From NCBI GenBank assembly GCA_029960955.1, contig JASBVS010000033.1, positions 28,426 through 92,425 on the forward strand: DNA of 64,000 nt, in the 5' to 3' direction. This DNA is from Bacillota bacterium. GTDB taxonomy: Bacteria; Bacillota; Sulfobacillia; JAIMAT01. Position 1 is the stretch's first letter, and each line of letters starts with the position of its first letter. Shown one piece after another: positions 1 through 64,000 of this stretch. The notes beneath the pieces were generated by a model. It was given only the letters and a program-made list of their open reading frames with translations, was not told where the DNA came from and did not search any database. The position numbers and the translations under genes are program-made.

Positions 1-413
1 CCTGCACGGGCGGGCTCCTCGCCGACCGGATCACGGACGTCCCGGGGGCCTCCGACTACTTCCTCCTGGGCGTGGTCGCCTACGCCAACCGGTCGAAGGA
101 AGCGATGCTGGGCGTGCCGGCGACGGTGCTCGAGCGGCACGGCGCGGTCAGCGAGGCGACCGCGCGTGCCATGGCGGAGGGCGTCCGCCGCCGGGCCGGT
201 TCCGACTGGGGTCTGGCGACGACGGGTGTCGCCGGGCCCGGGGGCGGTACGCCCGCCAAGCCGGTCGGCCTGGTCTGGGTGGCCGTGGCCGGGGGCGGCG
301 AGGTCTGGGCGCGCGAGCTCCGCCTGCAGGGCGACCGCCGGCGGGTGAAGGAGCAGGCGGTGGAGGCTCTGCTGGAGGCTTTCCTCGGCAGGCTGGAGGG
401 AGGGGCGGGGTGA
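1..413 (+). CDS. cinA: CinA C-terminal domain / nicotinamide-nucleotide amidase (5' truncated by window edge)
   Basis: Frame is open from the window start (TGGLLADRITDVPGASDYFLLGVVAYANRSKEAMLGVP...GVAGPGGGTPAKPVGLVWVAV); typical CinA/PncC motifs; lies directly upstream of thpR-recA. Confidence 0.88.
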   Translation, partial: CTGGLLADRITDVPGASDYFLLGVVAYANRSKEAMLGVPATVLERHGAVSEATARAMAEGVRRRAGSDWGLATTGVAGPGGGTPAKPVGLVWVAVAGGGEVWARELRLQGDRRRVKEQAVEALLEAFLGRLEGGAG

Positions 414-970
414 GCGGGGAGTGGCGCCTCTTCGTGGCGGTCTCGCTGGAGGCGCTGGCCGCCGGCCCGCTGGAGGCGATCCGGACCGAGTGGGGAAGCC
501 GGTTGCCGGGGCTGCGCTGGGTCGAGCGCTCCAACCTCCACCTGACGCTTCGCTTCCTGGGGGAGACGGCGCGGGAGCGGGTCGAGCCGCTGGTGAGACG
601 GCTGGAGAGGGTGGAGCGCCCGGCCGCCGGCGCGCCCGTCCGCCTGGCGGGCGGAGGCGCCTTTCCCCAACCCGCCCGGGCGCGGGTGATCTGGCTGGGG
701 GTGGAGGCGGAGTGGCTGGCCCCGCTGGCGCGCGCGGTGGAGGCGGCGATCCGCGAGGCGGGCTGGCCGGCCGAGGAGCGTCCCTTCCAGCCGCACCTGA
801 CCGTCGCCCGCGCGCGGCGCGGCGAGAGCGTCGACGCGGCGGGCCTCCTCGAGGGCTGGCAGGGTCGGCTCTGGGCGGCGGGCTCCGTCTCGGAGTTCGC
901 CCTCTACCGGAGCCAGCTGCGTCCCGCCGGGCCGCTCTACACGGTGGTCGCGCGCTTCCCCTTCCGCTGA
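410..970 (+). CDS. thpR: RNA 2',3'-cyclic phosphodiesterase (LigT/ThpR family)
   Basis: Two HxT motifs (NLHLTLRFLGE and FQPHLTVARAR); between cinA and recA. Confidence 0.87.
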   Translation: MSGEWRLFVAVSLEALAAGPLEAIRTEWGSRLPGLRWVERSNLHLTLRFLGETARERVEPLVRRLERVERPAAGAPVRLAGGGAFPQPARARVIWLGVEAEWLAPLARAVEAAIREAGWPAEERPFQPHLTVARARRGESVDAAGLLEGWQGRLWAAGSVSEFALYRSQLRPAGPLYTVVARFPFR

Positions 971-1084
971 CGCCCCAAGCGGCGCCGCGCGCGACCGGAC
1001 GAGCTCCCGGCGGCGCGCGGCTTCCTGCGGCGCCTCCCTGGCCCCCTTGCCAGCCCCGCGCGACGGGAGGATACTGGGAAAGAA

Positions 1085-2155
1085 GTGATCTGGAAAATGA
1101 TGGGGGATAGGGCGTTGGATCGACAGAAGGCGCTGGACACCGCGCTCCTCCAGATCGAACGGCAGTTCGGCAAGGGCGCCATCATGCGCCTGGGCGAGGC
1201 GGCGACGCAGATGCAGGTGGAGACCATCTCCACCGGTTCGCTCGCCCTCGATCTGGCGCTGGGCGTGGGCGGGCTGCCGCGGGGGCGCGTGGTCGAGATC
1301 TTCGGCCCGGAGTCCTCGGGCAAGACGACCGTGGCGCTCCACGTGATCGCCGAGGCCCAGAAGGCCGGCGGCGTGGCGGCCTTCATCGACGCCGAACACG
1401 CGCTCGATCCCGCCTACGCCCGGGGCATCGGCGTCGACGTCGACAACCTGCTCATCTCGCAGCCGGACACGGGGGAGCAGGCGCTGGAGATCGCGGACGC
1501 GCTGGTCCGCTCCGGCGCCGTCGACGTGGTGGTCGTCGACTCCGTGGCGGCGCTGGTGCCGAAGGCGGAGATCGAGGGCGAGATGGGCGATTCCCACGTC
1601 GGCCTGCAGGCGCGCCTCATGTCGCAGGCGCTGCGGAAGCTGACCGGCTCCATCTCGCGCTCCCGCACCTGCGTGGTCTTCATCAACCAGCTGCGCGAGA
1701 AGGTGGGCGTCATGTTCGGCAACCCCGAGGTGACCCCGGGCGGGCGGGCGCTCAAGTTCTACGCCTCCGTCCGCATCGACGTCCGCCGCGTGGAGTCACT
1801 GAAGCAGGGGGCCGAGAACGTCGGCATCCGCGTGCGCGCCAAGGTGGTCAAGAACAAGGTGGCGCCGCCCTTCAAGCAGGCGGAGTTCGACCTGCTCTAC
1901 GGGCGCGGCATCTCCAAGGAAGGCGACATCCTCGACATCGGCTCGGAGCTGGACGTCGTCACCCGCACCGGCGCCTGGTACGCCTACGGCGACATGCGCC
2001 TCGGCCAGGGCAAGGAGAACGCGCGCGAGTTCCTGCGCGAGCATCCCGACGTGGCGGCCGAGATCGAGGCCAAGATCCGCGAGCGGCTCGGCGGATCGGT
2101 GGCCGTCGCCGTGGCGGCGGCCACGGAGGAGCCCGAGCCGGGTCTGGACGCGTGA
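1085..2155 (+). CDS. recA: Recombinase RecA (start may be the ATG at 1097/1100)
   Basis: [61 protein letters not shown]. Confidence 0.98.
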
Positions 2156-2781
2156 GGGTGACCGGGCTCGCGGCCGACCCGAAGGGCGGCGTCGCGGTGG
2201 AGGTGGACGGCCGTCCGATGGGTTCGGTCCCGGCGGAGGCGGTCGTCGAGCTGGGGCTTCGCGTGGGCGAGGAGCTGGACGAGGAGCGCTGGTCGCGGCT
2301 TCGCCTGGAGGTCGAGGCGCAGGCGGCCTTCCTGCGAGCGCTCCGCTGGCTGGCGATTCACGCGCGGGCGCGCCGCGAGATGGAGATCCGCCTCCTGCGG
2401 TCGGGGATGCGACCGGAGGCGGTGGAACGGGCTCTGGCGCGGCTCGAACGGCTCGGTTACGTGGACGACCGCGAGGTCGCGCGGCGGCTCGTCGAGGAAC
2501 GGGGCAGGGAGTGGGGGCCGGCCAGGCTGCGCCAGGAGCTGCGCAAGCGCGGCCTCCCCCCGCAGGTGATCGAGGAGGCGCTGGCTGCCGCCGGGCTGCC
2601 GGACGAGGAGGCTGTCGCGCTGGAGCTGGGGCGGCGCAAGTGGCTGCGCTGCAGCGGGGAACCGGTCGAGGTCTGCCGGCGACGGGTGGCCGACTTCCTG
2701 CGCCGGCGGGGTTTCGGCTGGGAGGTCGTGGAACGGACCCTCGCTCGCCTTGACAGCGATTTCCGCCTGCCCATAAACTGA
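2152..2781 (+). CDS. recX: Regulatory protein RecX
   Basis: Directly downstream of recA with 4-nt overlap; RecX-like helical repeats ([35 protein letters not shown]...). Confidence 0.85.
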
Positions 2782-2980
2782 TGGAGGGCGTATGTCACGA
2801 AGACCGGCCATGGGCCGTTCGCATAGATGACGGGAGACCAGGTGGATCGTAAGGCAGGGGATTGGGTTCATCCAGGCGGCGGGGTGGAGAGCAGTCGCCC
2901 AGTGTCGGAGGCGCGCCCGATCCGCCTCACTGTGCAAGACCACCCGAGAGCCCGTTGATCCGACGCGAATAGCCGTCGAG

Positions 2981-3006
2981 GCCGAGCCCCCGCTCGGTCT
3001 TTTTTT
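2981..3006 (+). terminator. Rho-independent terminator downstream of recX / the 2782-2980 intergenic region
   Basis: GCCGAGCCCCCGCTCGGTCTTTTTTT: GC-rich hairpin followed by a 7-T run. Confidence 0.8.
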
Positions 3007-3122
3007 GCACCTGCTTACTGTCCGCGAAGCTCCTCCGGGGGCCGGGCGGGCGGGAGACCGGGCGTGCCGCGCCTGCCCGCAGGGAGGCGCGGGTTCTTCG
3101 AGGATGACAGGGGTGAAGGAGC

Positions 3123-4661
3123 GTGGGGTTGAACGCGCTGGTCGCCCTGCTGGTGGGGCTCCTCGCGGGCGGCGGCGCGACCTATCTCTGGGCGCGCCGC
3201 CTGTCCACGAGCCTGGTCCGCCAGGCAGAGCGAGAGGCCGCCCGCATCCGTGAGGAGGCGGCCAAGGAGAAGGAGCAGATCCTGCTCCAGGGGAGGCTGC
3301 AGGCCGAGGAGGAGTCGCGCAGCCTGATCCGCCAGGCGCAGCAGGAGGCGCAGTCCTGGCGGGCCGAGGTCCAGAAGGTCGAGACGCGGCTCGAGCAGCG
3401 CGAGGAGGGGTTGGAGCGTCGCGCGCGGCAGCTGGACCGCCGCGAGGAGGAAGTCGAGAAGAGGGCCGGGGAGGTCGAGGCGCTCCGCGCCGAGGCCGAG
3501 CGGCTCCACCAGCAGCAGATGGCGGAGCTGGAGCGGATCGCGGGCCTGACGAGGCAGCAGGCCCGGGAGGAGTTGATGGCGGAGGTCCGGCAGGCGGCCG
3601 AGCGCGACGCCGCCCTGCTGGCGCGCGAGATCGAGGAGGAGGCTCGCGGCCGCGCCGAGCGGGAGGCGCGCGAGGTGATCGCGCAGGCGATCCAGCGCTG
3701 CGCCGCCGACTACGTCGCCGAGTCGACCGTCTCGGTCGTGCCGATTCCCAGCGACGACATGAAAGGCCGGATCATCGGCCGGGAGGGACGGAACATCCGC
3801 GCCTTCGAGGCCATCGCCGGCGTCGACCTGATCGTGGACGACACGCCGGAGGCGGTGGTGGTCTCGGCCTTCGAGCCGGTCCGCCGCGAGAAGGCGCGCC
3901 TGGCGCTGGAGATGCTGGTGGCCGACGGCCGCATCCACCCGGCGCGCATCGAGGAGATCTACCAGAAGGCCGAGCGCGAGATCGAGCAGGAGATCCAGGA
4001 GGCGGGCGAGGAAGCCTGCCTGGAGGTGGGTGTCCACGGACTTCACGGCGAGCTGGTGCGCACGCTGGGGCGCCTCAAGTTCCGCACCAGCTACGGGCAG
4101 AACGTCCTGCGGCACTCGGTCGAGGTGGCGCACCTGGCCGGCATGATGGCCAGCATGCTGGGCGCCAACGTGGCGGTGGCCAAGCGCGCCGGCCTCCTGC
4201 ACGACATCGGCAAGGCCGTCGACCGCGAGATGGAGGGCACCCACGTGATGCTGGGCATGGAGCTCCTCCGGCGCTACCACGAGTCGGAGGAAGTGATCCA
4301 CGCCATGTCCACCCACCACGGGGAATTCGAGGCGCTGAGCGTCGAGGCGGTGCTGGTGACCGCCGCCGACGCGCTTTCGGCCGCCCGACCGGGTGCGCGC
4401 CGGGAGACCCTGGAGGCGTACATCCAACGGCTGACCAAGCTGGAGGAGATTGCCAGCTCCTTCAAGGGCGTGGAGAAGTCCTACGCCATCCAGGCGGGGC
4501 GTGAGATCCGGATCATCGTCAAGCCGGACGAGGTGGACGACCTGGCCTCCTGGACCATGGCCAAGGAGATCGCCCGGCGCATCGAGAAGGAGATGCAGTA
4601 CCCGGGACAGATCAAGGTGACCGTGATCCGCGAGTCCCGCGCGGTGGAGTATGCGCGCTGA
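3123..4661 (+). CDS. rny: Ribonuclease Y
   Basis: N-terminal TM helix, long coiled coil, KH motif ([34 protein letters not shown]), HD motif (HDIGKAVD). Confidence 0.97.
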
Positions 4662-4672
4662 GGAGGCATGGC

Positions 4673-5470
4673 TTGCGTCTCCTTTTCATAGGTGACATCG
4701 TCGGCAAGCCGGGGCGGGAGATGGTGCGCGAGGTCCTCTCCCGCCTCGTCCACGAGCAGGCGATCGACGCGGTCGTGGCGAACGCCGAGAACGCGGCGGG
4801 CCACGCCGGCCTGACGCCCGCCGTGGCAGCGGAGCTCTTGCAGGCCGGGGTGGACGTGATCACCTTGGGCGATCACGCCTGGGACCGGAAGGAGCTGATC
4901 CCTGCCATCGACGGCCTGACCGAGGTGGTCCGCCCGGCCAACTACCCGCCCGGCGTTCCGGGTCAGGGCTGGCTCGTCAAGGAGCTGCGCAACGGGGTCC
5001 GTCTGGGGGTCGTCAACCTGCTCGGGCGCGTCTTCATGCGCGTCCAGGCCGACGACCCCTTCCGCAAGGCGGACGAGGCGCTGGCGGAACTGCGCGGGCG
5101 GGCGGACGTCGTCCTGGTCGACTTCCATGCCGAGGCCACCTCCGAGAAGGTGGCGCTGGGCTGGTACCTCGACGGGCGGGTGAGTGCCGTCCTCGGCTCG
5201 CATACGCATGTGCAGACGGCCGACGAGCGGATCCTGCCCGGCGGCACCGCCTGCCTGAGCGACGCGGGGATGACGGGACCCAGCGACTCGGTGCTGGGCG
5301 TGGAGAAGTCGTTGGCGTTGGAGCGCTTCCTCACCCAGATGCCGGTCCGCTTCGAGGTGGCGCCGGGGCCGCGTCAGTTCTGCGCGGCCGTGGTGGACGT
5401 CGAGCCGGAGAGCGGCCGCGCCACCGCCATCCGGCGCATCTTCCTGCGAGAGAACGCGCGAGGCGCCTAG
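4673..5470 (+). CDS. ymdB: YmdB-family metallophosphoesterase (TIGR00282)
   Basis: MRLLFIGDIVGKPGREMV...ANAENAAGHAGLTP...GDHAWDRKE...GSHTHVQTAD; adjacent to rny. Confidence 0.93.
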   Translation: MRLLFIGDIVGKPGREMVREVLSRLVHEQAIDAVVANAENAAGHAGLTPAVAAELLQAGVDVITLGDHAWDRKELIPAIDGLTEVVRPANYPPGVPGQGWLVKELRNGVRLGVVNLLGRVFMRVQADDPFRKADEALAELRGRADVVLVDFHAEATSEKVALGWYLDGRVSAVLGSHTHVQTADERILPGGTACLSDAGMTGPSDSVLGVEKSLALERFLTQMPVRFEVAPGPRQFCAAVVDVEPESGRATAIRRIFLRENARGA

Positions 5471-5483
5471 CCGGGAGGAAGGA

Positions 5484-6323
5484 ATGGCGGCCGACCTGCA
5501 CAACCACACGATCTATTCGGACGGGACGCTCTCGCCCGCCCAGCTGCTGCGCTGGGGGGCCGACCTGAAGCTGGCCTACCTGGGGATCACGGACCACGAC
5601 ACGGACGAGGGCATCGAGCACGCCCGGCGTGCCGTGGAGGAGCTGCGGCGCAAGGGCTTCACCCCGCCCGAGCTGGTGCCGGGCGTGGAGTTGAGCACGG
5701 AGGTCCAGTCCCGCTCCGTCCACCTGCTCGCCTACTGGCCCGAGCTGGGCGACGGGCCGCTGGCGGGCCTCCTGGCCCGGATGCAGCGCGAGCGCGTGGC
5801 GCGGATCGAGCGGATGGTGGCCAAGCTGGGCGAGGAGAACATCTTCGTCGACCTGGAACGGGTGCGGGAGCTGGCCGGCCCGGGGGTGATCGGGCGGCCG
5901 CACGTGGCGCGGGCGCTGGTCGAGGAGGGCTACGCCTCCAGCGTCGAGGAGGCCTTCGACCTCTACCTGGTCCGCGGCCGGCCGGGCTACGTGCCGCGCC
6001 CCAAGCTGGATCCGCCCACGGCGGCCCGGACGGTCCACGAGGCGGGCGGCGTCTGCGTCCTCGCCCACCCGCGCCTCGTCGGCGACGAGGGGCTGGTGGA
6101 GGAGCTCGCGGGCTCGGGCATCCTGGACGGCCTGGAGGCCTGGCATCCCGAGCACAACGCCACCGAGACGCAGCGCTACGTCGACCTCGCCCACCGCTAC
6201 CGGCTGGTGACGACGGGAGGCAGCGACTTCCACGCGCAGGGCGAGGGCAGCGGCCGCGTCGGCGCCGCCATCGCGCCCGACGAGGTGGTGAGCGAGCTGT
6301 GGAGCCGGAGGAAGAGGCGCTAG
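5484..6323 (+). CDS. PHP-domain phosphoesterase (TrpH/YciV-like)
   Basis: DLHNHTIYSDGTLSPAQLL, ITDHDT, PGVELST, LAHP, GGSDFHA motifs. Confidence 0.9.
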   Translation: MAADLHNHTIYSDGTLSPAQLLRWGADLKLAYLGITDHDTDEGIEHARRAVEELRRKGFTPPELVPGVELSTEVQSRSVHLLAYWPELGDGPLAGLLARMQRERVARIERMVAKLGEENIFVDLERVRELAGPGVIGRPHVARALVEEGYASSVEEAFDLYLVRGRPGYVPRPKLDPPTAARTVHEAGGVCVLAHPRLVGDEGLVEELAGSGILDGLEAWHPEHNATETQRYVDLAHRYRLVTTGGSDFHAQGEGSGRVGAAIAPDEVVSELWSRRKRR

Positions 6324-6823
6324 CCGGCGAGGCCGGCCGCCCGGAGTCGATCAGCCTGGAGCGGGCGTGCGAGCGGCTGCGCATCCGTCCCTATCTCTTC
6401 CGCACGCTGGCGCAGCAGCAGCCGGAGATCTTCCGCACCGTGGTCGAGGAGGGGGAGCGCCGGGTCCGGGTGGCCGACCTGCCGGCCATGGAGCGCTTCC
6501 TGGCGAGGCGCGTGGGGCGCGGCGAGGAGGCCGGGCCGCCGGCCGGCGGGGAGGAGGCGGCCGGCGAGGAGGGGCCGGCGACCCCGGAGGCGCGGCTCGA
6601 ACGGCTGGAGGCGCGGGTGGGGAAGCTCGAACAGCTGCTGGGCGAAGAGCGGGACCAGTGGCTGACCAGCCTGGCACGGCTCCAGCAGGAGGTCCGCCAG
6701 CTCCGCTACGAGCTGGCTGCGGCCACGCCCCGGCGCGCCCGGCGCGGCCTCCACCTGCCCGGCTTCGGGCGGGGCGGCGGCGCGCAGGGCGGGGCGGCGG
6801 GACCGGAGGGGCCGGCCCGCTAG
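6299..6823 (+). CDS. Hypothetical protein with N-terminal helix-turn-helix-like region and a coiled coil
   Basis: ORF overlaps the end of the PHP gene; ISLERACERLRIRPYLFRTLAQ... then heptad-rich segment; no family assigned. Confidence 0.55.
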   Translation: MEPEEEALAGEAGRPESISLERACERLRIRPYLFRTLAQQQPEIFRTVVEEGERRVRVADLPAMERFLARRVGRGEEAGPPAGGEEAAGEEGPATPEARLERLEARVGKLEQLLGEERDQWLTSLARLQQEVRQLRYELAAATPRRARRGLHLPGFGRGGGAQGGAAGPEGPAR

Positions 6824-6841
6824 CGGGGGGCGGGCGCGGGC

Positions 6842-7312
6842 TCAGGCGCGCGAGCTGGGAAGGGCGACGCCCCAGGTGTAGGAGCGCTTGTAGATCCGCA
6901 GGAGCAGCGACGAGTTGATCTCGCGGATGCCGCGGATCCTGCTCAGCTTGTGCAGGAGGAAGTCCGCCAGCTCCTGGTTGTTGGCGAAGAAGGCGCGGGC
7001 GACCACGTCGTACTCCCCGGTGGCGGCGGCGACGTAATGGATCTCGGGCAGGCGGACCAGGTCGTGGAGCACGTTTTCGATATCCGCGGTATCGACGCGC
7101 AGCCCGAAAAACGCCGCGGTCTCGAAGCCGACGGCGAACGGGTCGGCGATGGCGGCGATGCGGATCAGGCCGGCCTCCTTCAGCTGGTTGAACCGTCGCC
7201 GGATGGTGCCTTCGGTCACGCCGATGCGGGCGGCCATGTCGACGAAGGACATGCGCCCGTCGGCCTGCAGGAGCTCGATGATCTGGCGGTCGACGGGATG
7301 GATGGCTTCCAA
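6842..7312 (-). CDS. Lrp/AsnC-family transcriptional regulator (TTG start)
   Basis: LEAIHPVDRQIIELLQADGRMSFVDMAARIGVTEGTIRRRFNQLKEAGLIRIAAIADP plus RAM-domain-like C-terminus; GGAGGG RBS before TTG. The longer ORF (to 9376) is not real upstream of this. Confidence 0.88.
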   Translation of the reverse strand: MEAIHPVDRQIIELLQADGRMSFVDMAARIGVTEGTIRRRFNQLKEAGLIRIAAIADPFAVGFETAAFFGLRVDTADIENVLHDLVRLPEIHYVAAATGEYDVVARAFFANNQELADFLLHKLSRIRGIREINSSLLLRIYKRSYTWGVALPSSRA

Positions 7313-7439
7313 GGCGAATTCCCTCCGGCCCGATGACGAATTTCGTGCAGGAGCCAGCACGACGGAAATACGGTAGCAGAGGGGCGGGGCTTGCACAATC
7401 CCTCGGCGGGAGGGTGCGCGGGCGGCGCCGGGAGGAGGT

Positions 7440-7470
7440 TTGGACCGCCTTTTCGACGCCCGGGTATAAT
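7440..7470 (+). promoter_or_regulatory. Putative sigma-A promoter for miaB (TTGGAC - 19 bp - TATAAT)
   Basis: Consensus TATAAT at 7465-7470, about 25 bp before the miaB start. Confidence 0.5.
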
Positions 7471-7495
7471 GCCGGCAGCACGGGCAGGGGGTCGT

Positions 7496-8872
7496 GTGCA
7501 AGTGGCGGAGAGGTATTACATCCGCACCTGGGGCTGCCAGATGAACGAGCGCGACAGCGAGGTGCTGGCGGGGCAGCTCGAAGCGATGGGCTACGAACCG
7601 GCGGAGCGGCCCGAGGAGGCCGACGTGGTTCTGCTCAATACATGCACCATCCGCGACAACGCCGACCAGAAGCAGCTGGGCGAGCTGGGGCGGCTGAAGC
7701 CGCTCAAGACGGCCAACCCGCGGATGCTCCTGGGCGTCGCCGGCTGCATGGCGCAGGTGCCGGAGGCGGTGGAGCGGATCCGCCGCCAGGCGCCTTTCGT
7801 CGACCTGGTCTTCGGCACCCACAACCTGCACAAGCTGCCGGAGCTGATCGAGAAGGCGCGCCGGAGCGACGAGATGGTGGTGGACGTCTGGCAGTACGCC
7901 CAGGGGGTCCAGGAACACCTTCCTTCGCGCCGCTCCGGCGGGGTCCGCGCCTGGGTCAACATCATCTACGGCTGCGACAAGTACTGCACCTACTGCATCG
8001 TGCCCTACACCCGCGGCCGCGAGCGGAGCCGGCGGCCCGAGGAGATCCTGGCCGAGATCCGCGCGCTGGTGGCGCAGGGCTACCGCGAGATCACGCTGCT
8101 CGGCCAGAACGTCAACTCGTACGGTCACGACCTTCCCGAGCGCTACGACTTCGCCGACCTGCTGCGCGACGTCGACCGGCTCCCGGGCATCGGCTGGGTG
8201 CGCTACATGACCTCCCATCCGCGCGACTTCACCCCGCGCCTGATCGAGACGCTGGCCGAGACGGAGCACGTCTGCGAGCACGTCCACCTGCCGGTCCAGT
8301 CCGGCTCCGACGCCGTGCTCAAGCGCATGAACAGGAAGTACACGGTCGCCCAGTACCTGGAGACCGTCGACCGGATCCGCGAGCGCATCCCCGGGGCGAC
8401 GCTGACCACCGACATCATCGTCGGCTTCCCCGGCGAGAGCGAGGAGGACTTCGAGGCGACGCTGGAGCTGGTGCGGCGCGTCCGCTACGACAACGCCTTC
8501 ACCTTCGTCTACTCGCCGCGGGCGGGGACGGTGGCCACGCGCTGGCTGGCCGACGATCCGACGACGGAGGAGGAGAAGCACCGGCGGCTCGAACGGCTGA
8601 ACGAGGTGGTCTACGCCATCGCGCGCGAGAAGAACGAGGCGCTGGTCGGCCGGGAGTTCGAGGTGCTGGTGGAGGGGCCGAGCAGGAAGGATCCCTCGGT
8701 CTTCACCGCCCGGACGCGGGGCAACAAGCTGGTCCTGGTGCCGGGGGAGCGGGTGAGGGCGGGCGAGTGGGCGCGCGTGCGGATCACCCGCGCCCACACC
8801 TGGACGCTGGAGGCGGAGCCCACCGGGGCGCCGCTGGCCCAGCCGGCGCTGGCGGCGGGTGAGGCGCGGTGA
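7496..8872 (+). CDS. miaB: tRNA-2-methylthio-N6-dimethylallyladenosine synthase MiaB (GTG start)
   Basis: YYIRTWGCQMNERDSE, radical SAM YGCDKYCTYCIVPYTRGRERSR, TRAM domain; in-frame GTG at 7496 with upstream purine-rich RBS. Confidence 0.96.
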   Translation: MQVAERYYIRTWGCQMNERDSEVLAGQLEAMGYEPAERPEEADVVLLNTCTIRDNADQKQLGELGRLKPLKTANPRMLLGVAGCMAQVPEAVERIRRQAPFVDLVFGTHNLHKLPELIEKARRSDEMVVDVWQYAQGVQEHLPSRRSGGVRAWVNIIYGCDKYCTYCIVPYTRGRERSRRPEEILAEIRALVAQGYREITLLGQNVNSYGHDLPERYDFADLLRDVDRLPGIGWVRYMTSHPRDFTPRLIETLAETEHVCEHVHLPVQSGSDAVLKRMNRKYTVAQYLETVDRIRERIPGATLTTDIIVGFPGESEEDFEATLELVRRVRYDNAFTFVYSPRAGTVATRWLADDPTTEEEKHRRLERLNEVVYAIAREKNEALVGREFEVLVEGPSRKDPSVFTARTRGNKLVLVPGERVRAGEWARVRITRAHTWTLEAEPTGAPLAQPALAAGEAR

Positions 8873-9156
8873 GGGCGAGCGTGCTCGTCCGCGCCCGCGA
8901 GCTGGCGCGGGCGCTGGAGGAGAGCGAGGAGGTCCGCGAGCTGCGGGCGGCGGAGGCGGCGCTGGCCGAGTGCGGGGCCCGGGACGCGGAGGCGGGCCGC
9001 CGCTACCAGGAGGCGCGGCGGCGGGTGGAGGCCCTGACGACGGCGGTGCTGGACATCCTCTCGGCCGCGCTGACCGGCGGGCCGGCGGAGCGGACGGGAG
9101 CGTGCGCTTCCTGCGGGCTGGCCGCGGTGCGGCCGGCGGCCCGGGCGCGGGTATGA
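8869..9156 (+). CDS. YlbF/YmcA-family regulator
   Basis: Small helical protein between miaB and mutS (same neighbourhood as ymcA in Bacillus); C-terminal CASCG. Confidence 0.65.
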   Translation: MRASVLVRARELARALEESEEVRELRAAEAALAECGARDAEAGRRYQEARRRVEALTTAVLDILSAALTGGPAERTGACASCGLAAVRPAARARV

Positions 9157-11792
9157 GCGCCTCCGGGGCGGAGAGCCTTCCGGCCGAGCGCCGCGGCGGC
9201 GCGCCGCCCCTCCTCGAGCAGTACCTCCGGATCAAGGCGGAGCACCCGGAGGCCCTTCTCTTCTTCCGGCTGGGCGACTTCTTCGAGCTCTTCTTCGAGG
9301 ACGCGGAGATCGCCGCGCGCGAGCTCGACCTCGTCCTGACCGGCCGCGAGCTGCAGAAGGGGCGCCGCGTCCCCATGTGCGGCGTCCCCCACCACGCCGC
9401 CGAGAGCTACATCCGCCGTCTGGTGGAGAAGGGCTACCGCGTGGCGCTCTGCGAGCAGATGGAGGACCCGCGGCTGGCCAGGGGGCTGGTCGAGCGCCAG
9501 GTGATCCGCGTGATCAGCGCGGGGACGCTGCTGGAGCCGGGGCTCCTCGACGCGGGGCGGAACAACTTCCTGGCGGCGGTGGCGCCGGGGCGCCGCGCGC
9601 TGGGACTGGCCTACGCCGACGCCTCCACCGGGGAGTTCCGCACGGGGGAGTGGGCGACGGGCGAGGAAGGCTGGCTCGAGGAGCTCGACCGCCTGCAGCC
9701 GGCGGAGGTGCTTCTTCCGGAGGGGTTGCCGGCGGAGCTGGAGGAAGCGCTCTCGGGCCGCGGCCTCCGGATCACCCTGCGTCCCGCGCGCGACTTCGAC
9801 CCGGCGCGGGCGTCCGCCCGCCTCCGGGAGCACTTCCAGACGGCCTCGCTGGCCGCCTTCGACCTCGAGACGCGACCGCAGGGGGCGGCCGCGGCCGGGG
9901 CGCTCCTGGCCTACCTGGCCGACTCGCAGCCGGCCGGCGTGGCCCAGCTGACGGAGATCCGCCTCCTCCAGCCGGGCGAGGCGATGCTCCTCGACGCGGC
10001 GACGCGCCGGAACCTCGAGCTGACGCAGCGCGGGCCGGAGGGCGGCCGCCAGGGGACGCTTCTGGAGACGCTGGACGGCACGGTCACCGCCCTCGGGCTG
10101 CGCACGCTGCGCCGCTGGATCGAGCGGCCGCTGACGCGGGCCGAGGCGGTCAACCGGCGCCTGGACGCGGTGGAGACGCTGGTCCGCAACCCGCTCGAGC
10201 GCGCCCGCCTGAGGAAGCTCCTGGGCGGGGTGCGCGACGCGGAGCGGCTGGCCACGCGGGCCGTCCTCGGCCTGGCCGGACCGCGCGACCTGCTGGAGAT
10301 CGCGCAGACGCTGGAGGCGGCGGAGGCGGTGCGCCAGCTCCTCGGCGGGATGGCGCTGCCGGAGCTCCTGGCCGGGCTGGCCGCGGCGCTGGAGCCGCCG
10401 CCGGGCCTGGCGGAGGAGCTCCGCCGCGCGCTGGTGGACGAGCCCCCGTCCGCCCTCGGCGAGGGCGACGTCATCCGGCCGGGGTACGACGCGGAGGTCG
10501 ACCGGCTGCGCTCGCTCAGCCGGAACAGCGAGGACGAGATCCGGGCGATCGAGCAGCGCGAGCGGGAGCGGACCGGCATCCGCAGCCTCCGCCTCGGCTA
10601 CAACCGCGTCTTCGGCTACTACATCGAGGTCTCCCGCGCCCAGCGGAACCAGGTGCCGCCCGACTACGTCCGCAAGCAGACGCTGGCCAACGCCGAGCGC
10701 TACGTCACGGAGGAGCTGCGCGCGCTGGAGGAGCGGGTGGAGAGCGCGCGCGAGGCGCTGGCCAGGCGCGAGGCCGAGCTCTTCGCGGCGCTGCGCGGCC
10801 GCGTGGGCGCCGAGCTGGCCCGGCTGCGCGCCATGGCGGGCGCCCTGGGACGCCTGGACGCGCTCCAGGGCCTGGCCGAGGTGGCGGCGCAGCGGGGCTA
10901 CGTCCGGCCGCGGGTCGACGACGGCGAGCGGATCGAGATCGTCCAGGGCCGCCACCCGGTGGTGGAGCGGGCGCTGGGCCCCGGCGAGTTCGTCCCCAAC
11001 GACGTCGTCCTCGCCCCCGAGCGGCGGATCCTCCTCATCACCGGCCCCAACATGGCGGGCAAGTCCACCTACGCGCGCCAGGTGGCGGTGCTGGTGCTGG
11101 CCGCCCAGGTGGGGAGCTTCCTTCCGGCCGAGTCGGCGCACATCGGCGTCGTCGACCGGATCTTCACGCGCATCGGCTCGGCGGACGACCTGGCCGCGGG
11201 CAAGTCGACCTTCATGGTCGAGATGGGCGAGGTGGCCCACATCCTGCGGCAGGCGACGCCGCGCAGCCTGGTCGTGCTGGACGAGGTGGGGCGCGGCACC
11301 AGCACCTTCGACGGCCTCAGCCTGGCCTGGGCGGTGACGGAGTATCTGCACGACCGGGTGGGCGCGCGGACGCTCTTCGCCACCCACTACCACGAGCTGA
11401 CCGGGCTGGAGGCGAAGCTGCCGGCGCTGGTCAACCTGACCATGGCGGTGGAGGAGGAAGGGGGACGGATCCTCTTCCTGCGGCGCGTCAAACCCGGGGC
11501 GGCCAGCCGCAGCTACGGCATCGAGGTGGCCCGCCTGGCCGGCATCCCGGCGGAGGTGCTGCGCCGGGCGGAGCGCATCCTGGAGCGGCTGGAGCGCGAA
11601 CAGGCGCGGCGGGCGGCGCGCGGCCGCCTGGAGGGCTCGCCGGAGGCGGAGCAGCTGACGCTGCTGCCGCCGCCGGAGCTGCTCCAGGTGCTGGAGGAGC
11701 TGCGCCGCATCGACGTCGAGCGGACGACGCCGCTGGAGGCGCTGGAGCGCCTGGCGGCGTGGCAGGCGCTCCTGAGGGGGAGCGAGGCGTGA
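9153..11792 (+). CDS. mutS: DNA mismatch repair protein MutS
   Basis: FFRLGDFFELFFEDAEIA, GPNMAGKSTYARQ, LDEVGRGTSTFDGLSLAWA; ATG at 9153 in frame. Confidence 0.98.
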   Translation: MSASGAESLPAERRGGAPPLLEQYLRIKAEHPEALLFFRLGDFFELFFEDAEIAARELDLVLTGRELQKGRRVPMCGVPHHAAESYIRRLVEKGYRVALCEQMEDPRLARGLVERQVIRVISAGTLLEPGLLDAGRNNFLAAVAPGRRALGLAYADASTGEFRTGEWATGEEGWLEELDRLQPAEVLLPEGLPAELEEALSGRGLRITLRPARDFDPARASARLREHFQTASLAAFDLETRPQGAAAAGALLAYLADSQPAGVAQLTEIRLLQPGEAMLLDAATRRNLELTQRGPEGGRQGTLLETLDGTVTALGLRTLRRWIERPLTRAEAVNRRLDAVETLVRNPLERARLRKLLGGVRDAERLATRAVLGLAGPRDLLEIAQTLEAAEAVRQLLGGMALPELLAGLAAALEPPPGLAEELRRALVDEPPSALGEGDVIRPGYDAEVDRLRSLSRNSEDEIRAIEQRERERTGIRSLRLGYNRVFGYYIEVSRAQRNQVPPDYVRKQTLANAERYVTEELRALEERVESAREALARREAELFAALRGRVGAELARLRAMAGALGRLDALQGLAEVAAQRGYVRPRVDDGERIEIVQGRHPVVERALGPGEFVPNDVVLAPERRILLITGPNMAGKSTYARQVAVLVLAAQVGSFLPAESAHIGVVDRIFTRIGSADDLAAGKSTFMVEMGEVAHILRQATPRSLVVLDEVGRGTSTFDGLSLAWAVTEYLHDRVGARTLFATHYHELTGLEAKLPALVNLTMAVEEEGGRILFLRRVKPGAASRSYGIEVARLAGIPAEVLRRAERILERLEREQARRAARGRLEGSPEAEQLTLLPPPELLQVLEELRRIDVERTTPLEALERLAAWQALLRGSEA

Positions 11793-11838
11793 GAGGCGAC
11801 GGCGGCTCGCGCCGCCGGGCGGGAGGAGGGCGGGAGGC

Positions 11839-13608
11839 GTGAGCATCCGTCGCCTCCCGCGCGAGGTGGCCGAGCGGATCGCGGCCGGCGAGGTGATCGA
11901 GCGGCCCGCCTCGGTGGTCAAGGAGCTGGTGGAGAACGCCCTCGACGCCGGCGCCCGGCGGGTGGTGGTCGAGCTGGAGGACGGGGGGCGCGCGGCCATC
12001 CGCGTCAGCGACGACGGCCGCGGGATCGCGCCCGAGGAGCTGCCCCTGGCCGTCGAGCGCTACGCCACCTCGAAGCTGGAGCGCTTCGAGGACCTGGAGC
12101 GGCTGCGCACGCTGGGCTTCCGGGGCGAGGCGCTGGCCAGCGTCGCGGCGGTCGCCCTGCTCTCCATCGAGAGCCGGCCGCCGCAGGCGGAGGCCGGGCG
12201 GCGGCTGCGCGTCCGGGCCGGCGAACCGCCCGCGCTCGAGCCCGTCGCCATGGCGCCGGGGACCCGGGTGGACGTGCGCGACCTCTTCCACAACGTGCCG
12301 GCGCGGCGGGCGCATCTCCGTTCGGCGCGGGCGGAGCTGCTCGCCTGCGAGGAGGTGGTCGCCGCCCACGCCCTCGCCCACCCCGGGGTCGCCTTCCGCC
12401 TGCTTCACGAGGGGCGGGCGCTCCTGGAGACGCCCGGCGACGGCGAGATGCGCCACGTGGTGGCGGCGCTCTGGGGCGAGGAGCTGGCCGGCTCGCTGCG
12501 CGAACTGCGGGAGGAGGCCCCCGGCCCCCTGGCGCTGAAGCTCTCGGGGCTCGTCAGCCCCCCCGGGCTGGGACGGGCCTCGCGTGTGCTCGAGCGCTTC
12601 ACCGTCAACGGCCGGCCGGTGGAGAACCTGTCGCTGCGCATGGCTGCGGAGGAAGCCTACCGGAACCTGCTCCCGGCCCACCGCCACCCGGTCCTGCTCC
12701 TGGCCCTGGAGCTGCCGCCGCTCGAGGTGGACGTCAACGTCCACCCCACCAAGCGGGTGGTCCGCTTCCTCCACGAGCGCGCCGTCCATGGCACCGTCTA
12801 CGCCGCGCTCCGCCGCGCGCTCGGGGGGGCGGAGGGAGCGCCGCCCGCCGCCGCTTCCTCCCGCGTCCGCGAGACGCCCGGCGCCTGGGCTTGGCGCCAG
12901 GTCTACGCCCCGCTCGACGCCGGCGAGGCCGTCGCGGCGGTCGCCGCGGCGGGGGAGGCGGAACGGCCGGCCGTCGCCACGCCGGCCGCGAACGCCGCCG
13001 GGAAGGAAGGGGAGGAAGGCGAGGGGGACGAGGGGCGGCCTCCGCGCCTCCGGCCGCTGGCGCAGCTCCACGGCACCTACCTGCTCTGTCTCGGCGGCGT
13101 GGGCGAGGCGGAGAGCCTTTGGCTGGTCGACCAGCACGCGGCCGACGAGCGGTACTGGTTCGAGCGGCTGGAGCAGCAGGCGGAGGGCGAGGGGGTGCAG
13201 CCTCTGGTCGCGCCGCTTCCCGTCCCGCTCGACAGCCGGCGGAGGGCCGCCTGGGAGGCCAGGCGGCCGCTTCTCGAGGCGCTGGGCTTCCGCGCCGAGG
13301 AAGGGGGACCGTCGAGCCTCTGGCTGCGGGCCATCCCCGCGGGGCTGCGCGGGGCGGAGGCGCTCTTCGCCGACCTCCTGGACGAGGAGGCGCCGGGCGG
13401 CGCCTGGGAGGAGCGGCTGCGCGCCTGGCGCGCCCGCGTCGCCTGCCGCACCGCCGTCCGCGCGGGAGACCCGCTCGAGCCGGAGGCGCAGGCGGCCCTT
13501 CTCGCGCGCTGGTCCTCCTGCCGGCAGCCCTGGACCTGCCCGCACGGGCGGCCGGCGGCCGTGGAGATCAGCCGGGCCGAGCTGGCGCGGAGGTTCCTGC
13601 GCCGTTGA
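11839..13608 (+). CDS. mutL: DNA mismatch repair endonuclease MutL
   Basis: IAAGEVIERPASVVKELVENALDAGA, GFRGEALASV, and endonuclease motif DQHAADERYWFE. Confidence 0.97.
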   Translation: MSIRRLPREVAERIAAGEVIERPASVVKELVENALDAGARRVVVELEDGGRAAIRVSDDGRGIAPEELPLAVERYATSKLERFEDLERLRTLGFRGEALASVAAVALLSIESRPPQAEAGRRLRVRAGEPPALEPVAMAPGTRVDVRDLFHNVPARRAHLRSARAELLACEEVVAAHALAHPGVAFRLLHEGRALLETPGDGEMRHVVAALWGEELAGSLRELREEAPGPLALKLSGLVSPPGLGRASRVLERFTVNGRPVENLSLRMAAEEAYRNLLPAHRHPVLLLALELPPLEVDVNVHPTKRVVRFLHERAVHGTVYAALRRALGGAEGAPPAAASSRVRETPGAWAWRQVYAPLDAGEAVAAVAAAGEAERPAVATPAANAAGKEGEEGEGDEGRPPRLRPLAQLHGTYLLCLGGVGEAESLWLVDQHAADERYWFERLEQQAEGEGVQPLVAPLPVPLDSRRRAAWEARRPLLEALGFRAEEGGPSSLWLRAIPAGLRGAEALFADLLDEEAPGGAWEERLRAWRARVACRTAVRAGDPLEPEAQAALLARWSSCRQPWTCPHGRPAAVEISRAELARRFLRR

Positions 13609-14594
13609 GCGAGGCGTTCACCCTGGTCCTGGTCGGCCCCACCGCGGTCGGCAAGAGCGAGGTGGCCCTCGCCCTGGCCGAGCGGTTCCGCGGGGCGGTG
13701 GTCACGGCCGATTCGGCGCAGGTCTACCGGGGCATGGACGTCGGCACCGACAAGCCTCCGCTTGACCTGCGGCGCCGGATTCCGCATTATTGTATCGATC
13801 TGGCAGAACCGGTTGCGGAATTCAGTGTCGCAAGCTGGTTGGGTGCGGCACGGGACGCGATCACGGAGTGTCGCCGCTCCGGACGACTGCCGGTTGTGGC
13901 CGGTGGAACCGGCCTCTACGTGGAAGCGCTTCTCCGCGGATACGCGTTCGCACCGCACTCGCCCCAGCTGCGACGACAATTGCTCCTCCGCTTGCAGGGG
14001 GAGGGCCTCGAGCCGCTCCTCGGAGAACTGGCCCTTCGCGACCCGGCGGCCTTCGGCCGCGTCGACCGGGCCAACCCGCGCCGTGTCCTGCGGGCGCTGG
14101 AGAAGGCGATCCTGGCGGGCGGGGGCGGCGGCTCCGCACCGGAGGAGGCGGCGGATCGCCCGGCGACCGGGGAGGCGCGGGAGCTGCGCCGGCTGCTCGG
14201 GCGCGTCGTCGTCGTCGGGCTCTGTCGAAACCGGGAGGAGCTGGCCGAGCGCATCCGGCGGCGGATCGCCCGGGAGATGCGGGACGGGCTCCTCGAGGAA
14301 GTCCGCGACCTCCTGTCGCGGGGGGTGCCGCGCTCCGCCGCCTCGATGCAGGCGCTGGGCTACCGCCAGCTGGCGGCGCACCTCCTGGACGGCCTGCCTC
14401 TGGGCGCGGCGCTGGAGCGGCTCGACCGCGACACGCGGCGCTTCGCCAAGCGCCAGATGACGTGGTTCCGCAACCGCCTTCCTGGGGCGACCTGGTTCAA
14501 CCTCACGTTCGCCGGCGCCGGCACGGTGGAAGAGTGGCTCCAGTCAGTTTTTGCCAGATCCGCGGGTATGCCGGGGGCAAGGCCGGCATACTAA
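13605..14594 (+). CDS. miaA: tRNA dimethylallyltransferase MiaA (TTG start)
   Basis: LVGPTAVGKSEVALALAERF, SAQVYRGMDVGTDKP, GGTGLYVEALL; TTG at 13605 overlaps mutL stop. Confidence 0.95.
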   Translation: MSEAFTLVLVGPTAVGKSEVALALAERFRGAVVTADSAQVYRGMDVGTDKPPLDLRRRIPHYCIDLAEPVAEFSVASWLGAARDAITECRRSGRLPVVAGGTGLYVEALLRGYAFAPHSPQLRRQLLLRLQGEGLEPLLGELALRDPAAFGRVDRANPRRVLRALEKAILAGGGGGSAPEEAADRPATGEARELRRLLGRVVVVGLCRNREELAERIRRRIAREMRDGLLEEVRDLLSRGVPRSAASMQALGYRQLAAHLLDGLPLGAALERLDRDTRRFAKRQMTWFRNRLPGATWFNLTFAGAGTVEEWLQSVFARSAGMPGARPAY

Positions 14595-14670
14595 GTCTCA
14601 ACGCGCTCCTTGGCCGCGGTGACGGGGCGGGTGCCGCACGCGCCCGGAGCGCAGGGCAAGGGGTGGTCGC

Positions 14671-15987
14671 ATGGTGGCCAAAGGAAGGACCATGCTGGGC
14701 AGCGCGTCGCTTCGCGGCAGGCCTGTCTTCCTGAGCACCTATCCTCCCCAACGCTGCGGGATCGCCACCTTCACGCAGCACCTGGTGCAGGCGATGGCGG
14801 TCGCCGCCGGCGAGCACCCGGCCGTGGTGGCGGTGAGCGACGGTGTCCCGGCCGCGCTCTACCCCGGGGAGGTCGCGGCGGTGATCGAGCGCGAGGACCG
14901 CCCGGCCTACCGCGAGACGGCGCGGGCGCTCAACCGGTCCGGCGCGGTCGCACTGGTGCTCCAGCACGAGTACGGCATCTTCGGCGGGCCGGACGGCGGC
15001 GACGTGCTGGAGCTGGTGGAGGAGCTGGAGATCCCGTGGGTGGTGACGCTCCACACCGTCCTCCGCCACCCGAGCGCGAGGCAGCGCGAGATCATCCGCC
15101 GGCTGGCGGCCGGCGCGCAGCGGGTGGTGGTTCTCGCGCGGCGGGCGCGGGAGATCCTCGTCGACGTCTACCGCGTCGACCCCGCCCGCCTGCTCCACAT
15201 CCCGCACGGGGCGCCCGACGGGCTGCCGACCTCGCGGCACGAGGTCAGGCGGCGCCTCGGCCTCGAGAACTCGACGGTCCTCTGCACGCTGGGGCTGATC
15301 AACCCGGGGAAGGGGATCGAGTACGTGATCGAGGCGCTGCCTGAGCTGGTCGCCGACTTCCCGGACCTGCTCTACCTGGTGCTCGGGCAGACGCACCCGG
15401 GCATCCTCCGGCAGTGGGGCGAGTCGTACCGGGAGATGCTGAAGGCGCGCGCGCGGCAGCTGGGCGTGGAGGAGCACGTGCGCTTCGTCGACGCCTACCT
15501 GGACGACGCCACGCTGGTGGAGTACCTGGCGGCCTCCGACCTCTACATCACCCCGTACCTCTCGCCGGAGCAGATCTCCAGCGGCACCCTGGCCTACGCC
15601 GTAGGGCTGGGCAAGGCGGTCGTCTCCACGCCGTACGCCTACGCCCAGGAGCTGTTGGCGGACGGGCGCGGCCTCCTGGTCCCCTTCCGGGACGCCGGGG
15701 CGATCGCCGAGGCGGTGCGGGCGGTCCTCGGCTCGCCGCGGCTGCGGCGCGGCATGGAGCGGAGGGCGCGGCTGGTCGGGCGCTCCATGGCCTGGCCGCG
15801 GGTGGCGGAGGCGTACGCCGAGCTGCTCGAGGAGGTGGCGGCGCCGGTGGGCGGCAGGGGGGACGGGGCGTCGCTGGTCTTCTCCCTGGCCGGCAACCGG
15901 GCCGCGAGGTTTCCCGGCAAGGGAGGTGTGGCCCGCCATGAAGCTGCCGCATCCCACTCTGGACCATCTCTGGCGGATGACCGATGA
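14671..15987 (+). CDS. GT4-like glycosyltransferase (start may be 14692)
   Basis: FLSTYPPQRCGIATFTQHL ... LGLINPGKGIEYVIEALPEL ... YLSPEQISSGTLAYAVGLGKAVVSTPYAYAQELL: GT-B retaining glycosyltransferase signatures. Confidence 0.88.
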   Translation: MVAKGRTMLGSASLRGRPVFLSTYPPQRCGIATFTQHLVQAMAVAAGEHPAVVAVSDGVPAALYPGEVAAVIEREDRPAYRETARALNRSGAVALVLQHEYGIFGGPDGGDVLELVEELEIPWVVTLHTVLRHPSARQREIIRRLAAGAQRVVVLARRAREILVDVYRVDPARLLHIPHGAPDGLPTSRHEVRRRLGLENSTVLCTLGLINPGKGIEYVIEALPELVADFPDLLYLVLGQTHPGILRQWGESYREMLKARARQLGVEEHVRFVDAYLDDATLVEYLAASDLYITPYLSPEQISSGTLAYAVGLGKAVVSTPYAYAQELLADGRGLLVPFRDAGAIAEAVRAVLGSPRLRRGMERRARLVGRSMAWPRVAEAYAELLEEVAAPVGGRGDGASLVFSLAGNRAARFPGKGGVARHEAAASHSGPSLADDR

Positions 15988-17041
15988 GACGGGCATCATC
16001 CAGCATGCCAGCGGCAGCGTCCCCGAGCGCGCCACGGGCTACACCACGGACGACAACGCGCGGGCGCTGATCGCGGCGCTCTGGGCCTTCCAGCAGGGCG
16101 AGCGCGAGGCGGCGACGCTGGTCGACCGCTACATGGCCTTCCTCGGCTGGGCCCGGCAGGCCGACGGGGGCTTCCACAACGAGTTCGGCTACGACCGGCG
16201 CCCGATCCCGGGCGGCCGCAGCGAGGACGCCACGGGACAGGCGATCTGGGCGCTGGGCGAAACGGTCGCCTCCCGCGAGAGGCGCTGGTCGGAGACGGCA
16301 CTCCTCTGGCTGGAGCGCTCGCTGGACGAGGCGGCGCACCTGCACTACGTCCGCGCGGTCGCCTTCGCCCTCCTCGGCCTCGCCCGCGCGGCCTCGGCGG
16401 GGCCGGGGGAGGCGCTGGCCCGCCGGCTGGCGGAGACGGCGGAAGGACTGACAGGCTTCCTCCTGGAGCGATACCATGCCGAGAGGCGGCCGGAGTGGGA
16501 GTGGCTGGAGGACCGGCTCACCTACGCCAACGGCTGCCTTCCCGCCGCCCTCCTGGCGGCCGGGCGGACCTGGGGCTGGAGCGAGGCCACCCGGGCAGGC
16601 CAGGTGATGCTCCGCTGGCTCGACGGCGTCTCCTGGGAGGGCGACCTCCTGGTGCCGGTGGGCAACCGCGGCTGGTACGTCCGCGGCGGCGAGAAGGCGC
16701 GCTTCGACCAGCAGCCCGTCGATCCGGCCTGGATGGTCCTCGCCCACGCCGAGGCGGCGGTGACGCTGCGCAGGAAGCGCCACCTCGAGCGGGCGCAGGA
16801 GGCGCTCGCCTGGTTCGGCGGCCGGAACCTGCTCGGCCGGCCGCTCGTCGACCCGCTGAGCGGCGGTTGCCACGACGGCCTGGGCCCCGAGGGGCTCAAC
16901 CGGAACGAGGGCGCCGAGTCGACCCTGGCGTGGCTGCTCGGCTTCTACGCGGTCGAGCGGGCGCGCCTCGCCCTGGCCGGGACGAGCGTCGAGTCGACGC
17001 GCTGGGCCGAGGCCTCCGGCCTGGGCGCGACGGGCAGTTGA
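15938..17041 (+). CDS. (alpha/alpha)6-barrel glycosidase/epimerase-like protein associated with the glycosyltransferase
   Basis: MKLPHPTLDHLWRMTDETGIIQHASGSVPERATGYTTDDNARALIAALW; repeated helical hairpins; overlaps the GT gene. Confidence 0.7.
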   Translation: MKLPHPTLDHLWRMTDETGIIQHASGSVPERATGYTTDDNARALIAALWAFQQGEREAATLVDRYMAFLGWARQADGGFHNEFGYDRRPIPGGRSEDATGQAIWALGETVASRERRWSETALLWLERSLDEAAHLHYVRAVAFALLGLARAASAGPGEALARRLAETAEGLTGFLLERYHAERRPEWEWLEDRLTYANGCLPAALLAAGRTWGWSEATRAGQVMLRWLDGVSWEGDLLVPVGNRGWYVRGGEKARFDQQPVDPAWMVLAHAEAAVTLRRKRHLERAQEALAWFGGRNLLGRPLVDPLSGGCHDGLGPEGLNRNEGAESTLAWLLGFYAVERARLALAGTSVESTRWAEASGLGATGS

Positions 17042-17052
17042 AACGGAGGCGG

Positions 17053-17430
17053 ATGGGCGTGAGCGAAGCGCAGGCGCAGGTCGACAGCCCGACCAGGATC
17101 GTCGAGAAGCCCTGGGGGCGCGAGATCTGGTGGGCGCAGACCGACCGCTACGTCGGCAAGATCATCGAGGTGAAGGCGGGCGGTTCCCTCAGCCTCCAGT
17201 ACCACGAGCGGAAGATGGAGAGCATGTACTTCGTCGAAGGAAGCGGAACCCTCCTCCTCGGCGAGCGGGAGATCCCCATCCGGCCCGGGCTGCACGTGAC
17301 CATCCCGCCCCTCACCCGCCACCGCGTCACCGCCACGGCGGACGTCCGCTTCTTCGAGGTCTCCACGCCCGAGGTGGAGGACGTGGTCCGGCTGGAGGAC
17401 GCCTACGGGCGGGCCGGCCGGAGCGCGTGA
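17053..17430 (+). CDS. Cupin, mannose-6-phosphate isomerase-like
   Basis: EKPWGREIWWAQTDRYVGKIIEVKAGGSLSLQYHERKMESMYFVEGSGTLLLGE...GLHVTIPPLTRHRV: type II PMI cupin motifs. Confidence 0.87.
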   Translation: MGVSEAQAQVDSPTRIVEKPWGREIWWAQTDRYVGKIIEVKAGGSLSLQYHERKMESMYFVEGSGTLLLGEREIPIRPGLHVTIPPLTRHRVTATADVRFFEVSTPEVEDVVRLEDAYGRAGRSA

Positions 17431-17529
17431 AAGCGGGGCCCGGGGCCGGCGGGCGGGCGAAGCGGGCGGCCGGGGCGCGCGGTGCGCCCCGGCCGCCTTG
17501 GCCGCCCTCCGGCGCCCCCGCCCGCCGCG

Positions 17530-18906
17530 TCAGCGGCGGAGCGCCTCCACGGGTTCGAGCGCGGCGGCCGAGAGGGCGGGGTAGACGCCGAAGACCAGGC
17601 CGGAGCCCAGCGCCACCAGCACCGCGACCTGCACCGCCTGCGCGGTGACCACGGTCTCGAAGCCGTAGCGCGTGAAGAGATGGCTTCCCCAGAGCCCCGC
17701 GGCCACGCCCGCCACGGCGCCGATGGCGCTCAGGAGGAGCGCCTCCAGGAGGAACTGGGCCACCAGGTCGCCCTGCTTGGCGCCCAGCGCCCGGCGCAGG
17801 CCGATCTCGCCGGTCCGCTCGGCCACCGCCACCAGCATGATGTTCATGATGCCCAGCCCGCCCACCAGCAGCGAGACGGCCGCCATGCCGCCGAGGAGAA
17901 GCGTCATCACGCGGTTGGCCCGGTCGGCTTCCTGGACCATCTGGTTCATGTTGGTGATGCTCAGCAGCTCCTGGCCGGAAGGAAGCGGGGAACCCGCCTG
18001 CGGCGCCCCGCCGCCGGGAGGGGCGGGCGGCTTGACGGGGGCGGCGCCGCCCGGAACCACCTCCAGCGCGCCGGGCGGAGCCCCGACCGGGCCCCCGCCC
18101 TGCGCGGGGCCGCCCGGGCCGGGCGCGCCGGCCGGCGTGGGGGCCGACTGGTCGAGGCCCAGCTGGCGGCGGAAGATGCGCCCGAGCTGGGCGACGGCCA
18201 GCTGCGCCTCCTCGGGCGAGCGCGCCTTCACCCAGATCTCGTCCGCGTCGTTCCGCTGCATCAGCTCCTCGGCGAGGGTGTAGGGGATGAGGATGCTCCG
18301 GTCCACTTCCTGGGGGTCGCCCGGGCGGGGGGCCAGCACCCCCATGATGCGGAACTCCTGGCCGCCCACGGTCAGGCTGTGCCCGGTCGGATCCCGCCCG
18401 TTGAGGAGGCCGCGGGCCACCTCGTAGCCGAGGACGGCCACGTGCAGCCGCTGGCTGACGTGGAAGTCGTTGAAGAAGCGGCCGGAGAGCAGGTCGAGGC
18501 CCCGCACCTGCGCGTACTCGGCGGAGACCCCGAGCACCGGTAGGCTCCCCCGGGTCCAGCGCCAGCGGACCGGCAGGGACTTGCGCAGGATGGGCGTCGC
18601 GGCCTCCAGGGAAGGGACGCGCTCCACCAGCGTCGCCGCTTCCGCAGGGTCGAGCTGCACCTTGGGGTCCTCCGCCTTGATGACGATCACGTTGCTCCCC
18701 AGGCGTTCGAACTGCTGGACCACCGCCTCGCGCGCGCCCTCGCCGATCGCCATCAGGCTGATCACCGAGGCGACGCCGATGCCCACCCCGAGCACGGTGA
18801 GGACGGAGCGGAGCGGCCAGGCCAGCACCCCGTGCCAGGCCATCTGGAGGGCGAAGGCCAGCCGCACCAGCCACCGTCTGGCCGCACCTGCCATCCGCGG
18901 GATCAC
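17530..18906 (-). CDS. ABC transporter permease, MacB/FtsX family (GTG start)
   Basis: LRSVLTVLGVGIGVASVISLMAIGEGA ... LLVGGLGIMNIMLVAVAERTGEIGLRRALGAK; GGAGGTGACGCC-GTG start. Confidence 0.93.
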   Translation of the reverse strand: MIPRMAGAARRWLVRLAFALQMAWHGVLAWPLRSVLTVLGVGIGVASVISLMAIGEGAREAVVQQFERLGSNVIVIKAEDPKVQLDPAEAATLVERVPSLEAATPILRKSLPVRWRWTRGSLPVLGVSAEYAQVRGLDLLSGRFFNDFHVSQRLHVAVLGYEVARGLLNGRDPTGHSLTVGGQEFRIMGVLAPRPGDPQEVDRSILIPYTLAEELMQRNDADEIWVKARSPEEAQLAVAQLGRIFRRQLGLDQSAPTPAGAPGPGGPAQGGGPVGAPPGALEVVPGGAAPVKPPAPPGGGAPQAGSPLPSGQELLSITNMNQMVQEADRANRVMTLLLGGMAAVSLLVGGLGIMNIMLVAVAERTGEIGLRRALGAKQGDLVAQFLLEALLLSAIGAVAGVAAGLWGSHLFTRYGFETVVTAQAVQVAVLVALGSGLVFGVYPALSAAALEPVEALRR

Positions 18907-18917
18907 GGCGTCACCTC

Positions 18918-20749
18918 CTAGCCGCCCGAGCCCGAGCCGGGAGCCGAGCCGCCGGCGCCTCCGGGAGAGCCGCCGCCGGGAGCGCCCCCGCCGGAGCCGC
19001 CCGGAGCACCCTGGCCGCCCGGGGTGGAGGAGCCCGGGGAGCCCGGCAGGAGGCTGGGCGAGGTGAGGTGCTGGCTGGGCAGGAGGTCGGCCGAGCTGCC
19101 GGTGATCACGCGGTCGCCCGGCTTGAGGCCGGAGAGCACCTGGGCGTAGCGGTCGTTGACCAGCCCCAGCTTGACGACCACGGTCCGCGTCGTGCCGTTC
19201 TTCTCCAGCACCTCCACCTTCGACTGGCCGTCTTCCTCGAAGATGGCCTCCACCGGCACCAGCAGGGCGTCCTTGGCGCTGCCGGCGTCGATGTGGGCCC
19301 GGGCCTGCATCCCGGGGCGCAGCTCGGGCACGCCGTCCACCTGGATGAGGACCTGGAACTGCGTCACGCCGCTCTGGTCCTTGCCCATCATGGCCACGTT
19401 GGTCACCGTGCCGTGCAGCACTCGCCCCGGCAGGGCGTCCACCGTCACCTGAACCGACGCTCCCTGCTTCACCTTGACGATGTCCACGTCGCTCACCTGG
19501 GCGAAGAGCTGCATGTGGGCGGTGTTGAGCACCTGGCCGAGATACTGGCCCGGTTGCAGGGTGGCGCCCGGTTGCAGGGGAGGCATGCCGACCACGATGC
19601 CGTCCATGGGCGAGCGGACCTCGAGCAGGCTCGCCTGGGCCTGGTCCTGGGCCAGCTTCTGCTCGGCGTCGCGCAGGGTCTGGAGCTTCGCCTCCACCGT
19701 GGACTGGAATGTGCTTCCTGCAAGGGTCAGGATGGGGTCGCCCCGGTGGACCGGCTGCCCGTCCTGGACGAAGATCCGGGTGACGGAGGCGTCGGCGGGG
19801 CTGGTCAGCGCCTCGCTCTGCCCGTAGCTCTTGATCTGCTGGCAGTAGCGGAGCCAGTTGAGCGAGGCGGGCTGGCCCGAGTCGGGGTTCGGGGAGCGGG
19901 GCGGGTTGCCCGGGGCGAAACCGACCTGGGCCTGCATGCCCGGGCGGAGGAGGCCCGGGTTGACGCCTTCCAGGGTGACCCAGTAGACGAACTGGGAGGG
20001 TCCGCTCGCCTGGCCGCCGGAGTCCGACTGGGCGGCGGGGCTGCAGTTGTTCAGCTCGGAGAGCGGCGTGGGGATGGGGTTGGGGTTGACGTCGGTCACC
20101 TGCGCCGGGACCAGCCCGTCGAACTCGTCGAAGCGGAGGTAGGCCGTCTCTCCCTTCCGCACGCCGGCCAGCTCGCCCGGCGCCACCCGCGCCACGAGGA
20201 CGAAGTGGGAGTCGTCCACCACCTGGGCCAGCAGCTGCCCCTGCTTCACCTGGCTGCCCAGGGTGGCCGAGAGGCCGGTCACCCGGCCGTCGATGGGCGC
20301 CGTCACGGTGATGCCGCGCGCCGGGTCGATCCCGTCCACCTGCTCGGGCGTCACGCCCAGCAGCTGGGCCAGGTCGAGCCGCGCCTGCTGGACGGTCTGG
20401 CTGTCCTGCTGCAGCTGCTGCTCCAGGGCCGGAGCCGCGAGGCGCGCCACCACCTGGCCGGCGCGCACGGGATCGCCCTCGTGGACGAGCATCTCCTGCA
20501 GCACGTACGACGGAGCCGCCCCGGGGTTCTGGCCGGGCGTGAAGGGGACCATGAGGCCGCTCCCCTCGGCGGGGTTGAGCGGTCCGGTCGTGTCCACGCC
20601 GACCGAGATGTCGCCCCGCGCCACCGTGGCGGTGGCGTAGAGCGGCGCCTGGGTCGTCTGCACGGGCGGAGGAAGGAGCTGGCGGTAGGCGAGGTAGCCG
20701 CCTCCCAGGACGACCAGCACGACCGCCAGCGTCGCTGCCACCCTGCGGA

Positions 20750-20753
<4 letters not shown>
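18918..20753 (-). CDS. HlyD/MacA-family efflux periplasmic adaptor
   Basis: N-terminal TM anchor; biotinyl-lipoyl-like GDISVGVDTTGPLNP...; GDRVITGSS; Gly/Pro/Ser-rich C-terminal tail; operon with permease and ATPase. Confidence 0.9.
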
Positions 20754-21532
<779 letters not shown>

Positions 21533-21693
21533 CTTCCTCCCTCCAGGGGCCGTGAAGTGGGGTGGCTCCGCCCGGTCGGGACGGCCGCCGGGCGACGAGC
21601 CGCCATAGCCAGAGACGCGTCACCTGTGGCGATGGTTCCCTGTCATGGGAGAGCTCTCCTACCTGCGCGGGAGGAAGCCGACCCGGCATAGAG

Positions 21694-22716
21694 ATGAAGC
21701 TGCGGAAAGGGGGGTCGGAGGTGGCGAGCGAGGCCGGCCGCGCCGTGGCGGAGGCGCTGGAGAGGGGCGAGATCGAGCCGCTGGAGGCGCTCCGCCGCCT
21801 CCGCCGCCTGCCCGCCACACGGCCGGAGGCGAGCGCGCCGGCCGCCGAGCCGGGCGCGGCGCCGAGCGCGCCCGGCGCGCCCGCGGCGGAGGGGCAGGCC
21901 GAGCTCGAGCGGGCGCTGGCGGAGCTCGACCGCCTGGTGGGGCTGGAGGAAGTGAAGCGGCTCGTGCGCGAGCTGATCGACTTCGTGGAGGTGCAACGCC
22001 GCCGCCAGGCGCACCACCTCGTGACCGAACCGACCGTCCTCCACGCCGTCTTCCGCGGCAACCCCGGCACGGGCAAGACCACGGTCGCCCGGCTGCTGGC
22101 AAGGATCTACCAGGCGCTCGGCCTGCTGGAGCGCGGCCACCTGGTGGAGGTGGAGCGGGCCGACCTGGTCGGGGAGTACATCGGCCACACCGCGCAGAGG
22201 ACGCGCGAGCAGGTGCGGCGGGCGCTGGGCGGCATCCTCTTCGTCGACGAGGCCTACTCGCTGGCCCGCGGCGGGGAGAAGGACTTCGGCAAGGAGGCCA
22301 TCGACGTCCTCGTCAAGGCGATGGAGGACTACCGGGGCCGCTTCGTCCTCATCCTGGCCGGCTACCGGCTGGAGATGGAGTACTTCCTGGCGCAGAACCC
22401 GGGGCTCCGCTCGCGCTTCCCGATCCAGATCGACTTCCCCGACTTCGACGTCGACCAGCTGGTCTCCATCTGCGAACTGATGTTTGCCGAACGGGAGTAC
22501 CGGCCCTTGCGCGAGGCGATCGAACAGCTGCGCCGGCTGCTCGCCCACCCCGGATGGACGCTGCCGGCGGTCCAGGGGAACGCGCGTTTGATCCGCAACC
22601 TGGTGGAGCGGGCCATCCGGCGCCAGGCGAGCCGCGTCATCCGCGAGGACCGGCGCAGCCGGGAGGAGCTGATGGAGATCACCGTCGACGACCTGCTGGG
22701 GGACCTCCCGCGATGA
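21694..22716 (+). CDS. spoVK: SpoVK/CbbX-like AAA ATPase
   Basis: LDRLVGLEEVKRLVRELIDF, FRGNPGTGKTTVARLLA, GGILFVDEAYSLARGGEKDFGKEAID; upstream of glnRA as in Bacillus. Confidence 0.88.
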   Translation: MKLRKGGSEVASEAGRAVAEALERGEIEPLEALRRLRRLPATRPEASAPAAEPGAAPSAPGAPAAEGQAELERALAELDRLVGLEEVKRLVRELIDFVEVQRRRQAHHLVTEPTVLHAVFRGNPGTGKTTVARLLARIYQALGLLERGHLVEVERADLVGEYIGHTAQRTREQVRRALGGILFVDEAYSLARGGEKDFGKEAIDVLVKAMEDYRGRFVLILAGYRLEMEYFLAQNPGLRSRFPIQIDFPDFDVDQLVSICELMFAEREYRPLREAIEQLRRLLAHPGWTLPAVQGNARLIRNLVERAIRRQASRVIREDRRSREELMEITVDDLLGDLPR

Positions 22717-23318
22717 GCCGGGAGGCGCCGCTGGCGCTGCTGGTCGGCCGCCCGGGGGTGGGCAAGAGCGCGCTTCTGCGGCTCCTCTCGGCCTCGCCCG
22801 GCGAGCCGGGGAGGGGTTGGCCGCTGCGCCCGCCCCTGGGGCGGCGTCCGCCGGAGCGGGCGCTGCCGCCGGCGCCGCTGGGCGTCGCCCGCCGCTTGCT
22901 CCGCTTCGACGTGGGGCGCGGGCGCCTCGAGCGGCTCCTCGTGGTGGAGGGGGCGCCGGTGCCGGAGCGTCTCCCCGAGGCGATGGCGGAGCGGCGGCGC
23001 CTGGGCGAGACGCTCCTCCTCCTGGAGGAGGCGGCGGTGATCCTGCACGTCCTGGACGGGCCGGCGCTGGGCGTGGAAGGGGAGGGGAACTGGCTCCATC
23101 CCCTCGACGCCGAACTGCAGGCGCTGGGCCTCCGCCGGCCCGCCTACGCCGCGGTGGTCAGCGGCACCGACCGGCCGTGGGGCCCCACGGGCCTCTCCCG
23201 GCTTCGCGAGCGCTGGCCGGGCGTCCCCGTCTTCCCCTTTGCCGCGGCCACGCGCGAGGGCGTGCGCGAGATCCGCTCCTGGCTGAGGGAGCAGCTCGTC
23301 CGGGCGCGCGTCCGTTGA
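22713..23318 (+). CDS. P-loop GTPase-like protein
   Basis: ALLVGRPGVGKSALLRLLS; sits between spoVK and glnR, the position of hflX/ynbA in Bacillus; short and divergent. Confidence 0.65.
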   Translation: MSREAPLALLVGRPGVGKSALLRLLSASPGEPGRGWPLRPPLGRRPPERALPPAPLGVARRLLRFDVGRGRLERLLVVEGAPVPERLPEAMAERRRLGETLLLLEEAAVILHVLDGPALGVEGEGNWLHPLDAELQALGLRRPAYAAVVSGTDRPWGPTGLSRLRERWPGVPVFPFAAATREGVREIRSWLREQLVRARVR

Positions 23319-23343
23319 CAGGACATTTCGTGGCCGCTACTGT
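23315..23343 (+). promoter_or_regulatory. Putative promoter of glnR-glnA (TTGACA - 17 bp - TACTGT) with overlapping inverted repeats
   Basis: TTGACA at 23315-23320, TACTGT at 23338-23343; inverted repeat GCCGCTAC-T-GTAGCGGC at 23333-23349 overlaps the -10. Confidence 0.6.
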
Positions 23344-23406
23344 AGCGGCGGCACATGGCATGATTTCCTGCCATTTAACCCCGGAAGCGGGCAGGGGGCG
23401 GGAAGG

Positions 23407-23874
23407 TTGGACCGGCAGTCCGGCGGCGAAGAGCCCGTCTTCTCGATCGGTACCGTCGAAAAGTTGACCGGTTTGACCAGCCGGCAGATCCGTTACTACG
23501 AGACGAAGGGCCTGGTCCGGCCCGGGCGGACGCCCGGGCATCAGCGCGTCTACACGCGCGCGCAGGTGGAGCGCCTGCGCCAGATCAAGCGCCTGCTGGA
23601 CGAAGGAAGGAGCCTGCAGAGCATCGCCGAGGAGCTGGCGTCGGCGGAGCAGGAAGCCGCGCACGAGGCGGTCCGCTACGCGGCGCCGGAGCGCTTCCTG
23701 CGCCACGGGCTGACCTCGCTCTACCCGGTGCGCGAGGCGGGGGAGCTGACGCGGCTGCTGGAGAGCCGCCGGCGCGAGGAGCGGGCGGCGGAGAGGGAAT
23801 CGGGGGCCGGCGCCGGCGAGAGCGGCCGGCGCGGGCGCGGCAGGAGGCGGAGAGATGGCCAGGAGGACGCCTGA
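23407..23874 (+). CDS. glnR: MerR-family regulator GlnR
   Basis: [57 protein letters not shown]; directly upstream of glnA. Confidence 0.9.
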
Positions 23875-25189
23875 CGAGATCCTCCGGACGGTGCGGGAGC
23901 AGGGCGTGCGCTTCATCCGGCTCCAGTTCACGGACGTCCTCGGCGTGATCAAGAACGTCGACATCCCGGCGGCGCAGCTGGAGAAGGCGCTGGCCGGGGA
24001 GCTCGCCTTCGACGGCTCCTCGATCGAGGGTTTCGTCCGCATCGAGGAGTCGGACATGGTGCTCCAGCCCGATCCCGACACCTTCGTCGTCTTCCCCTGG
24101 CGGAACGGAGACGGCACGCGGACGGCGCGGCTCATCTGCGACATCGCCAACCCCGACGGGAGCCCCTTCGAGGGCGATCCGCGCCGCGTCCTGCGCCGTG
24201 CCATGGCCCGCGCCGCGGAGCACGGCCTGGTGATGAACGTCGGCCCGGAGCCGGAGTTCTTCCTGTTCAACACCGACCAGGAGGGGAACGCCACCACGCG
24301 CACGCAGGACCAGGCCGGCTACTTCGACCTGGCGCCGGTCGACCGCGGCGAGGAGGCGCGCGCCGACATGGTGGTGACGCTCCAGGAGATGGGCTTCGAG
24401 ATCGAGGCCTCCCACCACGAGGTGGCGCCGGGCCAGCACGAGATCGACTTCAAGTATGCCGACGCCCTGACCACCGCCGACGCCATCGTCACCTTCCGCT
24501 TCGTGGTGCGGACGGTCGCGGCGGCGCACGGGCTGCACGCCACCTTCATGCCCAAGCCGCTCTTCGGCGTCAACGGCTCGGGCATGCATCTGCACCAGTC
24601 GCTCTTCCGCGGCGAGGAGAACGCCTTCTACGACCCGCGGCGGCCGGACGGGCTCTCCGAGATGGCGCTCCACTACATCGCCGGCGTCATCCGGCACGCC
24701 CGCGCCATCACGGCGCTGGCCAACCCGCTGGTCAACTCGTACAAGCGCCTGGTTCCCGGCTACGAGGCCCCCACCTACATCGCCTGGTCCTACCGGAACC
24801 GGAGCCCGATGATCCGCATCCCGGCCAAGCGCGGCCTGAGCACCCGGATCGAGCTGCGCTCGCCCGACCCGAGCTGCAACCCCTACCTGGTCCTGGCGGC
24901 CTGCCTGCGCGCGGGCCTGGAGGGGGTCGAGCAGCGCCTCGTCCCGCCCGAGCCCGTCAACCGGAACCTTTACGCCATGAGCCCGCGGGAGCGGGAGGAG
25001 CTGGGCATCGAGGAGCTTCCGGGCAGCCTGGGCGAGGCGCTGGAGGAGCTGCGCAAGGATCCCCTCATGCGCGAGACGCTGGGGGAGCACGTCCTCTCCC
25101 GCTACCTCGAGGCGAAGGAGATCGAATGGGAGATCTACCGGAGCCAGGTCCACCCCTGGGAGGTGGAGCAGTATCTGCGCACCTTCTAG
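23855..25189 (+). CDS. glnA: Glutamine synthetase type I
   Basis: [72 protein letters not shown]. Confidence 0.98.
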
Positions 25190-25302
25190 GGGGGCCGGCG
25201 GCGGAGCCGGGGCGCCGCTCGCGCCCGGGCAGAAGACGGTCGCGCCGCCTGAAACCGGGAATCGCCCGGCGACAGGGAAGCGTCAGGAGCAGCGAGAATA
25301 GT

Positions 25303-25340
25303 GGCGGCGGAGACTGAATCGTCGTTCAGTCTCCGCTGCC
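25303..25340. terminator. Strong intergenic hairpin between glnA and etfB (terminator-like, no U-tract)
   Basis: GGCGGCGGAGACTGAA-TCGTCG-TTCAGTCTCCGCTGCC: 16-bp stem (12 perfect inner bp, one G-T pair), 6-nt loop. Confidence 0.6.
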
Positions 25341-25410
25341 TTCGTTCCGGCGCCCGCGGGAGGCGCGCAGGGTGCCGGAGCGGGCCGACTTCCTCCACGG
25401 GGGGTTGCGC

Positions 25411-26202
25411 ATGCGACTGGTCGTTGGTCTGAAGTACATCCTCGACCCCGAGATCCCGCCCCGCGACTTCCGCATCGACGAGGAGGCCCGGCGCCCCGTC
25501 CAGGGCAGGGCCTCCCTGGTGATCAGCCCCTTCGACGAGAACGCGCTGGAGCTGGCGCTGCAGATGAAGGATCGCGACCCCGCCACGCAGGTGGTGGCGC
25601 TCAGCGCCGGTCCGGCCAGCTCGGAGGAAGCGCTGCGCAAGGCGCTCTCCCTGCGCGTGGACGAGGCGGTGCGCGTCGAGACCGACCCGCTGGGCGAGCC
25701 CGACGGCGAGCAGACGGCGCTGCTGCTGGCACGGGCGGTCCAGCGCCTCGGGGGCGACATCCTGCTGGTGGGCCGCCAGGCCGGCGACTGGGACCGCGGC
25801 CAGACCGGCCCGATCGCCGCCGAGATCCTCGGCTGGCCCTGCGTCACCGCCGTCTCCCGCATCGAGGCGGCGGACGGGAGGCTGCGTCTCCGCCACGAGG
25901 GGCCCGACGGGCTGGAGGTGGTGGAGGCGACGCCGCCGCTGGTGCTGACGGTCACCAACGACGAGGCCAACCAGCTCCGCATCCCCAAGGCGCGCGACAT
26001 CCTGGCGACGCGCTCCAAGCAGGTCGGCCGGCTGAGCCTGGACGACCTCGGCCTCTCGCCCGAGGCGGTGCCGCCGCGCAGCGAGGTGACGCGGCTCTAC
26101 GTCCCGGTCGAGGAGCACCAGTGCGAGTGGATCGAGGGCGACGACGCCGAGGCGAAGGCCAGGGCGCTGGCCGACCGGCTGATGGCGCTGAAGGTCCTCT
26201 AG
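25411..26202 (+). CDS. etfB: Electron transfer flavoprotein beta subunit
   Basis: MRLVVGLKYILDPEIPPRDFRID...NALELALQMKD...LLVGRQAGDWDRGQTGPIAAEILG. Confidence 0.93.
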   Translation: MRLVVGLKYILDPEIPPRDFRIDEEARRPVQGRASLVISPFDENALELALQMKDRDPATQVVALSAGPASSEEALRKALSLRVDEAVRVETDPLGEPDGEQTALLLARAVQRLGGDILLVGRQAGDWDRGQTGPIAAEILGWPCVTAVSRIEAADGRLRLRHEGPDGLEVVEATPPLVLTVTNDEANQLRIPKARDILATRSKQVGRLSLDDLGLSPEAVPPRSEVTRLYVPVEEHQCEWIEGDDAEAKARALADRLMALKVL

Positions 26203-26288
26203 GCGGCCGCCGGGGAGGGGAGCCCTCCGGCGGCGGCCGCATCTCCGGCCTGTTTTGGACTTTCCCACCAGGAAGCGAGGTTCGAGCG

Positions 26289-27263
26289 ATGAGCGTGCTC
26301 TCTCTCCTTCTTCTGCGCGACGGCGGTCGCCCGGACAAGGCGGCGCTGGAGGCGCTGGGCGCGGGCCGGGTGGCCGCCCGCGCGCTGGGCGCCGAGCTGG
26401 AGGCGGCCGTGGTCGCCTCCGGCGGCGGCCGCGCGGAGCTGGGCGCCTACGGCGTGCGGGCGGTCTGGCAGCTGGCCGGCCCGGCCGGCGACTACCAGCC
26501 CGAACGCTGGCTGACGGCGCTGGAGGGGCTGGTGCGGGCGGCGGGCGCCGAGGTGGTCGTCCTCGCCGGCGACGCGGCCGGCCGCGAGCTGGGGCCGCGC
26601 CTCGGGCACCGGCTGGGGAGCGGCAGCGTCACCGAGTGCGTCGACTTCCGCGCGGAGGGAGGCCGGCTGGAGGCCGTGCGGCCGGTCTTCGGCGGCAAGG
26701 CGACGGCCCACGTGCGCGTGGAGGGGCGGCCCGCCGTCCTGGTGACGCGCCTCCACGCCTTCGCGCCGGCGGAGCCCGGCGAGGCCGGGGCGGAGCCGGC
26801 GGTGCACGAGGTGGCGGTGGAGCTGCCGCCCGCGGACGGCCTGCCGCGGGTGGTCGAGCGGATCGAGGAGAGCGGCGGGGGCGTCCGGCTGGAGGAGGCC
26901 AAGCGGATCGTCTCCGGCGGCCGCGGCCTCGGCGGGCCGGAGAACTTCGCGCTGCTCGAGGAGCTGGCGCGGGTGATCGGCGGGGCGGTGGGCGCCTCGC
27001 GGGCGGCGGTGGACGCGGGCTGGGTGCCGCCCAGCTACCAGATCGGGCAGACCGGCCACATCGTCGCGCCCGACCTCTACCTGGCCGTGGGCATCTCCGG
27101 CGCCAGCCAGCACCTGGCCGGCATCGCCGGCGCCCGCCACGTGGTGGCCATCAACAAGGACGCCAGCGCGCCCATCTTCAAGGTGGCCGAGCTGGGCGTG
27201 GTCGAGGACTACAGGAAGGTGCTGCCGCCGCTCATCGAGGAGCTGAAGCGGCGCCTCGGCTGA
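26289..27263 (+). CDS. etfA: Electron transfer flavoprotein alpha subunit
   Basis: C-terminal FAD domain: [73 protein letters not shown]. Confidence 0.95.
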
Positions 27264-27315
27264 GGCCGGGGAGGGGGCGGGGCGCGAGGCCGGGCGAGGC
27301 GAAGGGGGCGGGGGC

Positions 27316-29382
<2,067 letters not shown>

Positions 29383-29417
29383 GCGGCGCGGGAGCGCCGG
29401 ACGGGAGGGCATGCGAC

Positions 29418-30584
29418 GTGGCGGACGGTCCCTTCGACCTGACCGCGGAGCAGCGCGCGCTGGCGGAGCTGGCGCGCCAGGTGGCGGAGGAGCGGGTGGC
29501 GCCCAGGGCGGCCGCGATCGAGGAGGAGGACCGCTTCCCCGAGGACCTCCGCCGCCTCTTCGGCGAGCTGGAGCTGATGGGGCTGGGCATCCCCGAGACC
29601 TACGGCGGCGGCGGAGCCGGCCTCCTCGCGGTCTGCCTGGTGATCGAGGAGCTGGCGCGGGTGAGCGCGGCGGCCTCGCTGATCGTGGCCGACCACGAGC
29701 TGGGGCTGCTTCCTGTGCTGCTCGGCGCGTCGGAGGAGCAGAAGCGCGCCTGGCTGCCGGAGATCGCCTCCGGCAGGCGGCTGATGGCCTTCGCCCTGAC
29801 CGAGCCGGAGGCGGGCTCGGACGCGGCGCACCTCGCCATGCGGGCGGAGCGCCGCGGCGACCGCTACGTGCTGAACGGCACCAAGCGGTTCATCACGCAC
29901 GGGAACGTGGCCGACTCGCTGACGGTCTTCGCCAGCACCGATCCGGAGAAAGGGTCGAAGGGGATCACCTGCTTCCTGGTCGACCGCGAGACGCCGGGGC
30001 TGAAGGTGACCAAGCTGGAGCGGAAGATGGGCCTCCACGGCTCGCCCACGGCCGAGCTGAGCTTCCAGGAGGTGGAGGTGCCGGTGGAGAACCGGATCGG
30101 CGAGGAAGGGCAGGGCTTCCGCATCGCCATGGCCACCCTCGACCACAGCCGCCCCGGCATCGCCGCCCAGGCGCTGGGCATCGCGCAGGGCGCGCTCGAC
30201 CAGGCCGTCGCCTACGCCAGGCAGCGCCGCCAGTTCGGGCGTCCCATCGGCGACTTCCAGGCGATCCAGTTCATGATCGCCGACATGGCCATCGGCGTGG
30301 AGTCGGCGCGCTACCTGACCTACAAGGCGGCGACGGTGGTGGAGGAAGCCGACGCCGGCCGTGCCGACTGGCAGCTGGCCAACCGCTTCTCCTCCATGGC
30401 GAAGACCTACGCGTCCGACGTCGCCATGCGCGTCACCACCGACGCCGTGCAGATCTTCGGCGGGTACGGCTACGTCGCCGACTATCCCGTGGAGCGGATG
30501 ATGCGGGACGCCAAGATCACCCAGATCTACGAGGGCACCAACCAGATCCAGCGCCTGGTGATCGCGCGCAGCTACCTGGGCTGA
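29418..30584 (+). CDS. Acyl-CoA dehydrogenase (GTG start)
   Basis: ALTEPEAGSDAAHLAMRAE, GTKRFITHG, QRRQFGRPIGDFQAIQFMIADM, DAVQIFGGYGYVADYPVERMMRDAKITQIYEGTNQIQ. Confidence 0.96.
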   Translation: MADGPFDLTAEQRALAELARQVAEERVAPRAAAIEEEDRFPEDLRRLFGELELMGLGIPETYGGGGAGLLAVCLVIEELARVSAAASLIVADHELGLLPVLLGASEEQKRAWLPEIASGRRLMAFALTEPEAGSDAAHLAMRAERRGDRYVLNGTKRFITHGNVADSLTVFASTDPEKGSKGITCFLVDRETPGLKVTKLERKMGLHGSPTAELSFQEVEVPVENRIGEEGQGFRIAMATLDHSRPGIAAQALGIAQGALDQAVAYARQRRQFGRPIGDFQAIQFMIADMAIGVESARYLTYKAATVVEEADAGRADWQLANRFSSMAKTYASDVAMRVTTDAVQIFGGYGYVADYPVERMMRDAKITQIYEGTNQIQRLVIARSYLG

Positions 30585-31279
30585 GCCGGCGGCCGGCCGG
30601 CCTCGAGCCGGTGGAGGACAGCCAGGACGCGCCCCACCGGGCGCGCCTCGCGGCTGACCAGCGGCTGGACGGCGGGGTTGGCGGGCTGGAGGCGGACCGC
30701 CTCCCCGTCAGGAAGCAGGCGCCGGACCACCGGCTCGTCGCCGACCAGCGCCACCACCAGCTCGCCCGGCAGCGCCGCCTCGGCCGGCGCGCAGAGGACG
30801 AGGTCGCCCTCCTCGATGCCGGCGCCCTGCATGGCCGAGCCCTGGACCCGCAGCGCGTAGCTCGCCCCGCCGCCGGGCGCCTCGGCCGGCAGGACCAGCC
30901 AGGCGACGAGCCCGGGCGGTGCCTGGCCGGCCTCCTGGCCGGGTACCGGGGAGGGGGCGCCTGCGCCGGGAGGCTCCGGCGGCCGCCGGAGGAGGGGAAT
31001 GCGGCGGAGGCCCGGTCCGGGCTCGGCCGGCGCGGCGGCCGGCAGGGCGAGGAGCCCGAGCGCGCGGGGGCGCGAGCCTTCCTGGCGGAGGAAGCCCTTG
31101 CGGACGAGCTGGCGCAGGTAGGCGTGGACGGTGGAGCTGGAGCGGAGGCCGACGCGCGCCCCGATCTCCCGGACGGACGGCGGATAGCCGCGCTCGCGGA
31201 TGAAGGCGTCGATGCACTCCAGCACCTCGCGTTCGCGGGGCGTCAGCGAGGCTGTCGGCTCCAACGCGCCCTCCCCCAT
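30572..31279 (-). CDS. LexA-like repressor with apparently degenerate peptidase active site
   Basis: LexA winged helix (SLTPREREVLECIDAFIRERGYPPSVREIGARVGLRSSSTVHAYLRQLVRKGFL) and S24-like domain RVQGSAMQGAGIEEGDLVL...EPVVRRL; catalytic Ser and Lys positions read Ala and Arg. Confidence 0.87.
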   Translation of the reverse strand: MGEGALEPTASLTPREREVLECIDAFIRERGYPPSVREIGARVGLRSSSTVHAYLRQLVRKGFLRQEGSRPRALGLLALPAAAPAEPGPGLRRIPLLRRPPEPPGAGAPSPVPGQEAGQAPPGLVAWLVLPAEAPGGGASYALRVQGSAMQGAGIEEGDLVLCAPAEAALPGELVVALVGDEPVVRRLLPDGEAVRLQPANPAVQPLVSREARPVGRVLAVLHRLEAGRPPAQPR

Positions 31280-31309
31280 GGCGGCCGCGGTGCTGCGGCT
31301 TGCCGGCTG

Positions 31310-31321
31310 CATGCTAGCATG
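31310..31321. promoter_or_regulatory. Perfect 12-bp palindrome CATGCTAGCATG, candidate operator in the lexA-like/coaB divergent region
   Basis: Read directly from sequence; 31 bp upstream of the lexA-like start codon. Confidence 0.4.
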
Positions 31322-31381
31322 GGGGTCGGGACGGGTCAAACAGGTGTTCCCCCCGACGCCCGGTCCCGGAGGAGGCAGAGC

Positions 31382-32089
31382 GTGCGCCCGCCACACCTGG
31401 TGGTCACCGGAGGACCGACGGAGGCGCCCCTCGACGAGGTCCGCTTCCTGTCCAACCGCTCGTCCGGGCGGACGGCCGCCGCCATCGCCCGGCAGGCGCT
31501 GGCGCGCGGCTGGGACGTCACCTTCGTCCACGGGCCCGGCAGCGCGCTGCCGGAGGGAGGGGAGGGGTGGCTCCGCCTGGTGGCGGTGCGCACCGTGGCG
31601 GATCTGGCCGCCGCCCTGGAGCGGCTTCTGCGCGACTCCCGGCACCCCGTCGACGCGCTGGTCCACGCCATGGCCGTGCTGGACTTCGAGCCCGAGCGGA
31701 GCGAGCCGGGGAAGGTCTCGTCGCGGGAGGAGTGGTGGGTCCGCCTGGTGCCGACGCCGAAGGTGGTCGAGCGGGTGCGCCGTTGGGCGCCGGGCGTCTT
31801 CCTGGTCGCCTTCAAGCTGGAGGCGACGGAGGAGCCGGAGCGGCTGGCCGAGGCGGCGCGGGCGGCGGCAGAGCGCAGCGGGGCCGACCTGGTGGTGGCC
31901 AACAGCCTGCGCGAGGTGGGGCCCGAGCGGCACGTGACCTACGTCGTCGATCCGCGGGGCGGCGAGGCGCGGCGGTGCGGGAGCAACGAGGAGCTGGCGA
32001 CCCTCCTCCTCGACCGGATCGCGGCGCACCTCTCGCAGCCCCAGGCGCCGGCGGGAGGGCGGAGGAGCCCGGGAGGAGGGGCGGCGTGA
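31382..32089 (+). CDS. coaB: Phosphopantothenate-cysteine ligase (stand-alone CoaB)
   Basis: LVVTGGPTEAPLDEVRFLSNRSSGRTAAAIARQAL...FKLEATEEPERL...DLVVANSL; GTG at 31382. Confidence 0.87.
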   Translation: MRPPHLVVTGGPTEAPLDEVRFLSNRSSGRTAAAIARQALARGWDVTFVHGPGSALPEGGEGWLRLVAVRTVADLAAALERLLRDSRHPVDALVHAMAVLDFEPERSEPGKVSSREEWWVRLVPTPKVVERVRRWAPGVFLVAFKLEATEEPERLAEAARAAAERSGADLVVANSLREVGPERHVTYVVDPRGGEARRCGSNEELATLLLDRIAAHLSQPQAPAGGRRSPGGGAA

Positions 32090-32667
32090 GCGGCGGCGCG
32101 GCGGGAGGCTCGCCCCGCCTGGCCGGGCGGCGGGTGCTGCTGGGCGTGACGGGCGGCATCGCCGCCTACAAGACGCCCACGCTGGTGCGGCGCCTGCGCG
32201 AGGAAGGGGCGGAGGTGGAGGTGATCCTCACCCGGGGCGCGGCGGAGTTCGTCACGCCGCTGGCGCTGGAGACCGTGGCGGGGCGACCGGTCCGCCAGGC
32301 GCTCCTCGGGCCGGGGCGGGAGCCGGCGCTGGAGCACCTGCGCCTCGCGCGGTGGGCGGAGCTGGTGCTGGTGGCGCCGGCGACGGCGCACTTCCTGGCC
32401 AAGGCCGCCGCCGGCCTGGCGGACGACCTCCTGGACACGGTGCTCCTGGCGGCCTTTCCCGCGGCGCCGCTCCTGGTGGCGCCGGCGATGAACAGCCGCA
32501 TGTGGAGCCACCCGATCACCCGGCGGAACGTGGCGCTCCTGCGCGAGCTGGGCGTCCGCTTCGTGGGGCCCGAGACGGGGAGGCTGGCCGAGGAGGAGAG
32601 CGGCGTCGGCCGGATGAGCGAACCCGAGCGGATCGTGGAGGAGGTCGTCCGGCTCCTCGCCGGCTAG
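32086..32667 (+). CDS. coaC: Phosphopantothenoylcysteine decarboxylase (stand-alone CoaC flavoprotein)
   Basis: RRVLLGVTGGIAAYKTPTLVRRL...VAPATAHFLAKAAAGLADDLL...APAMNSRMW. Confidence 0.9.
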   Translation: MSGGAAGGSPRLAGRRVLLGVTGGIAAYKTPTLVRRLREEGAEVEVILTRGAAEFVTPLALETVAGRPVRQALLGPGREPALEHLRLARWAELVLVAPATAHFLAKAAAGLADDLLDTVLLAAFPAAPLLVAPAMNSRMWSHPITRRNVALLRELGVRFVGPETGRLAEEESGVGRMSEPERIVEEVVRLLAG

Positions 32668-32881
32668 CCTCCCTGCGGATGCGACCCGACGGCCCGCGCT
32701 CCGGCTCGGGTCCCTGCGCGCAATCCCCTTCCCGGTGACGAAAGATCGCCCGAGGTGGCAATTCCTCGCCCTACCGTCCGGGGCTAGGTTGGCCCTGGAA
32801 GCGGTCCCGGTCGCCCCGGGGGAGGGAGCCGGACCGCTGCGCCCGGCGCGGCGGCCGGGTGCGGAGAAGGAGGCGAGGTCG

Positions 32882-33112
32882 ATGGATCGCGTGCTCTTCG
32901 ACGCGGCGCGTTGCAAGGGCTGCGGCCTCTGCGTGAGCGCCTGTCCGGAGGGCGCCCTGGCCCAGCGCGAGGAAGCCAACCGCATGGGCTACCATCCCGC
33001 CTATCTGGCCGAGCCCGCCAAGTGCGTCAGCTGCGGGCTCTGCGCCGTCATCTGTCCCGACCTGGTGATCCGCGTCTACCGGCCGGTCGCCGCGGCGGTG
33101 CCGGCCCGATGA
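32882..33112 (+). CDS. 2-oxoacid:acceptor oxidoreductase delta-type ferredoxin subunit (2x4Fe-4S)
   Basis: CKGCGLCVSACP and CVSCGLCAVICP motifs; start of kor-type operon. Confidence 0.92.
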   Translation: MDRVLFDAARCKGCGLCVSACPEGALAQREEANRMGYHPAYLAEPAKCVSCGLCAVICPDLVIRVYRPVAAAVPAR

Positions 33113-33167
33113 GGCGCCGCGAGGCGCTCCCGTCGCCTCGCGCCGGAGACAGGGGGGAGGAAGCGCC

Positions 33168-34262
33168 GTGGGCGAGCGCGAGTTGATGAAGGGCAACGAG
33201 GCGATGGCCGAGGCGGCCATCCGCGCCGGCTGCCGCTACTTCTTCGGCTACCCGATCACGCCGCAGAGCGAGCTCCTGGAGTACATGGCCCGGCACCTGG
33301 CCGGGCGCGGAGGGGTCTTCCTTCAGGCCGAGAGCGAGGTCTCGGCCATCAATATGGTCTACGGCGCCGCCGGGGCGGGCGCTCGCGTGATGACGGCCAC
33401 CTCCAGCCCCGGCTTCTCGCTGATGCAGGAGGGGCTCTCCTACATGGCGGGCGCCGAGCTTCCGGCCGTCGTCGTCAACGTGGTGCGCGGCGGGCCCGGC
33501 CTGGGCGGCCTGCAGCCGGCCCAGTCCGACTACTTCCAGGCGACCAAGGGCGGCGGGCACGGCGACTACCGCCTGATCGTGCTGGCGCCCTCCAGCCCCC
33601 AGGAGGCGGCCGACCTGGTCTACGAGGCCTTCGACGTCGCGGACCGCTACCGGAACGTGGTCCTCATCCTGGCCGACAGCATCCTCGCCCAGGCGATGGA
33701 GCCGGTCGAGCTGCCGCCCGCCCGCGACCCGGCGAGCCTGCCGGCCAAGCCCTGGGCGACGGTGGGCCGGGGCGAGCGAGCCGAGCCCAACCTGGTCAAC
33801 TCGCTCTACCTGGCCGCGGAGGACCTCTGGGCGCTCAACCAGCGGCTGCAGGCCAAGTACCGCCGCATCGAGGCGGAGGAGACGCGCTGGGCGGAGGAGT
33901 GGACGGAGGAGGCCGACTGGCTGGTGGTGGCCTACGGCAGCATGGCCCGCATCGCCCTGGCGGCCATCCGCCAGCTGCGGCGCGAGGAAGGCCTGCGCGT
34001 CGGCCTCTTCCGCCCGATCAGCCTCTGGCCCTTCCCTTCGCGGGCGCTGGCCCGCCGGGCGGCGGGGACGCGGGGCGTCCTGACCATGGAGATGAGCACC
34101 GGCCAGATGGTGGAGGACGTCCGGCTGGCCGTCGAGGGGGCCGTGCCGGTCCGCTTCTTCGGCAAGACCGGCGGCGTCGTCCCCGAGGTGGAGGAAGCGG
34201 TCGAGGCGATCCGCCGGATGGTGGCGGAGACGGAGCCGCGCCATGCGCACCCGGTCCGCTGA
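33168..34262 (+). CDS. 2-oxoacid:acceptor oxidoreductase subunit alpha (KorA/VorB type)
   Basis: LMKGNEAMAEAAIRAGCRYFFGYPITPQSELLEYMA...SSPGFSLMQEGLSYMAGAELPAVVVNVVRGGPGLGG. Confidence 0.94.
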   Translation: MGERELMKGNEAMAEAAIRAGCRYFFGYPITPQSELLEYMARHLAGRGGVFLQAESEVSAINMVYGAAGAGARVMTATSSPGFSLMQEGLSYMAGAELPAVVVNVVRGGPGLGGLQPAQSDYFQATKGGGHGDYRLIVLAPSSPQEAADLVYEAFDVADRYRNVVLILADSILAQAMEPVELPPARDPASLPAKPWATVGRGERAEPNLVNSLYLAAEDLWALNQRLQAKYRRIEAEETRWAEEWTEEADWLVVAYGSMARIALAAIRQLRREEGLRVGLFRPISLWPFPSRALARRAAGTRGVLTMEMSTGQMVEDVRLAVEGAVPVRFFGKTGGVVPEVEEAVEAIRRMVAETEPRHAHPVR

Positions 34263-34290
34263 TGCGGAGGCGGGGAAGGAGGAAGCGAGC

Positions 34291-35052
34291 ATGAGCGTCA
34301 CCCTGCGCCCGGTCTTCGAGCCGACGCGCGGCCTGCGCTCCGACCGGGTCACCCACTACTGCCCGGGCTGCACCCACGGCGTGGCGCACCGGCTGGTGGC
34401 CGAGGTGCTGGAGGAGCTGGGGGTGCTGGAGCGGACGGTGGGCGTCGCCTCGGTCGGCTGCTCCGTCCTGGCTTACAATTACTTCCTGGTCGACATGCAG
34501 GAGGCGGCGCACGGCCGCGCGCCGGCTGTGGCGACGGGCATCAAGCGCGTCCTGCCCGACCGCGTCGTCTTCGCCTACCAGGGCGACGGCGACCTGGCGG
34601 CCATCGGCATGGCCGAGATCGTCCACGCCGCCGCCCGGGGCGAGAACATCACGGTCATCTTCATCAACAACGCCAACTACGGCATGACCAGCGGCCAGAT
34701 GGCGCCGACCACGCTGGTCGGCCAGCGGACGACGACCACGCCGCTCGGCCGCGATCCGGCCCAGGCGGGCTACCCGATCCGCGTGGCCGAGCTGCTCGAC
34801 ACGCTGGACGGCCCGGCCTACATCGCCCGCGGCTCGCTCCACGACACGGCGCACGTCCTGCAGGCCAAGCGCTACATCCGCAAGGCCTTCCAGGCGCAGC
34901 TGGAGGGGCGCGGCTTCAGCCTGGTCGAGCTGCTCTCCAGCTGCCCGACCAACTGGGGGCTGGAGCCGGTCGAAGCGCTGGACTTCATCCGCGAGCGGCT
35001 GGTTCCGCACTACCCGCTGGGCGAGCTGCGCAAGCCGGAGGGGGTGCGCTGA
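34291..35052 (+). CDS. 2-oxoacid:acceptor oxidoreductase subunit beta (TPP-binding)
   Basis: HYCPGCTHGVAHRLV, FAYQGDGDLAAIGMAEIVHAAARGENITVIFINNANYGMTSGQMAPTT; AAGGAGG RBS before ATG 34291. Confidence 0.94.
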   Translation: MSVTLRPVFEPTRGLRSDRVTHYCPGCTHGVAHRLVAEVLEELGVLERTVGVASVGCSVLAYNYFLVDMQEAAHGRAPAVATGIKRVLPDRVVFAYQGDGDLAAIGMAEIVHAAARGENITVIFINNANYGMTSGQMAPTTLVGQRTTTTPLGRDPAQAGYPIRVAELLDTLDGPAYIARGSLHDTAHVLQAKRYIRKAFQAQLEGRGFSLVELLSSCPTNWGLEPVEALDFIRERLVPHYPLGELRKPEGVR

Positions 35053-35053
35053 A

Positions 35054-35599
35054 ATGGAGCGGACGCTGATCGTCGCAGGCTTCGGCGGGCAGGGGGTGCT
35101 CAGCCTGGGCATGGTCATCGCCCGGGCCGGCATGAGCGAGGGCTACGAGGTCTCCTGGCTTCCTTCGTACGGGCCGGAGCAGCGGGGCGGCACGGCCAAC
35201 TGCCACGTCATCCTCTCCGACGAGCCCGTGGCCTGCCCGCTGGTCGGCCACCCCCAGACGCTGATCGCCTTCAACCTGCCCTCGCTGGAGAAGTTCGCGC
35301 AGCGCGTCGTCCCCGGCGGGGAGATCCTGGTGGAGAGCGGGCTGGAGGCGGCGGTGACGAGGGAGGACGTCCGTCTCTACGCCCTTCCCGCGCTGGAGGA
35401 AGCCAACCGGTTCGGCGACACCCGCGTCGCCAACATGGTGATGCTGGGCGCCTGGCTCGAGCTCCACCCGATCCTGGGCGACGAGGCCATCGAGGACGCC
35501 CTGCGCCGGGTCATCTCCAAGCGCCACCACGACCTGCTGCCGCTGGACCTGGAGGCCATCCGCGCCGGGCGGCGGCTCATGGCCATGGCCCGGGCCTGA
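35054..35599 (+). CDS. 2-oxoacid:acceptor oxidoreductase subunit gamma
   Basis: IVAGFGGQGVLSLGMVIARAGMSEGYEVSWLPSYGPEQRGGTANCHVILSDEPV. Confidence 0.93.
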   Translation: MERTLIVAGFGGQGVLSLGMVIARAGMSEGYEVSWLPSYGPEQRGGTANCHVILSDEPVACPLVGHPQTLIAFNLPSLEKFAQRVVPGGEILVESGLEAAVTREDVRLYALPALEEANRFGDTRVANMVMLGAWLELHPILGDEAIEDALRRVISKRHHDLLPLDLEAIRAGRRLMAMARA

Positions 35600-35693
35600 G
35601 AGAGGCCGCGCCCGCGGCGGGCGTCGCGGTCCGGCGCCCGCCGCCTCGCCCTCTGCAACTCGCCTCCGGCCCCGGGGCAGACTGGAGGGCGGG

Positions 35694-36158
35694 GTGAGGG
35701 CCAGGGTGAGCCTCGGGCCGGATGCGGGCCCGCTCCGCCTGGAGCTGGTGGACGACCGGAGCGGCTGGCTGGAGTGGGAGGGCGGCAGGCTGGAGTGCCG
35801 TCTGGAGGAGGGCGAGGTACGGGTGCGCCTGCCCTTCCGGGTGGACCGCCCGCTCCTCGCCCGGCTTCTCTCGGAGCGCGGCTTCGCCGTGGAGCTGGAA
35901 CGGCAGGGCAGTGATACCCAGGCCTGGGGGCTCCAGTTCGACGTCGACGGTTACTACCCGTACAGGGTATCACCCGCCCGCGACGAGCCGGGCACCACCT
36001 GGCTCAGCTTCCCGCCGCCCGACTTCCGCCAGGGCGACCGGCTCCTGGGCAGCACCGAGCTTCCCGGAGACGGCTACGAGCCGATCCTCGGGCCGGGGGC
36101 GGCCGCCGAGGCGGCGCGCTGGCTGCCGATCCTGCTGGAGGCGCGGCACCCGTATTGA
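35694..36158 (+). CDS. Hypothetical protein
   Basis: ORF with coding-like GC3, no recognised family (MRARVSLGPDAGPLRLELVDDRSGWLEWEGG...). Confidence 0.5.
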   Translation: MRARVSLGPDAGPLRLELVDDRSGWLEWEGGRLECRLEEGEVRVRLPFRVDRPLLARLLSERGFAVELERQGSDTQAWGLQFDVDGYYPYRVSPARDEPGTTWLSFPPPDFRQGDRLLGSTELPGDGYEPILGPGAAAEAARWLPILLEARHPY

Positions 36159-36184
36159 GGGGACGACCCGTGTTGAGGGGACGA
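36149..36184. repeat. 18-bp imperfect tandem repeat x2 (cccgtRttgaggggacga)
   Basis: cccgtattgaggggacga / cccgtgttgaggggacga, one mismatch; spans the stop codon of the upstream ORF. Confidence 0.75.
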
Positions 36185-36298
36185 TCTCGGGCGGCTGGCC
36201 GGGCGGGCCTCTTCACTTCCTATAAGGAGCATTATGTCAACTTACAATGGACGCACCCGGCACGGGGCGCCTCCCCCGCCCGGGGCGCGCCGCGGGAG

Positions 36299-36835
36299 TC
36301 AGCGGCTCGGGTCTGCGCCGGAGCCCGCCTGGCGGCGCGCCAGCCTCGCCTCGTGGCGGGCGGCGCCCGCGGCGAAGCGGCGGCGGTCCTCGTCGGTCGG
36401 GAGCTCGAGCGGCGGCACGGGCGCCGGCCGGCGGCTCTCGTCCAGCGCCACGTAGGTCAGGAAGGCCGTGGTCGTCAGCAGGCGCTGGCCGGTCAGCAGG
36501 TTCTCCGCCCAGACGGTCACCTCGACCTCCATGGACGTCCGGCCGACCCAGTTGAGGCGCGCCTCCAGGACCACCGCCTGGCCGACTGGAAGAGGCTGGT
36601 GGAAGACGACCTCGTCCATGCTGACGGTGACCACGGGCCGGTGGGCGTGGCGCATGGCGCAGATGCCGCCCACCTCGTCCATCAGGTAGAGGAGGCGGCC
36701 GCCGTGCATCATGCCCAGCGGGTTGGCGTCCGACGGCTCCACCATCAGCACCAGCTGGGCGAGCGAGGCCTCGGGCGGGCGCGGCCGGCCCGGCTCCCAG
36801 AAGGCGCTCGCGGGAGCGTTCTCAGGCGGGTTCAC
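36299..36835 (-). CDS. Acyl-CoA thioesterase, hotdog fold
   Basis: LMVEPSDANPLGMMHGGRLLYLMDEVGGICAMRHAHRPVVTVSMDEVVFHQPLPVGQAVVLEARLNWVGRTSMEVEV. Confidence 0.93.
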   Translation of the reverse strand: MNPPENAPASAFWEPGRPRPPEASLAQLVLMVEPSDANPLGMMHGGRLLYLMDEVGGICAMRHAHRPVVTVSMDEVVFHQPLPVGQAVVLEARLNWVGRTSMEVEVTVWAENLLTGQRLLTTTAFLTYVALDESRRPAPVPPLELPTDEDRRRFAAGAARHEARLARRQAGSGADPSR

Positions 36836-37823
36836 CCAGGATCCTCCTTCCTGGCGCCCCCGACGCCTCCAGCCACGGCCGCCAGGCGGCGGGCGGCGGC
36901 AGGCGGAAGCGGAGCGGGCGCCCGTCGACGGGGTGGCGGAAGGCGAGCTGCCAGGCGTGGAGCGCGATGCCTTCCTCCGGACCGCCCGGCCAGGGCGTCC
37001 GTGCCCCGTAGAGCGCGTCGCCCAGGACCGGCAAGCCCGACCAGGCCAGGTGGGCGCGGATCTGGTGGGTCCGGCCCGTCTCGGGCCGCGCGAGGAGGAG
37101 CGCCCAGCCCTCCCCCGCCCGCAGCAGGCGGAAGCGGGTCCGCGCGGGCCGGCCGCCGGCGGCGACGATGCGGCGCGCCCGGCCCGGCTCCCGCGCGAGC
37201 GGCGCCTCGACGCAGCGCGGGACGTCCGCCCGCCCCTCCCCCCGCTCCACCACCGCCAGGTAGAAGCGGTCGAGCCCGCATCCTCCCGGTCCCGTCAGGC
37301 GGTCGTGGGCGAGCTGGCTGCGCGCGAAGAGGACGAGGCCGCTGGTCAGCCGGTCGAGGCGGTGGACCGGGTGGACGCCGCGCGCCCCGCAGGCCCCGGC
37401 GAGGCGGGCGGCGACCGCGTTGGCCAGCGTCCCGCCCCCCACCCCGTGCGTGGGGTGGACGACCTGGCCCGCCGGCTTGGCCAGCAGCAGGAGGTGCGCG
37501 TCCTCCCAGACCACCTGGAGAGGAAGCGGCTCGGGCTCCACACGGCTCTCCTCGGGCGGAGGAAGGAGGCGGAGCCGGTCGCCGGCGCGGAGCCGATCGG
37601 GCGCGCGCAGCCTCTCCCACTCCCCCTCCCCGCTCCGGCGGAGGACCGCGCCGCCGCGCTTGAAGTGACGGAAGAGGCGGAGCGAGAGCCCGAGCCCGCT
37701 CCGCCAGAAAGCCTGGAGCGTCGCGCCGTCCCACTCCGGCCGGACGGTTACCGCCAGCGCGCCCCCGGGGATGCTCTCGAGGGGATAGGGCCGGCACGGC
37801 TGCGAACGGGTCAGCGCCACCAC
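36822..37823 (-). CDS. RluA-family pseudouridine synthase
   Basis: PVHRLDRLTSGLVLFARS catalytic motif; TGRTHQIRAHLAWSGLPVLGDALYG. Confidence 0.94.
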   Translation of the reverse strand: MVALTRSQPCRPYPLESIPGGALAVTVRPEWDGATLQAFWRSGLGLSLRLFRHFKRGGAVLRRSGEGEWERLRAPDRLRAGDRLRLLPPPEESRVEPEPLPLQVVWEDAHLLLLAKPAGQVVHPTHGVGGGTLANAVAARLAGACGARGVHPVHRLDRLTSGLVLFARSQLAHDRLTGPGGCGLDRFYLAVVERGEGRADVPRCVEAPLAREPGRARRIVAAGGRPARTRFRLLRAGEGWALLLARPETGRTHQIRAHLAWSGLPVLGDALYGARTPWPGGPEEGIALHAWQLAFRHPVDGRPLRFRLPPPAAWRPWLEASGAPGRRILGEPA

Positions 37824-37834
37824 ATCTCACGGCT

Positions 37835-39121
37835 ATGGTAGACGGGGGTGGACGGGCGGTGCAAACGGCGGGAGGAAGCGCGGGCGGAGGGGGCGCGCCG
37901 GCGGTCCGCTCCGAGATCGGGCGCCTGGAGCGGGTGATGGTCCACCGGCCCGGGCAGGAGATCGAGAACCTGACGCCGGAACGGCTGCACGCGCTCCTCT
38001 TCGAGGACATCCCCTACCTGCCCGGCATGCGCCGCGAGCACGACGCCTTCGTCGAGGTGCTCCGCCGGCACGGCGTCGAGGTGCTCTACCTGGAGGAGCA
38101 CCTGGAGCAGGTGCTGGCGGAGGAGGAGGTGCGGCGGCGCTTCATCGCCCACTTCCTGGGGGAGAGCGGCTACCCGCTGGACGACCCCTGGCTGGACGAG
38201 GCGCGTCTCCTGGCGGACCACCTGGCGGCTCTGCCGCCTGCGGAGCTGGTGACGCGCGTCGTCGCCGGCCTCCGCCGGAGCGAGCTGCCCGCGCCCTCGC
38301 GGCGGCGGCTCGCCGACCTGGTCGAGGCGTCCAGCCCCTTCGTGCTCGAGCCGCTGCCCAACCTCTACTTCATGCGCGATCCCGCCGCGGTCGTCGGCCA
38401 CGGCGTGCTCGTCAACCGGATGGCCAGCGAGGCCCGCCGCCGGGAGAGCCTGCTCCTGGAGTACGTGGTCCGCCACCACCCGCTCTTCGCGCAGGGCGAC
38501 CTCCCCCGCTGGTACGAGCGCGACCTCCCCTACCCCATCGAGGGGGGCGACGTCCTCGTCCTCTCGCCGGAGTGCGTGGCCATCGGCATGGGCGAGCGGA
38601 CCGGCGCCCGGGCCGTGGAGCGCGTGGCGGAGAAGCTCTTCGCCGCGGGCGTCGCCCGAAGGGTGCTGGCGGTCGAGCTGCCGCGCCACCGCGCCTTCAT
38701 GCACCTGGACACGGTCCTGACCATGGTGGCGCCGCGGCAGTTCGCCGTCCACCAGGTGGTGGTCGAGCGCGGGCTGCGCGTCTTCACCCTTCTTCCGGGA
38801 GGGGACGGCCGGCCGGAGGTGGCCGGGGTCGAGGGGCTGCGGCGGGCGCTGGAATGGGTGGTGGGCGGCGAGGTCGACCTGATCCCGACCGGCGGGAACG
38901 ACCCCGTCGCCTCCGCCCGCGAGCAGTGGAACGACGGGGCCAACACGCTGGCCCTCGAGCCGGGCCGGATCGTCGCCTACGAGCGGAACGAGGTCTCCAA
39001 CCGGGAACTGGAGCGCCACGGCATCCGGGTGGAGACGATCCCGGGGGGCGAGCTCTCCCGCGGGCGCGGCGGGCCGCGCTGCATGACCATGCCGCTGCGG
39101 CGGGCCGAGCTCCCGGCCTAG
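37835..39121 (+). CDS. arcA: Arginine deiminase
   Basis: LPNLYFMRDPAAVVG, HRAFMHLDTVLTMV, PTGGNDPVASAREQWNDGANTLALEPG, SRGRGGPRCMTMPL (catalytic Cys). Confidence 0.95.
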   Translation: MVDGGGRAVQTAGGSAGGGGAPAVRSEIGRLERVMVHRPGQEIENLTPERLHALLFEDIPYLPGMRREHDAFVEVLRRHGVEVLYLEEHLEQVLAEEEVRRRFIAHFLGESGYPLDDPWLDEARLLADHLAALPPAELVTRVVAGLRRSELPAPSRRRLADLVEASSPFVLEPLPNLYFMRDPAAVVGHGVLVNRMASEARRRESLLLEYVVRHHPLFAQGDLPRWYERDLPYPIEGGDVLVLSPECVAIGMGERTGARAVERVAEKLFAAGVARRVLAVELPRHRAFMHLDTVLTMVAPRQFAVHQVVVERGLRVFTLLPGGDGRPEVAGVEGLRRALEWVVGGEVDLIPTGGNDPVASAREQWNDGANTLALEPGRIVAYERNEVSNRELERHGIRVETIPGGELSRGRGGPRCMTMPLRRAELPA

Positions 39122-39130
39122 GAGGGCGGG

Positions 39131-39160
39131 TTGACAGGTAGATATCTACCTCGCTAGAAT
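39131..39160 (+). promoter_or_regulatory. Promoter (TTGACA - 18 bp - TAGAAT) with a 16-bp perfect palindrome in the spacer; ATG 10 bp after the -10
   Basis: TTGACA 39131-39136, AGGTAGATATCTACCT 39136-39151, TAGAAT 39155-39160, ATG 39170. Confidence 0.75.
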
Positions 39161-39169
39161 CTCGCTACC

Positions 39170-39709
39170 ATGCCGAACCGCTACCGCGCCGGAACCGCCG
39201 CCGTGCTGCTGCGGCTGCCCGCCGACCTGAAGTGCCGCGGCCAGGAGCTCGTCCGCCAGTGGTCGGGCGGCAGCAAGCCGCGGTCGCTCAACCACATGAT
39301 CCAACTCATGTTGGAGAACGCCGTCGAAACGGTTCGGAGGCGGAGGGACGCCGCCACGGCCCTGGAACTGGATCCCCGGGCCCTCCGCCCCACGCAAGGG
39401 GCCGAGGAGACGCTCGCCGGCGGTCTCCTCGACGGGTTGATCGAGGAGATCAAGCGCTCCGGACGGATCGACCCTCTTGAAGTCTTCGAGTGCGACGGTT
39501 CGTACTACATCCTCGACGGGCACAGGCGCGCCGTGGCGGCGGCGGCCTTGGGACGGGTGACGGTGCCCGTCGCAGTCGTCTTCGGGAGCGATGACACGCT
39601 GCCGTGGGGCGAATCGGTCCGCCGCTTCGTCGCCCGTCTCCCGCTGGCCGGCTACCAGGCGGAGATGGAGACCCTTGTCGAAAGGGCGAAGAGGAGGCAC
39701 GGAGGATGA
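39170..39709 (+). CDS. ParB/Srx-like domain protein with N-terminal ribbon-helix-helix-like region
   Basis: AAVLLRLPADLKCRGQELVRQW...SLNHMIQLMLENAVET (RHH-like) then GRIDPLEVFECDGSYYILDGHRRAVAAAALGRVTVPVAVVF (ParB-like). Confidence 0.75.
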   Translation: MPNRYRAGTAAVLLRLPADLKCRGQELVRQWSGGSKPRSLNHMIQLMLENAVETVRRRRDAATALELDPRALRPTQGAEETLAGGLLDGLIEEIKRSGRIDPLEVFECDGSYYILDGHRRAVAAAALGRVTVPVAVVFGSDDTLPWGESVRRFVARLPLAGYQAEMETLVERAKRRHGG

Positions 39710-40299
39710 GCGATCGCGGTCATCTCTATCTCCTGATCGGCCCGAGCGGGAGCGGCAAGACCACGATCATCCGCGAGGTCGTCGCCCGCAGGCCCGACGT
39801 CCGCTTCCTCCCGACCACCACGACGCGCGCGCCGCGCCCCGGAGAACGGAACGGTCGCGAATACTACTTCGTGAACGACGAGGAGTTCGACCAGGCCCTG
39901 GCGCGGGGCGAGTTCCTCGAGTGGAAGCGCATCCACGGCCACCGTTACGGCACATCCCGTTCCCGCCTTGAGGAGGCTGTCCGCTCGGGAACCGCGGGCA
40001 TCCTGTCCGTTGACATCCTCGGTGGCCTGGAGATCAAGCGCGTCTTCGGCGCGGACGCCACCACGATTTTCGTGCGCCCCCACTCCACGCAGGAGCTGCT
40101 GGAGCGCTTGGTCGGGCGCGGCGACGACCAGGACGACATCGAGGGACGGCTGCGGCGTGCCGAGGAAGAGATGCGCATGGCCAGCCTTTGCGACTACGTG
40201 GTCATCAACGACAACGGGCACTTGCAGGACGCCGTCGAGGCCGTGCTCCGCATCATCGACCGTACGTCCGTCCGAAACCCGGAGGACGCGCACACCTGA
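39706..40299 (+). CDS. Guanylate kinase-like P-loop kinase
   Basis: LIGPSGSGKTTIIREV, TTTTRAPRPGERNGREYYFVNDEEFDQALARGEFLEWKRIHGHRYGTSRS; ATGA overlap with upstream gene. Confidence 0.87.
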   Translation: MSDRGHLYLLIGPSGSGKTTIIREVVARRPDVRFLPTTTTRAPRPGERNGREYYFVNDEEFDQALARGEFLEWKRIHGHRYGTSRSRLEEAVRSGTAGILSVDILGGLEIKRVFGADATTIFVRPHSTQELLERLVGRGDDQDDIEGRLRRAEEEMRMASLCDYVVINDNGHLQDAVEAVLRIIDRTSVRNPEDAHT

Positions 40300-40347
40300 G
40301 GCCGTCCCCTTCCTCGCGCCCCCCGATGTCCATCGGCCGCTGCAGAC

Positions 40348-41271
40348 TCACGGGTGGCCGGCCAGTCGCAAGGTCAGAGACGGCGGCGGTTGATCGGTGT
40401 GGTGCTGGACCAAGCCGGCGTAATACCGCGTGCCGGCCGTCGTCCGGATCTCGATCCGCGCGCCGCCTTTCTCCTGGGTCACGACGAGGCCCGACCAGAA
40501 CTCTTCCCGCTGCGGCTTCAGCTCTTGAGGGACTCCGCTTGCAACCGTCACGTTGTCGAAGTACACGGTGAGGACCCTGCTCGCACGGTCATAGCTGACG
40601 TGCACCATAGGAATGTCCGTGGTGGCGGCGTAATACAGGTCTTCCTTGCCCTTGATGGGGCCGAACGTAAACTGGATCTCTGCCGGGCCGTAGGATATCC
40701 GTGTGAGGGCCTCTATTTTCCAATGGCCGAACTTTATCGCCGTGCTGACAGGAAGGAAGATCGGCGTCTCGGTTGCAACCCATTCGCCGTTCTGCCATGC
40801 GACCTCCAGGGTGAACGGAGGTACGGTCGAACCGTCGGCGTCATTCCCACCATTTGCCCGAAAGTAAATGTGATCGCGGTCGGCCATGCGCTCGAGGGTG
40901 ACGAAGTACGAGTCGGTCGGCAGCATGACCCGTTCGCCAGTCTTCAGGTCGTACCACCAGAATCTGGGCGCAAGGCTCGGACTCTCGGGCACGGCGGCCT
41001 CGACGACCGCGGCGTCGCGCGCCCGATCCACGGTCAGCGAGACGATCCTGCCTTGGTCGAAGTGGCTTCGGATGTAGTCGACGCTGATCGGCCCGGGAGA
41101 CGCCCCTTGCTCACCCGGAGCTCCACCCGTGGCCGTCGCGCCGGACCCGTTGGATGCTCCCGGGCCATTGGTCGCGGAACGGTCGGGCGCCGCGCCCGAG
41201 CACGCCGCCAGCGCCACCGCCAGGAACGCCACCGCCAAACCCGTGAGGCCGCGCTGCCGCGTGCGGAACAT
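40348..41271 (-). CDS. Predicted lipoprotein of unknown function
   Basis: MFRTRQRGLTGLAVAFLAVALAACSG: signal peptide with lipobox; Gly/Ser/Ala-rich linker; remaining sequence not assigned. Confidence 0.75.
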   Translation of the reverse strand: MFRTRQRGLTGLAVAFLAVALAACSGAAPDRSATNGPGASNGSGATATGGAPGEQGASPGPISVDYIRSHFDQGRIVSLTVDRARDAAVVEAAVPESPSLAPRFWWYDLKTGERVMLPTDSYFVTLERMADRDHIYFRANGGNDADGSTVPPFTLEVAWQNGEWVATETPIFLPVSTAIKFGHWKIEALTRISYGPAEIQFTFGPIKGKEDLYYAATTDIPMVHVSYDRASRVLTVYFDNVTVASGVPQELKPQREEFWSGLVVTQEKGGARIEIRTTAGTRYYAGLVQHHTDQPPPSLTLRLAGHP

Positions 41272-41439
41272 CGCCGCCTCCTCCCTTCCGAGACGACCGA
41301 CAGCGCCCCTCGGGGGAGCCGGCGGCCATCGCTTTTCGAGCATGACTGCGTCCAGCTCCCCCCCGTTCCCCGTAGCCTCGCAGGAACCGCGGACATGGGC
41401 CGGACGGCAACGACTCACGGCGACCACGGCTTCCTGCCG

Positions 41440-42165
41440 TCAGCCGGTTGCCTTCTGGTGCGCGGCGTCGGCGGTGGAGTGGGCGGCGGCGCTGGCCAGG
41501 TTGATGACCACGAAGCCGACGTAGAGGACGACGAAGCCGAGCGACATCAACGGCCAGAACCAGAACGGCTGGCCGAGCCGCGCCAGCGAGCCGGCCGCGC
41601 CCAGGAGGATGGTGCCCGCGGCGATCAGCGCGTTCCCTTCCGTGAAGGCGCTGCTGGCCTGCCTGCGGTAGAGCTGCCAGGCCGAGAGGAGCGCGAGTCC
41701 GGCCACCGCCACCAGGCCGAAGGTGTTGAGGAGGATGAGGAGGATCAGGGCGGGCGGATTCTGCGTCAAGCCGAGGACCTCGGTGCCCGGTCCGCCGTCG
41801 AGGCGCGCCACCGCGGCCGCGTCGCCCGGCGTGAGGAAGAGCTCGACCGCCCCCACCAGGGAGAGGAGGAGCACCACGCCGAGGATCGGGCGCGCCCAGC
41901 GCCCGCCGCGGTCGTGGAGAAAGACGCTGCCCAGGCCCAGGTAGGCCGCCATCAGCATGGCGCCGAAGAGGTAGTAGACGCGGAACCAGGCCAGACTTCC
42001 CGTCTCCAGCGCCAGGACGTAGCCCGCCGCCCCCAGGAAGCCCATGGCGAGCGAGACCGTCCAGATCAGCTGGTAGGGCCGTCGCCGCTCGAGGTACTGC
42101 CGCAGCGTTCCGTAGCCGAAGGCCGCGCAGACCAGCGCCACGATGAGCGGGTAGACGAGGAGCAC
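41440..42165 (-). CDS. Multi-TM membrane protein of unknown function (about 7 TM)
   Basis: Hydrophobic profile; adjacent to cupredoxin-like lipoprotein gene. Confidence 0.72.
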   Translation of the reverse strand: MLLVYPLIVALVCAAFGYGTLRQYLERRRPYQLIWTVSLAMGFLGAAGYVLALETGSLAWFRVYYLFGAMLMAAYLGLGSVFLHDRGGRWARPILGVVLLLSLVGAVELFLTPGDAAAVARLDGGPGTEVLGLTQNPPALILLILLNTFGLVAVAGLALLSAWQLYRRQASSAFTEGNALIAAGTILLGAAGSLARLGQPFWFWPLMSLGFVVLYVGFVVINLASAAAHSTADAAHQKATG

Positions 42166-42207
42166 GGTCCCCGCCCCCTTCCTTCCAACCAGGGTTCGTC
42201 GCTATCG

Positions 42208-42651
42208 CTATCTTAGCGCGCTCGAACCCTCTCCCGGCGAACCGCCGGCCGAGCGGGCGCCTCCCCCTCCCTGCTTCGGCTCGACGATCAGGAGGGCGCG
42301 CATGGAGCGGCAGGGGGCGCCGCAGTCGACGTCGTTCCGGATCGTGTACGTGCCCGGGCGCTGCGGCGTGAAGCGGATCTCGGAGCGGCCTCCGGCCGGC
42401 ACCCGGGCGCGCAGGTCGAGCCCGTCGACGCGGAAGCCGTAGGCGCGCTGGTCGTACGCCTTGATGTCGATGCGGACCGGGGTGCCCGCGCGCACGCGGA
42501 TGGTGGCCGGATCGTAGTAGTAGGGATGCGCCGTCACCACCGTCCGCTGCTCCACGGGCAACGAGGAGCAGGCGGCGGCCTGCAGGAGGAGGCCCGCCAG
42601 GAGAGCGATGAGGAAGAGAGGCCCGGGGCCGGGCCGGTCGGATCGCCACAT
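42208..42651 (-). CDS. Cupredoxin-like lipoprotein
   Basis: Lipobox LLQAAACSS; YYYDPATIRVRAGTPVRIDIKAYDQRAYGFRVDGLDLRARVPAGGRSEIRFTPQRPGTYTIRNDVDCGAPCRSMRALLIV resembles the COX2/CuA fold. Confidence 0.78.
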   Translation of the reverse strand: MWRSDRPGPGPLFLIALLAGLLLQAAACSSLPVEQRTVVTAHPYYYDPATIRVRAGTPVRIDIKAYDQRAYGFRVDGLDLRARVPAGGRSEIRFTPQRPGTYTIRNDVDCGAPCRSMRALLIVEPKQGGGGARSAGGSPGEGSSALR

Positions 42652-42726
42652 CCGTTCCCACCTCCAGCCCCAGCCCTTCCCCCCGCCCGCTCCGGCTATT
42701 CCCCCTCCCGCGGCGCCGCGGCCGCC

Positions 42727-44205
42727 TCAGCGGTCGATCTGCGCCCGCTGCAGCCGGCCGCTGTAGTCGACGTAGACGGCCTTCCACTCCGTGTAGACCT
42801 CGAGGGCGGCCCGCCCCGCCTCGCGGTGGCCGTTGCCCGTGCCGCGCATGCCGCCGAAGGGCAGCTGGATCTCGGCGCCGATGGTGCCGGCGTTGACGTA
42901 GACGATGCCGGTGGCCAGGTCGCGGATGGCCTTGAAGGCCTTGTTGACGTCGCGCGTGTAGATGCTGGAGGAGAGGCCGTACTCGACCCCGTTGTTCACC
43001 TCGATCGCCTCCTCCAGCGAGTCGACCGGGATGATCGAGAGGACCGGGCCGAAGATCTCCTCCTGGGCGATGCGGAAGCGCGGCCCCACGCGGTCGAAGA
43101 GGGTCGGCTCGTAGAAGAAGCCCTTCGCCAGCTCGCCCGTGGTGACCGGGCGGCCGCCCGTCACCAGCACGGCCCCTTCCTCCTGGCCGATCCGGACGTA
43201 GCGCTCCACCTTCTCCACGGCGCGGCGGTTGATGAGGGGTCCCACCTCGGTGCCGGGGTCGAGGCCGTTGCCGAGGCGAAGCTTGCGGGCGCCTTCCTTC
43301 AGCCGTTCCACCAGCTCGTCGTGGACGCCGCGCTGGACGATGACGCGCGAGCCGGCGGTGCAGCGCTGGCCCGTCGTCCCGAAGGCGCTCCAGAGGATCC
43401 CCTGGACGGCCAGGTCGAGATCGGCGTCGTCCAGCACCGTGATGGCGTTCTTGCCGCCCAGCTCCAGGTGGTAGCGCTTCATCTGCTCCGCGGCGGTCCG
43501 CGCGACGTGACGGCCGACGGTGTTGGAGCCGGTGAAGGAGACCAGGTCCACGCCGGGATGGCGGAGAAGCGCGTCGCCCACCGCCTCGCCCGAGCCGAAG
43601 ACGACGTTGAGGACGCCGGGCGGCAGGCCGGCCTCCTCCAGGATCCGGGCCAGCAGGTAACCGAGAAGCGGGGCGTCGCTGGCCGGTTTGAAGACGGCGG
43701 TGTTGCCGGCCACCAGCGCCGGCATCAGCTTCCAGGTGGCGATGGAGAAGGGGAAGTTCCAGGGGGTGATGGCCGCGACCACGCCGATCGGGTCGCGCTG
43801 GGCCATGGCGAACTTGTCGGGGCTCTCCGCCGGCACCACCTCGCCGGCCAGGCGGCGGCCCTCGCCCGCCATGTAGAAGGTCATGTCGATGCCTTCCTGG
43901 ACCTCGCCGCGCGACTCGGTCAGCACCTTTCCCATGTCGCGCGTCATGGCGCGCGACAGCTCCTCCTTCCGCTCCGCCATCAGCTGGGCGGCGCGGAAGA
44001 GGATCTCGGCCCGCCGCGGCGCCGGGAAGAGGCGCCAGGAGCGGTAGGCCTCGCGCGCGGCCTGGACGGCGCGGTCGACGTCTTCCGGGCTCGAGGCCGG
44101 CACCTCGGCCACCACCTCGCCCGTGGCGGGGTCGATGCTGGGAAAGGTCTCGCCGCCCGAGGCGTCGACCCAGTGGCCGCCGATCAGGTTCTGCAGGCGC
44201 TCCAA
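42727..44205 (-). CDS. Aldehyde dehydrogenase family protein (TTG start)
   Basis: [59 protein letters not shown] (catalytic Cys), [11 protein letters not shown]. Confidence 0.95.
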
Positions 44206-44302
44206 CGAAGATCCCCCCTTCGGTCGTCTCGGCCGACCCGCAGGAAGGGATTTCGCCGCGCCGGCCGGGCCGCCTCCCGCGCCGCCGGGCGCGCCTGGAA
44301 CG

Positions 44303-44695
44303 CTAGAGCGCGACGCCCAGCATGCCGCCCAGCGCCCCCAGCGCCAGGCCGAGCCCTGCATCCCGCAGGAGCGTGCCGCCCATGCCGGCCCCGCCCGCCG
44401 CCCAGTCGACGAGGAGGAGCAGGAGCACGTAACCCAGGCCCGCGAGGCCGCCGTGCAGCCAGCCCATCTGCTCGGCCGACCGCCCCGCCGCCATCCCGCC
44501 CGCCAGCGGCGCCAGGAGGCCGGCGAAGAAGCCGCTCCGGGCCAGGACCGGGTCGCTCAGGCGGCTGAAGTGGGCGACCAGCGTCAGCGCGACGGCCAGC
44601 AGGCCCGCGGTCAGGAAGGCGAACAGGAGGCCGCGCAGGAGAGCCCACGGCGAGATCGCACGCGGCGCGCCGCCCGGCTCGCTTCTCGTCCGCAC
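44303..44695 (-). CDS. TIGR04086-like small membrane protein
   Basis: Four TM segments (LLRGLLFAFLTAGLLAVALTLVAHFSRLSDP...); GTG start at 44695. Confidence 0.65.
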   Translation of the reverse strand: MRTRSEPGGAPRAISPWALLRGLLFAFLTAGLLAVALTLVAHFSRLSDPVLARSGFFAGLLAPLAGGMAAGRSAEQMGWLHGGLAGLGYVLLLLLVDWAAGGAGMGGTLLRDAGLGLALGALGGMLGVAL

Positions 44696-44862
44696 CCGAT
44701 CTCCCCCCTCCGCTCCTATGCGCGGAGGGGGCCGTCCCATGCCGGCCGCGGGACGGCGAGAGGCCGGTCCGCCTTCCGGCAGACCGGCCCCTCCGGGGCC
44801 TGGGCGCCCGGGCCGCCCGGTCCCTGGCGCGCCTTCGATCGCGTGCTGTCGCGGATCGCGCG

Positions 44863-45078
44863 CTATCGCGGTCGGCCGAGCCGCTCCTCGGCGAAACGGA
44901 TCATGCGGCGCACCATCTGCCCGCCGATCCGTCCCGTCTCGCGGGTGGTCATCTTCTCCCACCCGCGCCGGCGGATGTCGTCGCGCAGGCCCAGCTCGTC
45001 CGCCACTTCGTACTTCAGCCGGTCGAGCTCTTCCTCGGCCTGAGGGTTCTCGACGCGACGGCTTGGACGCCTCGCCAT
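44863..45078 (-). CDS. Alpha/beta-type small acid-soluble spore protein
   Basis: LDRLKYEVADELGLRDDIRRRGWEKMTTRETGRIGGQMVRRMI matches the SASP signature. Confidence 0.92.
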   Translation of the reverse strand: MARRPSRRVENPQAEEELDRLKYEVADELGLRDDIRRRGWEKMTTRETGRIGGQMVRRMIRFAEERLGRPR

Positions 45079-45151
45079 CTCGGACCCCCCTCGTGTCGGG
45101 GCGCGCCGCCGACGATCTTACGATGCGCCCGCGGCGAGGTAGCTACTCGCG

Positions 45152-48037
45152 TCAGATCCCGGCGGCCGAGCCGGCGGAAGGCGCGGCTGCATCGCCCAGC
45201 CAGGCGGCGACGCGCTCGATCACCTCCGCCGAGGAGGCGACCAGCAGCTCGGGTCCGGGCAACGATTCGAGGAAAAGCCTTCCATACCGCTTGCGCGCGT
45301 CGACGAGGCGCGAGTCGAGCACCACCACCGCACCGCGGTCGCTGGCGCGGCGGATGAGGCGGCCGAAGCCCTGCTTGAAGCGGATGACGGCGTCGGGCAC
45401 CGCCACGCTCAGGAAACCGTTGCCGCCCGCCCGGTCGCAGAGTTCGCTGCGCGCGGCCAGGATGGGCGAGGTGGGCGGCGCGAAGGGCAGCTTGACCATC
45501 ACCACGCAGCTGAGCGCCTCGCCGGGGATGTCGACGCCCTCCCAGAAGCTGCTGGAGCCGAAGACGACGCTCCCCTGGTCGGCGCGCAGCGCCTCGGCCA
45601 GGCGGCTGCGGCTGCCGTCGAGCCCCTGGGCCAGGAGCTCGACGCCCTCCGCCTCCAGGCGGGGCTTGAGGCGGAAGTAGACCGTGCGCAGCATGCGGTG
45701 CGAGGTGAAGAGGACGAGCGTCCGCCCCCCGGTCCGGCGCAGGAGCGCCTCGAGGAAGCGGGCCACCGCCCCCGAGGCCTCGGGCTCGCGGCCCAGGTCG
45801 GGCATGTCGTCGGGAACGGCGAGCAGCGCCTGCTCGCGGTAGCGGAAGGGCGACTCCACCGTCAGCCTCTCCAGGCGCGGATCGTCCTCCAGGCCCAGCG
45901 AGGCCAGGAGCGGGGTGAAGTCCCCCGCCACCGTCAGCGTCGCCGAGGTGAGGACGACGGTCTCCAGCTCCTCCCAGAGGTGGCGGCGGAGCAGCGCTCC
46001 CGGCTCGATGGGCGCGGCGGCGAGGACGGGGCTGGCGGAGAGCCGGCCGTTGCGCCGGTGCGTCAGCGGCTCCAGCCAGACCACCGTCGCGGCGGGATCG
46101 GCGCCGAGGATCGTCTCCATCGCCTCCAGCTCCCGCGCCGTCTCGCTCCGCGCCGCCTCCAGCTCCAGCCGGAGCTCGGCGCGCAGCTCCCGGCCGGAGG
46201 CGAGGCGCTGCGCGAGCCGGTCCAGCTCCGCGCCGAGCCGGCCCAGGCGGTCGCGCCAGGTCGCGCCCAGCTCGGCCACCGCACCCTGCCGCCAGAGCTC
46301 GCCCGGCAGCCGCTCCGCCCCCGCGGGACCGGCCTCGGCGCCCGCCTCCGCGCGCAGGCGGGTGGCCAGCGCCTGCCAGAAGAGCCGCCCCGCCTGGCGC
46401 GCTTCCTCGGCCGCCTGCCGGACGCGCTCCACCGCCTCGGCCAGCTCCGGGCCGCCGGCCGGAGCGGTCGCCAGGGCCGCCAGCGCGCCGAGGAGGCCGC
46501 GGCGCCGGGCGAGGAGGCGCTCCGCGTTCTCCTCCGCCTCGTCGGCGGCGAGCCGGACCCCGAAGTGGTAGGCCGCCTGCTCGGCCAGGTGGTGCGCCTC
46601 GTCGATCACCGCGTGCTCGAAGGGCGGCAGCACCTGCCCGCCCGTGGCGTAGTGGGCGAGGAGCAGCGAGTGGTTGACCACCAGGAGGTCGGCCCGCTCC
46701 GCCTCGCGCCGCGCCTTCAGCCAGAAACAGCGGTCGGCCCAGCGGCATTCCGCGCCCAGGCAGGCCTTGGCGTCCACCTCCAGGCGCGGCCAGAGCCGCT
46801 CCTCCTCGCCGTAGAGCGGCGCCTCGCTCCGGTCGCCGCGCCGCGTGCGGGCCAGCCAGCTGCTCAGGCGCGCCAGGGCGGGCCGCTCGCCCTCCTCGAC
46901 GGCCGCGGGGTCGGCGGTCAGGCGCTCCCAGCGGAGCAGGCAGACGTACTGGCTCCGCCCCTTGACGAGCGCGGCGCGGAAGGGGATCGGGAGCTGGCGG
47001 GCGAGCCAGGGCAGCTCCTTCTCCCAGAGCTGCTCCTGGAGGTTGACGGTGTGGGTGGCGACCACCACCCGCCGGCGGCGGGCGTGCGCGAAGAGGAGCG
47101 CCGGCACGAGGTAGGCGAGCGACTTGCCCGTGCCGGTCCCCGCCTCCACCACCAGGTGGAGCCCGCGCTGGAAGGCGCGCTCGACGGCCGCGGCCATGGC
47201 CGCCTGGCCGGGCCGCGCCTCGAAGCCCTCCAGGCGGCCGAGGAGGCCGCCCGGCGCGAAGAGCTCGGCCGCCGGGAGCGCCCGCGCCTCCCCCCCGCCC
47301 CCGGTCCCGCGACCGGCGAGGAAGAAGGCCCGCCCCGAGCACGCCTCCGCCTCCGCTTCCTCCTCCCCGCTCTCCGGCGCCAGGATCACCCGCGGCCGGC
47401 CGGCGGCTGCGCCCGGCCCGGCCGGGGCGGAGCCGGGCCGGCCTTCGAGCAGGAGGTCGGCGAGCGGCGAGCTGGTCGGCAGAAGCCAGGCGAGGAGCGT
47501 CTCGCGCAGCTCCGGGGAGAGCGCCTCCAGCCGCTCCAGGAGCCGGGCGAAGAGGAGCGCGGTCGCCTCGGCGTCGGCGGCCGCGTCGTGCGCGCGCTGC
47601 AGGCTCAGCCCGTAGGCCCGGGCCAGCTGGCCCAGCTGGTGGCCCGGGAGGAGCGGGTCGACCAGCCGCGCCAGCTCCAGGGTGTCGTAGCAGCGGTTGG
47701 CCAGCGGGGGGAGCCCTTCCTCGGTCATGGCGCGGTCGAGGAAGGCCAGGTCGAAGGCGGCGTTGTGCGCCACCAGGGGATCGTCGCCGGCGAAGGCGGC
47801 GAAGTCGCGCAGCGCCTCGGCCGCGGGCGGCGCCGCGCGCAGCGCCTCCGGGCGGAGGCCGGTCAGGCGGAGCACCGCCAGGGGCAGCTCGCCGTCGAAG
47901 CGGAGGAGGCGGTCGAAGCGCTGGCGGACGCTTCCTCCCTCCCAGCGGACCGCGCCCAGCTGGAGGATCCGGTCGCGCGCCGGGTCGAGCCCGCTGGTCT
48001 CGGTGTCAAAGGCGACGAAGCGTTTCGAGACGGCCAC
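45152..48037 (-). CDS. dinG: DinG-family helicase with N-terminal DnaQ-like exonuclease domain
   Basis: VAFDTETSGLDPARDRILQLGAVRWEGG, VVEAGTGTGKSLAYLVPAL, VIDEAHHL, VVVLDSRLVDARKRYGRLFLESLP. Confidence 0.95.
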   Translation of the reverse strand: MAVSKRFVAFDTETSGLDPARDRILQLGAVRWEGGSVRQRFDRLLRFDGELPLAVLRLTGLRPEALRAAPPAAEALRDFAAFAGDDPLVAHNAAFDLAFLDRAMTEEGLPPLANRCYDTLELARLVDPLLPGHQLGQLARAYGLSLQRAHDAAADAEATALLFARLLERLEALSPELRETLLAWLLPTSSPLADLLLEGRPGSAPAGPGAAAGRPRVILAPESGEEEAEAEACSGRAFFLAGRGTGGGGEARALPAAELFAPGGLLGRLEGFEARPGQAAMAAAVERAFQRGLHLVVEAGTGTGKSLAYLVPALLFAHARRRRVVVATHTVNLQEQLWEKELPWLARQLPIPFRAALVKGRSQYVCLLRWERLTADPAAVEEGERPALARLSSWLARTRRGDRSEAPLYGEEERLWPRLEVDAKACLGAECRWADRCFWLKARREAERADLLVVNHSLLLAHYATGGQVLPPFEHAVIDEAHHLAEQAAYHFGVRLAADEAEENAERLLARRRGLLGALAALATAPAGGPELAEAVERVRQAAEEARQAGRLFWQALATRLRAEAGAEAGPAGAERLPGELWRQGAVAELGATWRDRLGRLGAELDRLAQRLASGRELRAELRLELEAARSETARELEAMETILGADPAATVVWLEPLTHRRNGRLSASPVLAAAPIEPGALLRRHLWEELETVVLTSATLTVAGDFTPLLASLGLEDDPRLERLTVESPFRYREQALLAVPDDMPDLGREPEASGAVARFLEALLRRTGGRTLVLFTSHRMLRTVYFRLKPRLEAEGVELLAQGLDGSRSRLAEALRADQGSVVFGSSSFWEGVDIPGEALSCVVMVKLPFAPPTSPILAARSELCDRAGGNGFLSVAVPDAVIRFKQGFGRLIRRASDRGAVVVLDSRLVDARKRYGRLFLESLPGPELLVASSAEVIERVAAWLGDAAAPSAGSAAGI

Positions 48038-48482
48038 CCCCGGCCCATTGTAACGTCCTCTCGGCCAGGGCCACCGCCACCGCCACCGGCAGGCAGAACT
48101 GGAGGACGGCCAGGCGGGCGTAGGCGAGCGACGCCCAGAAGCCGCGCCAGGGAACCGGGTTGGAGCTGAGCACGGCCAGCACGTAGCCCAGCGAGGCGAG
48201 GAGTCCGCCCGCGAGGCCGCGCAGCCAGGGCGGGAGCCGCCAGGGCAGGAGGAGCGCCAGCTCGCCGAGACCCAGCCCCAGCACCCCCAGCAGCAGGAAG
48301 AGCGGCAGCAGCGGCCCCTCGGCGCCGCTGAAGAGCGCCCGCAGGAGGTAGGCCCAGTAGGCCGGGGCGAAGAGCTCGCGCCCCGCGCTCAGGCCGAGGA
48401 AGAGGAGGAGCGCGGCGAGGCCGGCCGCCACCCCGCCGAGGAGCAACGTGACCAGATGGCGCGCCGCCGACACGCCCCCCAC
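48006..48482 (-). CDS. Hypothetical membrane protein
   Basis: About 4 TM helices; overlaps dinG start. Confidence 0.55.
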   Translation of the reverse strand: MGGVSAARHLVTLLLGGVAAGLAALLLFLGLSAGRELFAPAYWAYLLRALFSGAEGPLLPLFLLLGVLGLGLGELALLLPWRLPPWLRGLAGGLLASLGYVLAVLSSNPVPWRGFWASLAYARLAVLQFCLPVAVAVALAERTLQWAGGGRLETLRRL

Positions 48483-48551
48483 CTGCCTCTGCGCCTCGCT
48501 ACCCGAGCCTATGGCAGCGGGCGCCCTTCCATGCCTCGGCGCGGGCGGGCC

Positions 48552-49205
48552 TCAGAGGTCCAGGCCCAGGTGGGCGGTGTCGTTCCAGCGCAGGAGGCGG
48601 CTGCGGCGGAGATCGTCGGGCTGCAGGTCGAGCACGCTGAGCGAGGTGTTGTCCAGCACGAGGCGGTAGCGCTGGTGCAGGTTCCACCCCATCAGGTAGG
48701 AAGCGATCACCTTGATCGTCCCCCCGTGCGAGACGAGGAGGAGCGCGCCCCGCCGGCCTTCCTCCGCCTCCGGCTCCTCCAGCGCTGCCAGCGCCCGGCG
48801 GAGCGCGCCCACCGCCCGCGCCTCCAGCTGGGCGAGCGTCTCGCCGCCCGTGGGCGCGTGGCGGGTGGCGTCCTCGACGTAGAGGCGCCAGTCGTCGGCG
48901 TAGCGGGCCTGGATCTCCTCGCGGGTCAGCCCCTCCCAGGCGCCGAAGGACATCTCGCGCAGGTCGCGGTCGACGCGCACCTCGAGGCCGTGCGGGCGGG
49001 CCAGCACCCGGGCCGTCTCCAGCGCGCGGGAGAGGTCGGAGGACCAGACGGCGGCCACCGGCACCGGCGCCAGCCGCCCGGCCAGCGCCTCGGCCTGGCG
49101 GCGGCCCTGCTCGCTCAGCGGGACGTCGGTGTGGCCCTGGTAGCGCCCGCTCTGGTTGAAGAGCGTCTCGCCGTGTCGCACCAGGAGGAGGCGGCGCCGG
49201 GGCAA
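48552..49205 (-). CDS. Histidine phosphatase family protein
   Basis: LLLVRHGETLFNQSGRYQGHTDVPLSEQGRRQAEALA; VSHGGTIKVIASYLMG. Confidence 0.93.
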   Translation of the reverse strand: MPRRRLLLVRHGETLFNQSGRYQGHTDVPLSEQGRRQAEALAGRLAPVPVAAVWSSDLSRALETARVLARPHGLEVRVDRDLREMSFGAWEGLTREEIQARYADDWRLYVEDATRHAPTGGETLAQLEARAVGALRRALAALEEPEAEEGRRGALLLVSHGGTIKVIASYLMGWNLHQRYRLVLDNTSLSVLDLQPDDLRRSRLLRWNDTAHLGLDL

Positions 49206-49208
49206 GGG

Positions 49209-50558
49209 TCAGCCTTCCTCCCGCGTCAGGAAGGCCGCCCGGCGCGTGACCTCGTGTCGGAGCCGCTCCACGTCCACCGTGCGGACGCGCCCGTCCTCGA
49301 CCACCTTCCTCCCGGCCACCCAGACGGCTTCCACCGCCGCCGGCTCGGCCGAGTAGACCAGCGCCGAGAAGGGGTCGAAGTGCGGCCAGAGCGCCGGCGA
49401 GCGCGCGGGGTCGACGAGGACCGCGTCGCAGGCCTTGCCCGCCTCGAGGCTGCCGATCTCGTCCGCCCAGCCCAGGGCCCGCGCGCTCTCCAGCGTCGCC
49501 ATGGCGAAGGCCTCGCGCGCCGGCAGCGCGGAGGCGTCGTCGAGGCGGACCTTCTGCAGGACGGAGGCCAGGCGCATCTCCTCGAACATCTCCAGGCGGT
49601 TGGTGCTGGCCGCCCCGTCGGTGCCCAGGCCGACGGTCACCCCCGCCCGCCGCATCTCGACCACCGGGGCGATGCCGCTGGCCAGCTTCAGGTTGGAGAC
49701 GGGGTTGTGGGCGACGCCGACCCGGTGCTCGGCCAGGAGCTCGATGTCGCGGGGGCTCACCTTGACGCAGTGCGCCGCCAGACAGCCCACCTGGAAGAGG
49801 CCGGTCTCGGCGCAGACCTCCGCCGGGCTCTTCCCGTACGTCGCCTGGCTCCGGCGGTTCTCGTCGTCGTTCTCCGAGAGGTGGATGTGGACCCGGGCGC
49901 CCAGCGCCGCCGCCCGTTCCGCCACCCGCCCCAGGAAGGCGCGCGTGGTGGTGTAGACGCCGTGCGGGCCCAGCATCACCCGGATGCGCCCGCCCGCCGC
50001 GCCGTGCCAGTCGCGGAAGAGCGCCTCCGCCTCGGCCAGCGCGCGCTCGCCGCTCCCGTCGCCCGGCTCCACCATGCCGCGGGCGAGGACGGCGCGGCCG
50101 CCCGCCTCCACCACCGCCCGCGCCGTCTCCTCCATGAAGAAGTACATGTCGGCGAAGGCGGTGACGCCCGCCTCCAGCATCTCCACCGCCGCCAGGAGCG
50201 CCCCCCAGTAGGTGTCCTCCGGCCGGAGCCGCGCCTCGACGGGGAAGATGCGCGTCTCGAGCCAGGGCATCAGGCTCAGGTCGTCGGCGTAGCCGCGCAT
50301 CAGGGTCATGGCGGCATGGGAGTGGGCGTTCACCATCCCCGGCATCAGGAAGCGGCCCCGCGCCCCCACCCTCTCCCCCGCCGGGCGGAGCCGCCAGGCC
50401 GGCGCCTGCGACCGCGCCCCCACCCAGAGGATGCGCGCGGGATCGGCCAGGAGGAGGGCGTCCTCCACCACGCCCAGCTCCGGGTCCACCAGCGTGGCGC
50501 CCTCGATGGCCAGCGCCGCCTCCAGCGGGGGGCTCGCCGCCGCTCGCCGCTCGTCCAT
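49209..50558 (-). CDS. mtaD: 5-methylthioadenosine/S-adenosylhomocysteine deaminase
   Basis: LMPGMVNAHSHAAMTLMRGYADDLSLMPWLETRIFPVEA, HIHLSEN, AAHCVKVSPRDIELLAEHRVGVAHNPVSNLKLASGIAPV, GLGTDGAASTNRLEMFEEMR. Confidence 0.93.
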   Translation of the reverse strand: MDERRAAASPPLEAALAIEGATLVDPELGVVEDALLLADPARILWVGARSQAPAWRLRPAGERVGARGRFLMPGMVNAHSHAAMTLMRGYADDLSLMPWLETRIFPVEARLRPEDTYWGALLAAVEMLEAGVTAFADMYFFMEETARAVVEAGGRAVLARGMVEPGDGSGERALAEAEALFRDWHGAAGGRIRVMLGPHGVYTTTRAFLGRVAERAAALGARVHIHLSENDDENRRSQATYGKSPAEVCAETGLFQVGCLAAHCVKVSPRDIELLAEHRVGVAHNPVSNLKLASGIAPVVEMRRAGVTVGLGTDGAASTNRLEMFEEMRLASVLQKVRLDDASALPAREAFAMATLESARALGWADEIGSLEAGKACDAVLVDPARSPALWPHFDPFSALVYSAEPAAVEAVWVAGRKVVEDGRVRTVDVERLRHEVTRRAAFLTREEG

Positions 50559-50560
50559 CC

Positions 50561-51805
50561 CTAGACCCTCCAGCTCCGGCGATAGGCTTCCTGCTCCGGC
50601 GTAAGGCGGTCGATGCGGACGCCCAGCGCAGCCAGGCGCCGGCCGAGGACCCGCTCGTCCAGCTCCCGCGGGATGGGGACCAGCCGCGGCCCCAGCTCGT
50701 CGGCGTGGCGGGCCACGTAGCGGATCGCCTCCACCTGGAGGCTGAAGGAGAGATCCATGATCTCCGCCGGGTGGCCGTCCCCCGCCGCCAGGTTGACCAG
50801 CCGGCCCTCCGCCAGCAGGTGGAGCCGGCGGCCGTCCGCCAGGACGTAGCTCTCCACGTGGGGTCGCGCTTCCTCCCGGCGGACGGCCAGGGCGGACAGG
50901 TCGGGCTTGGAGATCTCCACGTCGAAGTGGCCGGCGTTGGCCAGGACGGCGCCGTCGCGCATCCGCTCGAAGTGCTCGCGGCGGAGCACCTCGCGCATGC
51001 CGGTGACGGTGACGAAGAAGTCGCCCTGCCCGGCCGCCTCCAGGGCGGGCATCACCTGGAAGCCGTCCATCAGCGCCTCGTTGGCGGCGACGGGGTCGAC
51101 CTCGCAGACGATGACGCGCGCGCCCAGGCCGGCCGCCCGCGCGGCCACCCCCTTGCCGCACCAGCCGTAGCCGAGGACGACGGCGGTCTTGCCGGCCACC
51201 GTCAGGTTGGTCGTGCGCATGATGGCGTCCCAGACCGACTGGCCCGTGCCGTAGCGGTTGTCGAAGAGGTGCTTGGCGAGGCCGTCGTTGGTCGCCATGA
51301 CGGGGAAGGCGAGAAGGCCCTCGGCCTCCAGGGCGCGCAGGCGCTGGATGCCGGTGGTCGTCTCCTCGGCGCCGCCCAGGACGCCGCCCAGGAGGTCGCG
51401 CCGCTCGCTGTGGAGGAGGCTGACCAGGTCGGCGCCGTCGTCGATGAGCAGCTCCGGGCGGTGGGCCAGCGCCCGCTCCAGGAAGTCGCGGTACTCCTCG
51501 GGGGTGGCGCCGCGCCAGGCGAAGACCTCCACCCCTTCCTCCGCCAGGGCGGCGGCGACGTCGTCCTGGGTGGAGAGCGGGTTGGAGCCGGCCACGCTCA
51601 CCTCGGCGCCCGCCTGGTGGAGCGCCTCCGCCAGGCGGGCGGTCTTCGCCTCCAGGTGGAGGCAGAGGGTGAGGCGCCGGCCGCGCAGCTCGCCGCTCGC
51701 CTCCAGCTCGCGCGCCAGGCTCTCCAGGACCGGCATGTGGCGCGCCGCCCAGGCGATCTTCCTCCGCCCGGCCGGCGCCAGCGAGGGGTCGCGCACCACG
51801 CTCAA
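50561..51805 (-). CDS. ahcY: Adenosylhomocysteinase
   Basis: CLHLEAKTARLAEALHQAGAEVSVAGSNPLSTQDDVAAAL, DNRYGTGQSVWDAIMRTTNLTVAGKTAVVLGYGWCGKGVAARA. Confidence 0.96.
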   Translation of the reverse strand: MSVVRDPSLAPAGRRKIAWAARHMPVLESLARELEASGELRGRRLTLCLHLEAKTARLAEALHQAGAEVSVAGSNPLSTQDDVAAALAEEGVEVFAWRGATPEEYRDFLERALAHRPELLIDDGADLVSLLHSERRDLLGGVLGGAEETTTGIQRLRALEAEGLLAFPVMATNDGLAKHLFDNRYGTGQSVWDAIMRTTNLTVAGKTAVVLGYGWCGKGVAARAAGLGARVIVCEVDPVAANEALMDGFQVMPALEAAGQGDFFVTVTGMREVLRREHFERMRDGAVLANAGHFDVEISKPDLSALAVRREEARPHVESYVLADGRRLHLLAEGRLVNLAAGDGHPAEIMDLSFSLQVEAIRYVARHADELGPRLVPIPRELDERVLGRRLAALGVRIDRLTPEQEAYRRSWRV

Positions 51806-52590
51806 CGGCCGTACACCTCCGGCGTGACGGAGCAGCGGCAGCGCGCCCGCGCGGCCGGGATGCGGCCGAGCGTGGCGCGGAGGAGCGCCCTCAGCCGCTC
51901 GCCGTTCCGCTCCATCACCTCGTTCACCTCGCGGTGCGTGAGCGGGCGGTCGCTGATGCCGGCGGCCAGGTTGGTCACCATGGCCACCGTGGCGTAGCAG
52001 AGGCCCAGCTCCCGCGCCAGCACCACCTCGGGCACGCTGGTCATGCCCACCACGTCGCCGCCCAGGAGGCGGAAGGCGCGGATCTCGGCCGGCGTCTCGT
52101 AGCGCGGGCCTTCGCTGCAGACGTAGACGCCGCCGTCGCGGACGGGGATGGCCAGGCGGCGCGCCTCCTCCTCCAGGATGGCGCGCAGCTCCGGGCAGTA
52201 GGGCTCGCTCACGTCGACGTGCGCCACGCCCTCGCCCTCCCGGTCGTAGAAGGTGGAGGGCCGGCCGCGGGTGAAGTCGAGGAACTGGTCGACCAGGACG
52301 AAGGTGCCCGGGGAGAGCTCCTCGCGGAGCGAGCCGACCGCCGCGGTGGCGATGACGCGCTCGACGCCCAGCTCGTGGAGCGCCCAGAGGTTGGCCCGGT
52401 AGTTGACGCGATGCGGCGGGACGCTGTGGTGGCGCCCGTGGCGGGCCAGGAAGGCGACTTCCTCGCCCCCCGGGAAGCGGCCCGCCACGAGGTGGACGAG
52501 GCCGTACGGCGTCTCCAGCGCGAGCTCGCGCAGCCCCTCCAGCACCGCCGGGTCGTAGACGCCGGTCCCGCCGATCAAGGCCAGGCGCAT
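51802..52590 (-). CDS. mtnP: S-methyl-5'-thioadenosine phosphorylase
   Basis: LALIGGTGVYDPAVLEG, FLARHGRHHSVPPHRVNYRANLWALHELGVERVIATAAVGSLREEL, GDVVGMTSVPEVVLARELGLCYATVAMVTNLAAG. Confidence 0.96.
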   Translation of the reverse strand: MRLALIGGTGVYDPAVLEGLRELALETPYGLVHLVAGRFPGGEEVAFLARHGRHHSVPPHRVNYRANLWALHELGVERVIATAAVGSLREELSPGTFVLVDQFLDFTRGRPSTFYDREGEGVAHVDVSEPYCPELRAILEEEARRLAIPVRDGGVYVCSEGPRYETPAEIRAFRLLGGDVVGMTSVPEVVLARELGLCYATVAMVTNLAAGISDRPLTHREVNEVMERNGERLRALLRATLGRIPAARARCRCSVTPEVYGR

Positions 52591-52591
52591 G

Positions 52592-53053
52592 CTAGCCCTC
52601 CTCGTGCAGCCAGGCTTCCAGCGTCCGGCTCCACTCGACGATCTCCTCCGGCCGGAAGTGGAGCGCGATCTCGGCCGCCGCCGTCTCCGGCGAGTCGGAG
52701 CCGTGCACCAGGTTCATCTGGATGTCGGCCCCGTAGTCGCCGCGGATCGTGCCGGGCGCCGCCCTGCGGCCGTCGGTGGCGCCCAGGAGGTTGCGCACCA
52801 CCTCGACGGCGGACGGACCCTCCCAGACCATGGGCACCACCGGGCCGGCGGTGACGAAGTCGACCAGCGCGCGGTAGAACGGCTTCTCCCGGTGGACGGC
52901 GTAGTGCGCCTCGGCCGTCGCCCGGTCGAGGCGGACCAGCTTCATCGCCACCAGCTTCAGCCCCTTGCGCTCGAGCCGCCGGATCACCTCGCCCACCAGG
53001 CCGCGCTGCACGCCGTCGGGCTTGACCATCACGAACGTCCGCTCGATCGTCAA
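52592..53053 (-). CDS. ndk: Nucleoside diphosphate kinase
   Basis: [37 protein letters not shown] ... [20 protein letters not shown] (catalytic His). Confidence 0.98.
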
Positions 53054-53084
53054 CAGAAGCCCTCCCCGTCGTCCCGGCCCCGGC

Positions 53085-53849
53085 TCATTCCACCGGATTG
53101 ACCAGCTCGCCGATGCCCTCGATGACCACGCTGACCACGTCGCCCGCGACGATGGGACCCACCCCGGCCGGCGTGCCGGTGAGGATGACGTCGCCCGGCT
53201 CCAGCGTCATCACCTGGCTGACGAAGCGGACCAGGTAGGCCACGTCGAAGAGGAGGTCGCCGGTGTTCCCCTCCTGTCGGACCTCGCCGTTGACCAGGGT
53301 GCGGATCGCCCGGCCGGACGGGTCGACGCCGCGCACCACCTCCGGTCCCAGCGGGCAGAAGGTGTCGAAGGACTTGGAGCGCGTCCACTGGCCGTCCTTG
53401 CGCTGCAGGTCGCGCGCGGTCACGTCGTTCCCGCACGTGTAGCCCAGGATCGCTTCCTCCACCTCGTCGCGCGCCAGGTTGCGGGCGCGGCGGCCGATGA
53501 CCACCGCCAGCTCGGCCTCGTAGTGGACCTCGGCGCTCATCGCCGGCCGGCGGATCGTCTCGCCCGGGCCGATGACCGAGCTGGCCGGCTTCAGGAAGAG
53601 GACCGGCTCGTCGGGCAGGCGGTCCTTCATCTCCTCGGCGTGCATCCGGTAGTTGAGACCGACGGCCACCACCTTGCCCGGCTGCACCGGCGCCAGGAGG
53701 CGGACCTCGCCGGCGCCCACCCGCTCCCCGGTGGGCTGCCCCCAGACCGTCCACGGCGCGCCCGCGAGGAGCTCCACCGTCTCGTCCTGCCGGCGGCCGT
53801 AGGCCACCCGGCCGTCCGGCAGCGCCACGCGCACCAACCGCTCCGCCAT
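53085..53849 (-). CDS. Fumarylacetoacetate hydrolase family protein
   Basis: [66 protein letters not shown] ... [13 protein letters not shown]. Confidence 0.94.
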
Positions 53850-53899
53850 GCTCTGCCCCCTCCCCGGTCCGGAGGCGCTGGCGCCTCCGGGTGGACTTC

Positions 53900-56221
53900 C
53901 TAGGAGTCCCCGCTCTCCCCGCCGCCGTCGCGGTAGGCGGCGAGCACGATGGCGGGCGGCGAGACGTAGACCATGGCCGTGGCTGCCGCCACGATCCCCG
54001 AGTCGTTGAAGAGCAGCGCCGCGACGCTGCCCAGCGCCGCGCCCGCGAAACCCGCCACCAGTGCAGGATGGCGCTTCTCGAACGCCTCCCCGAATCCTCC
54101 CGGCCGGAGCGCGACGAGCAGGTAGAGGAAGAGCGCCGCGAGGAAGAGCCAGCTCCAGTTGGTCAGGCGGATCAGCTTCCAGTTCATGCCCAGCTTGCGC
54201 ACCACGATCTGGAGGAAGCCGGCCAGGCCGCTCCCGCCCCGCGCCGCCTCGGCGAAGGCGCGACCGATGTGCGAGGAGTGGCCGGAGAGGAGGTCGAGGC
54301 CGACCATCACCCCGGCGCCCGCCACGAGCAGGCCCGCCGCCAGCACCGCCTCGCGCCAGCCCAGCCTCCGCCCGCTCAGCCGGACCGCGGCGACGAAGTA
54401 GCCGGCCAGCGCGGCCAGGGCGATGCCGAAGTTGGCGCTGAGCTGCGGGTCGAGGAGCACCAGGCCGATGGCGGCGAAGGCGAGGACGGCCGCCGCGCGC
54501 CAGCCCCGCCCGTTGCCGAGGAGGTCCAGGAGGCCGGTGATGCCCATCAGGCTGGCGCCGATCAGCACCCCGCCGTACTCGTTGCCCAGCCCGTAGAAGC
54601 GGGCCGCGTAGAGCGCGCTGTAGCCCAGCGGCGAGTTGGCGTCGGCCCAGGAGCCGCTGACGAGGTCGCCGAGGACGAAGCCGACGGTGGCCAGGTCGAT
54701 CCAGAAGAGCGGCGCCAGGAGACGCCTCCCCCGCGGGACCGGGAGGAGGAGCGCGAGGCCGCCGAAGGCGACGAGCATGGCCAGGAAGAGGGCCATCGAG
54801 GCGCCCGGCCCCAGGCGCGGGAAGAAGGCGAGCAGGAGGAGTCCCAGCGGCGAGACGCTGAAGACGACCAGCGCCGCCCGGAGCGCGCTGCGGATGCGCG
54901 CGGCCGTCCGCGGCAGGCTGAGGCGGATGGCGACCAGCGCCGCCGCCGAGGCGAAGAAGAGCACGATGCCGCTGATGACGAAGAAGTAGAGCAGCGACGG
55001 GCGGCGGGCGGCGTTGACCAGCGTCGAGGTGTAGACCGCCTGCACGCCTGCCGGCGGATCGGCCGCCGGCACCGTGCCCATCGGCCGGCCGGTGACGCCG
55101 GGCTCCCCCCGGGGCATCGGGATGTCCAGCGCCTGGAGGATGCTCGGCGCCACGTCGGCGATCTCCACCACCCCGGGCTCGCGCGTGGTCGGCGAGGTGA
55201 GGAGCGTGTGCGGCGCCACGCCCCTCCCCCAGGCCAGGATGGGCACCAGGTAGGCGTCCTGCCGCGCGGCCGGCGGACTCGGCGCCAGGCTCAGGACGAG
55301 GAGGAGGTCGCGCCGCGGGTCGAGGCGCCGCTGGAGCTCGCCGACGAGCCGGTCGGCCTCGGCCAGCGCCCGCCGGCGGGCCGCCTCGAGAGCCGCCGGC
55401 GTCATGGCGGGCGCCTCCGCCTCCACCCGCGCCATGTCTCCCGCGTCCACGACCACGAGTCCGACCGCCGCGGGCAGCCGGTCGTAGCTCTGGAGGAGGC
55501 GCGAGAGGCTCGTGCGCACGCCGCCCGGGAAGGAAGGATCGGCCACGAGGAGCCCTTCGTCGACGCGGCCGGCGTCCACCGCCCAGTTCCGGTCCATGGC
55601 CGCCGGCACCGCGTAACGCTGGAGCAGGCCCGCCGCGTCCGAGTTGCCGAGGACCGCCGTCGCGCGTCCGGCCGCGTGGAGCGCCTCGCCCAGGAAGCCG
55701 AAGGGCGGTTGCACCTCCGGCATCGCCTCTGCCTGCTGGCTCAGGAGCGGCCCCATGCCCAGCTCGAGGACGGCCGCGCCGGCGGGCGGCCTCCTCCCGT
55801 AGCGCCAGAGGTAGGCGTCGGCCGCGGTGGCGCCGGCGTCGGGCAGGCCGGCCGGCACCCGCTCCCCCCGCTGGTAGGCCTCGTCCAGGCTCGGGCCCCC
55901 CGCCTGGACGCTGCCGCTGCCCAGCGCCAGGGCGGCCGTCGCGGGCGAGTTCCGCTGGGGGGTCAGCACGTTGACCAGCCCCACCGCACCCTCCCGCTCC
56001 ATCCGCTGGAGTGCCGGCAGGCGGGCGCCCGCGACGTCGGGCCAGTCCACGTAAGGAAGCAGGACCACCACCGCGCGGCCGCGCGCGCCCCCGGAGCCCT
56101 CGCTCCCGCCCTGGGCGAGCGCCACCCTCGGGGAGAACGGGCTGCCGAGAAGGAACAGAAAGAGAAGACCCGTGGCCGCGGCGGCCGAGAAGCGTCGGGC
56201 CGGCCCCTGGCGCGTATCCAT
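53900..56221 (-). CDS. Large membrane protein with N-terminal alkaline-phosphatase-superfamily-like region and polytopic C-terminal region
   Basis: Signal peptide, then VVVLLPYVDWPDVAGARLPALQRMEREGAVGLVNVLTPQRNSPATAALALGSG; ~10 TM segments from YFFVISGIVLFFASAAALV onwards. Confidence 0.72.
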   Translation of the reverse strand: MDTRQGPARRFSAAAATGLLFLFLLGSPFSPRVALAQGGSEGSGGARGRAVVVLLPYVDWPDVAGARLPALQRMEREGAVGLVNVLTPQRNSPATAALALGSGSVQAGGPSLDEAYQRGERVPAGLPDAGATAADAYLWRYGRRPPAGAAVLELGMGPLLSQQAEAMPEVQPPFGFLGEALHAAGRATAVLGNSDAAGLLQRYAVPAAMDRNWAVDAGRVDEGLLVADPSFPGGVRTSLSRLLQSYDRLPAAVGLVVVDAGDMARVEAEAPAMTPAALEAARRRALAEADRLVGELQRRLDPRRDLLLVLSLAPSPPAARQDAYLVPILAWGRGVAPHTLLTSPTTREPGVVEIADVAPSILQALDIPMPRGEPGVTGRPMGTVPAADPPAGVQAVYTSTLVNAARRPSLLYFFVISGIVLFFASAAALVAIRLSLPRTAARIRSALRAALVVFSVSPLGLLLLAFFPRLGPGASMALFLAMLVAFGGLALLLPVPRGRRLLAPLFWIDLATVGFVLGDLVSGSWADANSPLGYSALYAARFYGLGNEYGGVLIGASLMGITGLLDLLGNGRGWRAAAVLAFAAIGLVLLDPQLSANFGIALAALAGYFVAAVRLSGRRLGWREAVLAAGLLVAGAGVMVGLDLLSGHSSHIGRAFAEAARGGSGLAGFLQIVVRKLGMNWKLIRLTNWSWLFLAALFLYLLVALRPGGFGEAFEKRHPALVAGFAGAALGSVAALLFNDSGIVAAATAMVYVSPPAIVLAAYRDGGGESGDS

Positions 56222-56382
56222 CCCTCCCGGTCGAGACCTCGGCGCAACGGAGCGATTGTAGCACGGGCCCCCGGCGCCCCGTTCCGCCGCGGGCCGGCGA
56301 CCGGGGCCGTGGGCCGCGCGCCGCGCGCGGCTTAAGGCGGCTTTTCCGCGTCCGATGCGACTCCTGGAGAGGGGTGTCTCGC

Positions 56383-57186
56383 TTGGACATCACGCTTCCG
56401 CTCGGTCTCCTGGTCGCCGTGGGGGCCATCCTCGGATCGCAGCTGATGGAGGGGGCCCATCTGGCGGCACTGCTCAACCCCTCCGCCATCCTCCTGGTGC
56501 TGGGCGGCACCATCGGCGCCACCGTCATCAGCTCGCGCCGGGAAGACCTGGCCACCGTTCCGCGGAGCTTCGCCATCGCCTTCCGTTCCGAGCCCCGCGA
56601 CCGGCGGGGCCTGCTGGAGGAGCTGGTGGCGCTGGCGCAGAAGGCGCGCCGCGAAGGGCTGCTGGCCATCGAGGACGACCTGGCGGGCGTCCGCGAGCCC
56701 TTCCTGGCGCGCGGCATGCAGATGGTGGTCGACGGCAGCGAACCCGAACTGGTGCGGGAGATGCTGGAGGCGGAGACCGAGGCGGAGCTGGGGCGGTGGG
56801 AGCGGGCAGCCGGCGTCCTGGAGGCGGCCGGAGGCTACTCCCCCACCATGGGCATCATCGGCACGGTGCTCGGGCTCGTCCACGTGCTGGGCAACCTCTC
56901 CGACACCTCGCGCATCGGGCCGGCCATCGCGGTCGCCTTCATGGCCACCTTCTACGGGATCTTCCTCGCCAACGTCCTCTGGCTGCCCCTGGGTGCCCGC
57001 GTGCATGCGCGCGCCCAGAGCCAGTCGGAGTGGCGGCGGGTCATCCTGGAGGGGATCCTCTCGGTGGCCAACGGGGAGAGCCCCAACGTGGTGCGCGAGA
57101 AGCTGGCCACGCTGAGCGGCATCCCCCTGGGCGAGGCGGGCGAGCCGGCCGCCTCCCGGGTGGCGGCGCGTGAGCAGCATGCGTAG
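56383..57186 (+). CDS. motA: Flagellar motor stator protein MotA (start GTG 56374 or TTG 56383)
   Basis: LDITLPLGLLVAVGAILGSQLMEGAHLAALLNPSAILLVLGGTIGATVIS; YSPTMGIIGTVLGLVHVLGNLSD. Confidence 0.9.
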   Translation: MDITLPLGLLVAVGAILGSQLMEGAHLAALLNPSAILLVLGGTIGATVISSRREDLATVPRSFAIAFRSEPRDRRGLLEELVALAQKARREGLLAIEDDLAGVREPFLARGMQMVVDGSEPELVREMLEAETEAELGRWERAAGVLEAAGGYSPTMGIIGTVLGLVHVLGNLSDTSRIGPAIAVAFMATFYGIFLANVLWLPLGARVHARAQSQSEWRRVILEGILSVANGESPNVVREKLATLSGIPLGEAGEPAASRVAAREQHA

Positions 57187-57964
57187 GTCCGCGGCTCGGC
57201 CCAAGTCCGAGGCGGCCGGCATGATGCGCTGGCTCCTCACCTACGCCGACATGATCACCCTCCTGCTCGCCTTCTTCATCGTGCTCTACTCCATGTCGCA
57301 GCTGGACCAGGCGAAGTACCAGCAGCTGGCCGCGGCGCTGCGCTCGCTGCTCAGCGGCGGGGGGAGCTCGGCCATCGTCGTCAGCGAGGCGGCGAGCGAG
57401 GGCCAGGGCATCCTGCACATGGCGCCGCCGCGCACCGACACCCGGGAAGGAAGCGACCTCCGCGCCATCGGCGAGCGCGTCGCGGCCGCCCTGCGCCAGC
57501 GCGGCCTCGGCGACCGGGTGCAGGTCGTCCTGACCGGCCACGAGCTGCAGATCAGCCTGGGCGAGTCGGTCTTCTTCGACACGGGCAGCGCCCGGCTGAA
57601 ACCGGCCGCCCTCCCCGTCCTCGACTCCATCGCCGCGGCCCTGCACGACCTGCCCAACCCGGTGGAGGTGCACGGCTTCGCGGACAGCCGCCCCATCAAC
57701 ACCGGCCTCTTCCCCAGCAACTGGGAGCTCTCCGCCTACCGGGCGACCACGGTCATCCGCTACCTCCAGTCCCGCGGCATCGACCCGCGCCGCCTGACGG
57801 CGGTCGCCTACGGCGAGTACCACCCGCTGGTGCCGAACACCGATCCGGCCGGCATGGCGCTCAACCGTCGCGTCGACATCGTCGTCCTGCGCCAGACGGA
57901 GACGAACACGCCGCCCGAGCAGATCTGGCCGCCGCAGAAGGCGCCGAGCGCGGGCGGCGGCTGA
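57170..57964 (+). CDS. motB: Flagellar motor stator protein MotB
   Basis: MMRWLLTYADMITLLLAFFIVLYSMSQLDQAKY; OmpA-like VEVHGFADSRPINTGLFPSNWELSAYRATTVIRYLQSRG. Confidence 0.94.
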   Translation: MSSMRRSAARPKSEAAGMMRWLLTYADMITLLLAFFIVLYSMSQLDQAKYQQLAAALRSLLSGGGSSAIVVSEAASEGQGILHMAPPRTDTREGSDLRAIGERVAAALRQRGLGDRVQVVLTGHELQISLGESVFFDTGSARLKPAALPVLDSIAAALHDLPNPVEVHGFADSRPINTGLFPSNWELSAYRATTVIRYLQSRGIDPRRLTAVAYGEYHPLVPNTDPAGMALNRRVDIVVLRQTETNTPPEQIWPPQKAPSAGGG

Positions 57965-58022
57965 GGCGGAGGGCGGCCGGTTCCGGGCGGCCGCGCCACC
58001 CCTTCCTGCCGGCTTCGCACGT

Positions 58023-58460
58023 TCAGACCGAGAACCAGAGGGCGACGAGCAGGGCGACGAGGACCAGCAGGTTGAGCCCCATGCTCAGGCCGTGGAGCGT
58101 GCCGAAGGCGGGCGAACCGGCGGCGTGGACGCGGGGCTCCACCACCCACCAGGCGACGAGGTCGATGACCAGGGCCGCGACCAGGGCGAGCGCGGCGGGG
58201 CCGGGCGAGCCGGCCGGGCCCGGCCGGGCGGCGGGCAGGCGCGGTGCCAGCGCCAGCACGCCCAGCGAGACCAGCGCGGCCAGCGCCCCGTGCAGGTAGT
58301 AGGTGGGAAAGATGGCGCCGACCACCCTGCCTCCGCCCTCCGTGCCGAGGAGGCGGAAGACGGCCGGCGCCACCGTGAGGCTGAAGAAGAGGATCGCCCC
58401 CAGCCAGACGCCGATGGAGCCGAAGTAGAGAAAGGCGAGAAGCGTGCGCAGCGAGCGCAC
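58023..58460 (-). CDS. DUF4149-like (TMEM205-type) membrane protein (GTG start)
   Basis: LRTLLAFLYFGSIGVWLGAILFFSLTVAPAVFRLLG...; its GTG start lies at the edge of the duplicated unit. Confidence 0.7.
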   Translation of the reverse strand: MRSLRTLLAFLYFGSIGVWLGAILFFSLTVAPAVFRLLGTEGGGRVVGAIFPTYYLHGALAALVSLGVLALAPRLPAARPGPAGSPGPAALALVAALVIDLVAWWVVEPRVHAAGSPAFGTLHGLSMGLNLLVLVALLVALWFSV

Positions 58461-59912
58461 CCCCTTCCTGCTTCCTGCCTGCTTCCTGCGCGGAGGCGGC
58501 GGGGGTCAGGCCCGGCCCAGCCCGAGGCCCACCGCCTCCTTCACCTGCCGCACCGTCGACTCGGCGATGGCCGCGGCGCGCTCGGCGCCCTGGCGCAGCA
58601 CCTGCTCGAGGTAGCCCGGCTCGGCCTCCATCTCCGCCAGACGGCGCTGGATGGGCTCCATGCCCGCGATCACCGCCTCGGCCAGGTCGGCCTTGAAGCG
58701 GGCGTAGCCGGTCTCGCGGTACTCCCGCTCCAGCTCGTGCACGGGGCGACCGCTGAAGCCCGAGAAGATGGTGAGCAGGTTGGCGATCGCAGGCTTCGCC
58801 TCGGGGTCGTAGATCACCTCGCGACCGGAGTCGGTGACCGCGCGGGCGATCTTCCTGCGGATGACGTCGGGGCTGTCGGTGAAGCTGATGTAGCTGGAGG
58901 GGCTCTCGGCGCTCTTGGACATCTTCGCCTGCGGGTTGTCCAGCGCCATGATCCGCGCGCCCAGCGGCGGGATCAGCGGCTCGGGCAGCCGGAAGAGCGG
59001 GCCGAAGCGGCGGTTGATCCGCTCGGCCAGGTCGCGCGTCAGCTCGACGTGCTGCTTCTGATCCTCGCCCACCGGCACCACGTCCGCCTGGTAGAGGAGG
59101 ATGTCGGCCGCCATCAGCACGGGATAGTTGAAGAGGCCGGCGGAGACCGACTCCTGCCCGCCCTTGCGCGACTTGTCCTTGAACTGCGTCATGCGGCTCA
59201 GCTCGCCGAAGGTGGCGAAGCAGTTGAGGATCCAGGCCAGCTCCGTGTGGGCGGGGACGTCGGACTGGACGAAGACCGTCGAGCGCGAGGGGTCGATCCC
59301 GGCTGCCAGGTAGAAGGCCGCCACCTCGCGGATCTGCTCGCGCAGCTCCCCGGGATCCTGCGGGACGGTGATGGCGTGGAGGTCGACCACGCAGTAGATG
59401 CCCTCGTAGACGTCCTGGAGCTGGACGAACTGGCGGAAGGCGCCCAGGTAGTTGCCGATGTGGATGTTCCCCGAAGGCTGGACGCCCGAAAAAGCGCGCT
59501 TCACACCCCTGCCTCCTTGCCGGTCGCGGCCGCGCCTGCCCCCGGGCCGGCACTAGCCGACGACCACGTTGACCAGCTTATCCGGAACGGTGATCAGGCG
59601 CCGCACCGGCTTCCCCGCCACGTAGGGCCGGTCGCGGACCGACTCCAGGGCGCGGCGCGCCAGCTCCTCCTCCGGAAGCCCGCGCGGGACGGAGATCCGC
59701 TCGCGGACGCGGCCGTTCACCTGGACGACGACCACCACTTCCTCGTCCACCAGCGCCGCCGGGTCGGCCTCCGGCCAGCTCTCCAGGTGGATCGAGCTCG
59801 CGTGGCCCAGGCGGTGCCAGAGCTCCTCGCTCAGGAAGGGCGCCATGGGCGCCAGGCAGAGCAGCAGCCGCTCCACCGCCTGCCGGTAGGCGGCGCTCTG
59901 CGCGAGCCCCTG
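58455..59912. repeat. Tandem duplication unit A (1458 bp): start region of DUF4149 gene + trpS + 3' end of leuS
   Basis: Matches 59916-61373 at constant offset 1461 wherever compared; encoded TrpRS proteins are identical. Confidence 0.93.
58506..59504 (-). CDS. trpS: Tryptophan-tRNA ligase, copy A
   Basis: FSGVQPSGNIHIGNYLGAFRQF (HIGH-like), KMSKS motif (AKMSKSAESPSSYISFTDSP). Confidence 0.97.
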   Translation of the reverse strand: MKRAFSGVQPSGNIHIGNYLGAFRQFVQLQDVYEGIYCVVDLHAITVPQDPGELREQIREVAAFYLAAGIDPSRSTVFVQSDVPAHTELAWILNCFATFGELSRMTQFKDKSRKGGQESVSAGLFNYPVLMAADILLYQADVVPVGEDQKQHVELTRDLAERINRRFGPLFRLPEPLIPPLGARIMALDNPQAKMSKSAESPSSYISFTDSPDVIRRKIARAVTDSGREVIYDPEAKPAIANLLTIFSGFSGRPVHELEREYRETGYARFKADLAEAVIAGMEPIQRRLAEMEAEPGYLEQVLRQGAERAAAIAESTVRQVKEAVGLGLGRA

Positions 59913-59921
59913 TTGGCGCAC
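59553..59921 (-). pseudogene. Free-standing LeuRS C-terminal fragment created by the duplication (in-frame chimeric ORF, GTG start)
   Basis: 122-aa ORF; from residue 3 identical to the LeuRS C-terminus; its GTG-CGC start and RBS region are those of the DUF4149 gene. Confidence 0.88.
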
Positions 59922-61373
59922 CCCCTTCCTGCTTCCTGCCTGCTTCCTGCGCGGAGGCGGCGGGGGTCAGGCCCGGCCCAGCCCGAGGCCCACCGCCTCC
60001 TTCACCTGCCGCACCGTCGACTCGGCGATGGCCGCGGCGCGCTCGGCGCCCTGGCGCAGCACCTGCTCGAGGTAGCCCGGCTCGGCCTCCATCTCCGCCA
60101 GACGGCGCTGGATGGGCTCCATGCCCGCGATCACCGCCTCGGCCAGGTCGGCCTTGAAGCGGGCGTAGCCGGTCTCGCGGTACTCCCGCTCCAGCTCGTG
60201 CACGGGGCGACCGCTGAAGCCCGAGAAGATGGTGAGCAGGTTGGCGATCGCAGGCTTCGCCTCGGGGTCGTAGATCACCTCGCGACCGGAGTCGGTGACC
60301 GCGCGGGCGATCTTCCTGCGGATGACGTCGGGGCTGTCGGTGAAGCTGATGTAGCTGGAGGGGCTCTCGGCGCTCTTGGACATCTTCGCCTGCGGGTTGT
60401 CCAGCGCCATGATCCGCGCGCCCAGCGGCGGGATCAGCGGCTCGGGCAGCCGGAAGAGCGGGCCGAAGCGGCGGTTGATCCGCTCGGCCAGGTCGCGCGT
60501 CAGCTCGACGTGCTGCTTCTGATCCTCGCCCACCGGCACCACGTCCGCCTGGTAGAGGAGGATGTCGGCCGCCATCAGCACGGGATAGTTGAAGAGGCCG
60601 GCGGAGACCGACTCCTGCCCGCCCTTGCGCGACTTGTCCTTGAACTGCGTCATGCGGCTCAGCTCGCCGAAGGTGGCGAAGCAGTTGAGGATCCAGGCCA
60701 GCTCCGTGTGGGCGGGGACGTCGGACTGGACGAAGACCGTCGAGCGCGAGGGGTCGATCCCGGCTGCCAGGTAGAAGGCCGCCACCTCGCGGATCTGCTC
60801 GCGCAGCTCCCCGGGATCCTGCGGGACGGTGATGGCGTGGAGGTCGACCACGCAGTAGATGCCCTCGTAGACGTCCTGGAGCTGGACGAACTGGCGGAAG
60901 GCGCCCAGGTAGTTGCCGATGTGGATGTTCCCCGAAGGCTGGACGCCCGAAAAAGCGCGCTTCACACCCCTGCCTCCTTGCCGGTCGCGGCCGCGCCTGC
61001 CCCCGGGCCGGCACTAGCCGACGACCACGTTGACCAGCTTATCCGGAACGGTGATCAGGCGCCGCACCGGCTTCCCCGCCACGTAGGGCCGGTCGCGGAC
61101 CGACTCCAGGGCGCGGCGCGCCAGCTCCTCCTCCGGAAGCCCGCGCGGGACGGAGATCCGCTCGCGGACGCGGCCGTTCACCTGGACGACGACCACCACT
61201 TCCTCGTCCACCAGCGCCGCCGGGTCGGCCTCCGGCCAGCTCTCCAGGTGGATCGAGCTCGCGTGGCCCAGGCGGTGCCAGAGCTCCTCGCTCAGGAAGG
61301 GCGCCATGGGCGCCAGGCAGAGCAGCAGCCGCTCCACCGCCTGCCGGTAGGCGGCGCTCTGCGCGAGCCCCTG
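59916..61373. repeat. Tandem duplication unit B (1458 bp)
   Basis: Second copy, separated from unit A by TTG (59913-59915). Confidence 0.93.
59967..60965 (-). CDS. trpS: Tryptophan-tRNA ligase, copy B
   Basis: Protein identical to copy A (332 aa). Confidence 0.96.
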   Translation of the reverse strand: MKRAFSGVQPSGNIHIGNYLGAFRQFVQLQDVYEGIYCVVDLHAITVPQDPGELREQIREVAAFYLAAGIDPSRSTVFVQSDVPAHTELAWILNCFATFGELSRMTQFKDKSRKGGQESVSAGLFNYPVLMAADILLYQADVVPVGEDQKQHVELTRDLAERINRRFGPLFRLPEPLIPPLGARIMALDNPQAKMSKSAESPSSYISFTDSPDVIRRKIARAVTDSGREVIYDPEAKPAIANLLTIFSGFSGRPVHELEREYRETGYARFKADLAEAVIAGMEPIQRRLAEMEAEPGYLEQVLRQGAERAAAIAESTVRQVKEAVGLGLGRA

Positions 61374-63488
61374 CTGAGCGGCGCGCATGAGCAGGTTGGT
61401 CAGCTCCATCAGCGCCGCCACGGCGGTGTTGAAGTCGAAGCGCTCCAGGTCGGCGGTGACGCGGTGGACGGTCCGGTGCATGGCGCGGACCAGGTCGATC
61501 TCGCGCACCCGCCCGCCCGCCTCCTCCGCCTCGGAGGCGTCCGCCTCGTCCAGGCCCTCGCCCAGCGCCGCCAGCGCCACCCGCCAGACCCGGTTGAGGA
61601 AGCGGTGGACGCCGCCGATCCCCGTGGAGCTCCAGGGTCCCCCCTGCTCCCAGGGGCCCATGAACATCAGGTAGACGCGGACCACGTCGGCGCCGTAGCG
61701 CTGGACCAGGTCGTCGGGCGCCACCACGTTGCCGCGCGACTTGGACATGCGCTGGCCGTCCTCGGCCAGGACGACGCCCTGGTTCTTCAGGCGCAGGAAG
61801 GGCTCGTCGAAGTCGACCAGGCCCAGGTCGCGCAGCACCTTGGTGAAGAAGCGGGCGTACAGCAGGTGCATCACCGCGTGCTCGGCGCCGCCGGTGTACT
61901 GGTCGACCGGCAGCCAGTAGGCCGCTTCCTCGGGGTCCCAGGGGCGGTCCTGCTCGTGCGGGCTCAGGTAGCGGAACCAGTACCAGCTCGAGTCGACGAA
62001 GGTGTCCATGGTGTCGGTCTCGCGCTGGGCCGGGCCGCCGCAGCGCGGGCAGGCGGTGTGCAGGAAGGCCTCGTCGCGCTTGAGCGGCGACTCGCCCGTG
62101 GGCAGGAACTCCGCCTCCTCGGGGAGCAGCACCGGCAGCCGGTCGTCCGGGACGGGCACCGTCCCGCAGCGGTCGCAGTAGACGACGGGGATGGGCGTCC
62201 CCCAGTACCTCTGCCGGCTGATCAGCCAGTCGCGCATGCGGTAATGGACGGTCCGCCGCCCGATCCCCCGCGCCTCCACCGCGTCGGCCAGGCGCTGCCA
62301 GCCCTCGTCGTTGGGGAGCCCCGTGAACTCGCCCGAGTCGACCATGCGGCCCGGTCCCGTATACGCCTCCTCCAGCGGCCGGCCGTCCCACCCCGGCGGG
62401 GCGATCACCACCGGGACGCGCAGGCCGTAGCGGCGGGCGAAATCGAAGTCGCGCTCGTCGTGCGCGGGCACGCCCATGATGGCGCCGGTGCCGTAGGAGA
62501 GGAGGACGTAGTCGGCGATCCAGATCGGGACGGGCTCGCCCGTGAACGGGTGGACGGCGTAGGCGCCGGTGAAGGCACCGTCGCGCACGTGCTCGGTGGA
62601 GAGCCGCTCGATCTCGCTCTCGCGCGAGCTCTTGTAGCGGTAACGCTCCACTTCCTCGCGGCGGTCGGGGGTGACGATCTCGTCGACCAGCGGGTGCTCG
62701 GGTGCCAGCACGCAGAAGGAGGCCCCGAAGAGGGTGTCGATGCGGGTGGTGAAGGTCCGGAAGCGGAGGTCGGGCCGCCCGGCCACCTGCCACTCGAACT
62801 CGACGCCCTCGGAGCGGCCGATCCAGTTCCGCTGCATGGTGACGATGGGTTCCGGCCAGTCGATCTTGGAGAAGTCGAGGAGCTCGTCGGCGTAGGCGGT
62901 GATGCGGAAGAACCACTGCTCGAGATCGCGCCGGATCACCGGCGTGCCGCAGCGCTCGCAGCGGCGATCCTCCCCCACCACCTGCTCGCGGGCGAGCGTG
63001 GTGTTGCAGCTGGGGCACCAGTCGACCGGCGCCATCTTCCGGTAGGCCAAGCCGCGCTCCAGCATGCGCAGGAAGAACCACTGGTTCCACCGGTAGTACT
63101 CGGGTTCGCAGGTGACCACCTCGCGGCTCCAGTCGAACATGGCGCCCATGGAGCGCAGCTGGCCGCGCATCCGCTCGATGTTCCGGTAGGTCCAGATGCG
63201 CGGGTGGACGCCCCGCTTGATGGCGGCGTTCTCGGCCGGGAGGCCGAAGGCGTCGAAGCCCATGGGGAAGAGGACGTTGTAGCCCCGCATGCGCAGGAAG
63301 CGCGCGCGGGCATCCGAGGGCGTCATGGCGTACCAGTGCCCGATGTGCAGGTCGCCGCTGGGATAAGGAAGCATGGTCAGCGCATAGAACTTGGGCCGCC
63401 CGGGATCGATCCGGCTCCGGTAGATCCCTTCTTCCTCCCAGCGCCGCGACCACTTCTCCTCGATACCCCGGAAATCGTAGTCGGGCAC
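61014..63488 (-). CDS. leuS: Leucine-tRNA ligase (GTG start)
   Basis: MLPYPSGDLHIGHWYAMTPSDARARFLRMRGYNVLFPMGFDAFGLPAENAA; zinc-type Cys clusters; KMSKS-like QRMSKSRGNVVAPDD; GTG at 63488. Confidence 0.97.
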   Translation of the reverse strand: MPDYDFRGIEEKWSRRWEEEGIYRSRIDPGRPKFYALTMLPYPSGDLHIGHWYAMTPSDARARFLRMRGYNVLFPMGFDAFGLPAENAAIKRGVHPRIWTYRNIERMRGQLRSMGAMFDWSREVVTCEPEYYRWNQWFFLRMLERGLAYRKMAPVDWCPSCNTTLAREQVVGEDRRCERCGTPVIRRDLEQWFFRITAYADELLDFSKIDWPEPIVTMQRNWIGRSEGVEFEWQVAGRPDLRFRTFTTRIDTLFGASFCVLAPEHPLVDEIVTPDRREEVERYRYKSSRESEIERLSTEHVRDGAFTGAYAVHPFTGEPVPIWIADYVLLSYGTGAIMGVPAHDERDFDFARRYGLRVPVVIAPPGWDGRPLEEAYTGPGRMVDSGEFTGLPNDEGWQRLADAVEARGIGRRTVHYRMRDWLISRQRYWGTPIPVVYCDRCGTVPVPDDRLPVLLPEEAEFLPTGESPLKRDEAFLHTACPRCGGPAQRETDTMDTFVDSSWYWFRYLSPHEQDRPWDPEEAAYWLPVDQYTGGAEHAVMHLLYARFFTKVLRDLGLVDFDEPFLRLKNQGVVLAEDGQRMSKSRGNVVAPDDLVQRYGADVVRVYLMFMGPWEQGGPWSSTGIGGVHRFLNRVWRVALAALGEGLDEADASEAEEAGGRVREIDLVRAMHRTVHRVTADLERFDFNTAVAALMELTNLLMRAAQQGLAQSAAYRQAVERLLLCLAPMAPFLSEELWHRLGHASSIHLESWPEADPAALVDEEVVVVVQVNGRVRERISVPRGLPEEELARRALESVRDRPYVAGKPVRRLITVPDKLVNVVVG

Positions 63489-63520
63489 GCTCGTCCCCCC
63501 GTCTCCGATCTTCGAAAGGT

Positions 63521-63551
63521 GAAGCCCGTCTCCCACCCCGGGACGGGCTTC
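63521..63551 (-). promoter_or_regulatory. Leader hairpin upstream of leuS (10-bp perfect stem, 11-nt loop)
   Basis: GAAGCCCGTC (63521-63530) / GACGGGCTTC (63542-63551), between the predicted promoter and the leuS GTG. Confidence 0.5.
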
Positions 63552-63583
63552 GGCCGCGCCGCAGTCGGCATGATTTGGCTCGA

Positions 63584-63613
63584 ATTCTAGCGATTCCGGC
63601 GCCGCGCTGTCAA
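63584..63613 (-). promoter_or_regulatory. leuS promoter (TTGACA - 18 bp - TAGAAT on minus strand)
   Basis: Plus-strand TGTCAA at 63608-63613 and ATTCTA at 63584-63589; about 95 bp upstream of leuS start. Confidence 0.7.
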
Positions 63614-63705
63614 TTCGCCGCCAGCCTGCCGCTAGAATAGGCGCTGGAGACGGCGCCGGCCGGCGCGGCGGCACGCGCCGGGAGCCGCTCCGGGAGGGGA
63701 GAGAG

Positions 63706-63921
63706 ATGGAGATCGGGCGCTGGCTGATGCTCTTCGGCGCCCTGCTGCTGGCGGTGGGCGCGCTCTTCTACCTGGGCGGCCGCTGGCTGCATCTGGGGCG
63801 GCTGCCCGGGGACTTCGTCTGGCAGCACGGCTCCTTCACGCTCTATGCCCCGCTGGCCTCCTCGCTCCTGCTCAGCCTGGTGCTCACCCTGCTGCTCAAC
63901 CTCTTCCTGGGCCGGCGCTAG
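63706..63921 (+). CDS. DUF2905-like small membrane protein
   Basis: MEIGRWLMLFGALLLAVGALFYLGGRWLHLGRLPGDFVWQHGSFTLYAPLASSLLLSLVLTLLLNLF. Confidence 0.87.
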   Translation: MEIGRWLMLFGALLLAVGALFYLGGRWLHLGRLPGDFVWQHGSFTLYAPLASSLLLSLVLTLLLNLFLGRR

Positions 63922-64000
63922 GGCGGCGCCGGCCGGGGGCGCTGCGCGCGCCGGCCCCGCGGCGGCGGCCGGTCAGGAGGGCGCGGCGCCGCCCTGCGGC

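Follow-up and report, generated by a model that had tools for sequence, protein, structure and literature searches.

The 64,000-nucleotide stretch of a Bacillota bacterium analysed here (the window) carries an operon in which a protein with a predicted ParB fold is coupled to a second guanylate kinase (GMK). The two genes look like a control module not described before, and not like a toxin-antitoxin (TA) pair. In the reading that we favour, to which we give an even chance, the operon is autoregulated: a ParB-fold, probably nucleotide-binding, repressor would set the expression of a second, horizontally acquired guanylate kinase.

Recent work has shown that ParB-fold proteins bind CTP, ATP or GTP and that they have spread far beyond chromosome segregation, yet for most of them neither partner nor role is known. 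With a regulator of this fold paired with a guanylate kinase, the operon offers a small, concrete and testable case, in which the switch would act back on the nucleotide pool. Searches of a literature library returned no paper describing a guanylate kinase and a ParB protein in one operon, and none joining guanylate kinase, toxin-antitoxin and ribbon-helix-helix.

Operon architecture and genomic setting

The operon consisted of two genes on the forward strand. The first (39170-39709) encoded the presumed regulator, a protein of 179 aa with a ParB/Srx/SerK-fold domain at approximately residues 66-140. The second (39706-40299) encoded the kinase, recognised from its open reading frame (ORF) and profile matches, with 197 aa counted from the ATG within the overlap. 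As the original prediction had described, the TGA of the ParB-like gene and the ATG of the kinase gene shared the letters ATGA, the junction reading GGATGAGC. The operon's own promoter and palindrome, also claimed, were both recovered. A consensus scan against shuffles located a σ70-type promoter, TTGACA - 18 bp - TAGAAT, at 39131-39160 on the forward strand, which matched 11 of the 12 consensus positions (expectation from shuffles, 0.0 ± 0.2). The transcript start was predicted ~ 3 nt 5′ of the ATG, which would make the mRNA nearly leaderless. The promoter spacer was filled by a perfect 16-bp palindrome, AGGTAGATATCTACCT (39136-39151), the presumed operator. It was the sole AT-rich one among the five perfect 16-mer palindromes of the 64-kb window, the other four being G+C-rich, and no second copy occurred in its own genome at ≤ 2 mismatches. 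Its location inside the promoter and its uniqueness in the genome point to self-regulation, not to a regulon.

The pair was located within a stretch (39113-41494) that, by locus comparison, was absent from both congeners searched (G001, locus L143; G002, locus L144). In these, the arginine deiminase gene was followed directly by the gene found at 41440-42165 in the window, and the 2.4 kb between them were missing. Third-position G+C was lower in the genes of the stretch (0.79-0.88) than in the two flanking genes (≈ 0.96). The simplest reading is a gain of the 2.4 kb in the window species, loss in both congeners being possible; the second guanylate kinase and its regulator were probably acquired horizontally. 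No mobility gene was found in the 2.4-kb stretch. It also contained, on the reverse strand and convergent to the pair, a lipoprotein-like ORF (40348-41427) that matched no Pfam family in the profile search. Among 154 genomes of the class, this gene had only two distant relatives (in G035 and G083).

The window kinase and the guanylate kinase clades

The kinase scored 111 bits against Pfam Guanylate_kin (PF00625, cut-off 25) and 176.1 bits against the NCBIfam guanylate kinase equivalog TIGR03263 (cut-off 160.45), and the two clade sisters tested also exceeded the latter cut-off. In an alignment of 18 GMKs from three clades, all residues invariant across the clades were present in the window kinase. 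It kept the P-loop (GxSGSGKT), the RxPRPGE loop, E72 (the Glu of FLEW) and Y81-G-T (the YGT motif), all four of which had been read from the ORF earlier, as well as D103, R134, R138, R148 and N168. These are active-site residues of the family.

The original prediction had considered the gene unlikely to be the housekeeping gmk and had pointed to the vicinity of rpoZ as the place to look for another. Such a gene was found: the same genome carried a further Guanylate_kin gene between a RemA-like gene (remA) and rpoZ. That copy sits at the usual place and is the housekeeping gmk; the window gene is thus an extra copy. The window kinase shared ≈ 39% identity with the housekeeping copy, and as much as 58-62% with genes from other families within the class.

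In the maximum-likelihood tree, the GMKs fell into three groups: those of family f7 (A), the window gene with those of families f37, f38, f42, f44 and f45 (B), and the canonical ones (C). Approximately unbiased (AU) tests rejected the placement of the window gene with A (p = 0.016) and with C (p = 0.005), values that serve as a guide, since the test presupposes groups named beforehand and these were named after the tree had been seen. In 11 genomes of the five named families, several of them 96-99% complete, no Guanylate_kin gene other than a clade B one was found, so the window type is evidently able to serve as the guanylate kinase of a cell. For that reason, the window protein is most likely a working GMP kinase and not a toxin. 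One clade B gene (L055, 7460-8101) lay next to what reads as a cytochrome oxidase gene cluster, away from a remA-gmk-rpoZ locus. As it was also the sole GMK found, this suggests that the clade B gene replaced the canonical gmk in these families.

In clade A, the two f7 kinases tested scored 142 and 131 bits, below the TIGR03263 cut-off, and the conserved Asp, present in the window kinase as D103, was missing from the aligned f7 kinases. In consequence, their substrate may differ. A clade A gene was the sole Guanylate_kin gene found in five genomes (G122, G127, G132, G134 and G129; loci L076, L078, L079, L080 and L083). The G122 kinase, which was scored, fell under the equivalog cut-off, and the aligned kinases of such f7 genomes were among those without the Asp.

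A viral search with GMKs of both clades returned only two distant relatives. Two of the plasmid matches of the window kinase (39-40% identity) were inspected and proved to be ordinary gmk genes beside yicC and rpoZ or nadD. We must also note that a Pseudomonas aeruginosa record labelled as plasmid p1B17416 (NZ_CP070468.1, 55439-61975; L174) carries rph-yicC-gmk-rpoZ-spoT, core chromosomal genes, and may be a mislabelled chromosome piece.

The ParB-like protein and its recurrence beside guanylate kinases

The ParB/Srx-like domain claimed for the first protein held at the level of the predicted fold, but not by the Pfam sequence score. ParB_N matched below its cut-off (22.1 bits against 26.3, E = 1.6e-4), and TIGR00180 matched with E = 3e-7. 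The predicted domain, modelled with a pLDDT of ≈ 75-91, gave Foldseek probabilities of 1.00 to sulfiredoxin, ParB with CDP, Noc, KorB, SbnI and SerK (PDB targets 6ky4, 6sdk, 7bnr, 8qa9 and 5x0b); the best match was sulfiredoxin, with a TM score of 0.74 (target length). Since the ParB_N score lies under the gathering cut-off, predicted membership of the ParB-CTPase/Srx superfamily is claimed at fold level only. PTQ and [DE]GHxR were invariant in an alignment of the window protein, its relative from genome G124 (see below) and seven Thermococcus proteins. The GxxR of the window protein lies in DGHRR, and the G..R was invariant over the nine relatives. GxxR is the phosphate-binding P-motif of the ParB fold, the nucleotide specificity of which is not readable from sequence (PMC12704722). 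No HTH and no C-terminal dimer domain were matched in the 179-aa protein and no parA was recognised nearby, which sets it apart from the ParB of a ParABS system. The same genome contained a separate ParB-like match within an open frame of 324 aa (G000:C52).

The N-terminus had been described as ribbon-helix-helix (RHH)-like, a claim that we do not maintain. The N-terminal 62 residues resemble RHH by eye, but three tests lent no support. There was no Pfam, NCBIfam or meaningful PDB match; a locally built RHH_1 profile gave 0.8 bits, with 258 of ~ 1800 shuffles scoring higher; and AlphaFold predicted only two low-confidence helices (residues 18-31 and 40-61).

When the first protein alone was searched against the 154 class genomes, five matches besides itself fell below 1e-5. 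One of them, in G124, was located directly upstream of one of the two guanylate kinase genes of that genome and overlapped it. The G124 order was MazE/AbrB-like, 106-aa ParB-like and GMK-like, each gene joined to the next by ATGA, and the first exceeded the Pfam MazE_antitoxin cut-off (29.9 against 24.7). The same gene order was observed in G137, with one stop in the ParB-like gene on a metagenome-assembled contig of ≈ 3.7-fold coverage, and in G122, where an internal deletion in the ParB-like gene removes the DGHxR motif. In all three, an imperfect inverted repeat lay at or near a -10-like box. The pair thus co-occurs in other genomes, as the neighbourhood check proposed earlier had sought; it is known from four genomes including that of the window, at least some of them metagenome-assembled, and the ParB-like gene is damaged in two. 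No ParB-like gene stood upstream of any other GMK locus examined. The G124-type kinases belong to a different GMK clade from that of the window kinase, according to the AU rejection of group A given above. One type of ParB-like protein thus goes with kinases of two GMK clades, and its own partner differs too, being either a segment fused to its N-terminus or a DNA-binding protein encoded separately. A partnership that reappears in distant relatives with other components looks like a real control module.

Searches of plasmids, phages, viral contigs and genome contigs with the first protein yielded no close relative; two viral matches, ParB-like with methyltransferase-like C-termini, were rejected as unrelated. 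An alignment-based genome scan returned the G137 locus and distant ParB/SerK-type proteins without GMK neighbours, and a ParB-like search of 399 genomes of the phylum gave almost only long, Spo0J-sized proteins. In the class-wide profile search, the three strong matches were rows of the profile itself and thus provide no independent support. For the ParB-like protein of G124, the predicted structure (pLDDT 45) was too poor for use. Another ParB-like/nucleoside-monophosphate-kinase neighbourhood was seen in a Chloroflexi metagenome-assembled genome (L126, 3379-4850), where the gene immediately after that of a DGHHR-containing protein with a weak DUF4032 match encoded an adenylate kinase (ADK, 137 bits).

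Proposed mechanism, alternatives and known systems

In the autoregulated operon that we propose, the first protein would be a DNA-binding protein with a ParB/Srx-fold domain, which would bind the palindrome in the promoter spacer and repress its own operon. The ParB-fold domain may bind a nucleotide, be it CTP, ATP or GTP, or a related signal. Such binding would alter DNA binding and match the guanylate kinase supply to the nucleotide state, and translational coupling through ATGA would keep the two proteins in ratio. We infer that GMP is the kinase substrate and that the cell benefits. The original prediction had named a nucleotide-sensing switch as its other option, and this is the reading favoured here. 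Both halves have precedents. In the literature, DndB figures as a ParB-fold repressor that depends on ATP, and from protein to protein the fold accommodates CTP, ATP or GTP (PMC12704722). In B. subtilis, though not in E. coli, (p)ppGpp controls GTP levels through guanylate kinase (PMC6783271); an accessory enzyme of different sensitivity could therefore matter.

We propose more tentatively, and lean somewhat against, a wider reading. Here, a ParB-fold NTP-binding protein with interchangeable antitoxin-type DNA-binding proteins would form a modular switch, joined more than once to GMKs of different clades. The ParB-fold module would sense nucleotide levels and control the GMP-to-GDP flux. If so, it would be, to our knowledge, the first ParB-fold switch governing nucleotide metabolism itself.

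The best-surviving alternative, which we nevertheless judge unlikely, is that the kinase itself is the target of the ParB-fold protein, a nucleotide-responsive partner adjusting its activity, instead of or besides transcription. It would suit G124, where the ParB-like protein is a separate single-domain protein of 106 aa, unfused to the DNA-binding protein, and where its gene adjoins the kinase gene and is translationally coupled to it. The window ParB-like domain, however, is fused to the extra N-terminal segment, with no other DNA-binding gene to serve the palindrome, and no structural sign of contact was seen.

The TA-like module of the original prediction, with an autoregulated antitoxin as first protein and a GMK-like toxin that depletes or modifies nucleotides, now appears very improbable. 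The gene order, the ATGA overlap and the palindromic promoter would fit, as would the antitoxin-type MazE/AbrB protein of G124. Nevertheless, the window kinase keeps all guanylate kinase active-site residues, and its clade sisters are the sole GMK of 11 genomes. Moreover, f7 kinases are intact both at loci with a broken ParB-like gene (G122, G137) and at loci lacking one (G135, G121, G127, G132, G134 and G129; loci L075, L077-L080 and L083), and PADLOC gave nothing above weak P-loop similarity. With that result, and with no defence genes recognised nearby, a defence role was also set aside. What resembles a TA module in layout can turn out to be an ordinary metabolic enzyme with a control system of its own.

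We find it equally hard to credit a metabolic pair of a small SerK-like kinase (the ParB-like domain) and a GMK-like enzyme that has turned to another substrate. The domain does resemble the free serine kinase SerK/SbnI and short Thermococcus relatives that share PTQ and DGHHR, and f7 kinases fall under the guanylate kinase cut-off; but the window kinase lies over it, its sisters are sole GMKs, and no serine or cysteine genes were recognised near the window pair. Chance neighbourhood, a stray ParB-like gene functionally unlinked to a transferred gmk, would accord with the pair's presence in only four genomes, its absence from two congeners and the lack of further close ParB-like relatives in the 154 genomes of the class, the 399 of the phylum, plasmids and phages, yet it is scarcely probable, as the pairing turns up again with a kinase of another GMK clade, ATGA overlap included, and the odds that one of five matches lies directly upstream of a GMK gene are ~ 1 in 600 (our own rough estimate for one event, at ~ 3000 genes per genome).

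Four kinds of known system come closest. Like Gmk (TIGR03263/PF00625), the window kinase exceeds the equivalog cut-off and has the full active site, and other lineages rely on its sisters as sole Gmk; unlike it, the kinase is an extra copy beside a canonical gmk, has its own promoter and regulator, and belongs to a clade apart (AU p = 0.005, again as a guide). With the ParB-CTPase-fold regulators (DndB, an ATP-dependent repressor, and KorB, VirB and Noc), the first protein shares the predicted fold, the GxxR and a promoter palindrome. It has 179 aa, however, without the HTH and the C-terminal dimer domain of ParB and KorB, and its partner is a nucleotide kinase. SerK, SbnI and sulfiredoxin have a similarly small ParB/Srx-fold domain, and the PTQ...DGHxR region aligns with the short Thermococcus relatives, whereas the window locus has no matching pathway nearby and has an N-terminal extension and a promoter palindrome, which suggest regulation and not metabolism. 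Finally, type II TA systems (MazE/AbrB- or RHH-type antitoxins, zeta-type kinases) share the layout and, in G124, the MazE/AbrB-type protein, but the window kinase has the look of an ordinary housekeeping-type enzyme, and kinases related to it are retained in the absence of the partner genes.
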